The notes under the pieces are model-generated. The model made no database searches. It was not told the DNA's origin and saw only the letters and a program-made list of their open reading frames with translations. From the NCBI GenBank assembly GCA_028688225.1, contig JAQTYQ010000017.1, positions 17,939-81,938 on the forward strand: a DNA stretch of 64,000 nucleotides, given 5' to 3'. This DNA comes from Opitutaceae bacterium (GTDB lineage: Bacteria; Verrucomicrobiota; Verrucomicrobiia; Opitutales; Opitutaceae). This document shows, in pieces, positions 1-64,000 of the stretch. The stretch's first letter is position 1, and the number at the start of each line of letters is the position of its first letter. The position numbers and the translations under genes are program-made.

Positions 1-1847
1 CATGCTTCAATCAGACGGCGCAACTCCGCCCGAGCGGGTTGGGCCGTGATGGCCGCGGGGGTGAGCGCGGCGAGGAGCACTTTCTGCCAGCGTTCCAGCA
101 GCCGGGCGCGGTCGTCGAGTTGCACGGCCAGCAGATCGCGCGGTCGGGCCGGGGTTGTAATCCCGGCGAGATCATCGCGAATCTGACGGGCGCGGGCGGC
201 GCCCATGTAGCCGCCGTCGCCGAGTTTCGCGTAGTCATCGCCACCCACCGGCCGGTTGTTGGCGGACCAGAGCTGGCCCGAGGTCGGGGAGACAATGCGC
301 GGGTAATCTTCCGGCGGCAGGCAGCCATCCCAGCGGCGGTCGCCGTAGGCCCAGACCGCGGGCAGGCGTCCGTCGTAGCCCACCCGGCGCGGCAGCCGGC
401 CGGCCATGGTCCAGCCGATGGCGCCGGCCCGGTCGGCCACGATCAGGTTTTGGGTGGGCAGGCCGAGCCCGGGCGCCAGCACGAGCGCCGTGGCCACATC
501 CGGGGCGGTCTCCAGGGCCAGGAGGTTGAGATTGAGCGCGGCCGGATCATCGAACACCCAGCGCAGCGCCAGTGAACGGTTGTGCTCGGCCTCGCCGATC
601 ACAGGGCCCCAGACGGTCCAGCGCGCGATCATGTCGACCGGCGCACCACTCTTGACGCGAATGGTTTCGTGGCGGTCCTCCATCAGGGTGAGATCGGCGC
701 CGTTTTTGTACAAAATCGGATCAATGCTGCTCGGCTCCACCGTGACGATATCGGCCGTATCCGCATAGCTGTTCGTGAAGCCCCAGGCGACCCGGCCGTT
801 GCTGCCGGCAACGACAAGGGGGGTGCCGGGGATCGTCACGCCGGTAACGCAATGCGCCACTGCCGCGGGTTCAGGGTTTGGAACTTGGGATTTGGAACTT
901 GGAACTTCGTCGCTCCAGCGGAGCGATGCGCGGTACCAGATATTGGGCACCCGGAGGCCGAGGTGCATGTCATTCGCGAGCAGGGCGGAACCGCTGGCGG
1001 TGCGGCTGCCCGCGAGGGCCATGGCATTGGAGCCCGGCGCGAAACCATCCGCCGCCTCCGGCAGGAGGGCAGGCTCCCGCCGGGGCGTCGTCGCGGCGGC
1101 GGTCCTGGGGTTCCGTTTGCGCAAATCGATGATCTCCGGCCCGGGGACGGGAGGCCGCGGGAAGGTGCTGCCGTCGAGCGCCGCATCGAGTTCGGTGCCG
1201 CGGGGCGCGAGAAAATCAAGCAGGGTGCGTCCATAGCTGTCCTGGATCGTGGCGAGCATGAGCTCGTACTTGTCCTGCAGGTCCTGCAGGTCGAGAACCA
1301 TGGCGTAGCCGACCAGGATGGTGTCTTCCGGCAACCAGGGCTGCGGCCGGACACGGAGCACGTAATATTCGAAGGGCCGGGCGCGCAACGCGGCGAGGCC
1401 GGCGTTGACGCCGGCGGTGTAGGCGCTGACCAGCGCAGACTGGTCCGGCGGCAGCAGGGCGAGCGTCTTGCGGGCAAGCGTCCGGAAGCCGTGCACCCGC
1501 GCGGCGCGGTCGGCCGGTACGGCCGCCTTGCCGAAGAGTTCGGCTAACTCGCCGGCGGCGCGGCGGCGCAAGAGATCCATCTGGAAGAACCGGTCCTGGG
1601 CGTGCAGGTAGCCCAGCGCGCGCGCCACGTCGATGCGCGAGGCGCCGCGGACCGTCGGCACGCCCAGCGCGTCGCGCCCGACCGTGACCGCGGCGGAGAG
1701 GCCAGGCAGCGTCGCCGCGCCATCGAGCTGGGGCAGGCTGCGGCGCGTGAGCCACCAGAGCCCGCCGGCGGCGAGGATGACCGCGAGCAGCAGCAGGCTC
1801 AGTACGCTGGCCAGCAGACGGAAACGGGTGGCGACGGCACGGGTCAT
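1..1847 (-). CDS. Penicillin acylase (Ntn hydrolase) family protein, 3' end outside window
   Basis: The reading frame is open from an ATG at 1847 to the window edge, so the C-terminus is missing. The N-terminus has one hydrophobic segment (about residues 10-32) that could be a signal or anchor. A propeptide-like region follows, then the sequence GSNAMALAGS with Ser273 (codon 1029-1031) at the position of the autocatalytic N-terminal nucleophile, followed by ANDMHLGLRVPNIWY, a typical penicillin-amidase block. Family members are exported, self-cleaving hydrolases of acylated amides such as beta-lactam side chains or acyl-homoserine lactones; the substrate here cannot be told. About residues 311-327 hold a Ser/Pro-rich insert encoded by a short DNA repeat (see findings). 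Confidence 0.9.
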   Translation of the reverse strand, partial: MTRAVATRFRLLASVLSLLLLAVILAAGGLWWLTRRSLPQLDGAATLPGLSAAVTVGRDALGVPTVRGASRIDVARALGYLHAQDRFFQMDLLRRRAAGELAELFGKAAVPADRAARVHGFRTLARKTLALLPPDQSALVSAYTAGVNAGLAALRARPFEYYVLRVRPQPWLPEDTILVGYAMVLDLQDLQDKYELMLATIQDSYGRTLLDFLAPRGTELDAALDGSTFPRPPVPGPEIIDLRKRNPRTAAATTPRREPALLPEAADGFAPGSNAMALAGSRTASGSALLANDMHLGLRVPNIWYRASLRWSDEVPSSKSQVPNPEPAAVAHCVTGVTIPGTPLVVAGSNGRVAWGFTNSYADTADIVTVEPSSIDPILYKNGADLTLMEDRHETIRVKSGAPVDMIARWTVWGPVIGEAEHNRSLALRWVFDDPAALNLNLLALETAPDVATALVLAPGLGLPTQNLIVADRAGAIGWTMAGRLPRRVGYDGRLPAVWAYGDRRWDGCLPPEDYPRIVSPTSGQLWSANNRPVGGDDYAKLGDGGYMGAARARQIRDDLAGITTPARPRDLLAVQLDDRARLLERWQKVLLAALTPAAITAQPARAELRRLIEA

Positions 1848-1893
1848 GACGGACAGCCGGTCAGATTAAAGCGAATGGCGCATCTCATCGAAG

Positions 1894-1946
1894 TGTGGGA
1901 GCCTGCTGGCAGGCGATAAAAAGAATCGCCGGCAGGCAAGCTCCTA
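1894..1946. repeat. Imperfect palindromic intergenic element
   Basis: Arms at about 1895-1916 and 1925-1946 are imperfect inverted copies that both carry a GGAGC(C/T)TGC core. They can form a hairpin of about 20 bp with a short A-rich loop. It lies upstream of the acylase gene and downstream of gntK and looks like a REP-type element. No T-tract follows, so termination is not the obvious role. Confidence 0.55.
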
Positions 1947-2111
1947 CCGGTGCCATCCCGAAAGCGTCTGCGTGTTTCAGGTCCGGATATTGCACACTGG
2001 GACGCGACGCCCTCGCCGCGTGTTTCTCATCGGGGGAACGGCGACGGGGGACGTCGCGGTTCCAGCTTACAGACTGCCGGATGCGCTTACCGTGGGTGCG
2101 AAATATTCGCT

Positions 2112-2618
2112 TCAGGCGTCGAGCCCCAGCGCCGTGACGATCCGCTCGACGATCTCGTCCGGTAGCGCGGCGACATCGACGACGAGCATCGTCCCTGGCA
2201 CCGGTTCTTCGAGCGCGGCGAACTGGCTCGGCAGGAGGGATTCCTTGAAGTAGTGCCCCGGCCGGGAGCGCATGCGTTCGTGGATGAGCGCAAAGTCACC
2301 GCGAAGGTAAACAAACCGGGTGTCGTCTTCGCCGGACCCGGCGAGCCGGCGGCGATACGCCTCCTTGATGGCGGAACACGCCAGGATGGCGCTTTCCTCG
2401 CGGGCCGCGCACGTGTCGAGGTGCGTGCGCAGCGCCGCGAGCCACGGTGCGCGGTCGGTGTCATCGAGCGGAGTGCCCCGGCTCATCTTGGCGATATTGC
2501 CCGGCGGATGAAAATCGTCGGCGTCGTAGAACCGCCAGCGGCCGCCGAGCCGGGCGGCGAGCCTCTGCCCGATCGTGGTTTTGCCGGAGCCGGCGACACC
2601 CAGCAGGATGAGATTCAT
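2112..2618 (-). CDS. gntK: Gluconokinase, GntK type
   Basis: This 168-residue protein phosphorylates D-gluconate to 6-phosphogluconate with ATP, feeding the Entner-Doudoroff or pentose phosphate routes. The P-loop GVAGSGKT is at residues 7-14. The gluconate-side block DADDFHPPGNIAKMSRGTPL and the LACSAIKEAYRRRL and RPGHYFKESLLPSQFAALE segments are all as in thermoresistant-type gluconokinases. Length is normal for the family. No gluconate transporter or GntR regulator is next to it. Confidence 0.95.
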   Translation of the reverse strand: MNLILLGVAGSGKTTIGQRLAARLGGRWRFYDADDFHPPGNIAKMSRGTPLDDTDRAPWLAALRTHLDTCAAREESAILACSAIKEAYRRRLAGSGEDDTRFVYLRGDFALIHERMRSRPGHYFKESLLPSQFAALEEPVPGTMLVVDVAALPDEIVERIVTALGLDA

Positions 2619-2727
2619 GGGCAGCCTCTTTGATCTTTCTCTCGAATCACTCTTTGGCCGCGCCGTGCGGCCCAGGTGATATGAGAGGGGAGGATGGAGA
2701 AAGAATAGGAGAAAGCGGAAAGATTTC

Positions 2728-3186
2728 TCACCAGAGCCAGGCCTTCGCCATCACGGGATCGCGGCCCTCGTCGTAGTCGATGAGATCGAAGAAGGTTTCG
2801 ACCGGCTTGCCGGTCAGGTCGTATTCGCGGATGCGCTCCTGCAGCACGGTCGAACGGTCGTCGCGCCATCCGATCTTCATCATGAAGCGGTTCCAGGCGT
2901 TGCACTCGTCGTCGGTGCGTGGCGTGCCGTGGGCGATGCACCAGGCCAGGATCTCCCCGTCGGTGCCGCCTTGCAGGGTACGCGCGGCCACGTCGGCATA
3001 GTTGAGGCCGAGCAAGCGGCAGCAGCGCGCATCGAACAGGTTGGGTCTCGCGTCGCCGAGGTTGGCCTGATACCCGGCGGGCAGCTGCCCGCCGGCGTGG
3101 AGGCGGATCTTGTCGAGCATGCGACCGAAGTACACGAGGCGGCCGACTTTGACGTACGGGCTGCGCAGACCGGAGACTTGGGGCAT
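2728..3186 (-). CDS. DUF5069 family protein
   Basis: The protein has 152 residues from the ATG at 3186; the frame is open further upstream, but the family start GLRSPYVKVGRLVYFGRMLDKIRLHA lies just after this Met. Other family-like segments are FDARCCRLLGLNY, RTLQGGTDGEILAWC and ETFFDLIDYDEGR. DUF5069 proteins are common in Verrucomicrobiota and Planctomycetota and have no known function. An imperfect hairpin separates the start from the membrane-protein gene upstream. Confidence 0.85.
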   Translation of the reverse strand: MPQVSGLRSPYVKVGRLVYFGRMLDKIRLHAGGQLPAGYQANLGDARPNLFDARCCRLLGLNYADVAARTLQGGTDGEILAWCIAHGTPRTDDECNAWNRFMMKIGWRDDRSTVLQERIREYDLTGKPVETFFDLIDYDEGRDPVMAKAWLW

Positions 3187-3195
3187 AGAATCTGG

Positions 3196-3283
3196 GATTG
3201 CGGATATCGGATACTGGAAAGGAAAAGCAGGCAAGCCAGGCCGAAGCGCTTTCCGGTTTCCGGTATCGCCGATCCGGTATCGG
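3196..3283. repeat. Imperfect inverted repeat
   Basis: The left arm, about 3196-3228, contains GATATCGGATACTGGAAAGG; the right arm, about 3248-3283, contains CCGGTTTCCGGTATCGCCGA. They are near reverse complements and fill the whole gap between the DUF5069 start and the stop of the next minus-strand gene. It may be a REP-like element or act on the minus-strand transcript. Confidence 0.5.
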
Positions 3284-3284
3284 T

Positions 3285-3560
3285 TTACTCCCGCCGCCAG
3301 TAATAGACCGCGGTGCCGAGCGCCGCCAGCAGGATGGTCGGCAGGATGATCCAGTAGGGATGGAACGGCACGCTCCAGCGGCCGATGATCCAGATCACCG
3401 CGAGACATTTGACCATGATCAGCATCCAGCCGGCCAGCAGGAGCCGTTCAACCCTGGCGTCGCGCGCGACGGGCTCCCGGACCGACACTGTCTGCACGAA
3501 CGCCCGGTCGTAATCGGCGGGCGATCGCTGGGCGAAAAGCTGGAGCAGGGTGGTGAGCAT
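3285..3560 (-). CDS. Small two-helix membrane protein, unknown function
   Basis: This 91-residue ORF has a charged N-terminal half (about residues 1-40) followed by two hydrophobic segments, about residues 41-60 (LLLAGWMLIMVKCLAVIWII) and 69-87 (YWIILPTILLAALGTAVYYW), and a short basic tail. The topology suggests an inner-membrane protein with both ends in the cytoplasm. I recognise no family. It is on the same strand as DUF5069 and gntK and ends about 100 bp upstream of DUF5069. Confidence 0.6.
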   Translation of the reverse strand: MLTTLLQLFAQRSPADYDRAFVQTVSVREPVARDARVERLLLAGWMLIMVKCLAVIWIIGRWSVPFHPYWIILPTILLAALGTAVYYWRRE

Positions 3561-3782
3561 CCTCGATGCAAGTTATCCGCCGCGCACAAAAGGCAAACGG
3601 CCGGCGGAGATGGCAGAGGAAATCTTGGCTCTGACCGTCGTCGGGCGTTTGCGCCAGCAAGTGGGGTCAGCTGACAGCGCTACAATCTTGTTATTCCGGC
3701 ATGCCCACTGAAGCTGAGTTGGTTGCGTTCATCCTCTTCGCAAAAGTCGTCGGCGGCGAACGGCGATACGCCCTGCAAGAGG

Positions 3783-3989
3783 CTATTTCTCGCTGTGGAG
3801 CAGGTCGTTCAGCGAGTGGTAGCCTCGCTGCCGGAGCAGAGTGTCAAGATGCATGTCGGCCCGCGCGCCAAGATTCACATCGTATCTCCGCTCGATGGTG
3901 CCGACATGCGTGTCGCCGCGTTTCTCGCGCAGCCGGCCGTTAGATTCGTTGCGGCAGCGTAGGCCGCGCATTGAAGGATCGTCTTTCAT
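3783..3989 (-). CDS. Small conserved-looking hypothetical protein
   Basis: A 68-residue ORF with the stretch NGRLREKRGDTHVGTIERRYDVNLGARADMHLDTLL. This resembles small basic hypothetical proteins with a KRGDT...GTIE...RSDM pattern that I associate with phage or accessory DNA; that is a recollection of the pattern, not a search result. No strong ribosome binding site is visible, and a later Met (residue 7) is an alternative start. It stands alone in an otherwise empty stretch between 3561 and 4020. Confidence 0.4.
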   Translation of the reverse strand: MKDDPSMRGLRCRNESNGRLREKRGDTHVGTIERRYDVNLGARADMHLDTLLRQRGYHSLNDLLHSEK

Positions 3990-4020
3990 GTGCGTTGCTT
4001 GGTTGGAAGTTGGGGAAGGC

Positions 4021-4059
4021 TTGACGTGCTTCCCAAGGTGTGGTTATTTTCTACCACAC
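4021..4059 (+). promoter_or_regulatory. Promoter with overlapping palindromic operator for the XRE gene
   Basis: A -35-like TTGACG at 4021-4026 is followed after 17 bp by a -10-like TTATTT at 4044-4049. A perfect 7-bp inverted repeat GTGTGGT (4038-4044) and ACCACAC (4053-4059) with an 8-bp spacer sits across the -10 box, the usual place for an autorepressor site. The XRE start is 60 bp downstream, with an AAGGAG-like ribosome binding site near 4108. Confidence 0.6.
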
Positions 4060-4118
4060 TTCAGATTTGTCAAGATCGCTGCGACTTGTAGAGCTATGAA
4101 ACCAAGAAGGAGAGTCCC

Positions 4119-4505
4119 ATGAACTTCGGAGAACTGATCAAAAACCTGCGGATCGCCAAGCAGCTTACGCTCCGGCAGTTTTGTGCCGAGGCGGGCGTGG
4201 ATCCGAGCAATTGGAGCAAGGTCGAGCGCGGCGTGAACCCGCCGCCGGGCGACGAACCGACGCTCAAGACCATCGCTGGCATCCTCGGCCTAACGGGTGA
4301 ACCTCGCCAACGGTTTTTCGATCAAGCCGCCTTGGCGCGGAGTGAATTGCCCGCTGATATCGCCTCTGACGAACGGGTGCTTGCCGCATTGCCCACTTTT
4401 TTCCGCTCGGTGCGCGGTGCCGAGCTCGACGAGGCGAAATTACGCGAGTTCGTCGCTGACATTCGCGCCCTCCACAGTTCTGACGTCAAGGCACACAAGC
4501 GATGA
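4119..4505 (+). CDS. XRE-family helix-turn-helix regulator
   Basis: The protein has 128 residues. The helix-turn-helix spans about residues 5-65 (LIKNLRIAKQLTLRQFCAEAGVDPSNWSKVERG). The C-terminal half is probably for dimerisation or partner contact. The gene overlaps the following ImmA/IrrE-type gene by an ATGA, the standard arrangement of XRE-COG2856 pairs, in which the peptidase cleaves the repressor under stress. It probably autoregulates through the palindrome at 4038-4059. It may now lack a working partner, because the peptidase frame is broken. Confidence 0.85.
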   Translation: MNFGELIKNLRIAKQLTLRQFCAEAGVDPSNWSKVERGVNPPPGDEPTLKTIAGILGLTGEPRQRFFDQAALARSELPADIASDERVLAALPTFFRSVRGAELDEAKLREFVADIRALHSSDVKAHKR

Positions 4506-5115
4506 ATGGCTTCGGCCACGTTTGGGCTGCGGCCGAGATCTTTCGCCGTACGCACCTCACCGGCGAGGAAGACCGCTTGCCAGTCGATGTTTTCACTGTC
4601 GTCGAACTAAAGCTGCGACTTGATGTGATCCCATTCGACGACCTCGCCGCCAAATACGGCATCGAGGCAGCGCTGCAGCCGGATTTTGCCGGGATATACG
4701 TTGATGCCGAGTCCTATGTGCTCTGGGAATGCGGTCCGATCTGGAAGCAAAACCGCCTGCGCTTCTCCGTAGCCCACGAACTCGGTCATTACGTCCTGCA
4801 CCGTGAGATTGCGGCCAAGATGAAATTCAAATGTTTCGAGGATTTTGCCCGGCATTTCAACGCCAACAATGGTCCGAAATACTTGTTGGAACAGGAGGCC
4901 AACGAGTTTGGCGGGCGCTTGCTGGTGCCGGTTGAACGATTGCAAGCGTTTTATGACGTCTTCGCGCGCAGATTCGAGCGATCCTACCGGGGTGGAGAAA
5001 TTCGAACGAAATGCGGCAGAAATTTGCCGAATCTATCGCGCCCAAGTTCGGCGTACATTCGGATGCCATACTTACACGCCTCGACCGTGAAGGGCTTTGG
5101 CCCAGTCCGCAGTGA
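4502..5115 (+). pseudogene. ImmA/IrrE-type metallopeptidase, frameshifted near the C-terminus
   Basis: The main frame from 4502 has the zinc-peptidase motif HELGH within RLRFSVAHELGHYVLH and the EQEANEFGGRLLVPVERL segment with a further ligand Glu, as in COG2856 proteins. After about 4975 the frame departs from the family and runs on to a stop at 5155. In another frame, 4998-5115 encodes MRQKFAESIAPKFGVHSDAI and then LTRLDREGLWPSPQ and a stop, which is the expected C-terminus. A 1-base indel at about 4965-4990 therefore separates the parts. This may be real decay or a sequencing error. The catalytic core is intact, so partial activity is possible. Confidence 0.75.
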
Positions 5116-5249
5116 TTCGAACCTTGAGCGACAGTGTCAGTGCAGGGGAAACTGATTGAACGGTAGGCAGGTGATTGCCCGAAGCTATTCGCCCGGTCAG
5201 GAAAGGAGCGCTCCGTTGACCCGCTGCCGGCGGTGCGTAGCGTGCGGTC

Positions 5250-6977
5250 ATGCACCCCCTGCGCCCGGTTCTCGCTGCCTTGTTCATGCTTTTGTCCGCC
5301 GTGGTTGCTCCTGCCCAGGTGGACCGCATCATCGGCCGGCCGTTCGCCACCCGCTCCGAGGTCATCGCGCAGCACGGCATGGTCTGCACCAGCCAGCCGC
5401 TCGCGACCCAGGTCGGAATCGACATCCTCAAGGCCGGCGGTTCCGCCGTCGACGCCGCCATCGCGGCCAACGCCGCGCTCGGCCTCATGGAGCCGGTGAG
5501 CAGCGGGCCGGGCGGAGATCTGTTCGCCATCGTCTGGAGCGCGAAGGACCACAAGCTTTACGGGCTCAACGCCTCGGGCCGGTCGCCGCTCGGCCTCAGC
5601 CTCGAGCAGATGCAGGCCGAGCTCGCGAAGCTGCACCGCCCGACGATCCCGCCGTTCGGCATGCTGCCGATCAGCGTGCCGGGCGCGGTCGACGGCTGGT
5701 TCGAGCTGCACGCGAAATTCGGCAAACTGCCGATGGCACAGGTGCTCGCCCCCGCCATCCGCTACGCCCGGGAGGGATTTCCCGTGAGCGAGTTCATCGC
5801 CTTTTACTGGGGTTACAACGTGGCGGTCCTGCGCGCCCAGCACCTGCCGGGCGCGTTCGTCGACACCTACGCCCCCGGCGGCCACGCGCCGCAAAAGGGG
5901 GAGATCTTCCGGAACCCCGATCTGGCCCACACCTACGAGCTCCTCGCCGACGGGGGCCGCGATGCCTTCTATCGCGGCGGGATCGCCGACCGCATCGACG
6001 CCTTCATGCGCGCCAACGGCGGCTGGCTGCGCAAGGCCGATTTCGAGCACCACACGTCCACCTGGGTCGAGCCGCTCTCGACGAACTACCGCGGCGTCGA
6101 CGTCTACGAGCTGCCGCCCAACGGCCAGGGCATCGCCGCGCTGCAGATGCTCAACATCCTCGAGGGTTTCGACCTGCGGAAGATGGGGTTCCTCTCGGCC
6201 GACACGCTGCACGTGATGATCGAGGCCAAGAAGCTGGCGTTCGAGGATCGGGCGCGGTTTTACGCCGATCCGGAGTTCGCCAAGATTCCGGTCCAGTGGC
6301 TGATCTCGAAAGAGTATGCCGCCCAGCGGCGCAAGCTCATCAACCTGGCGCATGCCGCGAAGACCTACGACGCCGGCAATCCCGCGCTGCAGCAGGGGGA
6401 CACGATCTACCTCTGCACCGCCGATGCCGAGGGCAACATGGTGTCGCTCATCCAGAGCAACTACCGCGGCATGGGCAGCGGCATCACCGTGCCCGGCCTG
6501 GGCTTCGATTTCCAGGACCGCGGCGAAATGTTCGTGATGGAGCCCGGCCACCCGAACGTCTACGCGCCGGGCAAGCGTCCGCTGCACACGATCATTCCCG
6601 CCTTTGCCATGAAGGACGGGCAGCCCTGGCTGGCGTTCGGCGTCATGGGCGGGGCCATGCAGCCGCAGGGGCACGTGCAGATTCTCGTCAACCTGATCGA
6701 CTTCGGACTCAACCTGCAGGAGGCGGGCGACGCCGCGCGCTGGCAGCACGAGGGTTCGACCGACTACGATCATCCCAAGATGGCCGACGGCGGCTACGTC
6801 TACCTCGAGAGCGGCATCCCATGGGGCGTGGTCGGCGAGCTCAAGCGCCGGGAGCACGACATCCGCACCGACATCGGCGGCTTCGGCGGCTACCAGGCGA
6901 TCGGGTGGGACGCGCAGAACCACACCTACCTCGGCGCGAGCGAGAGCCGCAAGGACGGCTGCGCGATGGGCTGGTAA
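5250..6977 (+). CDS. ggt: Gamma-glutamyltransferase
   Basis: The protein has 575 residues with a signal peptide (about residues 1-23, ending AVVAPAQ), so it is probably periplasmic. It belongs to the N-terminal-nucleophile gamma-glutamyltransferases, which hydrolyse or transpeptidate glutathione and other gamma-glutamyl compounds. SSGPGGDLFAI near residue 90 and the self-cleavage site GDTIYLCTAD with Thr385 as nucleophile are visible, followed by SNYRGMGSGITVPGLGF and FGVMGGAMQPQGHVQ. Length is typical. A large antisense ORF over this gene is a codon-bias shadow. Confidence 0.95.
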   Translation: MHPLRPVLAALFMLLSAVVAPAQVDRIIGRPFATRSEVIAQHGMVCTSQPLATQVGIDILKAGGSAVDAAIAANAALGLMEPVSSGPGGDLFAIVWSAKDHKLYGLNASGRSPLGLSLEQMQAELAKLHRPTIPPFGMLPISVPGAVDGWFELHAKFGKLPMAQVLAPAIRYAREGFPVSEFIAFYWGYNVAVLRAQHLPGAFVDTYAPGGHAPQKGEIFRNPDLAHTYELLADGGRDAFYRGGIADRIDAFMRANGGWLRKADFEHHTSTWVEPLSTNYRGVDVYELPPNGQGIAALQMLNILEGFDLRKMGFLSADTLHVMIEAKKLAFEDRARFYADPEFAKIPVQWLISKEYAAQRRKLINLAHAAKTYDAGNPALQQGDTIYLCTADAEGNMVSLIQSNYRGMGSGITVPGLGFDFQDRGEMFVMEPGHPNVYAPGKRPLHTIIPAFAMKDGQPWLAFGVMGGAMQPQGHVQILVNLIDFGLNLQEAGDAARWQHEGSTDYDHPKMADGGYVYLESGIPWGVVGELKRREHDIRTDIGGFGGYQAIGWDAQNHTYLGASESRKDGCAMGW

Positions 6978-6990
6978 CCCAAATTTCGCA

Positions 6991-7030
6991 ATGGGATTTT
7001 ACAGAAGGCGACAGAGGGAACAAAGGACAA
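6991..7030. repeat. Purine-rich dispersed repeat copy
   Basis: The stretch begins GGGATTTTACAGAAGGCGAC and continues with AGAGG/AAAGG steps. It belongs to the same loose family as the reverse-oriented copies at 8903-8943 and 9755-9799 (TTTCACAG(A/G)AGGGCGCGGAGG). It lies directly after ggt, between the accessory genes. Confidence 0.5.
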
Positions 7031-7171
7031 GGAGACGCGGCGGAGGTGGAGCGCGCTGACCCCAACGCGCCGTCGTGGCGGTGCGGAAGCAAAGTTTTTC
7101 CACTTGCGGAACTATGCGCCACTGGCGTATGGCCCTGTCCGGATGGAATTCATCCTTCGACAGGAATTCCG

Positions 7172-7462
7172 ATGAAAAAAGCCGCCTTTAATGACCTTCT
7201 CCAGAGTGTCCGCACCGCCGGAGCTTATCTGCGCGGCGGGCGCAAGGATGTGGCCCGGGTCGATCGGATTTCGCCAGATTCCATTGCGGCGGTGCGCGCC
7301 CGGCTGGGACTCAGTCAGGCCCAGTTTGCCCGGGCGATTGGCATCAGTCTCGATACGCTGCAAAACTGGGAACAAGGCCGACGCAAGCCGACCGGCCCGG
7401 CCAAGGTCCTCCTCCAGATCGCTGCCCGGCATCCCGAGACCGTGCTGGAAGCGGTCGCGTGA
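7172..7462 (+). CDS. Helix-turn-helix antitoxin-like protein without visible toxin
   Basis: A 96-residue protein from the ATG at 7172. Residues about 35-90 form an XRE-type helix-turn-helix (VRARLGLSQAQFARAIGISLDTLQNWEQGRRKP) as in the NadS/HigA/MqsA-like antitoxins of RelE-type toxins. The toxin gene would usually lie just upstream, but 6978-7171 holds only a repeat and no RelE-like frame. It is followed after 10 bp by another antitoxin-like gene. Confidence 0.75.
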   Translation: MKKAAFNDLLQSVRTAGAYLRGGRKDVARVDRISPDSIAAVRARLGLSQAQFARAIGISLDTLQNWEQGRRKPTGPAKVLLQIAARHPETVLEAVA

Positions 7463-7472
7463 GCCGTCCGCG

Positions 7473-7757
7473 ATGTCCGCGAACCCTGAAGTCGCTTACG
7501 TGACCTCGAAGGGCCGGGTGGTGATACCAGCCAAGATCCGCCGGAAGTTCGGCATCAAGACGGGCATCCGCCTCATCTTTCAGGAGGGAAACGGCCGCCT
7601 CGTGGTGCAGCCGGTCACCAAGGAGTACATCAGCTCCTTCCGCGGGATTTTTAAATTGAAGCCGGGGGAGAAGTCTGCCGTGCAGGAGCTGCTGGCGGAC
7701 CGGGCGAAGGAGCGCGCCCGGGGAGACCGCAATATCGAAGCGGACCGCCGACGCTGA
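7473..7757 (+). CDS. AbrB/SpoVT-type antitoxin-like DNA-binding protein
   Basis: A 94-residue protein with a swapped-hairpin AbrB domain near residues 8-50 (VAYVTSKGRVVIPAKIRRKFGIKTGIRLIF) and a charged tail of the kind that binds a VapC or MazF toxin. It starts 10 bp after the helix-turn-helix gene, so the two are probably co-transcribed. No PIN-domain or MazF-like gene follows; the next gene is on the opposite strand. It is thus an orphan, or regulates something elsewhere. Confidence 0.8.
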   Translation: MSANPEVAYVTSKGRVVIPAKIRRKFGIKTGIRLIFQEGNGRLVVQPVTKEYISSFRGIFKLKPGEKSAVQELLADRAKERARGDRNIEADRRR

Positions 7758-7790
7758 CTGAGAGCCGGACTGGCGGCGGATCGGCAGGTG

Positions 7791-8684
7791 TCACTCTCCT
7801 TTGAATCGATGCTCCCGGTGATAACGAAGAAATACCCGATGCGGCGCAAAGGCTGGGTCGTGTGGTCGAAGAATCTGACCGTCGGGGTTGAGCATTCGTC
7901 TGACCGGATCCGGGACCAGGCGTTTTGCCATCAAGATTGAACCATCATCGGCGATCGAAAGGATACCGCGATCGAACATCCAGTGAACTGTTCGCGATAA
8001 GGCGATGCCGTTGCGTGGAGAATCCGGTCCGTTATCCTCGACCGGTTTGATATGGGCGGCCTCGATTTCACAGCGTCCACCGCCGTTGATTAGCTGTAGT
8101 CCTGTCATGGCGCACGTCCGGTCGTAGACGCCTCGTACTATCCGAGCGAAGGCCGCATCGCGCACTGGGCGGGAGGTAAGTACGGTTTGCCGCGGCCCGC
8201 CGTAAGTGTCTTGAGTTTCCGCGATGGCGAGCTCCTCATCGAATCCCGCTTCGGTGATCGCCGGGGCCATGCCAAGCCTGCAGATGACTTCAAATTCCTG
8301 CCGCGGCAGGAGCCTAACGGCGTTTATGAAAGCTCCCGGGTTGGTTGAGCCGTCAGGATTCCGCAGAAAGGATTCCAATAATCGGCCGTTTTGCTTGAAC
8401 GGGATCGGCTGGGCGAACTCGAGGTAGTCAGCCATGTAGGCGTAATAGTGATCAGCTCGCGCCGGATCGGGCTCGATGCGCACCACGCGAGCCATCGCAA
8501 AATAGGTCTGCCGTCCACCGGTGCTCGATAATGACCTATCAGGGCGGCGTGGCTCGTAGTAGATGATCCAGTCACCCACAACTTGCTCCACCCTTTTCAG
8601 GTACTGCTTCGGAAAATGATACTTCTCCTCCGGTGCATCGTCGTACGCAGGATCGGGTTTAGTCGTGAAGACGGCGTTCGCCAC
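7791..8684 (-). CDS. HNH endonuclease family protein
   Basis: The protein has 297 residues. The C-terminal part carries an HNH nuclease motif: CEIEAAHIKPVEDNG, then SPRNGIALSRTVHWMFDRGI, giving the His, Asn and His positions. The N-terminal 150 residues (KYHFPKQYLKRVEQVVGDWIIYYEPRR) resemble the leading domain of putative HNH restriction-type enzymes. It may be a modified-DNA restriction enzyme or stand-alone defence nuclease; no methyltransferase lies nearby. It ends convergently with the AbrB-like gene. Confidence 0.85.
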   Translation of the reverse strand: MANAVFTTKPDPAYDDAPEEKYHFPKQYLKRVEQVVGDWIIYYEPRRPDRSLSSTGGRQTYFAMARVVRIEPDPARADHYYAYMADYLEFAQPIPFKQNGRLLESFLRNPDGSTNPGAFINAVRLLPRQEFEVICRLGMAPAITEAGFDEELAIAETQDTYGGPRQTVLTSRPVRDAAFARIVRGVYDRTCAMTGLQLINGGGRCEIEAAHIKPVEDNGPDSPRNGIALSRTVHWMFDRGILSIADDGSILMAKRLVPDPVRRMLNPDGQILRPHDPAFAPHRVFLRYHREHRFKGE

Positions 8685-8819
8685 ATACGTTTACCTAACA
8701 TGCCTGCCGTACATCGCAAATCAGACTTTGGATGCAAAAAGGGCAGACAATATCTGGCGGTTGCTGGCGCGCATCCGCCGGGCGCTGGCAGGATGACCGG
8801 GAACGCCCGGGGTTTTTAC

Positions 8820-8943
8820 AGGAGTTAACCGAGGTCGCAGAGACAAATTCCTTGTGCCCTTTGTGCCTCTTGTGGCCGTTCCTGATACGATCTGTCCGTG
8901 TGGTATCCCTCCGCTTCCTCCGCGCGTTCCTGTGAAAATCCAG
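8820..8943. repeat. Intergenic repeat cluster
   Basis: Two pieces sit between the HNH gene and higA. 8823-8850 has GTTAACCGAGGTCGCAGAGA, like the widespread bacterial 'AACCGCAGAG' intergenic repeat. 8905-8943 matches 9755-9799: positions 8905-8925 and 9760-9780 are identical over 21 bases. The rest of 8685-8971 shows no gene. Confidence 0.6.
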
Positions 8944-8971
8944 CGTCGCCGGGAAGGCAGTCGGACGCGCA

Positions 8972-9376
8972 TCAGGCCTTCTGTTTTCTGCGGGCGGACT
9001 TCGACCGGCGCACGATGTAGGGCGCGGCGGGCTCCTGCACCAGCACCTCGGCCGGGATTTTCAGTCCGCGGTGCAACGCCCGGATCATGCTGAGACTGAG
9101 CGGGCGCTTCCGGTTCATCACCTCGGAAACCTTGCTCTTGCTCTGGAGGTAGGGATGCAGGTCGGTGGATTGAAGGCCGGCCTGCTCCATGCGGAAACGG
9201 ATGGCCTCGATGGGGTCGGGAGTGGCAATCGGGGAATGCTCTTCCTCGTATTTCTCGACCAGCAGGGACCAAAGCTCGAGCTCGGCCTCGTCGGGAGAGG
9301 GTTGATCCATCAGCCGTTCGACGTGAGCGAGGGCCGCCTGGTAGTCGCGCTCGGTCTTGAGGACTTTGGGTTTCAT
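8972..9376 (-). CDS. higA: HigA-family antitoxin
   Basis: The protein has 134 residues. The N-terminal part (residues 1-60, ERLMDQPSPDEAELELWSLLVEKYEEEH) is the usual HigA leader, and the helix-turn-helix at about 70-115 (RMEQAGLQSTDLHPYLQSKSKVSEVMNRKR) would bind the operon promoter. It follows higB by 12 bp in the toxin-first order typical of higBA. A basic tail (RRSKSARRKQKA) is present. Confidence 0.9.
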   Translation of the reverse strand: MKPKVLKTERDYQAALAHVERLMDQPSPDEAELELWSLLVEKYEEEHSPIATPDPIEAIRFRMEQAGLQSTDLHPYLQSKSKVSEVMNRKRPLSLSMIRALHRGLKIPAEVLVQEPAAPYIVRRSKSARRKQKA

Positions 9377-9388
9377 GGGGCGTGAGAG

Positions 9389-9682
9389 TTAAATGGTGGT
9401 GGCGTCGATTTTGTCGTATTCAGGGTGGGTGCCGAGGAAGCGGATGAAGACGATGCCGGTGTTGTAATGGATGCGGACGATGAGGCGGTAGGTGTTGCCC
9501 TTGATGTTGAAGACGACGCGGTTGCCGGGCAGGGCATCGGCAGATCGGTAGCGGGCTTTGATGTCGGTGAAGGATTTCCAGCAGGTGGCCTTGGTTTCGT
9601 GAAACCACGCCTTGAGCGGTTGTTCCGCATCGGCGTGTTTTTCCCAGAAGTTTTTCAGGGTCCGGCGGGAAATGATACGCAT
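9389..9682 (-). CDS. higB: HigB-family mRNA interferase toxin
   Basis: The protein has 97 residues from the Met at 9682; the open frame begins 39 bp earlier, but MRIISRRTLKNFWEKHADAEQPL is the family N-terminus. The core FKGNTYRLIVRIHYN-type strand (here NIKGNTYRLIVRIHYNTGIVFIRFLGTHPEYDKIDA) is intact. HigB toxins of the RelE superfamily cut mRNA on the ribosome. It is paired with higA directly downstream. Confidence 0.92.
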   Translation of the reverse strand: MRIISRRTLKNFWEKHADAEQPLKAWFHETKATCWKSFTDIKARYRSADALPGNRVVFNIKGNTYRLIVRIHYNTGIVFIRFLGTHPEYDKIDATTI

Positions 9683-9754
9683 GCGATAGCCCCAAAGTTC
9701 CCAAAATGGGAACCAAGTCAAGCGCCGGTTGCGGCCGGTGAGCGCCTGTCGGTT

Positions 9755-9799
9755 GGAGAATCCCTCCGCTTCCTCCGCGCCCTTCTGTGAAACTCCAGC
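9755..9799. repeat. Dispersed repeat copy upstream of higB
   Basis: This second copy of the repeat at 8903-8943 lies in the same orientation. The two copies flank the higBA pair, which is a possible route for its gain or loss by recombination. Confidence 0.6.
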
Positions 9800-12067
9800 T
9801 CAGGGTTTCGGCTCCAGCGTCTTCCAGTCGAAGCGCGCGTAGGTGTCGCGCATGACAGGCGACCATTCGGCGAACAGCGTGCGCGCCACCGCCACGGCGT
9901 CGCCCTGCGGCTCGGTCAGATAGCGCTCGTGCTGGCCGCACCAGGCGTATTCCCACTGCGAGAGGTCGTGGTAGAAATCGTTCGCCTCGTTGTCGGGCCG
10001 GTTCGTCCCGCGCGGCAGCCGGTCGTCGCGGTAGTCCGGCGGCTGCGTGTCGAGGTAGGCAAAGAATTTTTTCCACCGTTCGAGGTAGAAGCCGCGCAGC
10101 AGCCCCGACCACTGGTGACAGGCATAGTCGAAGATGTAGGCCCGCGGACTGTTCGGCCCCCAGACGGTGATGAGCTGGCGCGCGTTGCGCTCGTAAAGAT
10201 CGGCCTCGGCGGGCGTCGTGCCCCAGCGGCGGGCGTCGGCCAGCCAGGGGCCGAGCAGAAAGTCGCGGCGCGTGGCCAGCAGGGTGTCGAGGTCGGCGCC
10301 GAGCTCGAGGAACCGCGCCCTGGCGGCGGCGAAGCGGGCCCGGTCGCCCGCGATCCAGGCCTGTGTGACCTCGCGCTGCAGCGGCAGCGAAAGATCCGCC
10401 AGCGCCTGGCGCGCCACGTCGACGAGATCGTAGCGGAACGGGTCCACGCCGCCGAGCCGGCCGGCGGCGGCGAGCAGCTCGCCCCACGCCGTCCAGACCT
10501 GCGTGACGTCGTAGTCGCGCTCGAACGATCCCCAGGGCGAGGCGGTCGTCATCGTCAGCGCGGGGCGCGCGAGGAGCGGGCTCTCCATCTGCGGCTCGGG
10601 GCTTTTCTGGGAATAGACCGACGCGAGCAGCCGCGCCCAGGCGCTCTGCACCGCAGGCACATCGGCGCCGTAACGGGCGTAAACATAGGTGTGCACCCAC
10701 GCGGACAGGTCGGGCGCGGTGCGCTGCCAGGCGAGGCCGGCGGCAAGGTCGTAGAGCAGCGGGTTGTGCTCGATGGCCTCGGGGAAGAGGCCGATGCCCA
10801 CCAGCCGCCCGCCCTGCGCCGGGTTGGCGAGGAGCGAGGGCGCGTTGGCGGCGAGCTGCGGCAGGTTGCCGCCGAGCGCGGCGCGGCCGCCGAAATTGTG
10901 CAGGATGCCGGCGACCCACGGCCGGCCCCAGAACGCCTGCGTCTCGCGCCATTTCTGGCCGGTCAGGTCGAGCGCAAGCAGCCGGTCGGCGGGAATGCCC
11001 TCCACGATGCCCTGGCGGATCGTCCAGCCCTGCATGACGATGACGGCCCGGGGATCGAAATCGCGGGTGACCTGGTAGACCCGGGCGCCGACGTCATGGA
11101 GGTATTCCGGCGTGTCCTGCGGCGGCTCGCCCTCGTGGAACGGATCGGCGGCGTAGAGGTGGTCGGTGCCGAACAGCCGGGTCTGCTCCTCGAGGAACAC
11201 GCGGCCGACGTCTGCAAACAGCGGGTCCATCGGGTCGAGCTGGGCGGTGCCGGGCGGGACTTCGCACCAGATTTTTTTCCGCTGGATCCGGGCCCCGGGG
11301 AATTTATCGAGGAAGGCCAGCGGCACGCAGCCGGTGAAACCCTGGAGGATCGGCGTCATCCCAAGCGCGCGCTCGCGGTCGATGATGAAGCGGCCGAGCT
11401 CCTGGTGGGAATCGATCCACGACTGCGGGAGGGGTCCGCCCCACTGCTCCAGGTTGGTCATCCACTGCCAGGCGCCGTAGGCCGGACCGGCGAAGAAACG
11501 GCGGATCTCGTCGTCGTTCATCCGGAAACGGCGGAGCGTCGCCTGCCACACCGCCTCCTGCCCGGTGGCGGCGAGCGGCGCGGTGATGCCGTTGAGCGCC
11601 ATCCAGTCGATCTCACGCTCCCAGCGCGCGCGGTCCCACCATGACGCGGTGTAGTTGAACGTGCAGTAGTTCAGGTAGACGCGGTGGCGGTAGGGCGAGC
11701 GGAGGCGCACCTTCGCGGGCACGGGCGGGAGCAGCGCCGGCAGCGCGAGGTTGTCGCCGTTCCACGAGAGCTGTGCGTGCGCCACGTGGCGCAGGTACCA
11801 GTTCAGCGCCGAGCCGATGGTCACGCCGTTCCGGCCGCGCAGCACGAGCCTGCCGCCGCACGTCTCGACCTCAAACACATCGAGGCCGCCGGCGTCCGGC
11901 GGGATGAACTCGACGTCGATCTGCGCCGCGTGCGTGGGCAGGATTCGTGCGATCAGGCTGCGCGCGGCCGGCAGCGGGTCGGAGGATGGGGCGGGTTCGT
12001 CCGCGCGGGCGAGGAGGACGGCGGCGAAGATGAGGAGCGGGAGCAGGCGGGAAGGGAGGCTACGCAT
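9800..12067 (-). CDS. Alpha-N-acetylglucosaminidase (GH89, NAGLU-like)
   Basis: The protein has 755 residues from the ATG at 12067, with a signal peptide (MRSLPSRLLPLLIFAAVLLARADE), so it is exported. GH89 enzymes remove terminal alpha-linked N-acetylglucosamine, as human NAGLU does in heparan sulfate. Family blocks seen: YRHRVYLNYCTFNYTASWWDR, WEREIDWMALNGI, YAADPFHEGEPP (acid/base Glu region), GILHNFGGRAALGGN and GLFPEAIEHNPLLYDL (nucleophile Glu region). Longer readings of the frame extend 5' through the divergent gene and are not the true start. It is divergent from an HGSNAT-like gene 93 bp away. Confidence 0.93.
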   Translation of the reverse strand: MRSLPSRLLPLLIFAAVLLARADEPAPSSDPLPAARSLIARILPTHAAQIDVEFIPPDAGGLDVFEVETCGGRLVLRGRNGVTIGSALNWYLRHVAHAQLSWNGDNLALPALLPPVPAKVRLRSPYRHRVYLNYCTFNYTASWWDRARWEREIDWMALNGITAPLAATGQEAVWQATLRRFRMNDDEIRRFFAGPAYGAWQWMTNLEQWGGPLPQSWIDSHQELGRFIIDRERALGMTPILQGFTGCVPLAFLDKFPGARIQRKKIWCEVPPGTAQLDPMDPLFADVGRVFLEEQTRLFGTDHLYAADPFHEGEPPQDTPEYLHDVGARVYQVTRDFDPRAVIVMQGWTIRQGIVEGIPADRLLALDLTGQKWRETQAFWGRPWVAGILHNFGGRAALGGNLPQLAANAPSLLANPAQGGRLVGIGLFPEAIEHNPLLYDLAAGLAWQRTAPDLSAWVHTYVYARYGADVPAVQSAWARLLASVYSQKSPEPQMESPLLARPALTMTTASPWGSFERDYDVTQVWTAWGELLAAAGRLGGVDPFRYDLVDVARQALADLSLPLQREVTQAWIAGDRARFAAARARFLELGADLDTLLATRRDFLLGPWLADARRWGTTPAEADLYERNARQLITVWGPNSPRAYIFDYACHQWSGLLRGFYLERWKKFFAYLDTQPPDYRDDRLPRGTNRPDNEANDFYHDLSQWEYAWCGQHERYLTEPQGDAVAVARTLFAEWSPVMRDTYARFDWKTLEPKP

Positions 12068-12160
12068 ACGGGTCGTCAGACAAGCCTGAGTGCGCGAACG
12101 TTTCGATAGGAAAAACCGCCGCTCGACAGGGCCACGGCCCCGGCCAAGGATCGGCGCGTT

Positions 12161-13288
12161 GTGTCCGACGCCGCTCCCGCCAGTCCGCCTTCGTCCCGTT
12201 TGCTCGCGCTCGATGCGCTCCGCGGTTTCGACATGATGTGGATCGTGGGCGCCGATGCGCTGGGCGGGGCGCTGGCCCGGCTGCAGGGTGGGGCGCCTGC
12301 GCGCCTGGCGGCCACCCAGCTGGAGCACGTGGCTTGGGCGGGGTTGCACGCGTACGACGTCATCTTCCCGCTGTTCATTTTCCTCATGGGCGTGGCGATC
12401 CCGTTTTCGCTCGACCGCTTGATCGCCGCGGGCGGCCACCGGGAGGCCCTGGGGCGGATCACGCGGCGCACGCTGCTGCTCTACCTGCTCGGACTCTTCT
12501 ATTACGGCGGGCTGGCCACCGCACCCGATCAGATCCGGCTGCTGGGCGTGCTGCAGCGGATCGCGCTGTGTTACGGGGCGGCGAGCCTGCTCTATCTTTA
12601 TCTGCGACCGCGCGGGCTGGCGGCGGTGCTGGCCGGGCTGCTGGTTGGCTACTGGGCGCTGCTGACGTTCGTGCCGGTGCCGGGGTTTGGTCCGGGCGAT
12701 TTTGCCGAGGGGCACAACCTCACCAACTGGATCGACGCGCACTACCTGCCGCTGCGCCAGTGGGACGGCGACCACGACCCCGAGGGCATCCTGAGCACCC
12801 TGCCCGCCATCGCCACCTGCCTGCTCGGGGTGTTCGCCGGCCGGCGGTTGCGCAACCCGGCCTGCAGCGATCGGGTCCGGGTGGGGCTGCTCATGCTCAC
12901 CGGCGTCGTCCTGCTCGCAGCCGGCTACGCGTGGGGCCTGCAGTTTCCGCTGATCAAAAAGATCTGGACCTCCTCGTTCGTGCTCGTGACGGGCGGCTGG
13001 AGCATGCTCCTGCTCGGCGGATTCTACCTTGTCGCCGACGTGTGGAAAATCCGGGCGTGGGCGCAGCCGTTTGCGTGGGTGGGGTCCAACGCCCTGGTCA
13101 TCTACCTGGTGAGCAATATCGTCGATTTCAACCAGCTCTCGGCCCGCTTTACGGGCGGCGCCGTCGCCGGCGCGCTCGACGCCCTCTGGCCCGGGCTGGG
13201 CGGCCTGATTCTCGCCCTGGTCAGCATCGGGCTTTGTTTTGCGCTCTGCCGCTTTCTTTACCAGCGGAAGATCTTCCTGCGGCTGTGA
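12161..13288 (+). CDS. Heparan-alpha-glucosaminide N-acetyltransferase-like membrane protein
   Basis: The protein has 375 residues from a GTG and is a polytopic membrane protein of about 10 helices. The opening LLALDALRGFDMMWIVG and the block HAYDVIFPLFIFLMGVAIPFS, with an upstream His (LEHVAWAGLHAY), match the HGSNAT/DUF5009 transmembrane acyltransferases. In animals HGSNAT moves acetyl from acetyl-CoA across the membrane onto terminal glucosamine, making the substrate of NAGLU. The divergent NAGLU-like gene suggests the same chemistry here. The bacterial function is unproven; sugar import-linked acetylation is an alternative. Confidence 0.85.
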   Translation: MSDAAPASPPSSRLLALDALRGFDMMWIVGADALGGALARLQGGAPARLAATQLEHVAWAGLHAYDVIFPLFIFLMGVAIPFSLDRLIAAGGHREALGRITRRTLLLYLLGLFYYGGLATAPDQIRLLGVLQRIALCYGAASLLYLYLRPRGLAAVLAGLLVGYWALLTFVPVPGFGPGDFAEGHNLTNWIDAHYLPLRQWDGDHDPEGILSTLPAIATCLLGVFAGRRLRNPACSDRVRVGLLMLTGVVLLAAGYAWGLQFPLIKKIWTSSFVLVTGGWSMLLLGGFYLVADVWKIRAWAQPFAWVGSNALVIYLVSNIVDFNQLSARFTGGAVAGALDALWPGLGGLILALVSIGLCFALCRFLYQRKIFLRL

Positions 13289-13323
13289 GCGGCGCGGGCG
13301 GCTGTGGCGGGGACGGGAATCCC

Positions 13324-13500
13324 TTAATCGTTACGATGCTGGCGAGAGACGTGCATCCAAGGTGACGCATTGCCGCCTCTGTAGCCGGCCTCGACGGAGG
13401 CCAGTCGTCCGGGGTCGGCCGCCTTCGCGTTGCGCTTCGACGAGCCAAGGCGACCCCGGCTACAACCAACGCCAACCTCAATCGGCGTCACGGTTCGGGC
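13324..13500. mobile_element. MITE-like dispersed repeat, copy 1
   Basis: This roughly 175-bp non-coding element starts with AATCGTTACGA (13326-13336) and ends with a diverged inverted end, CGTCACGGTTCGG (13486-13498). Its core (GGCCTCGACGGAGGCCAG, CCGGGGTCGGCCGCCTTCGC, AGGCGACCCCGGCTACAACC) aligns through most of its length with the reverse complement of 60150-60323. It fills the gap upstream of malQ. Confidence 0.65.
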
Positions 13501-13567
13501 GGAAACCCTGCGGGCCCAATCATGGCTTTCCTTCGGGCCCGGGTTACGTTTTCCTCCGGGAAGCCGC

Positions 13568-15154
13568 ATGACCGATCCCGCCGTCTCATCCTCCCCGGCT
13601 GCCGCCCCGCTGTTCGACTGGCTCACCACGCGCGCCGCCGGCGTGCTGCTGCACCCGACGAGCCTGCCCGGCGATTTCGGCATCGGCACCTTCGACGCGC
13701 AGCTCGACCGTTTCCTGGAGTTTCTCGAGGCCGCCGGCTGCCAATACTGGCAGCTCTGTCCGCTGGGGCCGACGGGCTACGGCGATTCGCCCTACCAGTG
13801 TTTCTCCGCGTTCGCCGGCAATCCGTACCTTATCAACTTGTTCGAGCTTACGCGGCACGGCCTATTGCCGCAGGATGCGCTCGGACCGCTGGTCTTCCTC
13901 AACGCCGACCGGGTCGACTACGGGGCGCTCTACCGCCTCGTCTGGCCGCTGCTGGGCCGCGCCTACGATAATTTCCGCGCCGGCCGCGGCCCGGGTCCGT
14001 ACGGCGATTTCGCGGCGTTCCGGCAGGCGAACGCCGCCTGGCTCGAACCCTACGCGTATTTCCGCGCCCTCAAAGATCATTACGAGGGCCGTCCCTGGTG
14101 GGACTGGCCGGCCGAGGCACGCGACTACGCGAAAGCGCAGCAATCGCGGCTGCGCAGCCGGCTCGAGGCTGCGATCGGGATGCATGCGTTCTCCCAGTAC
14201 CTCTTTTTCGGACAGTGGCGCCGGGTGAAGGCCGCGGCGACGCGGCGCGGCGTGGGCATCATCGGCGACATCCCGATCTTCGTGGCGATGGACAGCGCCG
14301 ACGCGTGGTCCGCGCCGCACCTGTTCGAGATCGATGAAGCGACCGGCCGGCCGCTCGCCGTGGCCGGAGTGCCGCCCGATTATTTCACTGCCGACGGTCA
14401 GCTCTGGGGCAACCCGCTCTACCGTTGGGACGTGCACGCCGCCGACGGCTACGCCTGGTGGAACGCACGTCTGCGGGCCGCGTTCGAACTCTACGACGTC
14501 GCGCGCATCGATCATTTCCGCGGTTTCGCCGACTACTGGCGCGTGCCCCATCCGGCCGCCAACGCGCGCAAGGGCGAGTGGCGGCCCGGGCCCGGATTGG
14601 CGTTCTTCGAGTCGGTGCGGCGCGCGCTGCCCGGCGCGAAGATCATCGCCGAGGATCTCGGCGAACTCTCCGAGAACGCCCGCCAACTGCGGCGCGACAC
14701 CGGTCTGCCCGGCATGGCCATCCTGCAGTTCGCCTTCGGTGGCCGGAGCACCAATCTTTACCTCCCGCACAACCTTGAGGCCAACAGTGTGGTCTATCCG
14801 GGGACGCATGACAACGACACCAGCCTCGGGTGGTATGCGACGGCCGGCGAAAAGGCCCGCGATCACGTGCGCCGCTACCTGCGCGTGGGCGGCACGGAGA
14901 TCGGCTGGGACTTCGTCCGCGCCGCCTACACTGCGGTGAGCCGCCTGGCGATCATTCCGCTTCCGGATCTGCTCAGCCTCGGCTCGGAGGGGCGTTTCAA
15001 CACGCCCGGCAAGCCCGACGGCAACTGGCAGTGGCGCTTCCGCGCGGCGCAGCTCGATCGCCTCTTCGGCACCACAACCGGCTATCTCCGCGAACTGGCC
15101 GACCTCCACGGCCGTCTGCCGGCGCCATCCGCACCGACCAACGGGGAGCAGTGA
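13568..15154 (+). CDS. malQ: 4-alpha-glucanotransferase (amylomaltase, GH77)
   Basis: The protein has 528 residues from the ATG at 13568; the open frame extends 46 codons upstream into the repeat, and the family start (TTRAAGVLLHPTSLPGDFGIG) follows this Met. GH77 landmarks: GPTGYGDSPYQCFSAFAGNP, GIIGDIPIFVAMDSAD, the nucleophile region RIDHFRGFADYW, acid/base IIAEDLG, and YPGTHDNDTSLGWY. It disproportionates malto-oligosaccharides in glycogen or maltodextrin metabolism. Length is normal. Confidence 0.96.
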   Translation: MTDPAVSSSPAAAPLFDWLTTRAAGVLLHPTSLPGDFGIGTFDAQLDRFLEFLEAAGCQYWQLCPLGPTGYGDSPYQCFSAFAGNPYLINLFELTRHGLLPQDALGPLVFLNADRVDYGALYRLVWPLLGRAYDNFRAGRGPGPYGDFAAFRQANAAWLEPYAYFRALKDHYEGRPWWDWPAEARDYAKAQQSRLRSRLEAAIGMHAFSQYLFFGQWRRVKAAATRRGVGIIGDIPIFVAMDSADAWSAPHLFEIDEATGRPLAVAGVPPDYFTADGQLWGNPLYRWDVHAADGYAWWNARLRAAFELYDVARIDHFRGFADYWRVPHPAANARKGEWRPGPGLAFFESVRRALPGAKIIAEDLGELSENARQLRRDTGLPGMAILQFAFGGRSTNLYLPHNLEANSVVYPGTHDNDTSLGWYATAGEKARDHVRRYLRVGGTEIGWDFVRAAYTAVSRLAIIPLPDLLSLGSEGRFNTPGKPDGNWQWRFRAAQLDRLFGTTTGYLRELADLHGRLPAPSAPTNGEQ

Positions 15155-15171
15155 TGCGGTGGCCCGGGTAG

Positions 15172-15191
15172 GGCGGGACCGCTGGGCCCGC
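15172..15191. repeat. Short GC-rich inverted repeat
   Basis: GGCGGG (15172-15177) and CCCGCC (15186-15191) form a small hairpin just after malQ. There is no T-tract, so this is not a clear terminator. The rest of the gap to hisC (15192-15334) shows no gene. Confidence 0.35.
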
Positions 15192-15334
15192 CTAAATTCA
15201 GCAAGCGGCGTTTCCGGACAGACACTACAGAACGTCGCGATTTGCAGAAAACCGGGATGCGCACGGGGTGCCGGGAGGCATCAGTGTTTTCTGGAACTAG
15301 ACCGGGTTTGTGGTGAAGATGGACCCGAACACCC

Positions 15335-16429
15335 ATGGACGCCGCGCGTTTTGCCCGACCTCATATCCTGAACCAGCCGGTCTATCAGCCGGGCAAACCG
15401 ATCGCCCACGTAGCCCGGGAGTTCGGCCTCGATGCGGCCCGGATCGACAAGCTGGCCTCCAACGAGAATCCGTTGGGTCCGTCACCCATGGCGCTGGCGG
15501 CGGCGACCGCCGCGCTGCGCGGGGTGAATCTTTATCCGGACGGCTGCTGCTGGGACCTCAACGGCAAACTCGCGGAGCGCCTGCAGGTCGGCCGCGACCA
15601 GCTCGTGCTCGGCAACGGCTCCAACGAGATCCTGGAACTCGTGGCGCACGTCTTTCTGGGGCCCGGCACCGAGGCGATCATGGGCGTGCACGGTTTTGCG
15701 GTGTATCGGCTCGTCACGCTGCTGATGGGCGCGAAGCCGGTCGAGGTGCCCATGCCCGGTTTTGCCCATGACCTGGCGGCCATGCGCGCCGCCGTCATGC
15801 CGCGCACCCGCGTCGTGTTTCTCGCCAGCCCGAACAACCCGACGGGCACGGCGCACACCGAAGCCGAGCTGATCGCGTTCGCCCGCAGCCTGCCGGAGAA
15901 CGTGCTCTTCGTGCTCGACGAGGCGTATGCCGAGTATCAGGACCGCGCGCCGGACCTGCGCCCGCTCATCGCCGAGGGCCGGCCGGTGCTGTGCACGCGC
16001 ACCTTTTCCAAGATCTACGGCCTGGCCGGCCTGCGCGTCGGCTACGGCTACACGCGGCCCGACATCGCGGCGTTGCTCCACCGTGCCCGCCAGCCGTTCA
16101 ACATCAACGCGGTGGCGCAGGCCGCGGCCCTGGCTGCGCTCGACGATGACGACTTCGTGCGCCGCAGCCGGGAGAACAACCGCGCCGGGCTGCAGCAGCT
16201 TGCCGCGGGCTTCCGCGAGCTCGGGCTCGAGCATGTGCCCTCGGAGGCCAATTTCATCCTGGTGCAGGTGCCGGATGGCGCGAAGGCGTTTCAGTTCCTC
16301 CAGGCCCGCGGCACGATTGTGCGGCCCTTCGGCGACCTGCCCGACCACGTCCGCATCACCGTCGGCACGCCTGACCAGAACGCCCGCGGCCTCGCCAATC
16401 TGCGGACGTATCTGGCCTCCCGGGCCTGA
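15335..16429 (+). CDS. hisC: Histidinol-phosphate aminotransferase
   Basis: The protein has 364 residues and is a PLP-dependent fold-type I aminotransferase of histidine biosynthesis (imidazole acetol-phosphate to histidinol-phosphate). Visible motifs: KLASNENPLGPSP near residue 39, ASPNNPTGT near 164, DEAYAEY near 195, and the PLP lysine in TFSKIYGLAGLRVGYG (about Lys226). The C-terminus has the substrate-binding pattern RPFGDLPDHVRITVGT. It is not in a his operon here; convergent gyrA follows. Confidence 0.95.
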   Translation: MDAARFARPHILNQPVYQPGKPIAHVAREFGLDAARIDKLASNENPLGPSPMALAAATAALRGVNLYPDGCCWDLNGKLAERLQVGRDQLVLGNGSNEILELVAHVFLGPGTEAIMGVHGFAVYRLVTLLMGAKPVEVPMPGFAHDLAAMRAAVMPRTRVVFLASPNNPTGTAHTEAELIAFARSLPENVLFVLDEAYAEYQDRAPDLRPLIAEGRPVLCTRTFSKIYGLAGLRVGYGYTRPDIAALLHRARQPFNINAVAQAAALAALDDDDFVRRSRENNRAGLQQLAAGFRELGLEHVPSEANFILVQVPDGAKAFQFLQARGTIVRPFGDLPDHVRITVGTPDQNARGLANLRTYLASRA

Positions 16430-16507
16430 GCACAGGTTACGCTATATCGATCGGCCAGCCGACCGCCAGTATCTCAGGGTGCTCTATGATTATGAAGTAG
16501 CCTGAGG

Positions 16508-19003
<2,496 letters not shown>

Positions 19004-19036
19004 GAATACGGGGCAGTGAAAGGAACTGAGGCCTGA

Positions 19037-22004
<2,968 letters not shown>

Positions 22005-22133
22005 TTAAGGTCGCAAACGAGGACAAAACTGTCTCGGAAAACATGGGGGCGGACAATGTTTTTCTAAGTTGATTTCAGCGATGGTTGAATTTTAGGTTGC
22101 CAGCCAAAGATGGCTGTGTAAGTAGCTGGCCTC

Positions 22134-22547
22134 GTGAAGCTTTCGGTTAAAGTGGATTATGCCTGCCGTGTGCTCGCGCAACTTGCTCGACACCACGGAG
22201 AAGGGCGCCTTTCGCATATCGAGGATTTGGCCCGGATTGAGGCGGTTCCCGCAAATTATCTGGTGCAAATTTTGAGCGAATTGCGCAACGGCGGATTGAT
22301 CACCAGCCGGCGGGGCAAGCAGGGCGGCTATGTGCTCTCCCGCCCGCCGGAAAAGATCACCCTCTATGACATTGTGAAGCTGATCGAAGGCGACCTGCTG
22401 GAGTTCGGCGGGAACGCCGACGGCCAGTCGGGCAAGCGCGTGCAGCAGGTCTGGCGCGAGGTGCGCGCCGCGCTCGAGGCCAAGTGCAAAAATTACACGC
22501 TCGACGCGCTGATGACGAGAGGACCAGGGGAGATGTATTACATTTGA
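22134..22547 (+). CDS. Rrf2-family transcriptional regulator
   Basis: The protein has 137 residues from a GTG (MKLSVKVDYACRVLAQLARH). The winged helix of Rrf2 proteins is clear: IEDLARIEAVPANYLVQILSELRNGGLITSRRGKQGGYVLSRPPEKITLYDIVKLIEG. The three clustered cysteines that bind an iron-sulfur cluster in IscR or NsrR are missing (only Cys11 and one C-terminal Cys), so it more likely belongs to the CymR-like, non-cluster type. It is divergent from gyrB. Targets cannot be inferred. Confidence 0.88.
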   Translation: MKLSVKVDYACRVLAQLARHHGEGRLSHIEDLARIEAVPANYLVQILSELRNGGLITSRRGKQGGYVLSRPPEKITLYDIVKLIEGDLLEFGGNADGQSGKRVQQVWREVRAALEAKCKNYTLDALMTRGPGEMYYI

Positions 22548-22648
22548 GCCGCCCGGACGGCCGAGGAGGTGGATTCGGCCGGCGACTGAGACGGGCCACG
22601 GCAACTTTCGTTTGACCGACCCGGCGGCGCCGGCACAGTGAGGCGCAC

Positions 22649-23356
22649 ATGCCGACACCCACGATCGAAAAGCTGCTGGCCCTGCAGGATCGCGACCAGA
22701 AGCGGCTTTCCCTCGAAGCCCAGTTGCGGGCCGGGCCGCGGGACATCGCGGCGGCCGAGCAAAAGATCGCCGAGGAGAAGACGGCCATCGAAACCGCGCG
22801 CGGCGAGTTGCAGGAACTCGAGGTAAAAAAGAAGGCGATCGAGCACGAAATCGCCGCGACCGAGGATCGGCTGGCGAAGTACAAAAGCCAGCAGCTGTTG
22901 GTGCGGAAGAATGACGAATATCAGGCTCTGGGCACCGAGATCGCGCATGTCCAGGCCGAGATCGGCGCCGCGGAAGAGGAGGAACTGAAGGTGATGTATG
23001 CCATCGACGAGACGAAGGAAAAGTTCACCGCGGCCGAGGCGGAGTTGAAACGGAGCATCGCCGGTCACGAGGCGCGCATCCGGCTGCTGCGGGAGCGTGA
23101 AACAGGCCTGCGCTCGGAGTTGCAAGCGGCCCAGGAGTCGGTGGCCGCAGCCCGCGGCCCGCTCGACGAGCCGACTCTGCTGCTCTACGACCGGCTGGCA
23201 GCCAAGCCCGGCCTGCCGGCGGTTGTGCCCATCCATGACGGCAAATGCGGCGGGTGCCATCTCAAGATTTCATCGAACGTCGACAGCGAGACGCGCAAGA
23301 TCGACAAACTCGTGACCTGCGACCAGTGCACGCGCATTGTGTACTGGGAGGCGTGA
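22649..23356 (+). CDS. Coiled-coil protein with C-terminal zinc ribbon
   Basis: The protein has 235 residues. Residues about 5-175 form a long charged coiled coil (many EK/AE heptads). The end carries two CxxC pairs, GKCGGCHLKIS and VTCDQCTRIVYW, making a zinc ribbon. This is the DUF164/CT398-like family of short coiled-coil zinc-ribbon proteins, whose biochemical role is not settled. It lies 130 bp upstream of the RNase P RNA gene on the same strand. Confidence 0.85.
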   Translation: MPTPTIEKLLALQDRDQKRLSLEAQLRAGPRDIAAAEQKIAEEKTAIETARGELQELEVKKKAIEHEIAATEDRLAKYKSQQLLVRKNDEYQALGTEIAHVQAEIGAAEEEELKVMYAIDETKEKFTAAEAELKRSIAGHEARIRLLRERETGLRSELQAAQESVAAARGPLDEPTLLLYDRLAAKPGLPAVVPIHDGKCGGCHLKISSNVDSETRKIDKLVTCDQCTRIVYWEA

Positions 23357-23486
23357 CCCGGAATTGGCGCCGCCAGCCCCGCTTCAGGGACCGAAAGCCC
23401 ATTCCCGCACCCTGAAAAGCAGGCTTGCGGTTGAATCCCGGACCGCAGACACTGACCCTCCCGCGGCCGAAAGGCGGCGGCAGACT

Positions 23487-24093
23487 TTGGTCTTGGGGTC
23501 AGATCGTCGCTCCGTTCTTTGGAAAAACATCCCACGATCCGGGTAAACCCGGGTCAGGAGCGCCTGTGGGACGTCCGGGGCGACCCGGCTTTCGCAGGCG
23601 GTTCGGAGAGGAAAGTCCGGACACCATTGGGCAGGATTCCCGGCAAGAAACGCTGTCGCGCCGGCCCGGCTTGGCTGCAAGGCCGCCGGCCGGATTCGCT
23701 TCTGCTCAAGCCGGGGCACGGCGGGTCAAGCCGCTGTGACGGACAGTGCCACAGAAAACAAACTGCTTCGCAGTTTGAGTGAAAGTGAAAGGGAGGAGTG
23801 AAAGGGGGAAACCACTTTCACTTTCACCCTCACTTTCACCTCGCGAAGCGAGGGTGAAAAGGTGGGGTAAGAGCCCACCGCGCCGGCCGCAAGGCCGGCG
23901 GCAGGGAAAACCCAATCCGGTGCAAGACAAAATAGGGGACTGGACGGCCCGTCCGACAGTCCCGGGTATGTCGCATCCTCCTGCACTCGCTCCGCGAGCT
24001 GCGGAGGACAGGTCCCGCAAGGGGCCTGAGAGAAATGACGATCATCCCGGTGCAAACCGGGACACAGAATCCGGCTTACGACCCCAAGACCAA
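23487..24093 (+). ncRNA. rnpB: RNase P RNA, unusually long
   Basis: This is the catalytic RNA of RNase P, which matures tRNA 5' ends. The P1 helix is 14 perfect base pairs: 23487-23500 (TTGGTCTTGGGGTC) with 24080-24093. P2 is 7 perfect pairs, GATCGTC 23502-23508 with GACGATC 24037-24043. Conserved elements are in order: GAGGAAAGTCCGGAC (P4), ACAGTGCCACAGAAAACA, GGTAAGAGCCCACCGCG, GCAAGACAAAATAGGGG, and ACAGAATCCGGCTTACGACC at the 3' end. At about 607 nt it is well above the usual 350-450; the extra length is in the P3 region (about 23510-23608) and the P12 region (about 23760-23850). The ends are taken from P1. Confidence 0.95.
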
Positions 24094-24107
24094 CGCCTGC
24101 CGCCGGC

Positions 24108-25568
24108 TCAAAAGTTGAGTTGGGACGTGTAAGCGTTGCGATCCGCAGCGGAGGCGAGTTCCCGCCACTTGGAGAGTCCCCACAGGTTGCTCGAACTGGC
24201 GTCGGCCAGCGACTCGTCGTAATGGAAGACGCTATTGCCGGTGACCGTGACGGTGTTGGCCACCGCCGCGCCCAAGACCTGGCCGCTGTTGCCGCCGCCT
24301 TTCATCTCAAGGGAGGCGTTGGGCGCGTAAACGATGCCGCTGAGGATGCCGTTGCCGGCAATCTTGATGTCCTGGAGGCCGTTGGTTGCCGCGTCCGCGC
24401 TCGAACGCGTGCCATAGACGGCGAAGGAGGCCGGCTGATTGGGGGTGCCGGAGGTAAGATTGCCGTTGTTGTCCGAGGTGAAGGTGCCGTTGACGACACC
24501 ATTGCCGGCGATCGCGACGTTGCCGGAGGTGTAGAGGGCGAGCGAGGAGTCGGTGGCAATGGCGATGCCGCCATGACCGGTCGTACTCACAGTGGTGCCG
24601 GTGGTGTTGGTGACGACAATCACCACATTGGCACTGGAGCCACCGATAGACAACGTGGCGCCGCTGCCGCTGAGGCTGATGCTGGGGACAGAGTAGTAAT
24701 AGCCCCCGTCGGCGGCGGGAAGATCGCCGGCCCGGGGAAGCGTGGTGGCCCCAGTGATAGCCGGCAACGTATACCCGCTGGTCGTAGGGGCGGTCGCATC
24801 AGGAAAACTGGTGGTGAAGTCGTAGGTGACATGCGTGGCGTCGATGTCGCCATTGGCGGTGCCGTAAGGGCCGACCGAGCCTTGGGGACCAACGCTGATC
24901 CCGGTCAGGTCGCTGGTGCCAATGGCCGCATATCCGTAGATGTCAGCGTTGCTCACGCTGATGGAATCGACCTGCACCGACGTGCTGCCGATTTGGCCGT
25001 TGTCATGCGCCACGCCGGAGGAGTAAGGCACGGCGGCGGTGCCCGGGTTGTTGTCCGGGTCGGAGTTCCAGCTGTCCACGGCGGCATTGTTGCCGCTGAA
25101 GGTGATGCTGTTCTTGGCCACGAGTCCGTTGGCGAAATAGGAACGCTTCCGCATGTAAACCTCGGCCTCCTTGACGAGCTCGGAACCGTCGCCGAGCGTG
25201 ATGATGGCCTTGGCCACGGCATGGGGCCGGTTGGCGTTGCTTTGATCGACCCAGACTTTGACCTGGCCCCTCACGCCTTGCATGAGCTGGAAGTAGGTCG
25301 AGGAGGTCGGGAAGGTCGCCTGCCAGTGGGTGGCATCGACCGCGGTGAACCCGGCGCCGGTCCAGTTGCCCTGGTTCAAACTCCAGAGCGCCTGCTCCAC
25401 GCCGGTGTCCACGAGGTTCATGGCGGCGTTGGCGTAGAACGAGCGCTGCGCCAGTTTCCGCGAATTCATCGTGATCTGCAGGTAGCTGACGAGGGAGATG
25501 GCGATGATGGCCGAGAGCAAGAGGGCCGTGAGCAGGACCGAACCGCGTTGGGGTTGCTGCGGGTGCAT
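24108..25568 (-). CDS. PilX-like pilus assembly protein, cassette 1
   Basis: The protein has about 486 residues. The ATG at 25568 is preferred because AAGGAG sits 6 bases upstream; an in-frame ATG at 25586 overlaps the previous stop. The N-terminus RGSVLLTALLLSAIIAISLVSYLQIT is one hydrophobic helix as in PilX minor pilins. The rest is a Gly/Ser/Thr/Asn-rich beta region ending in IVYAPNASLEMKGGG...VFHYDESL, which resembles the DUF7305-type C-terminal domain of PilX-like proteins. It is probably a pilus-tip or pseudopilin component. A paralogue lies at 27153-28538. Confidence 0.75.
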   Translation of the reverse strand: MHPQQPQRGSVLLTALLLSAIIAISLVSYLQITMNSRKLAQRSFYANAAMNLVDTGVEQALWSLNQGNWTGAGFTAVDATHWQATFPTSSTYFQLMQGVRGQVKVWVDQSNANRPHAVAKAIITLGDGSELVKEAEVYMRKRSYFANGLVAKNSITFSGNNAAVDSWNSDPDNNPGTAAVPYSSGVAHDNGQIGSTSVQVDSISVSNADIYGYAAIGTSDLTGISVGPQGSVGPYGTANGDIDATHVTYDFTTSFPDATAPTTSGYTLPAITGATTLPRAGDLPAADGGYYYSVPSISLSGSGATLSIGGSSANVVIVVTNTTGTTVSTTGHGGIAIATDSSLALYTSGNVAIAGNGVVNGTFTSDNNGNLTSGTPNQPASFAVYGTRSSADAATNGLQDIKIAGNGILSGIVYAPNASLEMKGGGNSGQVLGAAVANTVTVTGNSVFHYDESLADASSSNLWGLSKWRELASAADRNAYTSQLNF

Positions 25569-25582
25569 AGGGGACTCCTTGG

Positions 25583-26218
25583 TCATTTGTTGCGGAGAAT
25601 GAAACGGGCGGAGAGCACCTTGTTGGTGGCGGTGGCCACGGTGACGCTGGTGCGCTGGGCCACGAAATTGATTTCGATCTGCTTCACCTCCACCGGATTG
25701 GTGGTCGTGTCGTACGTGTACTGGTTGCTGTAATTGGTGTGGTTGACGTAGCGGTAGTAGGTGAAAATGCCCGCGCCCGGGGTGAGCTCCTGGGCCCCGC
25801 TCATGAGGATGGTCGTGGCCGGGGTGCCGGACGGATCGTCGGGCGGCGGACCGGTGCGGGTGAAACGGCTGTTGGCCGCGTCGAACGCGTAGGTCACCGG
25901 GTAGGCGAGGCTGGTGCGGGAGGTGGAGGTGTCCGTGATGTTGAGCGTCACGCTCGAGCTGCTGAGGCTCGGCACCTGGTACGCCATCCGCACTTCCCGG
26001 CTGAAAAGCTCGAGGGCCCGGCGCGCCTGGGTCTCAAGTTCCGAATAGTTGGCTGCATTCGCGCTGGTCCGGCCGATCATGAGAAAGGCGGACAGCACGC
26101 CCACGAGCACCATCCCTGTCAGGCCGGCCGCCACCATGAGCTCGACGAGGGTATAGGCCGCCCGGTTGAAACGGTCAGTGCGTGGTGTAGAAGAAATCGG
26201 AGATGCCGTTCTGTCCAT
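25583..26218 (-). CDS. PilW-like prepilin, cassette 1
   Basis: The protein has about 211 residues from the Met at 26218. The type III signal is NRAAYTLVELMVAAGLTGMVLVGVLSAFL: cleavage would fall after Ala rather than the usual Gly, with Glu at +5 conserved. The rest, with ARRALELFSREVRMA and KVLSARFILRNK, matches the paralogue at 28538-29152. It overlaps the preceding PilV-like gene (its stop is at 26175) and the following PilX-like frame, so the three are translationally coupled. Confidence 0.78.
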   Translation of the reverse strand: MDRTASPISSTPRTDRFNRAAYTLVELMVAAGLTGMVLVGVLSAFLMIGRTSANAANYSELETQARRALELFSREVRMAYQVPSLSSSSVTLNITDTSTSRTSLAYPVTYAFDAANSRFTRTGPPPDDPSGTPATTILMSGAQELTPGAGIFTYYRYVNHTNYSNQYTYDTTTNPVEVKQIEINFVAQRTSVTVATATNKVLSARFILRNK

Positions 26219-26708
26219 AGCGGGTGAGGTAGCTGAGAGAATGCTGCGAGCCAAAGGAATCGGTCCAGGTGACCATGAGCGTGATGTCCTTCATCGTGGC
26301 GTTGAAAGGCGAGGGGGCGTCGCTGATGGTCTGGGTGAAGGACGTGAAGCGGCTGAGCTGCCCCGTGGTGCTCGCCGAGATGTCAGGGGTGAAGTTGGGA
26401 TAATTGCCGGGCCCGTAGGTGGGATCGGTGAGCTGGGCCCAGGTGAGCAGGCGGAGTTTCTCCATCTGGCTTTGCAGAATCTGTCCGGCCAGCGTGGTGT
26501 AGCGCGCGTTGTCGATGGCTTGAAAACTGGCGTGCAGGGTGGTGAGCGCGCTGACGATGCCGAAGAGCATCACGAACGTGGCCAGCACGACTTCGAGAAT
26601 GGTGAACCCTCGGGGGCTCTGATTGAACCGGCCGTGCCGGCACCGCTCACGGGAAGGCGGGCGGGCGGCAGCTGCAACGGGGCGGAGCGCATTCATCGCC
26701 TCCAGCAT
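26175..26708 (-). CDS. PilV-like prepilin, cassette 1
   Basis: The protein has 177 residues with a classic prepilin signal, SPRGFTILEVVLATFVMLFGIVSAL (Gly at -1, Glu at +5), after a basic leader of about 32 residues. The C-terminus YLTRYGQNGISDFFYTTH matches the end of the paralogue at 29127-29588 (LITRYCRNGLNDYYYTIH). It is probably a minor pilin exported through the type IV pilus machinery. It is first in its cassette. Confidence 0.8.
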   Translation of the reverse strand: MLEAMNALRPVAAAARPPSRERCRHGRFNQSPRGFTILEVVLATFVMLFGIVSALTTLHASFQAIDNARYTTLAGQILQSQMEKLRLLTWAQLTDPTYGPGNYPNFTPDISASTTGQLSRFTSFTQTISDAPSPFNATMKDITLMVTWTDSFGSQHSLSYLTRYGQNGISDFFYTTH

Positions 26709-27152
26709 AGCGGAGGCCGCTCCAGGGGGTTAGAGGCCAAGGCCTCCCGAAAGTGGGTGGGGACCCGACAGGCCTTGGATGGCCTATCCATGGGCCCGGA
26801 TGGATGGAGTGAAAGGGTTGCAACGCACAGACGGATCCGCCGCTGAGCCACAGCTCATGCCAGCGAAATCCAAATTTCCCTGGCACGCAGACGTACCGAA
26901 GGTGGAGTCCGCTTGGCTACGGCGAGGCAAGCCGACGGCGGTGGGGCCTGCACCCGTGGCGCAGTGCTTTCGCCTGTGTTTTGGAGCCGCGTAGCCAAAC
27001 TCGCCTGCCGGCCATAGCCCGAAGGGACGGCGGCTGGTGAGAGTTTGGATCGAGTGGTCCGTCCAAAGCCTCACGGCTGCTGCAAAAGTTCCGCGAAGAG
27101 CGCGGTCTTCCGACTTCGCCCTGCGGGCTACGACGGACAGGAAAGAACCGCC
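26709..27152. other. 444-bp gap between the pseudopilin cassettes, repeat-containing
   Basis: No gene is seen. 26900-27010 and 27100-27140 contain GGCTACGGCGAGGCAAGCC, GTAGCCAAACTCGCCTGCCG and TTCGCCCTGCGGGCTACGAC, variants of the 'CCGTAGCC...GGCGAAGGCGGGC' motif that is tandemly repeated at 50643-50698. The ORFs here are low-complexity shadows. It may mark the seam of the cassette duplication. Confidence 0.5.
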
Positions 27153-28538
27153 CTACCACCCGGCGAAAACGGATGCATAGGGCTGGCGCGCCGCGGCGGT
27201 CGTGAGTTCGCGCCATTTGGCCACGCCATAGGGCATGTTCACGCCATAGACCCCCAGCGACTCGTCGTAGTGAAAAGCTGCGTTGCCGGTCAGCGTGATG
27301 GTGTCGGCCACAACGGAGCCCATCATGTCCCCATTGCCGTTGATGGTCACCTCGCCGACAGGGGCGTAGAGCGCGACCTTGAGCGCCCCTTTGCCGGCGA
27401 GCTGCAGCTTTTGTCCGTCTTCCGTCTGGTTGGTGCCCCACAGCAGGCAACTGACCGGCGCCGCGTTGGCATTGGCCAGCCCCTGGCCGGCGATCAGCAC
27501 ATCGCCCGCGACATAGAGGGTAAGGCTCGCGCCGGCGGGAATCACAATGCCCGCCCGGCCGGTGATGGCGATGGCCCTGTGGCCCGGAGCGGCCGTGATG
27601 ATGAGCGTAACGTCGCCTTGGATCGTGAGGGTGTCATCGTCGGAGAGGGAGACGCGCGGACAGCGCCACCGGGTGGTCATGCCCGAAAAGCCCAGCGTCA
27701 TACTGGTGGTGATGGGGGCAAGCAAAGTGCCGTCGGTCGGCGTTGCGACCGGGGGGAAGGCGGCGTTGAAATCCGTCGAGATGCGTGCGGGATCAATCTG
27801 CACGTCCGCGGGGGTGCTGGCTCCGCGGACCGAGCCCTCGTGGCCGACCTGGGGCGGCGCACCGCCGGTGGCCACATACCCCCAGACATGGGCCTGGTTG
27901 ATCTGGACGGCGGTGTTCTGCACCGATGTGCTCGCCACACTGCCGCCATCCTTGCGCACGGAATAACTGTAGGGCGCGGCCGGCGTGGCGGGGTTGTGGT
28001 CGGGATTGGAATCCCAGCTGTCCACCGAGGTATTGGTCCCCTGAAACGACACGTACCGTTTGGCGACCAGCCCGCCGGCAAAGGGGGACCGGCGTTGCAG
28101 CGTGATCTCGAGCATTTTGGTCACCGGGGCATCGCCATACGGATCGACGGAGGCCTGGGTCACGATCTTGGGCGGGAGCCCGCTCTGGAGATCGTTGTTG
28201 TCGACGTAAACCTTCACCCAACCCGTGGTGTTGGGCGTGAGATCGAAACCGCCGAATTTTTGCCACGCCGCCGAGCCGCTTTGCCGCCAGCCCTCCCATG
28301 CCGAGCTGGAGCCGGCCGCAGCCTGGTTGAAGGACCAGAGCGCCTCCTCGGCGCCGGCCTCGGCGAGATTAAACGCCGCATCAGCACAGTAGCTGCGGTT
28401 GGCCAGCCGGGCCGTGGAGAGGTTGAGGTTGATGTAGCTGCCCAGAACGAGCGCGATGAAGGCGGCCACCAGCAGGGCGATGATCAGCACGGCGCCGCGG
28501 GAGCGACTGCGAGGGAAGGGGGAGGAAGGGTGGTGCAT
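27153..28538 (-). CDS. PilX-like pilus assembly protein, cassette 2
   Basis: The protein has 461 residues. The N-terminus RGAVLIIALLVAAFIALVLGSYINLNLS is a PilX-type helix. The middle has FAGGLVAKRYVSFQGTNTSVDSWDSNPDHNPATPA, a close match to the same region of the cassette 1 protein (FANGLVAKNSITFSGNNAAVDSWNSDPDNNPGTAA), and both end with FHYDESL. Its start overlaps the PilW-like stop by one base (TGATG). It is probably surface-exposed after assembly. The two copies are clearly related but have diverged. Confidence 0.75.
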   Translation of the reverse strand: MHHPSSPFPRSRSRGAVLIIALLVAAFIALVLGSYINLNLSTARLANRSYCADAAFNLAEAGAEEALWSFNQAAAGSSSAWEGWRQSGSAAWQKFGGFDLTPNTTGWVKVYVDNNDLQSGLPPKIVTQASVDPYGDAPVTKMLEITLQRRSPFAGGLVAKRYVSFQGTNTSVDSWDSNPDHNPATPAAPYSYSVRKDGGSVASTSVQNTAVQINQAHVWGYVATGGAPPQVGHEGSVRGASTPADVQIDPARISTDFNAAFPPVATPTDGTLLAPITTSMTLGFSGMTTRWRCPRVSLSDDDTLTIQGDVTLIITAAPGHRAIAITGRAGIVIPAGASLTLYVAGDVLIAGQGLANANAAPVSCLLWGTNQTEDGQKLQLAGKGALKVALYAPVGEVTINGNGDMMGSVVADTITLTGNAAFHYDESLGVYGVNMPYGVAKWRELTTAAARQPYASVFAGW

Positions 28539-29152
28539 CAGTTGCTGACCCGTTTGTTGCGCAGGATGAACCGGGCGGAGAGGGCGGTCTGCGTGGCGGC
28601 CACCACGGCCGCGCCGCTACGCACCGCCCGCAGACTGAGCTGGATCTGCTTGGTTTCGAGATCGTTCGTGGCGGTGTTGTCGGTCTGCCCCGGCTGTTCG
28701 ATCTTGTAGCGATGAAAGGAGAAATCAGCGGCCACGCCGCGCATCAGCACCTGACGGTCCCCGCCTGCGGCCGACGGCCCCGCCTGGCGATAGAAGCATT
28801 CATAGGTGCTGCTGTCGTGGTCGGCATCGTAGGCATAGGTGATGAGGGTGGTGGCGTTGGTGGCGGTCGGCACGGTCAGCGTGATGCTCTGTTCATTGTT
28901 CCAATGAATGTCGCTCGCCTGGCGCACATCCTCGGCAAAGATGGTCAGCCCGCGGTTGGCCTGCGCCTCGAGTTCGCTGTAACTGCTGGCGCTGTAGCCG
29001 CTGTGCCCGATCAACAGGAACGTGCTCAGGATGCCGGCCAGCACGAAGACGGAGAGCGTGGCCGCCAGCATCACTTCCGTCAGCGTCAGCGCCCGGCTGG
29101 CCGTCCATCGCCGCGCGGAGCGGTGCTCAGTGGATGGTATAGTAATAATCAT
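28538..29152 (-). CDS. PilW-like prepilin, cassette 2
   Basis: The protein has about 204 residues if the Met at 29152 is used; the frame is open to 29215. The signal is TASRALTLTEVMLAATLSVFVLAGILSTFLL, with Ala at -1 and Glu at +5. The C-terminus TALSARFILRNKR matches cassette 1 PilW. It overlaps the PilV-like gene upstream by 26 bp and the PilX-like gene downstream by 1 bp. Export by the prepilin peptidase PilD is expected, but Ala at -1 is less common. Confidence 0.75.
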   Translation of the reverse strand: MIITIPSTEHRSARRWTASRALTLTEVMLAATLSVFVLAGILSTFLLIGHSGYSASSYSELEAQANRGLTIFAEDVRQASDIHWNNEQSITLTVPTATNATTLITYAYDADHDSSTYECFYRQAGPSAAGGDRQVLMRGVAADFSFHRYKIEQPGQTDNTATNDLETKQIQLSLRAVRSGAAVVAATQTALSARFILRNKRVSN

Positions 29153-29588
29153 TGAGGCCGTTGCGACAGTAACGGGTGATGAGACAGGCAGCGTGGGCCC
29201 GTCCGTCGTAGCCATGCCACGAAGCAGTCAGCACGATCTCCTTCATGTCGGTTTTCAGGTCGCGGATCTGGCGGGTGCAGCTGAACCGGTCGCTGGAGAT
29301 TCCGTTTTCGAGCGGCACGGTGACGTCGCGCGCGGTCTGCAACTGCTGGATTTGCGTCCAGCTTTTGAGACGCAGACGTTCCATCTCATTTTCCATGATT
29401 TGCGCGGCGGCCGTGAGATTGCGTGCCGTATCGACCGCCTGGAAGCCGCGCTGGATGACGAGAAACGAGGTCGCGATGCCCAGGGTGAGCACGACCATCG
29501 CCACCATCACTTCCAGCAGGGTGAACGCCATCGGCTGGATGCGCGCATTCCCTGTTGGCGGTCGGGTGTGTCTGAACATGGCGGTCAT
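29127..29588 (-). CDS. PilV-like prepilin, cassette 2
   Basis: The protein has 153 residues. The signal is QPMAFTLLEVMVAMVVLTLGIATSFLV, with Ala at -1 and Glu at +5. The following AAQIMENEMERLRLKSW parallels AGQILQSQMEKLRLLTW in cassette 1. It starts the second cassette and lies 149 bp downstream of the response-regulator gene on the same strand. The gap, 29589-29737, shows no gene. Confidence 0.78.
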   Translation of the reverse strand: MTAMFRHTRPPTGNARIQPMAFTLLEVMVAMVVLTLGIATSFLVIQRGFQAVDTARNLTAAAQIMENEMERLRLKSWTQIQQLQTARDVTVPLENGISSDRFSCTRQIRDLKTDMKEIVLTASWHGYDGRAHAACLITRYCRNGLNDYYYTIH

Positions 29589-29737
29589 ACTCTAGCGGAC
29601 CCGGTGGCAGTCTGATTAGAGGCGATCGGACCGTAGTTTGGGTGTAGTCGCATAAGCCTGAATGGGCCTAGATGCATCAACGCCGATGCCAGGCCCTCAT
29701 GCGACGTCTGGCCGCCACCTCGGCCGGCATGGCGGGG

Positions 29738-30403
29738 TCACGTTTTCGGCGGGCTGGACTGCACGTAGAAAGCCGCAGCCTGTGAGCGGCGCTTTACCTG
29801 CAGCTTTTCAAACACGCTGCCCAGATAATTCTTCACGGTGTTGTCGCTCAGATCCAGCCGTTCGCCGATTTCCTTGTTGGTCTTGCCTTCGGCGACCAGG
29901 GCGAGCACGCGCCGCTCTTGCGGGGAGAGCGAGGCCAGGGCCTCATTGCTGGCCGTGGCGGTCTGGGTGCGCAGGAGCCGCATCACCCGCGCCGTGGCAT
30001 CGGGGTCGAGAATGGATTTTCCCTCCGCCACGTCGGCGATCGCCTGCACGAGGCCGGCGGGGTCGATTTCCTTCATCAGGTAGCCATAGGCGCCGGACGC
30101 GATCGCGTCGTAGACGAAGTTGTCATTGGAAAACGAGGAGAGCACGACGACGCGCACGTCCGGCTGCTGTTGCAGGATTTGCCGGCAGGCCTCAAAGCCG
30201 GAACCGTCGGGCAGGCGGATGTCGAGCAGCACGATGTCGGGCTTGAGCCGCGCGCATTCAGTCACGGCGGCGGCCACCGTTCCGGCCTCGCCAATCACCC
30301 GGATGGGCGGATGCGCGTGGGTGGCCAGCACCGCCTTGATGCCGCGGCGCACGAGCTCACTGTCATCCACCAGCAGGATTCGGACAGGGGGACGGGCATT
30401 CAT
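29738..30403 (-). CDS. NarL/FixJ-type response regulator
   Basis: The protein has 221 residues. The receiver domain (about residues 7-125) has the acidic pair in LLVDDSE, the phosphoacceptor Asp in IVLLDIRLPDG and the Lys in GYLMKEID. The C-terminal LuxR-type helix-turn-helix is LSPQERRVLALVAEGKTNKEIGERLDLSDNTVKNYLGSVFEKL. Its start overlaps the kinase stop by an ATGA, so the pair is co-translated. The pseudopilin cassettes follow on the same strand and are candidate targets. Confidence 0.93.
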   Translation of the reverse strand: MNARPPVRILLVDDSELVRRGIKAVLATHAHPPIRVIGEAGTVAAAVTECARLKPDIVLLDIRLPDGSGFEACRQILQQQPDVRVVVLSSFSNDNFVYDAIASGAYGYLMKEIDPAGLVQAIADVAEGKSILDPDATARVMRLLRTQTATASNEALASLSPQERRVLALVAEGKTNKEIGERLDLSDNTVKNYLGSVFEKLQVKRRSQAAAFYVQSSPPKT

Positions 30404-32052
30404 GCAACAATGGGTAGTGGAAACACGACGGCAACGCGAGTGCCTTTACCGGGCGCCGAAGCGACCCTCAATTCGGCCCCGAGTTCACGGGCGCGCTCGG
30501 CCAGATTGTTTAGCCCCCGGCCGCCGTCCTTGCGGGCCTCCGGGTCGAAGCCCTCGCCGTCGTCTTCGATGATAAACTCCGCCCGCCCATCCCGGCGTTG
30601 CAGGGCCAGATGCACATGCGCGGCTTTGCCGTGGCGGAGTGCGTTGCTCACGGCCTCGCGGGCGATCTGCAGGGCGTGGGCCCGCTGTTCCAGGGTCAGG
30701 TTCGCGGCCGTCGGCTCGTCGATGGCGATGGTCGCCCGCACCGGGTGCACCGCTTGCATGAAGCCGATCAGCCGTTCGGCGGCGTGCGCAAAGGTCTGCG
30801 TTTTCAGCGCCTCCGGCTCGAGCCCGGTGATGAAGTTCCGCAAATCCCGGATGGTTTCATTTAACACCATGCGCGTCTGATCCAGCCGGGTCTCGGCCTC
30901 CGCCGGGTCGCGGCGGAGTTGTTCGCGGATGACGGCCAGCCCCAGGCCGGCCGCATAGAGCGACTGGATCACCCCATCGTGCATGTCGCGGCCCAGGCGC
31001 GCCTGCTCTTCGAGCGTACGCCGCAGGGCCGCTTCGCTCTGGCGCAGTGCGGCTTCAGCGCGCTTGCGTTCCTCCACCTCGTGCAACAGGTCGGTTTTCT
31101 GGCTGAAGGCCGATTCGATCAGCTGGGCGACGCGTCCCAATTCAGTCCGGTCCCGCTCCTTGAGCAGAAGCTGGATGGGAGCGGTGTCGCCTTGGGCGAG
31201 GCTGGCGCTGATCTGGTCCAGCGGCCCCAGCACCCAGCGTTGCAGGCTCAGGCCCAGCGAGAAGATTACCAGCAGACCGAAGCACACGAAAACCCGGGCC
31301 TCAAAAGTATCGGCTTTGAACACCTGCTCCAGTTCGGGGTTACGGTAGTCAAGATACAGCATGCCCACCGTTCGGCCCCGCCAGTCGGCGAGCGGTCGCA
31401 GCAGATGGATGCTGCCGTCCTCGGGCTCGGCTGGCGTCGGGCGGGCGGAGGTGGAAAGCGTCACTTTGCTTTCGGTCAGCTGGGCCAGCAGATTGATCTG
31501 GACGTCGTCCCACAGCCGGGCGGCGATGAACCACCCCCGGGCCGGCGTCGTGCGGGTGGTGTCAGCCGAGGGCTGAATGGGTGCGCCCCGCACTTCGATC
31601 ACGCCTTCGGCGCACGCGGTGAAAAAATGCATGAAGGGCGTGTCGGCCGCCAGCGCCAGCAATTCAGCGGACGGCACCGGCGGCTGCGCCAGTCCGGGGT
31701 CGGAGAGGCGATTGACGGCGTGCACCACGCGGCCGTCGGGCGCCAGCACCCAGACGGCGTGGGCATTGAGGTTGGTCAGGCTGGCGTCGATGTTCACGCC
31801 CGCCCAGGCGGCATCGGGCCGGGTCAGGAAATTCACCATCTCGTCCCACTGCGAGTAATCGTTGGTGAACTGCCGCAGGGACACGCCGGTGAGGTCGATC
31901 CATCGTTCCAGCAGCCCGATCCGGTCCTGCCGCGTATCCGCGAGCACCCGTTCCGATTGCTGTGATTCGAGGCGGCGCAGCACCAGCAGTGACACCAGGA
32001 AGGCGAGCAGCAACAGGCCCAGCATCAGGGCGAAACGTAATTTAATGCTCAT
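30400..32052 (-). CDS. Membrane histidine kinase, CHASE4-like sensor with HisKA_3 core
   Basis: The protein has 550 residues. One helix at about 8-26, a periplasmic domain to about 255 with DYSQWDEMVNFL and the LDYRN end (CHASE4-like), a second helix at about 262-283, a HAMP-like linker, a coiled coil, then the HisKA_3 block EEQARLGRDMHDGVIQSLYAAGL with the phospho-His, and an HATPase with REAVSNALRHG, IEDDGEGFDP and GGRGLNNLAERA. This is the NarX/LiaS kinase class that pairs with NarL-type regulators. The signal sensed is unknown. Confidence 0.92.
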   Translation of the reverse strand: MSIKLRFALMLGLLLLAFLVSLLVLRRLESQQSERVLADTRQDRIGLLERWIDLTGVSLRQFTNDYSQWDEMVNFLTRPDAAWAGVNIDASLTNLNAHAVWVLAPDGRVVHAVNRLSDPGLAQPPVPSAELLALAADTPFMHFFTACAEGVIEVRGAPIQPSADTTRTTPARGWFIAARLWDDVQINLLAQLTESKVTLSTSARPTPAEPEDGSIHLLRPLADWRGRTVGMLYLDYRNPELEQVFKADTFEARVFVCFGLLVIFSLGLSLQRWVLGPLDQISASLAQGDTAPIQLLLKERDRTELGRVAQLIESAFSQKTDLLHEVEERKRAEAALRQSEAALRRTLEEQARLGRDMHDGVIQSLYAAGLGLAVIREQLRRDPAEAETRLDQTRMVLNETIRDLRNFITGLEPEALKTQTFAHAAERLIGFMQAVHPVRATIAIDEPTAANLTLEQRAHALQIAREAVSNALRHGKAAHVHLALQRRDGRAEFIIEDDGEGFDPEARKDGGRGLNNLAERARELGAELRVASAPGKGTRVAVVFPLPIVA

Positions 32053-32167
32053 GCACAGGGCGGTGAAAGTCGGGAATCTGACGCCGTTGGCGGGGAGTGA
32101 GGAATTCGACCTTGACTCACCAACTGGCGTCTGTGTCTGTAACCCCCTTACCGTTTTTTCTTATCTC

Positions 32168-32425
32168 ATGGCCAACACAAAATCCGCCATCAAGAACGCC
32201 CGCAAGGCCACGAAGCGCATGGTGCGCAACCAAGCGATCAAAACGCGCCTGAAGACGCTCGCGAAACAACTCCAGGCGGCGGCAAAATCGGACGGCGCGG
32301 CGGCCAAGAGCGCGGCCATCGCGTATGTCGCGGCCGTCGACAAGGCCGTCCGTAGCGGCGTCATTCACGCCAATGCCGCGGCCCGGGTGAAGTCGCACGC
32401 CTCGAAATTCGTTTTCGCCAAGTAA
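32168..32425 (+). CDS. rpsT: 30S ribosomal protein S20
   Basis: The protein has 85 residues and is highly basic: MANTKSAIKNARKATKRMVR at the start and AARVKSHASKFVFAK at the end. It binds 16S rRNA in the body of the small subunit. It is transcribed divergently from the histidine kinase and ended by a strong intrinsic terminator, so it is probably a single-gene unit. Confidence 0.97.
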   Translation: MANTKSAIKNARKATKRMVRNQAIKTRLKTLAKQLQAAAKSDGAAAKSAAIAYVAAVDKAVRSGVIHANAAARVKSHASKFVFAK

Positions 32426-32447
32426 GCGCCATTGCCGCTGCATTTTC

Positions 32448-32484
32448 AACCCCCGCCGGCGTGCGCCGCGGGGGTTTGTTTTTT
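32448..32484 (+). terminator. Rho-independent terminator of rpsT
   Basis: The stem AACCCCCG (32448-32455) pairs with CGGGGGTT (32469-32476), with additional GC pairs inside the loop, followed by TGTTTTTT to 32484. It starts 22 bp after the rpsT stop codon. Confidence 0.88.
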
Positions 32485-32555
32485 GCCGGTCGGGGCGGCG
32501 CCGCCTGCATGCAGGGTTGAAGCCCGGCAGATGATCTGCCCAAGTTCTCTTCGGC

Positions 32556-35459
32556 ATGCCGCCCGCCCCGCCCACGTGTGAACTCCGCCTTTTCCGTCGC
32601 GCCGAAACCGCGTGGAGCCAGGTGGTGCGACCGTGGCTGACGGCGCCGCCCGGCCAACTAACGCGCCGCTATGTCGTGGTGCCCACCCGCGGCCAGTCGC
32701 ATGCGCTGAAGCAGCGCTGCCTCGTCGAGGGCGTGCCGCTGCTGGGCGTGGAGTTCCTCACGCCCGGGCTCGCCCGGCAAAAATGGCTGGCGCTGGCGCG
32801 TCCCGACCCGCCTGCGCTCGGGCGCGAGCTGCTCTTGCTCGGCCTGCGCATCCTGGTGGAAGCCCGGCTGGCGGTCCTGCGCCCCGAGGAGGCGGCCTGG
32901 GGGTTCTGGAAAAGCCTGCAAAGCGACCTCGCACGCGCCTTGGACGAGTTCGAGGCCCTGTTGCAGGCGGGATTTGGCGCCGAACATTTTCCGGTGCCGC
33001 AGCTGCGGGAAATCTTCACCGCGCTGACGGCCTGGACCGAATCGCTCGGCTTTGGCCTGGCGTCCCGCCAGAGCGAGGCGGCCGCGCTCGCCCCGGTGGC
33101 GCCGGCCGCGCCTTGCGCGGGGGACGCGCTGTTGATTTACGGCCTATCGGCGGAGATGTGGGAGGAGTTTTTCCCCGTGGCGGCGTTCGCCCGTCGCGGC
33201 GGCGATCTCACCGTGGTGCTGCCCGAGCCCGAGCTGCGCGGCGCCCGGGCGCTCGATGAAGGCTGGATCGAGCTGTGGGAGGCGCTGCTGGGAGTCGAGG
33301 CGCAAACCCTCGATGCGTCCGAACCCGCCTCCCGCGGCGAGGTCGCGGCCCTCTGGACGGGCGATGAAGGTGGCTCGGCGGAAAACGCCCGCGTGCTGGT
33401 GGGCCGCACCCGGGCCGATGAAATGGCGTTGCTGGCCGATGAACTCGCGCGCCTGCTGGCGGCCGGGGCGGAAAACATCGCCGTGATTTTTCCACGGGCA
33501 GATGCCGCGCATCTCCGTCTCGCGCGCCTGCTGGCCGCCCGCCGCCTGCCGTTTGCCGATCTGCTGGCGGGTGCCGGGCCGCCGGCGGTGGACGGACAGC
33601 TGCAGCGCGCCCTGCTGGCGTTCTACGCCCGGGGGGCACGGCTGGAGGAACTGCTGGAACTTTGGCCCCGGTTGCGGGCGCTCAATTTCGTGCAGCAGCC
33701 GCTGCGGGCGGTGCGGCCGGTCTGCGAACGGTTGTTCGATGATTTGCAGACCCACGCGCTGGCGGCCTACCCGGAAAAGCTTGCCGCGGGGGAAGGGCCG
33801 GCGTGGCGCGAGGTCGCCCGCGTGGCCGGGCTTTTGCTGCCGCCCTGGCCGGAGGAACTGACCCTGGCCGACGCGCTCGGGCGATTTGAAACAGTCGGCG
33901 CCCGTTTCAACCTTCCGCTCCCGCCCGGTTGGCCCGCGCTCGCGGCTTTCGCCGCCCGGGAAACCCGGCTGCTGCCAGCGCGCGTCGTCTTGGCCACGCT
34001 CGATGCCTTCCTGCCGGCGGCGGGTCCGGTGGTCGCGGCGCCCGGGCGCGAAGGATTTGCCCCCGTCACCCTGACGACCCGGCGCCGCGCCGCGGGGGTG
34101 GCGTGGTCGCATGTCGTTTTTGCCGAGAGCAACGCCGGGGTCTGGCCCGAACGCATGGAATCGAGCTGCTGGCTGCCTGACGATCAGCGCCGGGTCCTCA
34201 ACGAAACACGGCGGTTCTCGCTCGGCCTTTTCACCGATGATGATCGCGCGGCGCTGGCCCGGACGGCCCTTGCCGCGATTGCAGGCGACACCCGGGAGCA
34301 GGTGATTTTCACCGCCGCGCTCTTCGAAGAGGACGAGCCGGAGTTGCGTCTGGCGCCCAACGCCTGGCTGGAGCGGGTGCTGATCGCGCAGAACCGCCCG
34401 GGAAGCGGATCCGGCGGTCTGGAGGAGGTATTTTCCAGCCTTGCCCGGACGGCCCCTGCCGGATCTGCGGCCGGCCCGGCCCCGAAAATCGAGGCTTGGG
34501 AGACCATCTGGCATCAGCGGCGGGATCCGGCCATGCCGTTCAACGACTATTTTTTGTCGGGACCGCCTGCCGTCACCCGGCCGGCGCGACTGGCGGCCCG
34601 GCTCATCGAACGGGGGGTGCAGGATCCGGCCGGGCTGTGGTTCGAGGCGGTGCTGGGAATCCGGCGCGTCGACTGGAATCCCCTCATGCGCGCGCGGAAA
34701 AAGTCGCTGGGCCAGTTTGCCCACCGGCTGCTCGCCCAGACGTTGTCCGGACCGCCGGTTGAGGGCGTTTTCATGCGCCAGCCCGCGCCGGCGGAGGCGC
34801 GGAGCAGGCTCACGGGAATCCTGGCGGTGCTGCGCGCCCAATGGCCCCGGGACCGCTACTGGGATTCATTCCACGCGGAATTGGGTGAGCTCGCCGGCCG
34901 GCTGCTCGAAAAGGTGTTCGGGCTCGAGGCAGGGCCGTTGGTGGCCATCGAGATGCCGTTGCCCCGGGAGGCGACGGTGCCGTGCGGGGGAGGGGAACGT
35001 CTGGCGGTGCAGGGCCGGATGGATCTGGTGCTCCTCGACCGCCCGGGGTGGGCCGGGGCGCAGGTGGCCATTGTCGATTTCAAGACCGGAGAGGATCCCG
35101 GACTGTCCGCCACGCGCATGGCACGCGGCGCCTCGCTGCAACTGGGGATTTATCTGGCGGCCGTCGAATCGCTCGGCGTCGCCGGCGGGCGCGTCTGGAT
35201 GCTCAAGCCTGAAGCCAACGGCGACACGTCGCTCGGCTTGGAGGAGCTTCCGTCCGCCCTGGCGGCGCTGGAGCAGATCGGCCGGCATCTGACGACGGGT
35301 TGTTACGGCGCGCTGACGCCGGACCGCACCGAATACACCCATGGTTTTGACTGGCCCCTGGCCTGCACCCCGGTGCGCCACGCGGTGCTGGCGCAGAAAT
35401 TTGCGCGGACGTTCGGCCGGGCCGGGCCCGCCTTCAGCGAGGAGACCGCCGATGAGTAA
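32556..35459 (+). CDS. AddB-like helicase/nuclease subunit (PD-(D/E)XK)
   Basis: The protein has 967 residues. The C-terminal 220 residues hold a RecB-type nuclease: RLAVQGRMDLVLLDR, then VAIVDFKTGEDP with the catalytic Asp and Lys, and the QLGIYL block. The N-terminal half resembles an inactivated UvrD-like helicase with VVPTRGQSHALKQR in place of a true Walker A. It overlaps the AddA-like gene by 8 bp. Together they would form an AddAB-type double-strand-break resection enzyme. The four-cysteine iron-sulfur pattern of Bacillus AddB is not seen. Confidence 0.82.
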   Translation: MPPAPPTCELRLFRRAETAWSQVVRPWLTAPPGQLTRRYVVVPTRGQSHALKQRCLVEGVPLLGVEFLTPGLARQKWLALARPDPPALGRELLLLGLRILVEARLAVLRPEEAAWGFWKSLQSDLARALDEFEALLQAGFGAEHFPVPQLREIFTALTAWTESLGFGLASRQSEAAALAPVAPAAPCAGDALLIYGLSAEMWEEFFPVAAFARRGGDLTVVLPEPELRGARALDEGWIELWEALLGVEAQTLDASEPASRGEVAALWTGDEGGSAENARVLVGRTRADEMALLADELARLLAAGAENIAVIFPRADAAHLRLARLLAARRLPFADLLAGAGPPAVDGQLQRALLAFYARGARLEELLELWPRLRALNFVQQPLRAVRPVCERLFDDLQTHALAAYPEKLAAGEGPAWREVARVAGLLLPPWPEELTLADALGRFETVGARFNLPLPPGWPALAAFAARETRLLPARVVLATLDAFLPAAGPVVAAPGREGFAPVTLTTRRRAAGVAWSHVVFAESNAGVWPERMESSCWLPDDQRRVLNETRRFSLGLFTDDDRAALARTALAAIAGDTREQVIFTAALFEEDEPELRLAPNAWLERVLIAQNRPGSGSGGLEEVFSSLARTAPAGSAAGPAPKIEAWETIWHQRRDPAMPFNDYFLSGPPAVTRPARLAARLIERGVQDPAGLWFEAVLGIRRVDWNPLMRARKKSLGQFAHRLLAQTLSGPPVEGVFMRQPAPAEARSRLTGILAVLRAQWPRDRYWDSFHAELGELAGRLLEKVFGLEAGPLVAIEMPLPREATVPCGGGERLAVQGRMDLVLLDRPGWAGAQVAIVDFKTGEDPGLSATRMARGASLQLGIYLAAVESLGVAGGRVWMLKPEANGDTSLGLEELPSALAALEQIGRHLTTGCYGALTPDRTEYTHGFDWPLACTPVRHAVLAQKFARTFGRAGPAFSEETADE

Positions 35460-38400
35460 GCTATTGCCGGACCAGCGGGCCCGTGACCGTTTCCGTGACG
35501 AATGGGAACGGAATTTCGCCGTCAGCGCCAACGCCGGCTCCGGCAAGACCACGGCCATTTCCGAGCGGCTGGCGGCCATCGCGCTCGCGCCGGGCGGGGA
35601 GGAGCTGCTGCGCAAAACCGCGGTGGTCACCTTCACCCGGAAGGCGGCGGTGCAGATCGGCCAGCGGGCGCGCCAGGTGCTGCTGCGCCGGCTCACCGAG
35701 GAACCGGGGTCGCAGCCTGGTCGCGGCGGATTGGCGCCGCTGGATCATCTCGAACGCGCGTTTTTTGGCACCATCCACAGCTTTTGCCTGCTGCTCGCCC
35801 AGCGCCATGGGCAGACGCTGGGCATCAACCTCAATCCGGCGGTGGTCGCGGAAAACGATGATGCCCTCTGGGAGGAATTTCTGGAGCAGGACCCCATGCA
35901 GTTCAACGGTCTGGGGTCCGCGCCGGTGGACGCTTTTTTGCGTCACGCGCCGCTCGACTCCATCTTTGATCTCGCGCGCCGGCTCGACGCGCCCGCCGCC
36001 CGGCGGTTCCTGCAGCAGGCGGTCGCACCGGATCCCCCGGAGCCGGACCCGCGCGCATGGGAGGATATGCAGAAGGCCTCGACGCGCCCGGGCAAAGGCG
36101 CGGCGGCGCTCGAGCGCAACCGGGCGGCGGCGGCACGATGGCTGCAGCGGTTCCGCGAGGAGAAGACTTTTCTGCCCCTGGCGGAACCCGAGGGCAGGGC
36201 GGCCGGAATCGAGGAGCTCTATGCCCGCTTCTTTGCCCCGCTCAAAGCCTGGCTGGCCGGAGCCGGGGCGGTGCTGGCGGCGGAGCTGGCGCTCCGCTAT
36301 CGCGCGTGGCGCTTCAATCGCGGGGTGCAGACCTACGCCGATCAGATCGAAGCAGCGCTCGCCGTGCTGCAGAACGAGGCGATGCTGGAAAAGGTCCGCG
36401 CCGAGGACTGGCGGATCATCCTCGACGAGGCGCAGGACACGGATGCACAGCAATTCGCAGTGCTGGTCGAGATTGCCCGGCCCCCGGGAGCGCGGCTGGG
36501 AACCTGGCCCGAAGGCGGCGGACCAGGCCCCCGCCCGGGACACTTCTGCCTCGTGGGAGACGGCCAGCAGGCGATCTACGGCGACCGGGCGGACATTCGG
36601 AATTTCCAAAGGCAGCTTGAGGCGTTCGCGCGGGGTGACGGAGGCGAATTGCTGATGTTTGACGTCACCTTCCGCACGCCCCACCGGGTGATCGCCGAGC
36701 TCAATGCCACGCTGCCTGAAGCCTTCAGCGCTGCACGGGAGCACAACCTCGGTCTGCCTCCCGCGGAGGGGGCGCCGGCCCCCCTGCTGCAGGTGCCCTA
36801 TGAGGCATTGGTGGCGGGTCCGGAAAACGTGGACGGATGCGTCGGCCGGCTGCCGCTGGCGCCAGTGGAGGGAAAACTCAAGGTGGAGGCCCAGCTGGCG
36901 GCCGAGGTGCGCCAGATCGCCGCGTTTCTGCGGCAGCACGGTCCGGGCGGCGCCGGAGCGCAAACCTGGGGCGAAATCTGCCTGCTGGCTCCGCGCAACG
37001 ACTGGCTGGTGACGGCGCGCAAGGAGCTCGAGGCGGCGGGGCTCAAGGTGGCGTTGCAGATGCGGCGCAATCGCAACGGCGACAACCCGGCTTATGCGTG
37101 GACCTGCGGCCTGCTGGCGGCGTTATGCGATCCGGACAACACGTTCGAATGGGTGGGCGTGTTGCGCGAGGTGTTCGCCGTGAGTGATGCCGTCATCGCC
37201 GCCGCCCTGCGTGTGGAACAGGGCTTTCATTGGGACGAGCCCGAGCGGCACCCCGAGCCTCTGCGCACCGCCCTGGCCACCCTGAAGCCGTTCGTCGAAC
37301 GCGTCGATGCCGAGGGCGAGCCGCTGGAACGCTTCGCGGCCGACCTGCTCGAAGCGTGCGAACTGGCGGAGAAGGCGCGCCGGATCGATCCCGGCGGCGC
37401 ATTGAACGGGGAACTGGAACGGCTGCAGGCGCAGGCTGCGGAGCTGGGATTGGAGGGCGCCGGGCCGCGCGAGTGGTCGAGGTGCTTGCTGGCCGCTCTC
37501 GACGAGGGCCGGCCGGCCGGCAAACCCAGCGATGACGCACTCAATTTGCTGACCTCCCATTCGGCCAAGGGCCTCGAGTGGCCGGTGGTGATTCCGCTCG
37601 GCTTGTGGCGCAGCATCGGCAAGCCACCCGAGACCGGACTTCGGCTCGTGCCTGACGGGGCGGGGGAGGCACGGGTGTTTTTCGATCGCGACAGCCTGCC
37701 CGAGGCGACCAAACAGGCGCGCGAACGCGAGCGGCGGCGCGAGCTTGTCCGGCTGCTCTATGTCACGCTCACCCGATCACGGCGCGTGCTGGTGCTGCCC
37801 TGGGGTGCCGGGTTTGCGCCAGCCGGGAAGGTGAGTTTTGCCGAACTGTGGGGCGCGTCATTGGAAGCCATCGCACCGTTGCAGATAACGGCAGGGGAGA
37901 AGCAGGACCGGGCGGTCGCGGCGTCGCTCCCGGAGCCGGCCCCGGTGGCGCGCGCCGCCCGCCCGCCGACCACGCTGCCGGCGCGGGTCCTGCCTCATCA
38001 ACTCGCCCATACCTCCGACCGGGAACGGGCCGCACGGCACGAATCCACGCTCGACGAACTGCCGGTCGGAGCAGCGTCGGGCGACGATCCCGTCGATTAC
38101 GGTCTCTGGTGGCACGAAATCATGGAATTTTTCCCCTGGGAAGCCGGCGAAGCGGAGGTGGAGGCCTATCTGACCGCAGCGTTTTTGCGCGCGCACCAGC
38201 TGGGTTGGGGAGCGCGGGCCGAAGGTGAAATCGCGCAGCTGCGCGCCGGCGAATTCTTCCGCCAGCTGCGGTCGACAACGGGCCGGCGGCTGGCGGAGAT
38301 GGCCATTTTTGCGCCGCTGCCCACCGGGGTGTGGATTGACGGCGTGATCGATCTTGTCGTGCACGATGAGGCGGCGGGCATCGTGCGCGTGATCGACTGG

Positions 38401-38583
38401 AAGACCAACCGGCCCCGGCCGGGCGAGGATGCTGCTGCGCTCCTGAAACGCCTGGGTGAAGACTACCGGCCGCAGCTGGCCGCCTATGGCGCCGGGGTGG
38501 GAAAATTTTTCCCCGGCTGCACCATCAGCCTTGAGTTATATGCCAGCGCGGCGGGCGTGGCGTACCGGCTGCCTTTGACCTAA
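35452..38583 (+). CDS. addA: AddA-like UvrD-family helicase/nuclease
   Basis: The protein has 1043 residues from the ATG at 35452. Superfamily 1 helicase motifs: Walker [18 protein letters not shown] (near residue 25), motif Ia [12 protein letters not shown], motif [16 protein letters not shown], motif [18 protein letters not shown], motif [18 protein letters not shown] and [14 protein letters not shown]. The C-terminus has a RecB-type nuclease with [13 protein letters not shown] and [13 protein letters not shown]. The pair processes DNA ends for RecA loading and also degrades foreign linear DNA. It is translationally coupled to the upstream gene. Confidence 0.9.
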
Positions 38584-38647
38584 ATTCTGCTTTACAGCCC
38601 CGGGAAACCGCCGCACGGTGCCGGTCTCAAAAATCTCTCTCCTTACC

Positions 38648-38749
38648 ATGGGCAATCTGAAGAAAAAACGCCGGCTGAAGATGAACAAGCACAAGCGCCG
38701 CAAGCGCCTGAGGTCGCACCGCCACCAGAAGCGCACGTGGCAGAAATAG
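38648..38749 (+). CDS. AURKAIP1/COX24 (mS38)-type tiny ribosomal protein
   Basis: This 33-residue ORF begins [20 protein letters not shown] and ends [12 protein letters not shown]; two thirds of it is Lys, Arg or His. The pattern [15 protein letters not shown] matches the AURKAIP1/COX24 domain family, related to mitochondrial mS38 and actinobacterial bS22, which sits on the small ribosomal subunit. It is below normal gene-calling length. A perfect terminator 41 bp downstream supports it as a real transcript end. Confidence 0.85.
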
Positions 38750-38790
38750 GCCGCCGTCTTCGTGCGAAGACCTCACGGGAAGCTACCGAA

Positions 38791-38819
38791 CCCGCCGCCA
38801 TCCACGCGGCGGGTTTTTT
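38791..38819 (+). terminator. Rho-independent terminator
   Basis: A perfect 8-bp stem CCCGCCGC (38791-38798) and GCGGCGGG (38806-38813) with a 7-base loop is followed by TTTTTT (38814-38819). It ends the addAB - mS38 transcript. Confidence 0.92.
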
Positions 38820-39192
38820 GTCAGCGCTTTTCAGCGGCCTTCCGGATGGCGATGGACTCTCCCGCAACAAGACCGGCAGGGTAAAGTCCCGGAAGTTCAG
38901 AAAAGGGCGGATCACGCCTCATCGATGACCCCGGCTGAGCACGCCAAAGCAGCAGTGTCGACGTTGCAGCACAGCAACGCAGAAAGCGCCATCAAGAAAA
39001 GGTAAATGGCCTTCAGCGCGGCACTAAGGCACTTTTTTGGTCTTGTCATAAGCGATTCTGTTTGGGAAAACCACAATTCTATTGTTGTAGCTTAGCCAAT
39101 GATTCTCCAGTAGATGCAGCTTCGCTTGCAACCATCCTGAGGTTGCAGCTGCCGGCCACCCTATTTAACGCCTCATAGCTCTTCGTGTCCGT
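38820..39192. other. 373-bp non-coding gap upstream of pilM
   Basis: No convincing gene is seen. The right half, about 39020-39110, is AT-richer than its surroundings and probably holds the pilM promoter; a faint -35/-10 pair is TTGGGA (39062) and TTGTAG (39085) with 17 bp between. The 13-mer TTTGGGAAAACCA at 39061-39073 recurs at 43928-43940. Confidence 0.4.
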
Positions 39193-40239
39193 ATGTTCTC
39201 GTTCTCGAAGAAGACGAAAGGATTTTTCATCGAAATCAACGGCCAGACGGCGTTGATGGCGCGTGCATCTGCCCAGGATGCGCCGCTGGTGATTGAAGAA
39301 ATGCAGGAGGTTGCGGCCGGGGACGATGCGGCCGTGCAGGCGGCGATCAGGCAGTTGATGGGGAAGAAAACCAGTGGGGGCTACGTGCATGCATTCTGCA
39401 GTGTTTACCCGCCACGACGGCTCGTGCGGAGAGTCACCCTTGATCTGAAACGCGTGAAGGAGCCGGGTTATTTCGCGGAAATCTGCAGCCAGCAATTTCG
39501 CGTCGAAGCCGACAAGTGCACCCTGGCCGTGCTCAATTCCGAGGATGGGACCGAATACGACACCGCGAGAGCGACCAGCCAGAAGGAAGTGGTTTTTGTG
39601 GGCGGGCAAAACGATGAATTTCTCGCAGCGCAGGAAAAGCTGTTGGCACTGGAGGTTTTCCCTGAGCGGTTGGAGCTCGGGACCTACGCCACGCTGGGCG
39701 CACTGGTCAACTATCATGCCTTTGCCCAGTTAAAGGCGCCCACGCTCGTGTTGGAGATGGATGCGGAGAACACCCAATCGTTCGTCGTCACGGCCGATGG
39801 GCTTGGTGTCGCCCGGCCGATTCCCCAGGGCCTCGAGGCGATGATTCCGGTCGTGCAGAAGGAGCTCAATCTGAAGGACGAGGAATCGGCCCGGAAGCTT
39901 TTCTATTCGAACACCTTTGATTTTACGAACATGGGCGGGCTCCTCGTCAAGCGACTGGTCAAGGAGCTGCAATCGTTGATTGGTTTCTACGAGGTGCAGA
40001 CCGGACAGTCGATCGGGCAGGTGCTCTGCACCCTGCTGCCGCCGAAACTGACCTGGCTGGGCAACGCCCTGGCCAAGGAATTGGGGGTGAGCGTCCTCAA
40101 GCTCGATCTCCCGGAGTGGCTGAAATCACGCCAGATCACCTTTGCCAGTCCGGCGATCTCGGCCAACCTTGATTCACGCTGGCTGGGTCTGTTCAGCCTG
40201 ATGGCCTTTTACGATGCTGTCGCTACTCAAAAGAAATGA
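39193..40239 (+). CDS. pilM: PilM-like actin-fold protein of type IV pilus assembly
   Basis: The protein has 348 residues and is cytoplasmic, with no signal. The PilM-like order is recognisable: an N-terminal GFFIEINGQTALMARAS strand pair, APTLVLEMDAENTQSFVVTADGLGVARPIP as a second nucleotide-fold segment, and GGLLVKRLVKELQSLIGFYEVQTG. The match is weak in places; identification rests mainly on operon position. PilM recruits PilN to the inner-membrane platform. The gene overlaps pilN by 26 bp. Confidence 0.75.
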   Translation: MFSFSKKTKGFFIEINGQTALMARASAQDAPLVIEEMQEVAAGDDAAVQAAIRQLMGKKTSGGYVHAFCSVYPPRRLVRRVTLDLKRVKEPGYFAEICSQQFRVEADKCTLAVLNSEDGTEYDTARATSQKEVVFVGGQNDEFLAAQEKLLALEVFPERLELGTYATLGALVNYHAFAQLKAPTLVLEMDAENTQSFVVTADGLGVARPIPQGLEAMIPVVQKELNLKDEESARKLFYSNTFDFTNMGGLLVKRLVKELQSLIGFYEVQTGQSIGQVLCTLLPPKLTWLGNALAKELGVSVLKLDLPEWLKSRQITFASPAISANLDSRWLGLFSLMAFYDAVATQKK

Positions 40240-40834
40240 CCAGGCGCAGGGGCCGCTGGTGCCGGCCTGGCACCCGAATTTCCGCGACCATGAACGGCTG
40301 CCGGATACGAAGGTCGTGCGGACGCAGTTTTTCGTCAATTTTGTCTCCATTGCCGCCGCGGCCGGCCTGCTCCTGTATTTCTGCTATCAGGAGTACAGCA
40401 TCCGCAATCTTACCCGCCAGGTGGCCGACTGGCAGGCCCAGATTGACACGAACCGGAAGGCCGGCGATCAGGCGCTCGCATTATCCCGCAAATTTGCCGA
40501 CGAGGAGAAAAAGCTCAACGAGGTGGACGATTTCCTGAAGCAACGGCTGGTGCTCTCCCAATTCCTGTTGCATACCGGGAGCACGCTGCCGCAGGAACTG
40601 GCCTTCGATGCGGTGGACGTGCGCGATACCGGGGTGAGTCTGCGGGGGACCGCCTCCGGCTCGCCGGACGAGGCGAGCGGCCGCACCTCGACCTACATCG
40701 AGGAACTGCGGCAGGACAAGTATTTCAGCGGCATCTTCGAGGATGTGGTGTTGAACAAACTGGAACGCGAACAGCCGAGCGGGCGCCTCATGTTCGATTT
40801 GTTCCTGCGTTTCAAAGGAGCGGCCAAGAAATAA
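40214..40834 (+). CDS. pilN: PilN-like inner-membrane platform protein
   Basis: The protein has 206 residues. A short cytoplasmic start (MLSLLKRNDQAQGPLVPAWHPNFRDHERLPDTKVVRTQ) precedes one membrane helix (residues about 39-56, FFVNFVSIAAAAGLLLYFCY), then a coiled coil and a ferredoxin-like periplasmic domain. This is PilN topology. The cytoplasmic tail should bind PilM. The start lies inside pilM, suggesting coupled translation. Confidence 0.72.
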   Translation: MLSLLKRNDQAQGPLVPAWHPNFRDHERLPDTKVVRTQFFVNFVSIAAAAGLLLYFCYQEYSIRNLTRQVADWQAQIDTNRKAGDQALALSRKFADEEKKLNEVDDFLKQRLVLSQFLLHTGSTLPQELAFDAVDVRDTGVSLRGTASGSPDEASGRTSTYIEELRQDKYFSGIFEDVVLNKLEREQPSGRLMFDLFLRFKGAAKK

Positions 40835-40837
40835 GCC

Positions 40838-41416
40838 ATGGCTCTCACGACCCAGGATCTGACCGCATACCTGAAAAAACATCCCATTGCCGTCGGCTGC
40901 GGGGTGCTCAGTGTGGTGTTGCTCGCCGGCTTGTACATCCGGAGTTCAAAACAGGGCGAGCTGGCTGCGCAGCTGAAGGAGAAAGAGACGCAGGGGCAGA
41001 AGATTCTCGCCGACATTCGCAACGGAACCAACCTGGCTGAACAGTTTGAGGCGCTCGCCGCCTCCATCAAGGAGCTGGAGTCCAGGCTGGTGCGCAGCAG
41101 TGAGCGCGCACGCAACCAGCAGTATTTCTACCGGATCGAGTCGGATACCGGCGTCAAGGAGATCAGCTTGCAGCCGGCCTCCAGCAGCCCCGGGCCGCAG
41201 CGCGCCCCCAAGACCCGCTACACCGGCGTCGGCTACAGCGTTTCCGTGATGGGCGACTACCGCCAGATTCTTGATTTTGTAGGCCGGCTTGAATCCGGGC
41301 AGCACTTCTACCGCCTGATCTCCAGCTCGGTTACCCGTCAGGGCCAGCGCGGGTCACCTGAGTCCGCGCCGACGATCACCCTGACGCTGAACCTCGAACT
41401 GCTCGGCCTGCCATGA
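40838..41416 (+). CDS. pilO: PilO-like inner-membrane platform protein
   Basis: The protein has 192 residues. One membrane helix near 17-32 (IAVGCGVLSVVLLAGLYI), then a coiled coil (QLKEKETQGQKILADIRNG) and a periplasmic domain with VMGDYRQILDFVGRLESGQHFYRLISSSV, typical of PilO. It would dimerise with PilN. It sits 3 bp after pilN and overlaps the next gene by an ATGA. Confidence 0.75.
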   Translation: MALTTQDLTAYLKKHPIAVGCGVLSVVLLAGLYIRSSKQGELAAQLKEKETQGQKILADIRNGTNLAEQFEALAASIKELESRLVRSSERARNQQYFYRIESDTGVKEISLQPASSSPGPQRAPKTRYTGVGYSVSVMGDYRQILDFVGRLESGQHFYRLISSSVTRQGQRGSPESAPTITLTLNLELLGLP

Positions 41417-41907
41417 AAACGCGTCATCTGCTGGTCTTCCTGCTGATCCTGTGGGCCCCGGTGGCGATATCCTTCGGGCAGGGTGAGGTCTCCAATCCGG
41501 CCAAGCGTCAGGCGGCGCTTGATCTGGCGACCCGGCTGCTCGCCCCGCGGGAAAATCCGGCATCATCGCTGCCGGCCGACTTGGTGGATCCCTTCAATCC
41601 CGCCGGTTTCGGCGTGGCTGGGGCTGCGGCTCCGAAAGCCGGCGAGGCGGTGCGCGCGATCAGCTCCGATCATGATGTTTTGGAAAAAATCGCGACAAGC
41701 ATCCTGCCTTCCGGCATGATGATGTTTGGCGGCCAGCCCCTGCTCCTCTTCCGTGAAAAAAAACTGAAAGTCGGTGATAGTCTGGTAATTACCTTTGAGG
41801 GAACGGACTATCTGATAGTCATCACGGAGATCAAACCGAACTCTTTCAAGATTCGCCTCAACCGCGAAGAAATCACCCGGCCCATCAAACCAGGAAAAGT
41901 CCCATGA
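41413..41907 (+). CDS. PilP-position protein of the pilus operon
   Basis: The protein has 164 residues with a signal peptide (MKTRHLLVFLLILWAPVAISFGQ). The C-terminal half (FREKKLKVGDSLVITFEGTDYLIVITEIKPNSFKIRLNREE) looks like a small beta domain, as in PilP or GspC homology regions. No lipobox Cys is present, unlike classical PilP. The place between PilO and the secretin argues that it links platform and secretin. It overlaps pilQ by ATGA. Confidence 0.65.
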   Translation: MKTRHLLVFLLILWAPVAISFGQGEVSNPAKRQAALDLATRLLAPRENPASSLPADLVDPFNPAGFGVAGAAAPKAGEAVRAISSDHDVLEKIATSILPSGMMMFGGQPLLLFREKKLKVGDSLVITFEGTDYLIVITEIKPNSFKIRLNREEITRPIKPGKVP

Positions 41908-43658
41908 GAACACGTCTGTTCCAATTCGCGCTCATCCTGTCCGTCTCCGCTGGCTTCCTTTGGAGCCAGGACACTCCGCCCCCTCCCGCGGCCGACCCCA
42001 CCGAGCCCGCTCCGGCTGAGAAACCCGCCGAGCCGGCCGTCACGATCCAGGGCACCGAGCCGGCCGGCACGGGCGCCAGCCGCACCCACGACACGCTTTC
42101 CGTGGATTTCCCGGATGAAGACATCCGCACCATCCTGCGGAATGTCGCGGACCTGTTTGAATTGAACCTGGTCATCCCGGAAACCTTGCAGGGCAAGACC
42201 TCGATCAAGCTCCGCGATGTGACCTGGCGGCAGATCTTCGAGGTCATTCTCACGCCGGTGGGCTATACCTATGTCGAGCAGGGCAGCATCATCAAGATCG
42301 TCAGCCTGGAAAGCCTCGCGCAGGAGCCGGTGAACACCGAGGTGTTCATCCTCAGCTACGCCCGCGCTGCGGACATCCAGCCGGTCGTCTCGACCCTCGT
42401 CGACAGCGCCGCCGGCGGCAAGCTCGTCGTCGACGCCCGCAGCAACGCGCTCATCATCACCGAGCGGCCGTCGAAGCTGAACAAGATCCGCCCGATCATC
42501 GTGCAGCTCGACAAGGCCACCGACCAGGTGATGATCGAGTCGAAATTCGTCGAGGTCACCGACAGCGACGTCAAGAATATCGGCGTCAACTGGAGCTCGT
42601 TGGACAACTATACGCTCGGTGTCGGCAAGATTCAGCAGACGTGGGAGCGCAGCCGCGGACAGGACTTCAGCAACGACACCACTGACGATACGTCCAACAA
42701 CACCGCGAGCGGGACGAAGGCGGGGAATGCCGTCACCTACGTTACCGGTTTTGACCCGGTCTCGTTTCCGAGCACGATCTCTCTTCCCGATGGAACCGTT
42801 GCCTTGCCGCCCAGCGTGCCCGGTACCACGACGATGGAGGGAACGGCACCTGATTTTACGGCGGTCAACACTTATACTGGCTCAAACACCAACAGCACCG
42901 ATGCCAGCAACGCCCTCAATTCATTGGCCAGTCTCACCAACACCGGAGGTACCAACCGCCTGGCCTCGGCCGTGTTCAGCGCCTCGGATTTCAATGTCGT
43001 CCTCAGCGCGCTCAAGACCCTCAGCCAGACCAAGATCGTCTCCAACCCCACCGTGGTCACCCTGAACAACACCGAGGCATCCATCAACGTGGGCGAGGAG
43101 TACCCCATCCCCAGCTACACGTACAACCAGGAGCGCGGCTCGTTTGAGGTCAGCGGCTTCACCTACAAGCCCATCGGCATCATTCTCAAGGTCACCCCGC
43201 AGGTGAATGCCCGCGGCTTCATCAAGCTCACCATCGAACCGACGGTCAGCCAGCGCGCCGGCGCCGCCTCCTTCGGCGGTGCGGGCGGCGCGCAGATTCC
43301 GATCATCGCGTCGCGCGCGGCCAAGACCCAGGTCTCGATGAAGGACGGCTTCACGATGGCCATCGGCGGTCTGATGAAGACCCAGACCATCAACGGCGGC
43401 ACGAAGGTGCCGGTGCTGGGCAGCATTCCCTTGTTGGGGCGGCTTTTCAGCTCCTCGACCAAGGATCGTACGGCCTCCAATCTGATCATCTTCATCACCG
43501 CCAAGACCATCAATGCCGAGGGGGCCGGCATCGAGGAGGTCTTCAACTCCAGCCAGGTGCGCAACCTGGGCCTGCGGCGTGACGAATTGCCGGGCTACCG
43601 CGACAAGTCCGATCCCTTCCTCCCTTCGGAGCAGCCCAAGCCGGCGCCAAAGGACTGA
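41904..43658 (+). CDS. pilQ: Secretin, PilQ/GspD type
   Basis: The protein has 584 residues: a signal peptide, a Pro/Ala-rich linker, an STN-like N0 domain (SVDFPDEDIRTILRNVADLFELNLVIPE), an N1-type domain with VFILSYARAADIQPVVSTLV, and the secretin core with TLNNTEASINVGEEYPIP, GIILKVTPQVNARGFIKLTIEP and VPVLGSIPLLGRLFSS. A Ser/Thr/Asn/Gly-rich stretch of about 110 residues (about 245-355) separates N1 from the core. It forms the outer-membrane ring for pilus extrusion. No clear pilotin is nearby. Confidence 0.93.
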   Translation: MRTRLFQFALILSVSAGFLWSQDTPPPPAADPTEPAPAEKPAEPAVTIQGTEPAGTGASRTHDTLSVDFPDEDIRTILRNVADLFELNLVIPETLQGKTSIKLRDVTWRQIFEVILTPVGYTYVEQGSIIKIVSLESLAQEPVNTEVFILSYARAADIQPVVSTLVDSAAGGKLVVDARSNALIITERPSKLNKIRPIIVQLDKATDQVMIESKFVEVTDSDVKNIGVNWSSLDNYTLGVGKIQQTWERSRGQDFSNDTTDDTSNNTASGTKAGNAVTYVTGFDPVSFPSTISLPDGTVALPPSVPGTTTMEGTAPDFTAVNTYTGSNTNSTDASNALNSLASLTNTGGTNRLASAVFSASDFNVVLSALKTLSQTKIVSNPTVVTLNNTEASINVGEEYPIPSYTYNQERGSFEVSGFTYKPIGIILKVTPQVNARGFIKLTIEPTVSQRAGAASFGGAGGAQIPIIASRAAKTQVSMKDGFTMAIGGLMKTQTINGGTKVPVLGSIPLLGRLFSSSTKDRTASNLIIFITAKTINAEGAGIEEVFNSSQVRNLGLRRDELPGYRDKSDPFLPSEQPKPAPKD

Positions 43659-43719
43659 TGGCCTGACGCCGCCTCGTGCCGGCGGCATATCACACTGAAC
43701 CGGCCCCTTGTGAATCCCC

Positions 43720-43745
43720 AGGCGTGCTCAACGACGAGCACGCCT
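43720..43745 (+). terminator. Hairpin after the pilus operon
   Basis: A perfect 10-bp stem AGGCGTGCTC (43720-43729) and GAGCACGCCT (43736-43745) with a 6-base loop is followed by GTTTC. The T-run is weak, so it may be a terminator or an mRNA 3' stabiliser. The remainder of the 43659-43959 gap shows no gene. Confidence 0.6.
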
Positions 43746-43959
43746 GTTTCATGTCGGCGTCCCAGCTTTCCCGTAAAAACAGGCGCAGCTCGGAGTGCAC
43801 CGCCTCCCCAATTTGCGCCCCTTGAATAATCGCCTGTAGCGTGTCGCAGTGGCGCCAGCCAATGGAAGATCAAGGTATCACGCAAAAAACAGACGAGAGG
43901 GTAACTTGACGACAATTGGTTAGCCATTTTGGGAAAACCAACTAGCGTCCCGCCCCTGA

Positions 43960-44997
43960 ATGACCGAACGCGACGCCCGGACCGCAGAGCCGCCGCCTCC
44001 CGGTTTGGGAGGATCGTTTGTCCGCCTCCAGCCGCACCTGCGCGCCTTGGATGACTTCCTGCGGTCGCAACTCGACGGTTTTGAGCCGGAAATCCACGAC
44101 TTGGTGGAATATTGCATGGATACATCCGGCAAGCGCATCCGGCCGGCCTTGGTTTTTTTCAGTGGCTGGCGCGGACCGGACCAGATTCCGGCCGCGCTCG
44201 TGCAGGCGGCAGCCGTGGTGGAAATGGTGCATCTCGCCACGCTGGTCCACGACGATATCATGGATCGGGCGGAACTGCGGCGCAGCCGCCCCACCGCTGC
44301 CCGCCGCTACGGCAGTGATTCTGCCGTGCTGTTGGGCGATGCCCTGCTTGCCCAGGCCGTGCACATTGCCGCGCAGTTTCCCTCGACGGAGGTCTGCCAG
44401 GTGGTGTCCGCCGCCACGCGCCGGGTATGCGCCGGCGAGATTGCGCAAACCTTCCGTCGGGGCGACACCGCCATCACGCGGGATGCCTACCGCCGCGTCA
44501 TCGACCTGAAGACGGCTGAACTCTTCCGCATCTCCTGCCTGCTGGGAGCCCGGCTGGCGGGATACGAAGACGGGTATGTCGAGGCCGCCGCGGAATTCGG
44601 GCGGAGCCTGGGGATTGCTTATCAGATCTATGATGATCTGGCCGATTTCTTCGGTGAGGAGAAAAACATCGGCAAGACCCTCGGCACCGATCTGGCCGGC
44701 GGCAAAGTCACGCTGCCTCTGCTGGTTCTGCTCGAAAAGCTGTCCGGAGCAGAGCGCAGCGAACTGCTGGAAGAAATTCGCAAGTGCCGGACACCACAGT
44801 TTGAACACCGCCGCGCGCAAATGCGTGGGCACGGCGTTTTTGCCGTGGTGGCTGAGGACATCCGTGCCGAATTAAAGAAGGGGATGGCGATTCTTTCGCC
44901 GTGGGCGCGGTTGGAGCCGGCGCTGCTTTTGGGGCAACTGGGCGAGTTGCTGCGTCAACAAGTCGATAATTTAAGGGACCAAGGAGAGTCATCCTAA
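43960..44997 (+). CDS. Trans-polyprenyl diphosphate synthase
   Basis: The protein has 345 residues. The first Asp-rich motif is LVHDDIMDRAELRR and the second is YQIYDDLADFFGEE; GKRIRPALVFFSGW and KTAELFRISCLLGARLAG are also family-like. It condenses isopentenyl diphosphate into a long prenyl chain, probably the side chain of a quinone, since the residues before the first DDxxD are small. It could equally be a medium-chain synthase. It stands alone upstream of the sigma-factor gene. Confidence 0.9.
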   Translation: MTERDARTAEPPPPGLGGSFVRLQPHLRALDDFLRSQLDGFEPEIHDLVEYCMDTSGKRIRPALVFFSGWRGPDQIPAALVQAAAVVEMVHLATLVHDDIMDRAELRRSRPTAARRYGSDSAVLLGDALLAQAVHIAAQFPSTEVCQVVSAATRRVCAGEIAQTFRRGDTAITRDAYRRVIDLKTAELFRISCLLGARLAGYEDGYVEAAAEFGRSLGIAYQIYDDLADFFGEEKNIGKTLGTDLAGGKVTLPLLVLLEKLSGAERSELLEEIRKCRTPQFEHRRAQMRGHGVFAVVAEDIRAELKKGMAILSPWARLEPALLLGQLGELLRQQVDNLRDQGESS

Positions 44998-45040
44998 AAT
45001 CCGGTTGCGTCAGCCACTAGCCGTGATTTCCTTGGGCGTG

Positions 45041-45670
45041 ATGGACCTCACCAAGGTGATCAGCAAAACGCTGACGGCGTCTCCCGAGCGACAGCAGGAG
45101 GCGGATGCGGATTGGGAGGTGGTCAAAAAGGTGCAGGCCGGGGATGTGGCGGCATTTGACAAGCTCATTCTGAAGTACCGCGAACGGGTCTATTCGGTCA
45201 TCTACAATCTTTGCTCCAACCGGGAGGATGCGGCGGATCTCGCGCAAACCACCTTTATCAAGGCATTCCAGTCCATCAACCGCTTCCAAGGGCAGTCATC
45301 TTTCTTCACGTGGCTGTACCGGATCGCCGTGAATGCTACGCTCACGCACCTGCGCAAGAACAAGCTCCGGACCTTCTTCAGTTTCGAACGCATCACCGAG
45401 GAGGACAAATCGTCGGAACTCATCGAAGCCCTGACAGACAAGACGGGGGCGGACCGGGAGGCTTTTGTAAAAGAGCTTCAGGAAAAATTGAACGAAGCGC
45501 TCCAAAAACTGTCTATCAATCATCGAATGGTGGTGACTTTATTTGAGATAGATGGCTTGGGCCACAATGAGATAGCCGAGATCATGGGTTGCTCGGTGGG
45601 GACGGTGCGGTCGCGTCTGCACTATGCCAAGCAGCTCCTGCAAGCCGACCTCCAGTCATACCTTCACTAG
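45041..45670 (+). CDS. RpoE-type (ECF) RNA polymerase sigma factor
   Basis: The protein has 209 residues from the ATG at 45041; a TTG at 45005 is possible. Region 2: FDKLILKYRERVYSVIYNLCSNREDAADLAQTTFIKAFQSINRFQGQSSFFTWLYRIAVN. Region 4: LSINHRMVVTLFEIDGLGHNEIAEIMGCSVGTVRSRLHYAKQLL. It is followed after 6 bp by a membrane-protein gene in the position of an anti-sigma factor. The regulon is not evident. Confidence 0.93.
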   Translation: MDLTKVISKTLTASPERQQEADADWEVVKKVQAGDVAAFDKLILKYRERVYSVIYNLCSNREDAADLAQTTFIKAFQSINRFQGQSSFFTWLYRIAVNATLTHLRKNKLRTFFSFERITEEDKSSELIEALTDKTGADREAFVKELQEKLNEALQKLSINHRMVVTLFEIDGLGHNEIAEIMGCSVGTVRSRLHYAKQLLQADLQSYLH

Positions 45671-45676
45671 TTGATC

Positions 45677-46552
45677 ATGCCTGACCATCGATCCAATTCG
45701 CCGTCTCGGGTCACCTTGGAGGATCTGCTGCGCCTGAAAAGGGCGGAGCGCCCTCCGGTCGAGTTCTGGGTCGAATTCGAACGCGATCTGCAGCAGAAGC
45801 AACTCGCCGCCTTGGTCGAGAAGAAGACATGGTGGCATGAGCTTGCCGCCTGCTACAGCCGCTATGGCCGAGTGCGTGTTCCATTGGGAGCCACGGCAAT
45901 CATGGCGCTCACCTTGGTTTCCATCCGTTATTATTCCCACTCGGGACAAGATCCGCGTCTGCTGATCGGCACGGAGCCGGTCAACCAGCCGGCCGCCCGG
46001 GTGGCGGTGCAACCACACGATCAAGCCCGGCCGGTCGTGGCTGCCGCGCCGGTTGGTGAACGTGCGTCCGTGGAGCAGGCACCCGCCAGCAAGGGGGAAA
46101 ATGCAACTCCTCGGACGGCCGCGATTTTCCAGGCGCTGGCCGGAGAGGTCCCGGGTTTCATTCCGTGGGTGGATGATGTCATGCGGAATCGGGCCGGGGC
46201 TTCAGAGCTGTCACCTTCCGCCCGTTCCATCGCGGTCAATCTGGTCACGGCCAGCGTCGTCGAACCGGATCTGGTTGAAACGCTGGCCCGTCCGCACGGT
46301 TTTGAGGAACGGGCTGTGCCGTCCGTCCGTCCGCAGCACACAGCTGAGGTGCTGCCGACGGCCACCGCGGCCGCGGAGCCGCGCCGGGCCCGCCTGCTGG
46401 CCGCCCTTGGCTCCGCCGGGGCCTATGCCCCCGAGCCCGCTGCGCCCGAGCATGCCCGGCGCAGTGTGAGCCGGTATCTCGCGCAGGACGGATGGGATCG
46501 CTCCATGAGCCGCCTGGAAGCTGAGGGCGACCGTCTGTCGATCAAGTTCTGA
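45677..46552 (+). CDS. Single-pass membrane protein, possible anti-sigma partner
   Basis: The protein has 291 residues from the ATG at 45677 (TTG at 45671 is an alternative). Residues 1-60 are cytoplasmic and charged (LEDLLRLKRAERPPVEFWVEFERDLQQKQL), a helix lies near 71-89 (RVPLGATAIMALTLVSIRYY), and the rest is Ala/Pro-rich and would be periplasmic. I see no HxxxCxxC zinc anti-sigma motif. Its tight spacing after the sigma-factor gene and this topology suggest, but do not show, an anti-sigma role. Confidence 0.6.
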   Translation: MPDHRSNSPSRVTLEDLLRLKRAERPPVEFWVEFERDLQQKQLAALVEKKTWWHELAACYSRYGRVRVPLGATAIMALTLVSIRYYSHSGQDPRLLIGTEPVNQPAARVAVQPHDQARPVVAAAPVGERASVEQAPASKGENATPRTAAIFQALAGEVPGFIPWVDDVMRNRAGASELSPSARSIAVNLVTASVVEPDLVETLARPHGFEERAVPSVRPQHTAEVLPTATAAAEPRRARLLAALGSAGAYAPEPAAPEHARRSVSRYLAQDGWDRSMSRLEAEGDRLSIKF

Positions 46553-46667
46553 TCTCCAGCTCCGGGGGGCCTGTACCCGACGGTCAGAAGCCTTCGCCGG
46601 CTTGATGCCTTGCCGGGCTTTGCTTTTGCAGGCGATCTGACCTAGGATGCGGGCCGTTGGGTCACCG

Positions 46668-48089
46668 ATGAGAATCGAACGCGACTCCATGGGAGAGATG
46701 CAGGTTCCGGATGACGCCCTTTACGGCGCCTCAACCCAGCGGGCGGTGCTGAATTTCCCGGTGAGCGGCCATTCCCTGCCTCCCGCCTTTATTCGCGGAC
46801 TCGCCCTGGTGAAACTCGCCTGCGCCGCCGCCAACGAGGCCCTGGGCATCCTCAGCGCGGAAAAAAGCCGCTTGATCCAGCAGGTCGCACAGGAGGTGAT
46901 CGAGGGAGGGCTGCTCGCCCACTTCCCGGTCGATGTTTTTCAGACCGGTTCCGGGACCTCGTCCAACATGAACATCAACGAGGTCATTGCCAACCGGGCC
47001 AGCCAGCTCAGCGGTCATCCCGTCGGCTCGCGGCGGCCCTTGCATCCCAACGATGATGTCAACCTGGGCCAATCATCGAACGACGTCATCCCCACCGCAC
47101 TCCATGTGAGCGTGGCTATCGCGCTCAAAACCCTGCTCGGACCGGCGCTGGAGGAACTCGCGGCGGCGCTGGAAGCCAAGGCGCAGGAATTCCGCGGCAT
47201 CGTGAAGATCGGCCGCACGCATCTGATGGATGCCACGCCGCTGACTCTCGGCCAGGAATTCTCCGGGTACGCGACCCAGGTGCGCAAAGGGGTGGACCGG
47301 ACGCGGAAGGCGGTGACCGCGCTGACGGAGCTGGCTATCGGCGGCACGGCCGTCGGCACGGGCATCAACGGTCATCCCGAATTTTCCGCCCGCGTGGGCC
47401 GCATATTGACGGAGCGCACGGGGATTCCATTCCGCGAAGCGCGCAACCACTTCGAGGCCCAGGGAGGGCGCGACGATTGCGTCGAGGTGGCCGGCCAGCT
47501 CGACGCCATTGCCGTGAGCCTCACCAAGATCGCCAACGACATCCGTCTGATGGGGTCAGGTCCCCGGGCGGGCCTCGCCGAGCTCCGGCTGCCGGCCACC
47601 CAGCCCGGTTCCTCCATCATGCCGGGCAAGGTCAATCCCGTGATGAGCGAAATGCTGGTGCAAGTGTGCATCTACACGATGGGGCTGGCGAACGTCGTCG
47701 TCCTGTGCGGACGGGACGGACATTTCGAGCTCAACGTGACCGTGCCGCTGATGGCGTACGCACTGCATGAATCGATTGCCTGCTTGGCTAACGCCGGTCG
47801 GACCTTTGCACGCCAATGCATTACTGGCATCGAGGCGGATGCCGCGCGCTGCCAGGAGCTGACCGACCGGTCGCTCATGCTGGTCACCGCGCTCAATCCC
47901 TACATCGGCTACGATGCCGCAGCCTCCATCGCCAAGGAAGCCCTGGCCAGGAACAAGACCCTGCGGGAGGTCGTGCTGGAGCGCGGCCTGCTTGACGCCG
48001 CCACGCTTGACCGCGCCCTTGACCCGAAATCCATGACCCGGCCCGGTGCTCTACCGCACGGTAGCCTGCCCGGCGCCGGCGGCGGATGA
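46668..48089 (+). CDS. fumC: Fumarate hydratase class II
   Basis: The protein has 473 residues from the ATG at 46668. It is an iron-independent fumarase of the aspartase/fumarase superfamily. Signature GSSIMPGKVNPVMSE, with the mobile-loop Ser, is present, along with FQTGSGTSSNMNINEVIANRA, NDDVNLGQSSNDVIPTALH and IVKIGRTHLMDATPLTLGQEF. The enzyme interconverts fumarate and malate. A class I fumarase lies 800 bp away on the other strand. Aspartase is excluded in my view by the fumarase-like active-site spacing, but not rigorously. Confidence 0.93.
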   Translation: MRIERDSMGEMQVPDDALYGASTQRAVLNFPVSGHSLPPAFIRGLALVKLACAAANEALGILSAEKSRLIQQVAQEVIEGGLLAHFPVDVFQTGSGTSSNMNINEVIANRASQLSGHPVGSRRPLHPNDDVNLGQSSNDVIPTALHVSVAIALKTLLGPALEELAAALEAKAQEFRGIVKIGRTHLMDATPLTLGQEFSGYATQVRKGVDRTRKAVTALTELAIGGTAVGTGINGHPEFSARVGRILTERTGIPFREARNHFEAQGGRDDCVEVAGQLDAIAVSLTKIANDIRLMGSGPRAGLAELRLPATQPGSSIMPGKVNPVMSEMLVQVCIYTMGLANVVVLCGRDGHFELNVTVPLMAYALHESIACLANAGRTFARQCITGIEADAARCQELTDRSLMLVTALNPYIGYDAAASIAKEALARNKTLREVVLERGLLDAATLDRALDPKSMTRPGALPHGSLPGAGGG

Positions 48090-48392
48090 ATCCAGCGTTG
48101 ACATGGCGGGACGCGGACCGCCGAATTCCCACCGATGAAGTCATCCTCACAGTCAGTCCTTGCCGTTGGCTCCGGGCGCTTCGTGGCCCGAAGGGGCTGA
48201 GGACCGTGCGGATTTGAGCAACACTCCGGCGTCGTACGCGCCGGCCCCCTCCACGACCCGCGCTGGGGCATTGCCGTTTGGCTTTTCGCGGCTGCCTGGT
48301 GGCCAGGCGGCCGGATACGTCCGGGTCGCGCCACCGGAGCGGTGGCGCCCTCCTTTCCCTCAACCTTTCGCCGGAGTGATGCCTTCACTCCC
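48090..48392. other. 303-bp gap between fumC and the RNHCP gene
   Basis: No gene is supported. It is GC-rich, with small inverted pieces (for example CACCGGAGCGGTGGCG near 48336) but no T-tract. Confidence 0.35.
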
Positions 48393-48761
48393 ATGTCCGA
48401 ACCTGATTTTCGGTATTCCTGCTACCGCGAGGAGCCTTCGCGCAAGCCGGCTTACCTGCGCTGCCGCCGTTGCGGCGGCGAGTTCTCGCTTGATGCTCCC
48501 GGCACCCGGCACCGCAACCATTGCCCATGGTGCCTCTGGAGCGTGCACGTGGACAACAAGCCGGGAGACCGGGCTGCGGATTGCGGCGGGGGCATGGAGC
48601 CCATCGCCATTCACGCCCGGCCCGACGGCGAATGGCTGATCGTGCACCAGTGCCGGAGCTGTCAGACCGTGCACGTGAACCGGATTGCCGGGGATGATTC
48701 CGAGCGCGAGCTCTTGGCCCTGGCCGTCCGCCCCTTGTCGCGCATGCCGTTCCCGCTGTAA
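48393..48761 (+). CDS. RNHCP domain protein
   Basis: The protein has 122 residues from the ATG at 48393. Two cysteine pairs flank the eponymous motif: LRCRRCGGEFS, then RHRNHCPWCLWSVHVD, and later VHQCRSCQTVHVNRI. This matches the RNHCP family of small zinc-binding-like proteins of unknown function. It is placed between the two fumarase genes, with no evident functional link. Confidence 0.85.
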   Translation: MSEPDFRYSCYREEPSRKPAYLRCRRCGGEFSLDAPGTRHRNHCPWCLWSVHVDNKPGDRAADCGGGMEPIAIHARPDGEWLIVHQCRSCQTVHVNRIAGDDSERELLALAVRPLSRMPFPL

Positions 48762-48806
48762 TGGGGATCGTCATCCAAGAGGGACCGTCCCGCAGACGCG
48801 CCCAAA

Positions 48807-48838
48807 GGTCACGTCAACCATTAGTTGACATGTGATCC
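48807..48838. repeat. Imperfect palindrome with GTCAAC...GTTGAC core
   Basis: Arms 48807-48818 (GGTCACGTCAAC) and 48824-48838 (GTTGACATGTGATCC) with a 5-base loop, CATTA. It is related to the perfect palindrome at 53192-53236 (loop CAATA, same GTCAAC/GTTGAC core). It lies between convergent genes, where a bidirectional terminator or REP-like role is possible. Confidence 0.6.
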
Positions 48839-48885
48839 AGCGCGCCCGGTGAAACGGGCTGCTGGATCCGCCGGCTGGTTTGCGC

Positions 48886-50532
48886 TTACTTCTGTGGTCG
48901 GGCTGGAGCGGCGGCGCAGGCGTTGGTGAAGAAATCGTTGCCCTTGTCGTCCACGAGGATGAAGGCCGGAAAATCCTGCACCTCGATTTTCCAGACTGCC
49001 TCCATGCCGAGCTCGGGATATTCCAGCACCTCGACCTGCTTGATGTTCTCCTTGGCGAGAATGGCGGCCGGGCCGCCGATGGAACCAAGATAAAAGCCGC
49101 CGTATTTCCTGCAGGCGTCGGTCACCTGCTTGCTGCGGTTGCCCTTGGCGATCATGATCATCGAGCCGCCCTGCGACTGGAAAAGGTCGACGTAGCCGTC
49201 CATGCGGCCGGCGGTCGTCGGGCCAAACGAACCGGAGGCATAGCCCTTCGGTGTCTTGGCCGGTCCGGCGTAGTACACCGGATGCTGTTTAAAGTAGTCG
49301 GGCAGGCCCCGGCCGGCCTCGATCCGCTCCTTGAGCTTCGCGTGGGCGATGTCCCGCGCCACGATGATCGTGCCGTTGAGCGAGAGGCGCGTGGTGACGG
49401 GATACCGGGTGAGCTCGGCCAGGATCTCCGGCATCGGACGGTTGAGGTCGAGCCGCACGATGTTTTCCTCGCGGATGACGCGATACCGGTCGGGAATGAA
49501 ACGACCGGGGTTGGCTTCCAACTGCTCGAGCCAGACGCCGTCCCGGTCGATCCGGGCCTTGATGTTGCGGTCGGCCGAGCAGGACACGCCGACACCCACC
49601 GGGCAGGAGGCCCCGTGCCGCGGCAGGCGGATGATGCGCACGTCGAGCGCAAAATACCTGCCGCCGAATTGCGCGCCGATGCCGCAGGCCTGGGCGGCTT
49701 GAAGGATGCGGCCCTCCAGCGCGACGTCGCGGAACGCCTGGCCGAGTGCGTTGCCCTGGGTGGGCAGCGGGTCGAGGTATTTGGCGGAGGCGAGCTTGAC
49801 GGTCTTGAGGCAGGCCTCGGCCGAGGTGCCGCCGACGACGATCGCCAGATGGTAGGGCGGGCACGCCGCGGTGCCGAGATGCTTCATCTTGTCGACGATG
49901 AACGCCTCCAGACTCTTCGGATTCAGCAGCGCCTTGGTTTCCTGAAAAAGGAAGGTCTTGTTGGCCGAGCCGCCGCCCTTGGCGACGAAGAGGAATTCAT
50001 AATCCGCGCCTTCGGTGGCGTAGAGGTCGATCTGCGCCGGAAGGTTGGTCCCCGAGTTGACCTCCTCATACATGTCGAGCGGGATGGTCTGCGAATAACG
50101 CAGGTTTTCCTCGGTGTAGGTCTGGTAAATACCCTGGGAGAGGTAGGCGGCGTCGTTGGCGCCGGTCCAGACCTGCTGGCCCTTTTTCCCGATGACCGTG
50201 GCCGTGCCGGTATCCTGGCAGAAAGGCAGGATGCCCTCCGCGGAAACCTCCGCGTTGCGCAGCAACGTGAGCGCGACATAGCGGTCGTTCTCCGACGCCT
50301 GGGGATCATCGAGGATGGCGGCAACCTGCCGCAGATGCTTTTCGCGGAGAAGAAACGAACAGTCGCGCATCGCGTGGTTGGCCAGATAGGCGAGCGCCTC
50401 GGGCTCGACCCGGAGGATCTCCCGACCCTCGAAGGTGGCCGGGGAAACAAAATCTTTCGTCAGCAGGCGATAGGACGTCCCGTCCTTGCCGAGCGGAAAC
50501 GGTTCTTGATAGCGGAACGGTGGAACAGGCAT
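48886..50532 (-). CDS. fumA: Fumarate hydratase class I (iron-sulfur)
   Basis: The protein has 548 residues and is the fused alpha-beta form of class I fumarase. The cluster-binding cysteines are likely those in [22 protein letters not shown] and the GVSCSADR segment. [30 protein letters not shown], and the beta-domain [32 protein letters not shown] are family-typical. The 4Fe-4S cluster is oxygen-sensitive, so fumC may back it up under oxidative stress or iron shortage. Confidence 0.95.
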
Positions 50533-50642
50533 GGCGCGGAGAAATTAAGTGCTGGCCGCCCATCATCGCCTCGAAAATGCCGTCGGCGAGCCGAATTAGT
50601 CGTCGTGCCGGAGTTATTAGGCGATCCCGGCGCGCGCCGCCT

Positions 50643-50698
50643 CGCCGTAGCCGGCACGGCGAAGGCGGGCCGCCGTAGCCGGCACGGCGAAGGCGGGC
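50643..50698. repeat. 28-bp direct tandem repeat, two copies
   Basis: 50643-50670 and 50671-50698 are identical 28-mers beginning CGCCGTAGCCGGCACGGCGA, followed by a partial third copy (CGCCGTTTTC). Each unit contains an inverted motif GCCGG/CCGGC. It fills the fumA-kdsD gap (50533-50751), which has no gene. Confidence 0.75.
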
Positions 50699-50751
50699 CG
50701 CCGTTTTCAGGGGGGAACCCGCGACGCGGGCGGTCGCGTCCCCATCCCGCC

Positions 50752-51741
50752 TCACAACAGTTTCATCTTCGGCAGATCCTGCACGTCGACCAGGCCGACC
50801 GGACGGCCCGCCCCATCAATCACGATGAGGTCGTCGATTTTATAGCGGTCGAAGACCCGCAGGGCCTCCACCGCCAGCGCATCGGCGGACACGGTCTTGG
50901 GCGTCCGCGTCATGAAGCGGCCGACGGGCTGGGAAAGAAAATCGGGACGGCTCAGGACATGCCGGCGGAAATCCCCGTCAGTCAGGATGCCGGTGAGCTT
51001 GCCGGAGGCTTCGTCGACCAGCGCGATGCAGCCGGCCTTGGCCTTGGTCATGCCCAGGATGGCATCCTGGATCGTGCGCCGGTCCGGCATCACGGGCAGG
51101 CGGTCGCCGGTGCGCATGATGTCCTGCACCTTGACCAGGAGCTGGGTGCCCAGGTTGCCGGCGGGATGCAGGCGGGCAAAGTCGTCGCGGGTGAAGCCGC
51201 GGCGCTCCAGCACGACCATGGCCAGCGCGTCGCCGAGGGCGAGCGCGGCGGTGGTGCTCGCCGTGGGCGCCAGCCGCAGCGGACAGGCTTCGCGGGGCAG
51301 GCGGTAGAGGAGCCGCAGGTCGGCCTCTTTGGCCAGCTCCGAGTCGGGATTGCTGGTAAAGGCGACGATGGTGAGATCGAAGCGTTTCAGGATGGCCAGC
51401 AGCCGCAGCATCTCGTCGGTGTGGCCGCTGTTGCTGAGCAACACGGCGAGATCGCCCGGCGCGCACAAACCGAGGTCACCGTGCAGCGCGTGCGTGGCGT
51501 CGAGAAAACAAGAGGTGACGCCGGTGCTGTTGAAGGTGCCGGCCAGTTTCTGGACAATATGCGCCGACTTGCCCACGCCGCTGAAGATGAGCTTCCGGCC
51601 GGCCTGCACGGCGGCTTCCACCGCCTGCACCACCGCCACGAACGATGCGTCGAGTGACTCCGCCGTTGCCTGGAGTGCCTCCACTTCAATCCGGATGCAT
51701 TCGCGGCCCCGGAGCAGGGCGGATGGGGTGTCGGGGGTCAT
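50752..51741 (-). CDS. kdsD: D-arabinose 5-phosphate isomerase, KpsF/GutQ family
   Basis: The protein has 329 residues. An N-terminal SIS sugar-isomerase domain (KLIFSGVGKSAHIVQKLAGTFNSTG, HALHGDLGL, LLSNSGHTDE) is followed by two CBS domains (about residues 205-325, DIMRTGDRLPV and FMTRTPKTVSAD). It converts ribulose 5-phosphate to arabinose 5-phosphate, the first step to KDO of the lipopolysaccharide core. This supports a Gram-negative cell. It is divergent from the LysM lipoprotein gene. Confidence 0.95.
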   Translation of the reverse strand: MTPDTPSALLRGRECIRIEVEALQATAESLDASFVAVVQAVEAAVQAGRKLIFSGVGKSAHIVQKLAGTFNSTGVTSCFLDATHALHGDLGLCAPGDLAVLLSNSGHTDEMLRLLAILKRFDLTIVAFTSNPDSELAKEADLRLLYRLPREACPLRLAPTASTTAALALGDALAMVVLERRGFTRDDFARLHPAGNLGTQLLVKVQDIMRTGDRLPVMPDRRTIQDAILGMTKAKAGCIALVDEASGKLTGILTDGDFRRHVLSRPDFLSQPVGRFMTRTPKTVSADALAVEALRVFDRYKIDDLIVIDGAGRPVGLVDVQDLPKMKLL

Positions 51742-51818
51742 TTAGGATTTGTGTTGGAAATGAGCGTGGGTGAACTTAGCCCGCAATTTTACGCATTCAA
51801 TCCCTTTCCCGTTGTTCC

Positions 51819-52637
51819 ATGCGGCGACGCTTTCGCACTCTCAATCTGTCCGGTGGCCTGCTGTTGCTGCTGCTCCTGGCGGCGGGATGCGAAAGCAGCG
51901 ACCGTCTGGCGCTGGGTCCGGAGGGCGGCGACCCGCAGTACCGCCGCGGGCAGCAGCTCCTCAAGCAGGGACGCAATCAGGAGGCACTGGGGGCCTTCCT
52001 GAAGGTCATCGAGAGGCGCGGCGACGGCGCGCCCGAGTCGCACCTTGAGGCCGGGCTGCTTTACCAGCAGCACCTCAAGGATCCCATTGTGGCCATCTAC
52101 CATTTCCGCAAATACGTCGAATTACGGCCCAACTCCCGGCAGGTTGACCTGGTGCGCCAGCGCATCGATGCGGCGATGCGCGATTTTGCGCGGACGCTGC
52201 CGGCCCAGCCGCTGGAAAGCCAGGTGGCGAAGCTCGAACTGATGGGGCGGATTGACGCCCTCCAGAAGGAAAACCTGCAACTGAAGGAGCAGATCGCGGC
52301 CTTGTATCAAGGCGGGGCGGGAACCCGTGGCCCGGCGGCGGTCCCTCCAGACGAGGCCGCGCCTTCGCCGGCGATCACGCGCGGTCCGCTCTTTACGCCG
52401 CCGGGGGGCAATTCGACAAAGGTGGCGGCGAAACCGGCTCCGGCCGCGCGCGTGCCGGCGGTCTCCGCCCCAGCCTCCGGCCGCCGGCATGTCGTCGCCC
52501 AGGGTGAGACCCTCTACAAGATCGCGCAGCGCTATTACGGCAGTGGATCCAAGTGGCCGGAAATCCTCGAGGCGAATCGCGACGTGCTGAAAAGCGAGAA
52601 CGCGGTGCGGCCCGGCATGGAGCTGCGCATTCCCTGA
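51819..52637 (+). CDS. LysM-domain lipoprotein with TPR-like region
   Basis: The protein has 272 residues. A lipoprotein signal peptide ends in the lipobox LLAAGC (Cys24). Residues about 37-120 look like TPR repeats (QYRRGQQLLKQGRNQEALGAFLKVIERRG), then a coiled coil, a Pro/Ala linker, and a C-terminal LysM (RHVVAQGETLYKIAQRYYGSGSKWPEILEANRDVLKSENAVRPGMELRIP). LysM binds peptidoglycan, so it probably tethers an envelope complex to the wall. The partner is unknown. Confidence 0.9.
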   Translation: MRRRFRTLNLSGGLLLLLLLAAGCESSDRLALGPEGGDPQYRRGQQLLKQGRNQEALGAFLKVIERRGDGAPESHLEAGLLYQQHLKDPIVAIYHFRKYVELRPNSRQVDLVRQRIDAAMRDFARTLPAQPLESQVAKLELMGRIDALQKENLQLKEQIAALYQGGAGTRGPAAVPPDEAAPSPAITRGPLFTPPGGNSTKVAAKPAPAARVPAVSAPASGRRHVVAQGETLYKIAQRYYGSGSKWPEILEANRDVLKSENAVRPGMELRIP

Positions 52638-52669
52638 CGTGAGCTTGGCCGACCCCGCGCGCGCGGCGG

Positions 52670-53125
52670 TCAGGTGAAATATTCCGCCCAGGTGGTGCTG
52701 GTCTCGCTCACCCGCACGCGCTCGATCCGCACGCCGGGCGGCAGGGCCTGGCGCCCGGCGGTATTTCCGGCCGCCAGGCCAAGCTGGCGCTTCAGCTCCT
52801 CGAAGATGGCCTTGGCCATGGCCTCGCTGGTGGGATCGGTTTGCTCGAAGGGGATGATGCGGTCGCCGTAGGTCTGGCGATAAAACGCGAAATGGGGATC
52901 GGCGGTATTGAGGCACAGGGCGTGGTCCCACGTCTCCAGAAAGGCCCCCAGGGCCGCCTTCACCGTCTGGAAATCGCAGACCATGTCGTTGGCATCGAGC
53001 CGGTCGGCGGCCAGCACGACTTCCACCGTCCGGCTGTGGCCATGCGGAAAACGGCACTTGGCGGGATGCTTCGACAGGAGATGGCCGCTCTCGATTTCAA
53101 AGGTCTTGCAGATGCGAAAAGGCAT
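52670..53125 (-). CDS. queD: 6-pyruvoyl-tetrahydropterin synthase / QueD family
   Basis: The protein has 151 residues from the Met at 53125. Zinc ligands: His in ESGHLL and both His in FPHGHS; the catalytic Cys lies in HPAKCRF; further active-site residues are in ETWDHALCLN and VSETSTTWAEY. QueD makes 6-carboxytetrahydropterin for queuosine; pterin synthesis is an alternative. No other queuosine genes are present. A 45-nt palindrome lies 66 bp upstream. Confidence 0.88.
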   Translation of the reverse strand: MPFRICKTFEIESGHLLSKHPAKCRFPHGHSRTVEVVLAADRLDANDMVCDFQTVKAALGAFLETWDHALCLNTADPHFAFYRQTYGDRIIPFEQTDPTSEAMAKAIFEELKRQLGLAAGNTAGRQALPPGVRIERVRVSETSTTWAEYFT

Positions 53126-53191
53126 GGAGGTGTTCCTGAAAGTCGTAGTGACCGGCACGCCGGGGGCCAAGAACGGAATCTTCGGACGGCT

Positions 53192-53236
53192 GCGCCCGGC
53201 AACATGTCAACCAATAGTTGACATGTTGCCGGGCGC
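53192..53236. repeat. Perfect 20-bp-stem palindrome
   Basis: Left arm GCGCCCGGCAACATGTCAAC (53192-53211), loop CAATA, right arm an exact reverse complement at 53217-53236. It lies between hemN and queD, both on the minus strand. There is no T-tract. The core GTCAAC-caNta-GTTGAC is shared with 48807-48838. Confidence 0.9.
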
Positions 53237-53340
53237 TTCATTTCCCCTGGAAAAGGTAAATCGAATAGCGACGTCTTGTCCCCCGGCGCTACGAACGAGC
53301 ACGAATGGCTGGCGGCTACAGCCTTTGACCAATGCTCCGT

Positions 53341-54750
53341 TTACACCGTTCGGGAGAAGCGTCGCGGTCCCTTCTCCAGGTAGGCGTCGAAGCGCATGGC
53401 GATGATGCGGATGAGCAGCGCACCCACGCCGGTGATGACGAACCCTTCGCGGCTGCGATGGAGGAGTCCGTCCGCCTCCAGATCGGCCAGCAATTCGATC
53501 TCGCGGGCAAAATGGGTCCGGAAATCGACACCGAGGCGCTGCGAGAGATCGGCGTAATGGACGCGCCGGTCGCACATAATGCGCATGATGACCTGGCGGC
53601 GGATGCGGTCTTCCTCGCTCAGCAGCAGCCCGCGCTCGATCGGCAGGCGCCCGGCATCCAGCGCCGCGTAGTAGTCGGGCAGCTCCTTGAGGTTCTGCCG
53701 GTAGGAATCCTCCGTCTGCGAGATGGAGGACATGCCGAATCCGTAGATCGAGGCGCCGGCATGCGTGCTGTAGCCCTGAAAGTTGCGCTGGAGCGTGCCC
53801 TCGCGCTGGGCGACGGCCAGTTCGTCATCGGCGCGCGCAGAATGGTCCATGCCGATGTACACCATGCCGGCCGCCGTGAGCCGGCGCACGGCGGTGGCCA
53901 GCATCTTCAGTTTTTCCTCGGTGGAGGGCAGATTGGCCTGTTTTTCAAAGATGCGCTGGGACGGCTTGATCCACGGCACGTGGGCGTAGCTAAACACGGC
54001 CAGGCGGTCGGGCTGCAGGGTGAGCACTTCGTCGATGGTGCGGGCGAACGAGTCGGCGGTCTGATGCGGCAGGCCGAAAATCAGATCAACACTGATGGAA
54101 CGGTAGCCCTCGGTACGCATCCAGTCGAAGGCCTGGCGGGTGACCTCCATCGGCTGGACGCGGTGGACGGCTTGCTGCACGACCGGATTGGTATCCTGCA
54201 CCCCGAGCGAGGCGCGGTTGCATCCGAGTTCGCGGAAGGCGCGGACGTGGTCGCGGGTGATGCGGCGCGGATCGACCTCGACGCTGTTTTCCGAGTCTTC
54301 GGCAAACTTGAACCGCGCATGAATGGCCTCACCCAGCCGCCGGATCACGGCCGGTGGCAGAAAGGTCGGCGTGCCGCCGCCGAAATGCATCTGGGCCACC
54401 CGGCGCGACGGATGCACCAGCGGCTGGACCAGCGCCAGCTCTTTTTCCAGGTGATCGAGATAGATGGACGCGGCATCGCGCTTCAGGGTGATGACCGTGG
54501 TGCAGCCGCAGAACCAGCACAGGGTTTCGCAAAAAGGCAGGTGGAAATAGAGCGAGAGCGGCCGTGTGGCCTCGCGGTTGTCCCGCCGGACGGCCTCGAC
54601 GAGCGCCTCCGGCGGCGTGGCCTCCGTAAATTGCGGCGCGGTGGGGTAGGAGGTGTAGCGCGGCCCCGGGACGTTGTATTTTCGCACGAGCTCGAGGTCG
54701 AACTCGGCGGCGGCCGGCGGCGTGCCGGTGATGGGACTGGAGGCGGGCAT
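53341..54750 (-). CDS. hemN: Oxygen-independent coproporphyrinogen III oxidase
   Basis: The protein has 469 residues. It is a radical SAM enzyme with the cluster motif CETLCWFCGC (CxxxCxxC plus the extra C typical of HemN), the HFGGGTPTFLPP glycine motif, and the N-terminal YNVPGPRYTSYPTAPQF block. It decarboxylates coproporphyrinogen III to protoporphyrinogen IX in haem synthesis without oxygen. The YGFGMSSIS segment is typical for true HemN rather than HemW. Confidence 0.96.
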   Translation of the reverse strand: MPASSPITGTPPAAAEFDLELVRKYNVPGPRYTSYPTAPQFTEATPPEALVEAVRRDNREATRPLSLYFHLPFCETLCWFCGCTTVITLKRDAASIYLDHLEKELALVQPLVHPSRRVAQMHFGGGTPTFLPPAVIRRLGEAIHARFKFAEDSENSVEVDPRRITRDHVRAFRELGCNRASLGVQDTNPVVQQAVHRVQPMEVTRQAFDWMRTEGYRSISVDLIFGLPHQTADSFARTIDEVLTLQPDRLAVFSYAHVPWIKPSQRIFEKQANLPSTEEKLKMLATAVRRLTAAGMVYIGMDHSARADDELAVAQREGTLQRNFQGYSTHAGASIYGFGMSSISQTEDSYRQNLKELPDYYAALDAGRLPIERGLLLSEEDRIRRQVIMRIMCDRRVHYADLSQRLGVDFRTHFAREIELLADLEADGLLHRSREGFVITGVGALLIRIIAMRFDAYLEKGPRRFSRTV

Positions 54751-54929
54751 CTAGAGATTGGGCGGACGCAAATAGAGCGGAGCTATGGATTATTTGCGAG
54801 ACCGGATGGGCTTTTCCGCAGGATTTTCGCCAGCCCGGATGTTTCCTGCAAAAAGCCCAATCAGGCCGAGTTGAGTAAATCCGGTGCTCTGCGAGCCTGC
54901 GGTGGCGATGAATCCTGCGCTGTGGACTG

Positions 54930-55156
54930 CAGACAATCGTGGGGACAGGGCGATGAAGTGGCCGCAAAGAGCAGTGCAAAACCGTCAGCGTCTTCCGCAG
55001 TGTGGGTCCGTCGAGTTCGAAACGTCGGGAAAGAAACCACAGGTCGTAGAAGTCCTTGATCCGGCTGTTGGTGACACCGAGCTTCACCGTAGCCTCGAAT
55101 TTTTCGGCGACCACGGCGTAGATGCATCCGAAGCGCCAGCCGATCAGCCGGGCCAC
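54930..55156 (-). pseudogene. Remnant of an AbiEii/AbiGii-type nucleotidyltransferase
   Basis: Only a C-terminal piece remains: YAVVAEKFEATVKLGVTNSRIKDFYDLWFLSRRFELDG. The conserved DFYDLW and AEKFEA motifs are those of AbiEii-type toxins. The nucleotidyltransferase core (GG...DxD) is missing and the frame decays after about 54930. It begins 10 bp after the stop of the Fic gene, so it was probably once the next gene of that operon. The rest of 54751-54929 is empty. Confidence 0.7.
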
Positions 55157-55165
55157 CCCCGATCT

Positions 55166-56716
55166 TCAGGATGGATGCCGACTGTCCCCGAAAGGTTTCA
55201 GCCTAGCCGACGCCTTCATCTCTTCAGCGACGAACCTCGTGAAGTCGGCAATCTCTCCTTGGACCGATGCTTTTTCCAATGCCGCCATGTAGGCCGGCCG
55301 CTGCTCCACGCGAATGACCGTCCAGTCGTAGCCGCCCGAGGCGAGCATCGTGTTCATCAGGAACCGGCCGATGCGGCCGTTGCCGTCCGAGTAGGGATGG
55401 ATATAGACGAAGAGGAAATGTCCGAGGACCGCCTGGACCCCGGCGGATGATTCGGCGGCCAGGAGCGCAAAGAGGGTGTCCAGCAGTTCCGCCACGGCCT
55501 CGTGAGGAGGCGGCACGTGCTCGGAGCCCCGGATGAAGACCGGTCGGTTGCGGTAGCCGGCGAGAGCGTAGGCGGGGAGCAGCCCCGCCTGGACAAACGG
55601 GCTGAAGAGCGCGCGATACCAGGCGGCCAAGTCGCGATTGATGATCGCAGGCGCGGACTGGCCGCCGAGGATTTCCCGCAGGCTCGTCATGACTGCTTGG
55701 AAACTCTCGTGATAGCCTTTTGCGGCCATCGCGTTCACTTGCCCCTGATCGGCTCCGTCCGTTTCCGGGTTCCATTCGCCGGCGGCGATCCGCGCGATCA
55801 ATTCCGGCGTTACCTGATAACCCTCGATGGAAAGGGAGTGGTAGGCGTCGTGCGTGTAGATTTCGGCCACGCGACTGAGATAGGTGTCGGCTTGGGGAGC
55901 GCCGGGCGCCGCCAAAAAGAGTTCGTTCACGACCGGACGCATTTGCTGCCAGAGTGCTTTCAGCCGGCCCCCATAGGGCGAGGTGAAGAGCAGTCCGGCG
56001 GGCAGTCGCGGCGGAGCGGCGAACGGATTGGTTTCATCGAACTCGAAACCGGCGGCGGTCAGGTCCGCGGCGAGGCGGTCGGCCTGCTCCGTCAGGCCGC
56101 AGTGCCGGAAGGCGCCGACCAGCCGGCCGGCCGCAGCGGGGGAACCCGCCTCGCCCAACAGGACGCGGCTGAGATCTTCCGGGCGGACGAGGCGCAGGGC
56201 GATCTCCGCGTTGGTGGCGGAATGACGAAAAAAGCCCGGGCTGACCCGCACCAAGGCGAGAGCCAGGGGCATGACCTGCACGCCTTGCCGGATGTCCGTG
56301 GGCTTGGGCAGGTTTTTCTTGTCGACATAGATCAGCAACGACGTGCGGTTTGGCAGTTGCACGGTGGACGTGCCACCCTTCCCGGCGATGACGATCAGCT
56401 GCGCCGGGGTCTGGGTGTTTCCGCTCCATAGATCGAGCGAGTGCTCGGCGGACAGGCTGTAGTCAGTGCCAAAGCGGTGGCGAAGGTAGGCGCTGGCGAA
56501 ACCCCAGAAATGCGCGTGCCAAAAGGTCGTGTCACCGGGCTCCGCCTGCGAGGTGGTCAGGGCATACCAGCCCTTGATGATTTCCACGAGGAAGCCGCGC
56601 TTCGTCAGCAGCAAGCGATCGGGCCGGGAAATATCCGGCCCGCGAACGACCTCGCCGGATGCGCGGGCGCGCACCCGTTGCACGGCTTGAGCGAGGGCTT
56701 GTTGAGGAGTGGGCAT
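55166..56716 (-). CDS. Fic-domain protein with AbiEi-like N-terminal region
   Basis: The protein has 516 residues. The C-terminal Fic domain has the catalytic motif HPYSDGNGRIGRFLMN. The inhibitory motif SLSIEG (S/T-xxx-E-G/N) lies about 150 residues before it, so the enzyme should be auto-inhibited (class II). The N-terminal 180 residues (KRGFLVEIIKGWYALTTSQ, then LVIAGKGGTSTVQLPNRTSL-type strands) resemble AbiEi-type antitoxin domains. Fic enzymes usually AMPylate target proteins. The promoter region carries four 23-bp-phased repeats, and an AbiEii relic follows. Confidence 0.9.
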   Translation of the reverse strand: MPTPQQALAQAVQRVRARASGEVVRGPDISRPDRLLLTKRGFLVEIIKGWYALTTSQAEPGDTTFWHAHFWGFASAYLRHRFGTDYSLSAEHSLDLWSGNTQTPAQLIVIAGKGGTSTVQLPNRTSLLIYVDKKNLPKPTDIRQGVQVMPLALALVRVSPGFFRHSATNAEIALRLVRPEDLSRVLLGEAGSPAAAGRLVGAFRHCGLTEQADRLAADLTAAGFEFDETNPFAAPPRLPAGLLFTSPYGGRLKALWQQMRPVVNELFLAAPGAPQADTYLSRVAEIYTHDAYHSLSIEGYQVTPELIARIAAGEWNPETDGADQGQVNAMAAKGYHESFQAVMTSLREILGGQSAPAIINRDLAAWYRALFSPFVQAGLLPAYALAGYRNRPVFIRGSEHVPPPHEAVAELLDTLFALLAAESSAGVQAVLGHFLFVYIHPYSDGNGRIGRFLMNTMLASGGYDWTVIRVEQRPAYMAALEKASVQGEIADFTRFVAEEMKASARLKPFGDSRHPS

Positions 56717-56717
56717 G

Positions 56718-56800
56718 ACTTTGTTTTGTGTGACTAATCAACTATGTTTTGCTGAGAGCGTCAACTTTGTTTTATGTCGATTTAGCGCTTTGTTTTTCTC
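56718..56800. promoter_or_regulatory. Four 10-bp direct repeats at 23-bp intervals before the Fic gene
   Basis: The repeats are ACTTTGTTTT (56718), ACTATGTTTT (56741), ACTTTGTTTT (56764) and GCTTTGTTTT (56787), spaced 23, 23 and 23 bp. The array begins 2 bp upstream of the Fic start codon and lies in a locally AT-rich stretch. An operator array for a repressor, possibly the Fic protein's own N-terminal domain, is the simplest reading. Confidence 0.75.
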
Positions 56801-56989
56801 CTTATTGTTTCTCTTCTTACTGTACCAACGATTGTTGCGAACCTGATGTTGTTGTTGATCCATCTCTTGGATTTTCTTTTGAAGTGGCGCTTTGATGGGG
56901 TGGGCGGAGCTTGGTGGGAGTCGCCGGAGCTCCGCGCGTCGTTCCCTGCCGGCGCCTTGCCACGGCGCGCGCGACCCCGAACGCCGTCA

Positions 56990-57432
56990 GCGCCTAACTG
57001 GGGCCGAGGTGCGACCCCAGCCCCCGGGCGCATTGTTCCATTTCGCTCGGCTACGACCGGCTGCGCGGCCGGCCCGCTCGCTCGTCGCGCCGGATACCGT
57101 GCCGTTTGCAGAAGCGGCGGAAATCGAGCGAGCTGATCCGCAGGCCGAGCGTTGCGAGATGCGCTCGCACCTCGCAGGTGGCCGTGCTGCAATCCCAGCC
57201 ATTGGATTTGCCGCACGACGCTGTCCAAGTCCGACGTTTTCTTCGCGAGCTTCAGCCGGGTCTTTGGGCGGGAGTATTCCCGCCACGAAAATACCGTCAC
57301 GCGATGCGGTGTCTTCTCGTTGATTTCGTCCGCCAGGATTTGGAGGTACAACGCCACAGGAAAGCCAGAGGAACCAGCCACCGCTCCACCCCCCAAAGCA
57401 AGCTCTTGAGGCGGAACGGGATCAGTCCGCAA
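56990..57432 (-). pseudogene. Decayed gene of unknown function
   Basis: From a Met at 57432 one frame gives a plausible protein (ALYLQILADEINEKTPHRVT, then RLKLAKKTSDLDSVVRQIQW and LGLQHGHL) and then breaks at about 57175. A second frame continues with EVRAHLATLGLRISSLDFRR and FCKRHGIRRDE to about 57060. Both halves look like real helical protein, so a frameshift is likely. I recognise no family. Other parts of 56801-57496 hold nothing convincing. Confidence 0.4.
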
Positions 57433-57496
57433 AGGCTAGAGCCGCAAGCGTGGTCGTATTTTGATCATCCACTGATTAACAAATGGTTATGACGCG

Positions 57497-57533
57497 ATTT
57501 TACTTGAAGAGCCTATTTTACTTGTCAGTAAAA
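57497..57533 (+). promoter_or_regulatory. Repeat operator upstream of the AbiEi-like gene
   Basis: Two identical 10-mers ATTTTACTTG (57497-57506, 57515-57524) are 18 bp apart. The second forms a perfect palindrome with the following bases: TTTTACT (57516-57522), TGTC, AGTAAAA (57527-57533). It ends 8 bp before the start codon. AbiEi antitoxins are known to repress their own operons by binding upstream inverted repeats, which fits. Confidence 0.65.
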
Positions 57534-57541
57534 GACCTATC

Positions 57542-58585
57542 TTGAGTGCAAGTCGTACCATCGCCACCGAGCATCAGCTCGTTACTGCCGCTCGTGATTT
57601 CCTGCTGCAGGATCACGAATTGGCATGGCGTTTTTTGCCGGAATCCAACCCGAGTCTTGATCGCGGCTATGACGCCTTCCTGCGCCTGCGCCTGGACGGT
57701 CGTTCCCTGACTTTCGCCGTCGAATACAAGGTGGCGCTCAGTGCGCGCACCGTGCAAGCCCTCGCCGGGCGCAAGCTGTCCCACCCGCCCCTCCTTATCA
57801 CGGCGAAACTGACGGAGAACATCCTGCGGCTCTGCCGCGAACAGTGCATCAACTGCCTCGATCTTAACGGCCGAGTCTGGATTCGCCAGGACGGCGTGCT
57901 GATCGACCGCGCGGCCCGTCCGCAGGCAAATTTCAAACCGGCGCAACCGCCACCCGACGTCTTCTCGCCCAAAAGCTCGCGGCTCGTCCGCGCGCTGCTC
58001 GCCCACCAAGACCGCCTGTGGCCGCAAGCGGAGCTCGTCACCGCGACGCAACTCAGCACCGGCCTCGTGTCGCGCCTCACGCGCCATCTGCAGGACGAAG
58101 GTTACCTCCAGCGGGAAGGGCGTGCTTTCCGCGTGGTGCGCCATGGCGATTTGCTCGACGCGTGGGCGGCGCAAGACCGCTGGGCCAAGCGCGTCACGCT
58201 CCGGCAATACGCCGTGCTGGCGACGGATCTCGAAAGCCTCGCCGAAAATCTGCTGCGGGCCAGCCCCGCCGGGAGCCTCGCCTTCACGCAATGGTTCGCG
58301 GCCAACCTGCGCTTTCCCTACACCCCCGCTCCGCTGGTGTCCGCCTACGTCTCCACGTTTCCCGACGAGTCCCAGCTTGGCGCCCTCAAGGCGCGGCCGG
58401 TGAACGAAGGCGGGCGTCTTTGGCTCATCGTGCCGAACGATCGCGGAGTGTTTCACCAGCCGCGTGTCGTCCGCGATCTTCCGCTCGTCTGCGACCCGCA
58501 AATCTACCTCGACCTCCTGCCGGTCGGATTGCGCGGCCCCGATCAAGCGCAAGCCTTGCGCCAATGGGAGGATTTCTGCCGATGA
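57542..58585 (+). CDS. AbiEi-family antitoxin-like protein
   Basis: The protein has 347 residues from a TTG. The N-terminal 130 residues (LTFAVEYKVALSARTVQALAG, then LLITAKLTENILRLCREQCINCLDLNGRVWIRQDG) resemble the larger, 'type IV' AbiEi-like proteins. A winged helix follows at about 140-200 (SSRLVRALLAHQDRLWPQAELVTATQLSTGLVSRLTRHLQDEGYLQREG). It overlaps the nucleotidyltransferase gene by ATGA. In AbiE systems the antitoxin represses the operon and counters the toxin without direct binding. Confidence 0.82.
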   Translation: MSASRTIATEHQLVTAARDFLLQDHELAWRFLPESNPSLDRGYDAFLRLRLDGRSLTFAVEYKVALSARTVQALAGRKLSHPPLLITAKLTENILRLCREQCINCLDLNGRVWIRQDGVLIDRAARPQANFKPAQPPPDVFSPKSSRLVRALLAHQDRLWPQAELVTATQLSTGLVSRLTRHLQDEGYLQREGRAFRVVRHGDLLDAWAAQDRWAKRVTLRQYAVLATDLESLAENLLRASPAGSLAFTQWFAANLRFPYTPAPLVSAYVSTFPDESQLGALKARPVNEGGRLWLIVPNDRGVFHQPRVVRDLPLVCDPQIYLDLLPVGLRGPDQAQALRQWEDFCR

Positions 58586-59403
58586 CCAAATACCCGCATC
58601 ATCATGCCTACCCGGATGGCAGCACCGATCTCGCCGTCGCCGCCTTGCTGACGGTGTGGAGCTCGCTGGCCGACTATCAGGAAGACCTCGTGCTGGTGGG
58701 CGGCCTCGTGCCGAAATTCCTTTGCGCCCATCCGCCGGAAGCGCTGCCCGCCGTGACGATGGACGTGGACCTGGGCATCACGCTCGGCGCGACCGGAGGC
58801 CAATACGGCACGATCAGCTCGCATCTCCAAGGCATCGGTTTCAAGCGCGAGGAGCAGCGTTTTCGCAAAGACATCAACGGCCTGCCGCTCTTCGTCGATT
58901 TTCTCACCGAAGCCGGGAAACCCGGCCAGACGGCCGCGATGGTGGACGACGTGCCGGTCAGCTCCTTCCCCGGCGTCAACCGCGCGCTGGCCGTCCATCG
59001 CCTTGTGACCGTCAGCGGCCGGGACTTTTTCGGCGGCCAGCAGAACTGCCGCGTAAAAGTCTGCGAAATCGGCCCGTGGCTCGTCCTGAAACTGAACGCG
59101 TTTGCCCGCCGCCAGCAGCCCAAAGACGCATTCGATATTTACCAAGGCGGGCTGTACTACGACGGCGGCAACGAGCTCGCGGCCCGGCGTTTCCAAGAAG
59201 AAGCCCGGGAGAATTCGGGCTACCCGGCGACAAAAGAAGCCCTCGCCCAGTTCTTTGGTTCGCCGGAGGCGAGCGGGCCGGCCCGGTGCGTTGAATTCAT
59301 GATCGGCGGATTGCAGGGGCAAATGCCCGAGGCCGATTTTCAGTTTAGACGGGGTCAGATCATCAACGACCTGTTGGACATCGCGCGCCTTTTGTCGGGA
59401 TGA
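58582..59403 (+). CDS. AbiEii-like nucleotidyltransferase toxin candidate
   Basis: The protein has 273 residues. The nucleotidyltransferase core is visible: VLVGGLVPKFL (Gly-Gly motif) and AVTMDVDLGITL (DxD). Further family features are EIGPWLVLKLNAFARRQQPKDAFDIYQ, which parallels the 'KL.A...R...KD..DL' motif of AbiEii/GSU proteins. Such enzymes can modify tRNA or other substrates and cause phage-abortive dormancy. With the upstream gene it makes a complete-looking two-gene unit. Confidence 0.82.
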   Translation: MTKYPHHHAYPDGSTDLAVAALLTVWSSLADYQEDLVLVGGLVPKFLCAHPPEALPAVTMDVDLGITLGATGGQYGTISSHLQGIGFKREEQRFRKDINGLPLFVDFLTEAGKPGQTAAMVDDVPVSSFPGVNRALAVHRLVTVSGRDFFGGQQNCRVKVCEIGPWLVLKLNAFARRQQPKDAFDIYQGGLYYDGGNELAARRFQEEARENSGYPATKEALAQFFGSPEASGPARCVEFMIGGLQGQMPEADFQFRRGQIINDLLDIARLLSG

Positions 59404-59504
59404 CCACGGCGGGCGTGCCGTCACCGAGGGCCCTGCAACGACGGTATTGCAACGCAATTAAGGAGAGCCCGGAGCAATCTGCGGCGACCAACGTGAGCCG
59501 CAGT

Positions 59505-59782
59505 TTGCGATGGCTCTCCTCCTCGACGTGGCACAGCTGCATATAACAGCGCCAGATCAAAGCGGGATCGTCGGCGGTCATGTTCGTGCGCAGCAGATAC
59601 CGGCCCTCGCGTTGGCGCACGGCGCGCAGTTTTTCGCGGTCGAGTTGGTAACGAAGCGCACCGGCGTCACTCACCTCGACGTGGACCAGGCCCACGGCGA
59701 TGCGGCCGGCCCGGTCCTGCGCGGCGCCGAGTTTCTTCAAGAGCGTGTCCCTGGGCGGTGCCTGCTTTTGGAGTTCGTCCAA
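59505..59782 (-). pseudogene. Transposase fragment, IS1634-like DDE type
   Basis: The open frame 59363-59782 encodes REGRYLLRTNMTADDPALIW then RCYMQLCHVEE, the C-terminal catalytic region of IS1634/IS4-like transposases (YLLRTN, WRxYxQLxxVEE). The homology ends near 59505; the remaining frame is unrelated. The upstream DDE positions are missing, so the element is dead. It lies between the AbiE-like pair and tRNA-Ser. Confidence 0.72.
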
Positions 59783-59914
59783 GCGGTACCCCGACTTCGT
59801 CCAGAAAAGTTCTTACGGACGCGCTTACCATCCAACCAACCGGAAACGCGGAAAACGACCTCCCGGGAGGGATTCGTGAATTCTGAGATGACGAACGCTG
59901 AGTCTTGCTTCATG

Positions 59915-59945
59915 ACCGATTTGCCACGTCAACTGGCAAATCGGT
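59915..59945. repeat. Perfect 12-bp-stem hairpin downstream of tRNA-Ser
   Basis: ACCGATTTGCCA (59915-59926) and TGGCAAATCGGT (59934-59945) flank a 7-base loop. It lies on the 3' side of the minus-strand tRNA gene, 40 bp away, and could end its transcript, or be an end of the decayed insertion element. No T-run follows. Confidence 0.6.
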
Positions 59946-59984
59946 TGTTGGGCGGCCTAACTCGCGCTTATTACGCGGGTTAAG

Positions 59985-60074
<90 letters not shown>

Positions 60075-60149
60075 GGGCGGCCAGAGGGGGCAAATAGAGC
60101 GTGAAGCCGTTGCGTGGGTCAAGGGGTTATTCCGGACAGAGCAGTGCAG

Positions 60150-60323
60150 CCGAATCGTTACGACGATTTGGTCTTGGGTTGGTTGTTGTTGCCGGGGTCG
60201 CCCTGGCTCGGCGAAGCGTGATGCGAAGACGGCCGACCCCGGATGAGCGGCCTCACCGAGGCCAGTTGCAAGTCCACGGGCTTCACCCTTGATGCGCGCT
60301 ACCAGAGGAATCCTAACGATTGG
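60150..60323. mobile_element. MITE-like dispersed repeat, copy 2
   Basis: This is the reverse-oriented relative of 13324-13500. The ends are inverted: GAATCGTTACGA (60152-60163) and TAACGATT (60314-60321). The core GCCGGGGTCGCC...GGCCGACCCCGG and GGCCTCACCGAGGCCAG match copy 1 in reverse complement. It occupies most of the gap between tRNA-Ser and nuoB. 60324-60557 holds no gene, and no nuoA. Confidence 0.65.
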
Positions 60324-60557
60324 GGCGGGCAGGATGCGCCAGGCGTCGCAGCCCGGGAGCCGGTTCTGCTGGCGGGCCGGCTGTCCCGGTCCGGGAGCCA
60401 GTTGTGAACCGGCGCCAGGGCTGCCGCAGTTATAAGAAATTGCGCGTGATCGGGGCAGGACGATGAAAGTAAAACGCGTTAATGGGCTGCCGGAACAAAA
60501 CCTACTTGCGCGACTAGGGGGGGGTGCTAGCTTGATGCGTTCTTGTTGGAACTGCCC

Positions 60558-61067
60558 ATGGTATCCCCGAACCCAGAGCTCAATTACGATAGCAAGATCG
60601 AGGGGGATATGGTCGTCTCCCGGCTGGATGCGGTCATCAACTGGATTCGCACCAACTCGATGTGGCCCATGCCCATGGGCCTGGCTTGCTGCGCCATCGA
60701 ACTCATGGCCGTCGCCGCGGCGCGCTTCGACATCGCCCGCTTCGGGGCCGAGGTGATGCGTTTTTCGCCCCGCCAGTCCGACTGCATGATCGTGGCCGGC
60801 ACGGTCACCTACAAGATGGCGCCGCATGTCCGTCGGATTTACGACCAGATGGCGGCGCCCAAATGGGTCATCGCCATGGGCGCCTGCGCCAGCACCGGCG
60901 GCATGTATCGCAGCTACGCGGTGCTGCAGGGCGTGGACCGGATCGTCCCCGTGGACGTCTATGTGAGTGGATGTCCGCCCCGGCCGGAGGCCCTGCTGGA
61001 CGCGCTCATGAAATTGCAGGCCAAAGTCCGCCGGGAGCCGGCGGCGCGACGGCTTTTCAGCGCTTGA
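60558..61067 (+). CDS. nuoB: NADH-quinone oxidoreductase subunit B
   Basis: The protein has 169 residues from the ATG at 60558. It carries the N2 4Fe-4S cluster of complex I: the tandem cysteines in GLACCAIEL, the third in [10 protein letters not shown], and the fourth in [11 protein letters not shown] are all present. [23 protein letters not shown] is family-typical. It is the first nuo gene in this cluster, with no nuoA upstream; nuoC follows after 22 bp. Confidence 0.97.
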
Positions 61068-61089
61068 ACCGCCCAGCCCACGCCCGCCG

Positions 61090-61710
61090 ATGACCGTCAC
61101 CGCCGACGTTGCCGCCGTACTGAAGGAGCAATTCCCGCAGGTCACCGGGCGTGAAAGCCTCGACTGGCCGGCCTTCAACGTTCCGGCCGGCCAGGTCATG
61201 GCCGTCTTGCAGTGCCTGCGCGACGCAGGCGCCTTTGACATGCTCGTGGATGTGACGGCCATCGACGGGGGCCCCGGCCGGTCGCCGCGTTTCACCGTGG
61301 TGTGGCATCTGTTTTCAATCTTGCGCCAGACCTATGTGCGGGTCGCCGCCGACTGCACCGACGACACCCGGCCGGTCATGCCCAGCGCCACCGGCCTCTG
61401 GCCCGCCGCCAACTGGCACGAGCGCGAAACCTACGATATGTTCGGCATCGCCTTCACCGGGCATCCGGATCTCCGACGTATTTTGATGTGGGAGGGATAT
61501 CCGTATTTTCCGCTGCGCAAGGATTTCCCGCTGGCGGGCCTCGAGACCGAGCTGCCGGACCTGGCGGTGGTCGATGAGACCGGCGCCAAGGTCAAACCGG
61601 CGCCCTACATGGGCGGGCCGTTCGTGGCCGCGCCGGGCCGGACCATGGACGAGGCCGAGCCCCGCGCCGGAGACCAAAGCTGGACGGAGCATCAGGAGAA
61701 ACCCCTGTAA
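61090..61710 (+). CDS. nuoC: NADH-quinone oxidoreductase subunit C
   Basis: The protein has 206 residues. The 30-kDa subunit signature is clear: WHERETYDMFGIAFTGHPDLRRILMWEGYPYFPLRKDFPL. It is part of the peripheral arm and contacts NuoD and NuoB. The C-terminal tail (about 40 residues, KVKPAPYMGGPFVAAPGRTM) is longer than the shortest family members. It is separate from NuoD here, unlike the NuoCD fusion of enterobacteria. Confidence 0.95.
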   Translation: MTVTADVAAVLKEQFPQVTGRESLDWPAFNVPAGQVMAVLQCLRDAGAFDMLVDVTAIDGGPGRSPRFTVVWHLFSILRQTYVRVAADCTDDTRPVMPSATGLWPAANWHERETYDMFGIAFTGHPDLRRILMWEGYPYFPLRKDFPLAGLETELPDLAVVDETGAKVKPAPYMGGPFVAAPGRTMDEAEPRAGDQSWTEHQEKPL

Positions 61711-61729
61711 GCAGGCCAGCCCCCCCGCC

Positions 61730-62962
61730 ATGGCGACCGAATATACCTTCCCGGACAACGCGGCCAAGACGGCCGCCGCGGCGCCGGAATCTCCACCGGA
61801 AAAAATGTCCATCAGCATGGGGCCGTCGCACCCGTCGACGCACGGCGTGCTGCGCCTGCAGATGGAGCTCGATGGCGAGATTGTTACCCGGGCGGATCCG
61901 GTGGTCGGTTATTTGCACCGCGGGGACGAGAAGATCGCCGAGAACATGACCTACAACCAGTTCGTGCCCTACACGGACCGGTTGGACTACCTGGCGCCGC
62001 TGGCCAACAATGTCGCCTATGCCATTGCCGTCGAGCGCCTGGCCAAGCTCGAGGTGCCGCCGCGCTGCCAGGCGATCCGGGTGATCGTCGCAGAGCTGGC
62101 CCGCATCTCGTCCCATCTGATGGGCCTGGGCGCCTTCGGCATCGATGTGGGCGCATGGACGGTGTTCCTCTATACCTTCACCGAGCGGGAGAAGCTCTAC
62201 CGCCTCTTCGAGGAGCTGACCGGGGCGCGCTTCACCACCAGCTATACGCGCATCGGCGGCGTGGCCCGCGATGTGCCCGAGGGCTGGCTCGACCGCGTCA
62301 GCGCATTTTGCGACCAGTTCCTGCCGATTCTCGAGGAGACGCTGGCGCTGCTGACCCGCAACAAGATCTTCCTCGATCGCACCGCGGGCATCGGGGTCAT
62401 TTCGAAGCAGGATGCCATCGCCTACGGCCTCACCGGGCCCAATCTCCGTGCGACCGGCGTGCCGCTCGACCTGCGCAAGGACCGGCCCTACAGCGGCTAT
62501 GAACAATACGAGTTCGACGTGCCGGTCGGCACCCGGGGCGACTGCTATGACCGCTATCTCTGCCGCGGCGAGGAAATGCGCCAGTCGGTGCGCATCCTCC
62601 GGCAGGTCATCAAGTCTTTCCCCGGCGGCGACTGGTATGCGCGGGACGCCCGGCGTATCTTTGCCCCGCCGAAGGACAAGATCCTCACGAGCATGGAGGA
62701 GCTCATCCAGAACTTCATGCTGGTCACCGAGGGGCCCCAGCTGCCTCCGGGCGAGGTCTATTTCGAAGCCGAGAACCCGAAGGGCGCGCTCGGCTTCTAC
62801 GTGGTCTCCAAGGGCGGCGGCGTGCCGTGGCGCCTGAAGATCCGCAGCCCGTCGTTCTGCAACCTCAGCATCCTGCCCAAGGTCTGCGTCGGCGCCATGG
62901 TCGCCGACATCGTCTCGATCCTCGGCTCGTTCGACTTCGTGATGGGCGAGTGCGACCGCTGA
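61730..62962 (+). CDS. nuoD: NADH-quinone oxidoreductase subunit D
   Basis: The protein has 410 residues. The 49-kDa subunit motifs GPSHPSTHGVLRLQMELDGE, VGYLHRGDEKIAE and YLAPLANNVAYAIAVERL form the quinone pocket; the Tyr and His of the quinone site are in the expected places. The C-terminus ends IVSILGSFDFVMGECDR, as usual. nuoE follows after 23 bp. Confidence 0.97.
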   Translation: MATEYTFPDNAAKTAAAAPESPPEKMSISMGPSHPSTHGVLRLQMELDGEIVTRADPVVGYLHRGDEKIAENMTYNQFVPYTDRLDYLAPLANNVAYAIAVERLAKLEVPPRCQAIRVIVAELARISSHLMGLGAFGIDVGAWTVFLYTFTEREKLYRLFEELTGARFTTSYTRIGGVARDVPEGWLDRVSAFCDQFLPILEETLALLTRNKIFLDRTAGIGVISKQDAIAYGLTGPNLRATGVPLDLRKDRPYSGYEQYEFDVPVGTRGDCYDRYLCRGEEMRQSVRILRQVIKSFPGGDWYARDARRIFAPPKDKILTSMEELIQNFMLVTEGPQLPPGEVYFEAENPKGALGFYVVSKGGGVPWRLKIRSPSFCNLSILPKVCVGAMVADIVSILGSFDFVMGECDR

Positions 62963-62985
62963 GAAAATTGCGGAGCGATTTTCTG

Positions 62986-63477
62986 ATGAATTTGAAACCC
63001 GAAACCCTGCAGAAGATCGACGAGGTCATCACGCACTACCCGGTGAAGCGGAGTGCGGCGCTGCCGCTGCTGCACCTCGTGCAGGAGGACCAGGGCCATG
63101 TTTCCCCGGCGGCGATCGAGTGGATCGCCGGGAAACTCGAGCTGCAGCCCATCAACGTCTACGAGCTCGTCACGTTTTACCCGATGTTCCGGCAGCAACC
63201 CGTCGGCCGCCGGCACATCAAGGTCTGCCGCACGCTGTCGTGTGCGCTTGCCGGCAGTCACCAGGTCTGCGCGGAGCTGCAGCGGCAGTTCGATTGCCGC
63301 GCCGGGGAGACGGCCGCCGACGGGGCGGTGACGATCGAATTTGTCGAGTGCCTCGCGAGCTGCGGCACCGGACCGGTGGTGATGATCGACGAGGAACTCC
63401 ACGAGCAGGTGGACGTCGCCAAGGCGCGTGCCCTCGCCGCGCAGATCAAACAGCCGGCCGCCGGCCGCCAACCATGA
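62986..63477 (+). CDS. nuoE: NADH-quinone oxidoreductase subunit E
   Basis: The protein has 163 residues. The thioredoxin-like 2Fe-2S subunit has ligands in VCRTLSCAL (C-x4-C) and VECLASCGTGPVV (C-x3-C). The N-terminal helical bundle (EVITHYPVKRSAALPLLHLVQEDQGHVSPAAIEWIA) is typical. It partners NuoF in the NADH dehydrogenase module. The next ORF starts 19 bp later and is not a plain nuoF. Confidence 0.96.
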   Translation: MNLKPETLQKIDEVITHYPVKRSAALPLLHLVQEDQGHVSPAAIEWIAGKLELQPINVYELVTFYPMFRQQPVGRRHIKVCRTLSCALAGSHQVCAELQRQFDCRAGETAADGAVTIEFVECLASCGTGPVVMIDEELHEQVDVAKARALAAQIKQPAAGRQP

Positions 63478-63496
63478 ACCACCCGCCCCTTTCCCA

Positions 63497-64000
63497 ATGA
63501 GCCGTCCGGCCACCGACCTGCTTTTCACCTACGGGACGCTCCGCCGCGCCGCCGGGAACGCCGCGCACCGGCTGCTGGCCGACCGGGCGGAGATCGTCGG
63601 CCCCGGTTTTGTGCGTGGCCGGCTGTATCAGGCGACCGATTTTCCGGTGCTCGTGATCGACCCGCAGGGCGTCAAAGTCACCGGCGAGGTCTACCGGGTG
63701 TCCGTTCCCCATGCGGTTTTTGTGCGGCTCGACCAGTACGAGGGCTTCGATCCGGCCTCACCCGACACGAGCGAGTTCCGCCGCGACCTCGTGCCGGTCA
63801 CCCTGAGCGACGGCCGCACCGTCACGGCTTGGGCCTATGTTTACCAGCGCCCGCTGTTCGACCTGCAGCCGATCCCGCACGGCGATTACGCCCGATACCT
63901 CCGGAAAACACCGGACCCGCCCACGACTGACGCCGACCATCTTCCCGCCATGCCGCATCCCGCCGAACGCCGCCTGATCTTCCGGCACATTGATGAGCCC
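63497..64000 (+). CDS. Gamma-glutamylcyclotransferase-like domain fused in frame to NuoF N-terminus (partial)
   Basis: The frame is open from the ATG at 63497 to the window end. Residues 1-135 are AIG2/GGCT-like: LLFTYGTLRRAAGN (the YGTL loop), GRLYQATDFPVLV, and VRLDQYEGFDP with the catalytic-position Glu. A linker (RKTPDPPTTDADHLPA) leads without a stop to MPHPAERRLIFRHIDEP, which looks like the start of NuoF. An internal ATG at 63950 could start a separate NuoF. Either a fusion or two in-frame genes without a stop would be unusual. The remainder is outside the window. Confidence 0.75.
   Translation, partial: MSRPATDLLFTYGTLRRAAGNAAHRLLADRAEIVGPGFVRGRLYQATDFPVLVIDPQGVKVTGEVYRVSVPHAVFVRLDQYEGFDPASPDTSEFRRDLVPVTLSDGRTVTAWAYVYQRPLFDLQPIPHGDYARYLRKTPDPPTTDADHLPAMPHPAERRLIFRHIDEP

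What the first reader, a model, noticed from the sequence alone, without database searches (positions are those of the whole stretch)
63497..64000. A gamma-glutamylcyclotransferase domain runs in frame into the start of NuoF
Seen: no stop codon separates the YGTL/DQYEG domain from MPHPAERRLIFRHIDEP, which has the look of a NuoF N-terminus, and it sits right after nuoE where nuoF belongs. Known: NuoF is the NADH- and FMN-binding subunit; GGCT-like enzymes act on gamma-glutamyl compounds. Inference: a two-domain complex I subunit, or two genes that share a frame and use an internal start at 63950. I know of no such fusion.
Basis: partly seen in the sequence, partly recalled or inferred. Interest (0 to 1): 0.75.

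Follow-up and report, generated by a model that had tools for sequence, protein, structure and literature searches.

The report
False gene fusion from a lost base
Two neighbouring genes, one for a predicted gamma-glutamyl cyclotransferase and one resembling the NADH-binding subunit of respiratory complex I, look fused in this window because one base is absent near the tip of a contig, most likely a sequencing or assembly error; a second contig of the same genome has that base and keeps the two genes apart, so the fusion is probably not real.

Summary
But the window ends at the tip of contig C97, and its last 222 bases overlap the tip of contig C95 of the same genome. The copies are identical except that C95 has GGG where the window has GG (63903-63904). 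On C95 the cyclotransferase ends ...YLRENTGPAHD and TGA; a separate 449-aa nuoF begins 19 bases later in another frame. All 5 other same-genus genomes searched have nuoE-ggct-nuoF with a TGA after ggct and nuoF in another frame. All 77 aligned long relatives have Glu where the window's shifted frame reads Lys137. A search for fused proteins found none. Three of five contig ends tested overlap another contig imperfectly, so contig tips of this assembly are error-prone. The fusion is almost certainly an artefact; a rare real allele cannot be excluded without reads. What remains is modest: a GGACT-like gene sits between nuoE and nuoF in 6 of 6 genomes of this genus and in 3 of 5 examined genomes of another genus of the family.

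The parts
60543..61067 (+). nuoB-like gene, upstream in the same operon-like run
   Evidence: PF01058, 102.3 bits; ORF, start not tested
61090..61710 (+). nuoC-like gene
   Evidence: PF00329, 147.1 bits
61730..62962 (+). nuoD-like gene
   Evidence: PF00346, 384.2 bits
62986..63477 (+). nuoE-like gene
   Evidence: PF01257, 157.5 bits; position of the start by tblastn
63497..63930 (+). GGACT/AIG2-like gene (ggct); 144 aa and a TGA in the C95 copy, out of frame at its end in the window
   Evidence: PF06094, 83.5 bits; C95 copy and 144-aa reading
63903..63904 (+). GG in the window where contig C95 has GGG: the one-base difference that makes the frames meet
   Evidence: alignment of the two contig tips; position
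63928..63930 (+). TGA that ends ggct in the C95 copy; out of frame in the window
63950..64000 (+). first 17 codons of nuoF; the rest is on contig C95 (449 aa in all)
   Evidence: PF01512 and PF10589 in the full protein

Best explanation
The in-frame join is most likely an assembly or sequencing error: the window lacks one G that a second contig of the same genome has, and in that contig the predicted cyclotransferase gene ends at its own TGA, 19 bases before a separate nuoF. Shown: the two contig copies, two separate genes in each of five other same-genus genomes, and no fused protein in the one search made for them. Inferred: that the window's copy is the wrong one; that nuoE, ggct and nuoF are transcribed together; and that nuoF is translated from the ATG at 63950, perhaps coupled to the end of ggct, since no clear Shine-Dalgarno sequence stands before that ATG. 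Also inferred: the GGACT-like protein is a free-standing enzyme that turns a gamma-glutamyl compound into 5-oxoproline plus the freed amine or amino acid, using the conserved Glu82 and the YGTL loop, and is not part of NuoF.
For: Second contig tip with one extra G, a TGA and a complete nuoF in another frame, with a NuoG-like gene after it. Five of five other same-genus genomes: ggct ends in TGA and nuoF starts 29-122 bases later in another frame. Lys137 of the window is Glu in 77 of 77 aligned relatives, and the C95 copy has Glu. No fused protein among 785 candidates, while the same domain searched alone finds 89 relatives. Contig-tip control: 3 of 5 ends tested overlap another contig imperfectly. 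GGACT fold and motif.
Against: No reads were available, so which copy is right is judged from relatives only. The genome bin is given as 6% contaminated, so C95 and C97 could come from two strains. The ggct TGA-to-nuoF gap and tail vary among relatives, so the exact end of ggct is not fixed by conservation. For the enzyme role: in the sequence alignment to YtfP, Glu82 stands opposite an Arg, and NCBIfam gives the domain no name.
Confidence: 0.93

Rival explanations
1. Real minor allele: part of the population carries the one-base deletion, so that ggct gets an altered tail and its frame reads on into nuoF, while most NuoF would still be made from the ATG at 63950.
For: The two contig copies differ, as two strains would; the deletion spares the GGACT domain (residues 9-132) and leaves nuoF whole; the bin is 6% contaminated or mixed.
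Against: The difference lies 97 bases from the tip of C97, and C97's other tip has 6 mismatches in its first 117 bases against C27, all six reading G in C97. None of the 82 relatives that carry the C-terminal motif has such a tail.
Confidence: 0.05
2. True two-domain GGACT-NuoF subunit of complex I, fixed in this organism.
For: The joined window plus C95 frame is open for 600 aa.
Against: Two genes in different frames in 5 of 5 other same-genus genomes; C95 of the same genome has the stop; no fused protein found; an open stretch of this length is found in 75% of sampled frames.
Confidence: 0.01

Closest known systems
Gamma-glutamylamine cyclotransferase (GGACT, A2LD1) and E. coli YtfP, Pfam PF06094
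   Different: 27-32% identical in the structural alignments; lies inside a nuo operon; substrate unknown.
NuoF, NADH-binding subunit of complex I
   Same: PF01512 and PF10589, NF010120 above its cut-off, place after nuoE.
   Different: Nothing notable; TIGR01959 scores below its cut-off (531.4 against 558.65).
Indel errors in genome assemblies that shift reading frames
   Same: One-base difference in a short G run near a contig tip that changes gene boundaries.
   Different: Here it seems to join two genes rather than break one. The abstract start of PMC12007338 (search listing only) speaks of such errors in long-read assemblies; how this genome was sequenced I do not know.

Membership tests
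GGACT/AIG2-like family (PF06094) | Profile match above the curated cut-off | tested here: met
   83.5 bits against 22.8
GGACT/AIG2-like family (PF06094) | GGACT fold | tested here: met
GGACT/AIG2-like family (PF06094) | YGTL loop and catalytic Glu named for the mouse enzyme (passages of PMC2954230) | tested here: inconclusive
   YGTL (12-15) and Glu82 are invariant in 34 aligned sequences, but that Glu82 is the catalytic Glu is inferred from its place; in the YtfP alignment it faces Arg, and the other named residues were not compared
GGACT/AIG2-like family (PF06094) | Release of 5-oxoproline from gamma-glutamyl compounds | not testable with these tools
   needs an enzyme assay
NuoF | FMN/NADH-binding and 4Fe-4S domains | tested here: met
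   PF01512 160.3 bits, PF10589 93.9 bits in the C95 protein
GGACT-NuoF fusion protein | No stop between the parts in an independent copy | tested here: not met
   TGA in C95
GGACT-NuoF fusion protein | Same fusion in close relatives | tested here: not met
   0 of 5 other same-genus genomes; 0 of 3 g40 genomes with the gene
GGACT-NuoF fusion protein | Proteins of fused length in a protein database | tested here: not met
   785 candidates, 0 at E<=0.001; limited to relatives that share short words with this GGACT domain

The most novel reading that the evidence does not exclude
The fusion is false, but the gene between the two subunits is a dedicated partner of complex I: a GGACT-like enzyme kept at the nuoE/nuoF junction of a whole genus, and found at the same junction in a second genus of the family, which clears gamma-glutamyl adducts during assembly of the NADH-binding arm and whose translation is coupled to NuoF.
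Probability: 0.08. Interest if true: 0.45.

Novelty: not a real feature. Interest (0 to 1): 0.07.

Why it matters
A GGACT-NuoF fusion would have been a new kind of complex I subunit; showing that it rests on one missing base near a contig tip keeps it from being taken as one. It also shows that an apparent fusion within a few hundred bases of a contig end should be checked against overlapping contigs. The remaining fact, a GGACT-like gene inside the nuo operon of one genus, is a small lead on a little-studied enzyme family.

Tried and rejected
Rejected: a true fusion and two genes that share one frame.

Tried with little result: NuoF in viral contigs (7 stretches matched a pattern, none a relative). 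A tree to ask whether the ggct genes of g1 and g40 entered the nuo operon once or twice: each group is one supported clade, but the fork that holds both has support 32/26, so the number of origins is open. NCBIfam gave no family for the GGACT part. PADLOC gave nothing for two proteins upstream of the operon.

Literature: gamma-glutamylcyclotransferase plus NuoF is held by 1 paper of the library, where 'nuof' is an author name, Nuoffer (passages). A broader search gave 43 papers with at least 3 of 4 terms, of which 20 were listed and I saw titles and abstract starts only; none of those titles is about such a fusion. So I found no such fusion in print in these two searches; most subscription papers are not held. 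PMC2954230 was seen in passages; PMC12007338 in the listing only.

Limits of the family survey: one search found nuoF in 146 of 150 family genomes. I looked at the junction in 139 of these and not in 7 (G019, G037, G060, G138, G143, G172, G182). nuoE was in view in 137 of the 139; the gap to nuoF could be measured in 133. Three gaps over 800 bases (L061, L149, L151) held no GGACT hit. The profile used for GGACT there was built from sequences of this genus, of g40 and three distant relatives, so a very divergent GGACT gene could be missed.

Limits of the contig-tip control: six contig starts were fetched and three of them searched (C97, C98, C42); with the C97 end and the C95 start that makes five ends of 129 contigs, not a random sample.

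Full report
What the window shows. From 63497 to 64000 one frame is open. Its first part is a GGACT/AIG2-like domain (PF06094, 83.5 bits). Its last 17 residues are the start of NuoF. Upstream lie genes like nuoB, nuoC, nuoD and nuoE.

The window stops at a contig end. The window is bases 17939-81938 of contig C97, which is 81938 bases long. Its last 222 bases match the tip of contig C95, reversed, over 223 bases; the only difference is one extra G in C95, in the run at window 63903-63904. On C95 the cyclotransferase frame ends ...YARYLRENTGPAHD and TGA. The nuoF ATG (window 63950) follows after 19 bases in another frame, the NuoF protein is complete at 449 aa, and a NuoG-like gene follows. NuoF identity: PF01512 and PF10589; NF010120 above its cut-off (471.5 against 389), TIGR01959 below its own (531.4 against 558.65).

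Relatives. The cyclotransferase is in 5 of 5 other same-genus genomes. In all five it lies between nuoE and nuoF, ends in TGA, and nuoF starts 32, 32, 122, 29 and 82 bases later in another frame. In one of the five (G001, 73% complete) nuoF itself is hit in two pieces in different frames (L010), perhaps another assembly indel. A scan of named genomes gave 5 loci, Opitutia/Opitutae MAGs with like identities, probably the same five species. Of the 77 longer relatives aligned with the window's reading (P0002-P0078 of 89 found), 77 have Glu where the window reads Lys137, the first residue changed by the lost base. Of the 89, 82 carry the C-terminal motif; 81 continue RE and one GE, and these 82 end 3 to 17 residues after the motif; the other 7 lack the motif in the form searched. 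The C95 tail fits this pattern; the window's tail does not.

Search for real fusions. The joined 600-aa reading was scored on its GGACT part, so that only proteins of roughly 330-1050 aa were candidates: 785 candidates, none at E<=0.001. This reaches only relatives that share short words with this GGACT domain.

Can the tip of a contig be trusted here? Five contig ends were searched against the genome. Three overlap another contig imperfectly: C97 end with C95 (1 indel); C97 start with C27 (6 mismatches in 242 bases, all six G in C97, in its first 117 bases); C42 start with C55 (5 mismatches and 1 indel). Two do not: C95 start and C98 start. Errors at contig tips are the simple explanation; two strains in the bin (6% contamination) are the other.

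Chance. In the window 6865 of 9136 sampled 48-base frame stretches lack a stop (75%), so a one-base shift before this junction gives an open frame more often than not.

How widespread is the gene order? nuoF was found in 146 of 150 family genomes; I looked at the junction in 139. Of 137 with nuoE in view, 8 have a GGACT gene between nuoE and nuoF: 5 of this genus, besides the window's own genome, and 3 of the genus labelled g40 (G044, G111, G151); G132 and G167 of g40 lack it and G182 was not looked at. In g40 the protein is 35-36% identical, matches PF06094 in the one tested, and is not in the nuoF frame. Whether the two genera share one insertion is unresolved.

Verdict. The letters are in the record, but the fusion is, on this evidence, not a feature of the organism. 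What stays open is a deletion allele in part of the population, which reads would settle.

Noticed in passing
window 63497-63930; L010, L041-L044 (same genus); L055, L056, L062 (genus g40): A GGACT-like gene stands between nuoE and nuoF in 6 of 6 genomes of this genus and 3 of 5 examined of g40 (35-36% identical between the genera); one or two insertions is unresolved.
   Followed up: partly
L187/L192 (starts of contigs C42 and C55): The overlap of these two contig tips differs by 5 mismatches and 1 indel, so other genes at contig tips of this genome may carry similar errors.
   Followed up: partly
L046, L054, L067, L055, L062, between nuoE and nuoF: In other genera of the family a short ORF of about 100 codons, hydrophobic and ending with a shared RWTGGIE-like stretch, fills the nuoE-nuoF gap (translations); in g40 it comes before the GGACT gene. 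Not searched against any library.
   Followed up: no
L003:66-154; window about 60185-60270 and 13379-13467: A dispersed repeat of up to about 88 bases: the first 500 bases of C95 hit 31 further places in the genome, 74-94% identical.
   Followed up: no
L003:17708-17857, between nuoF and the nuoG-like gene: Inverted pairs of CACTAATG-like units: 4 matches with up to 2 mismatches, none in 200 shuffles.
   Followed up: no
window 57542-58585 and 58582-59403: Two adjoining genes upstream of the nuo run: the first has a weak IclR-type helix-turn-helix match (22.9 bits, cut-off 22), the second no Pfam match; neither matches PADLOC.
   Followed up: partly
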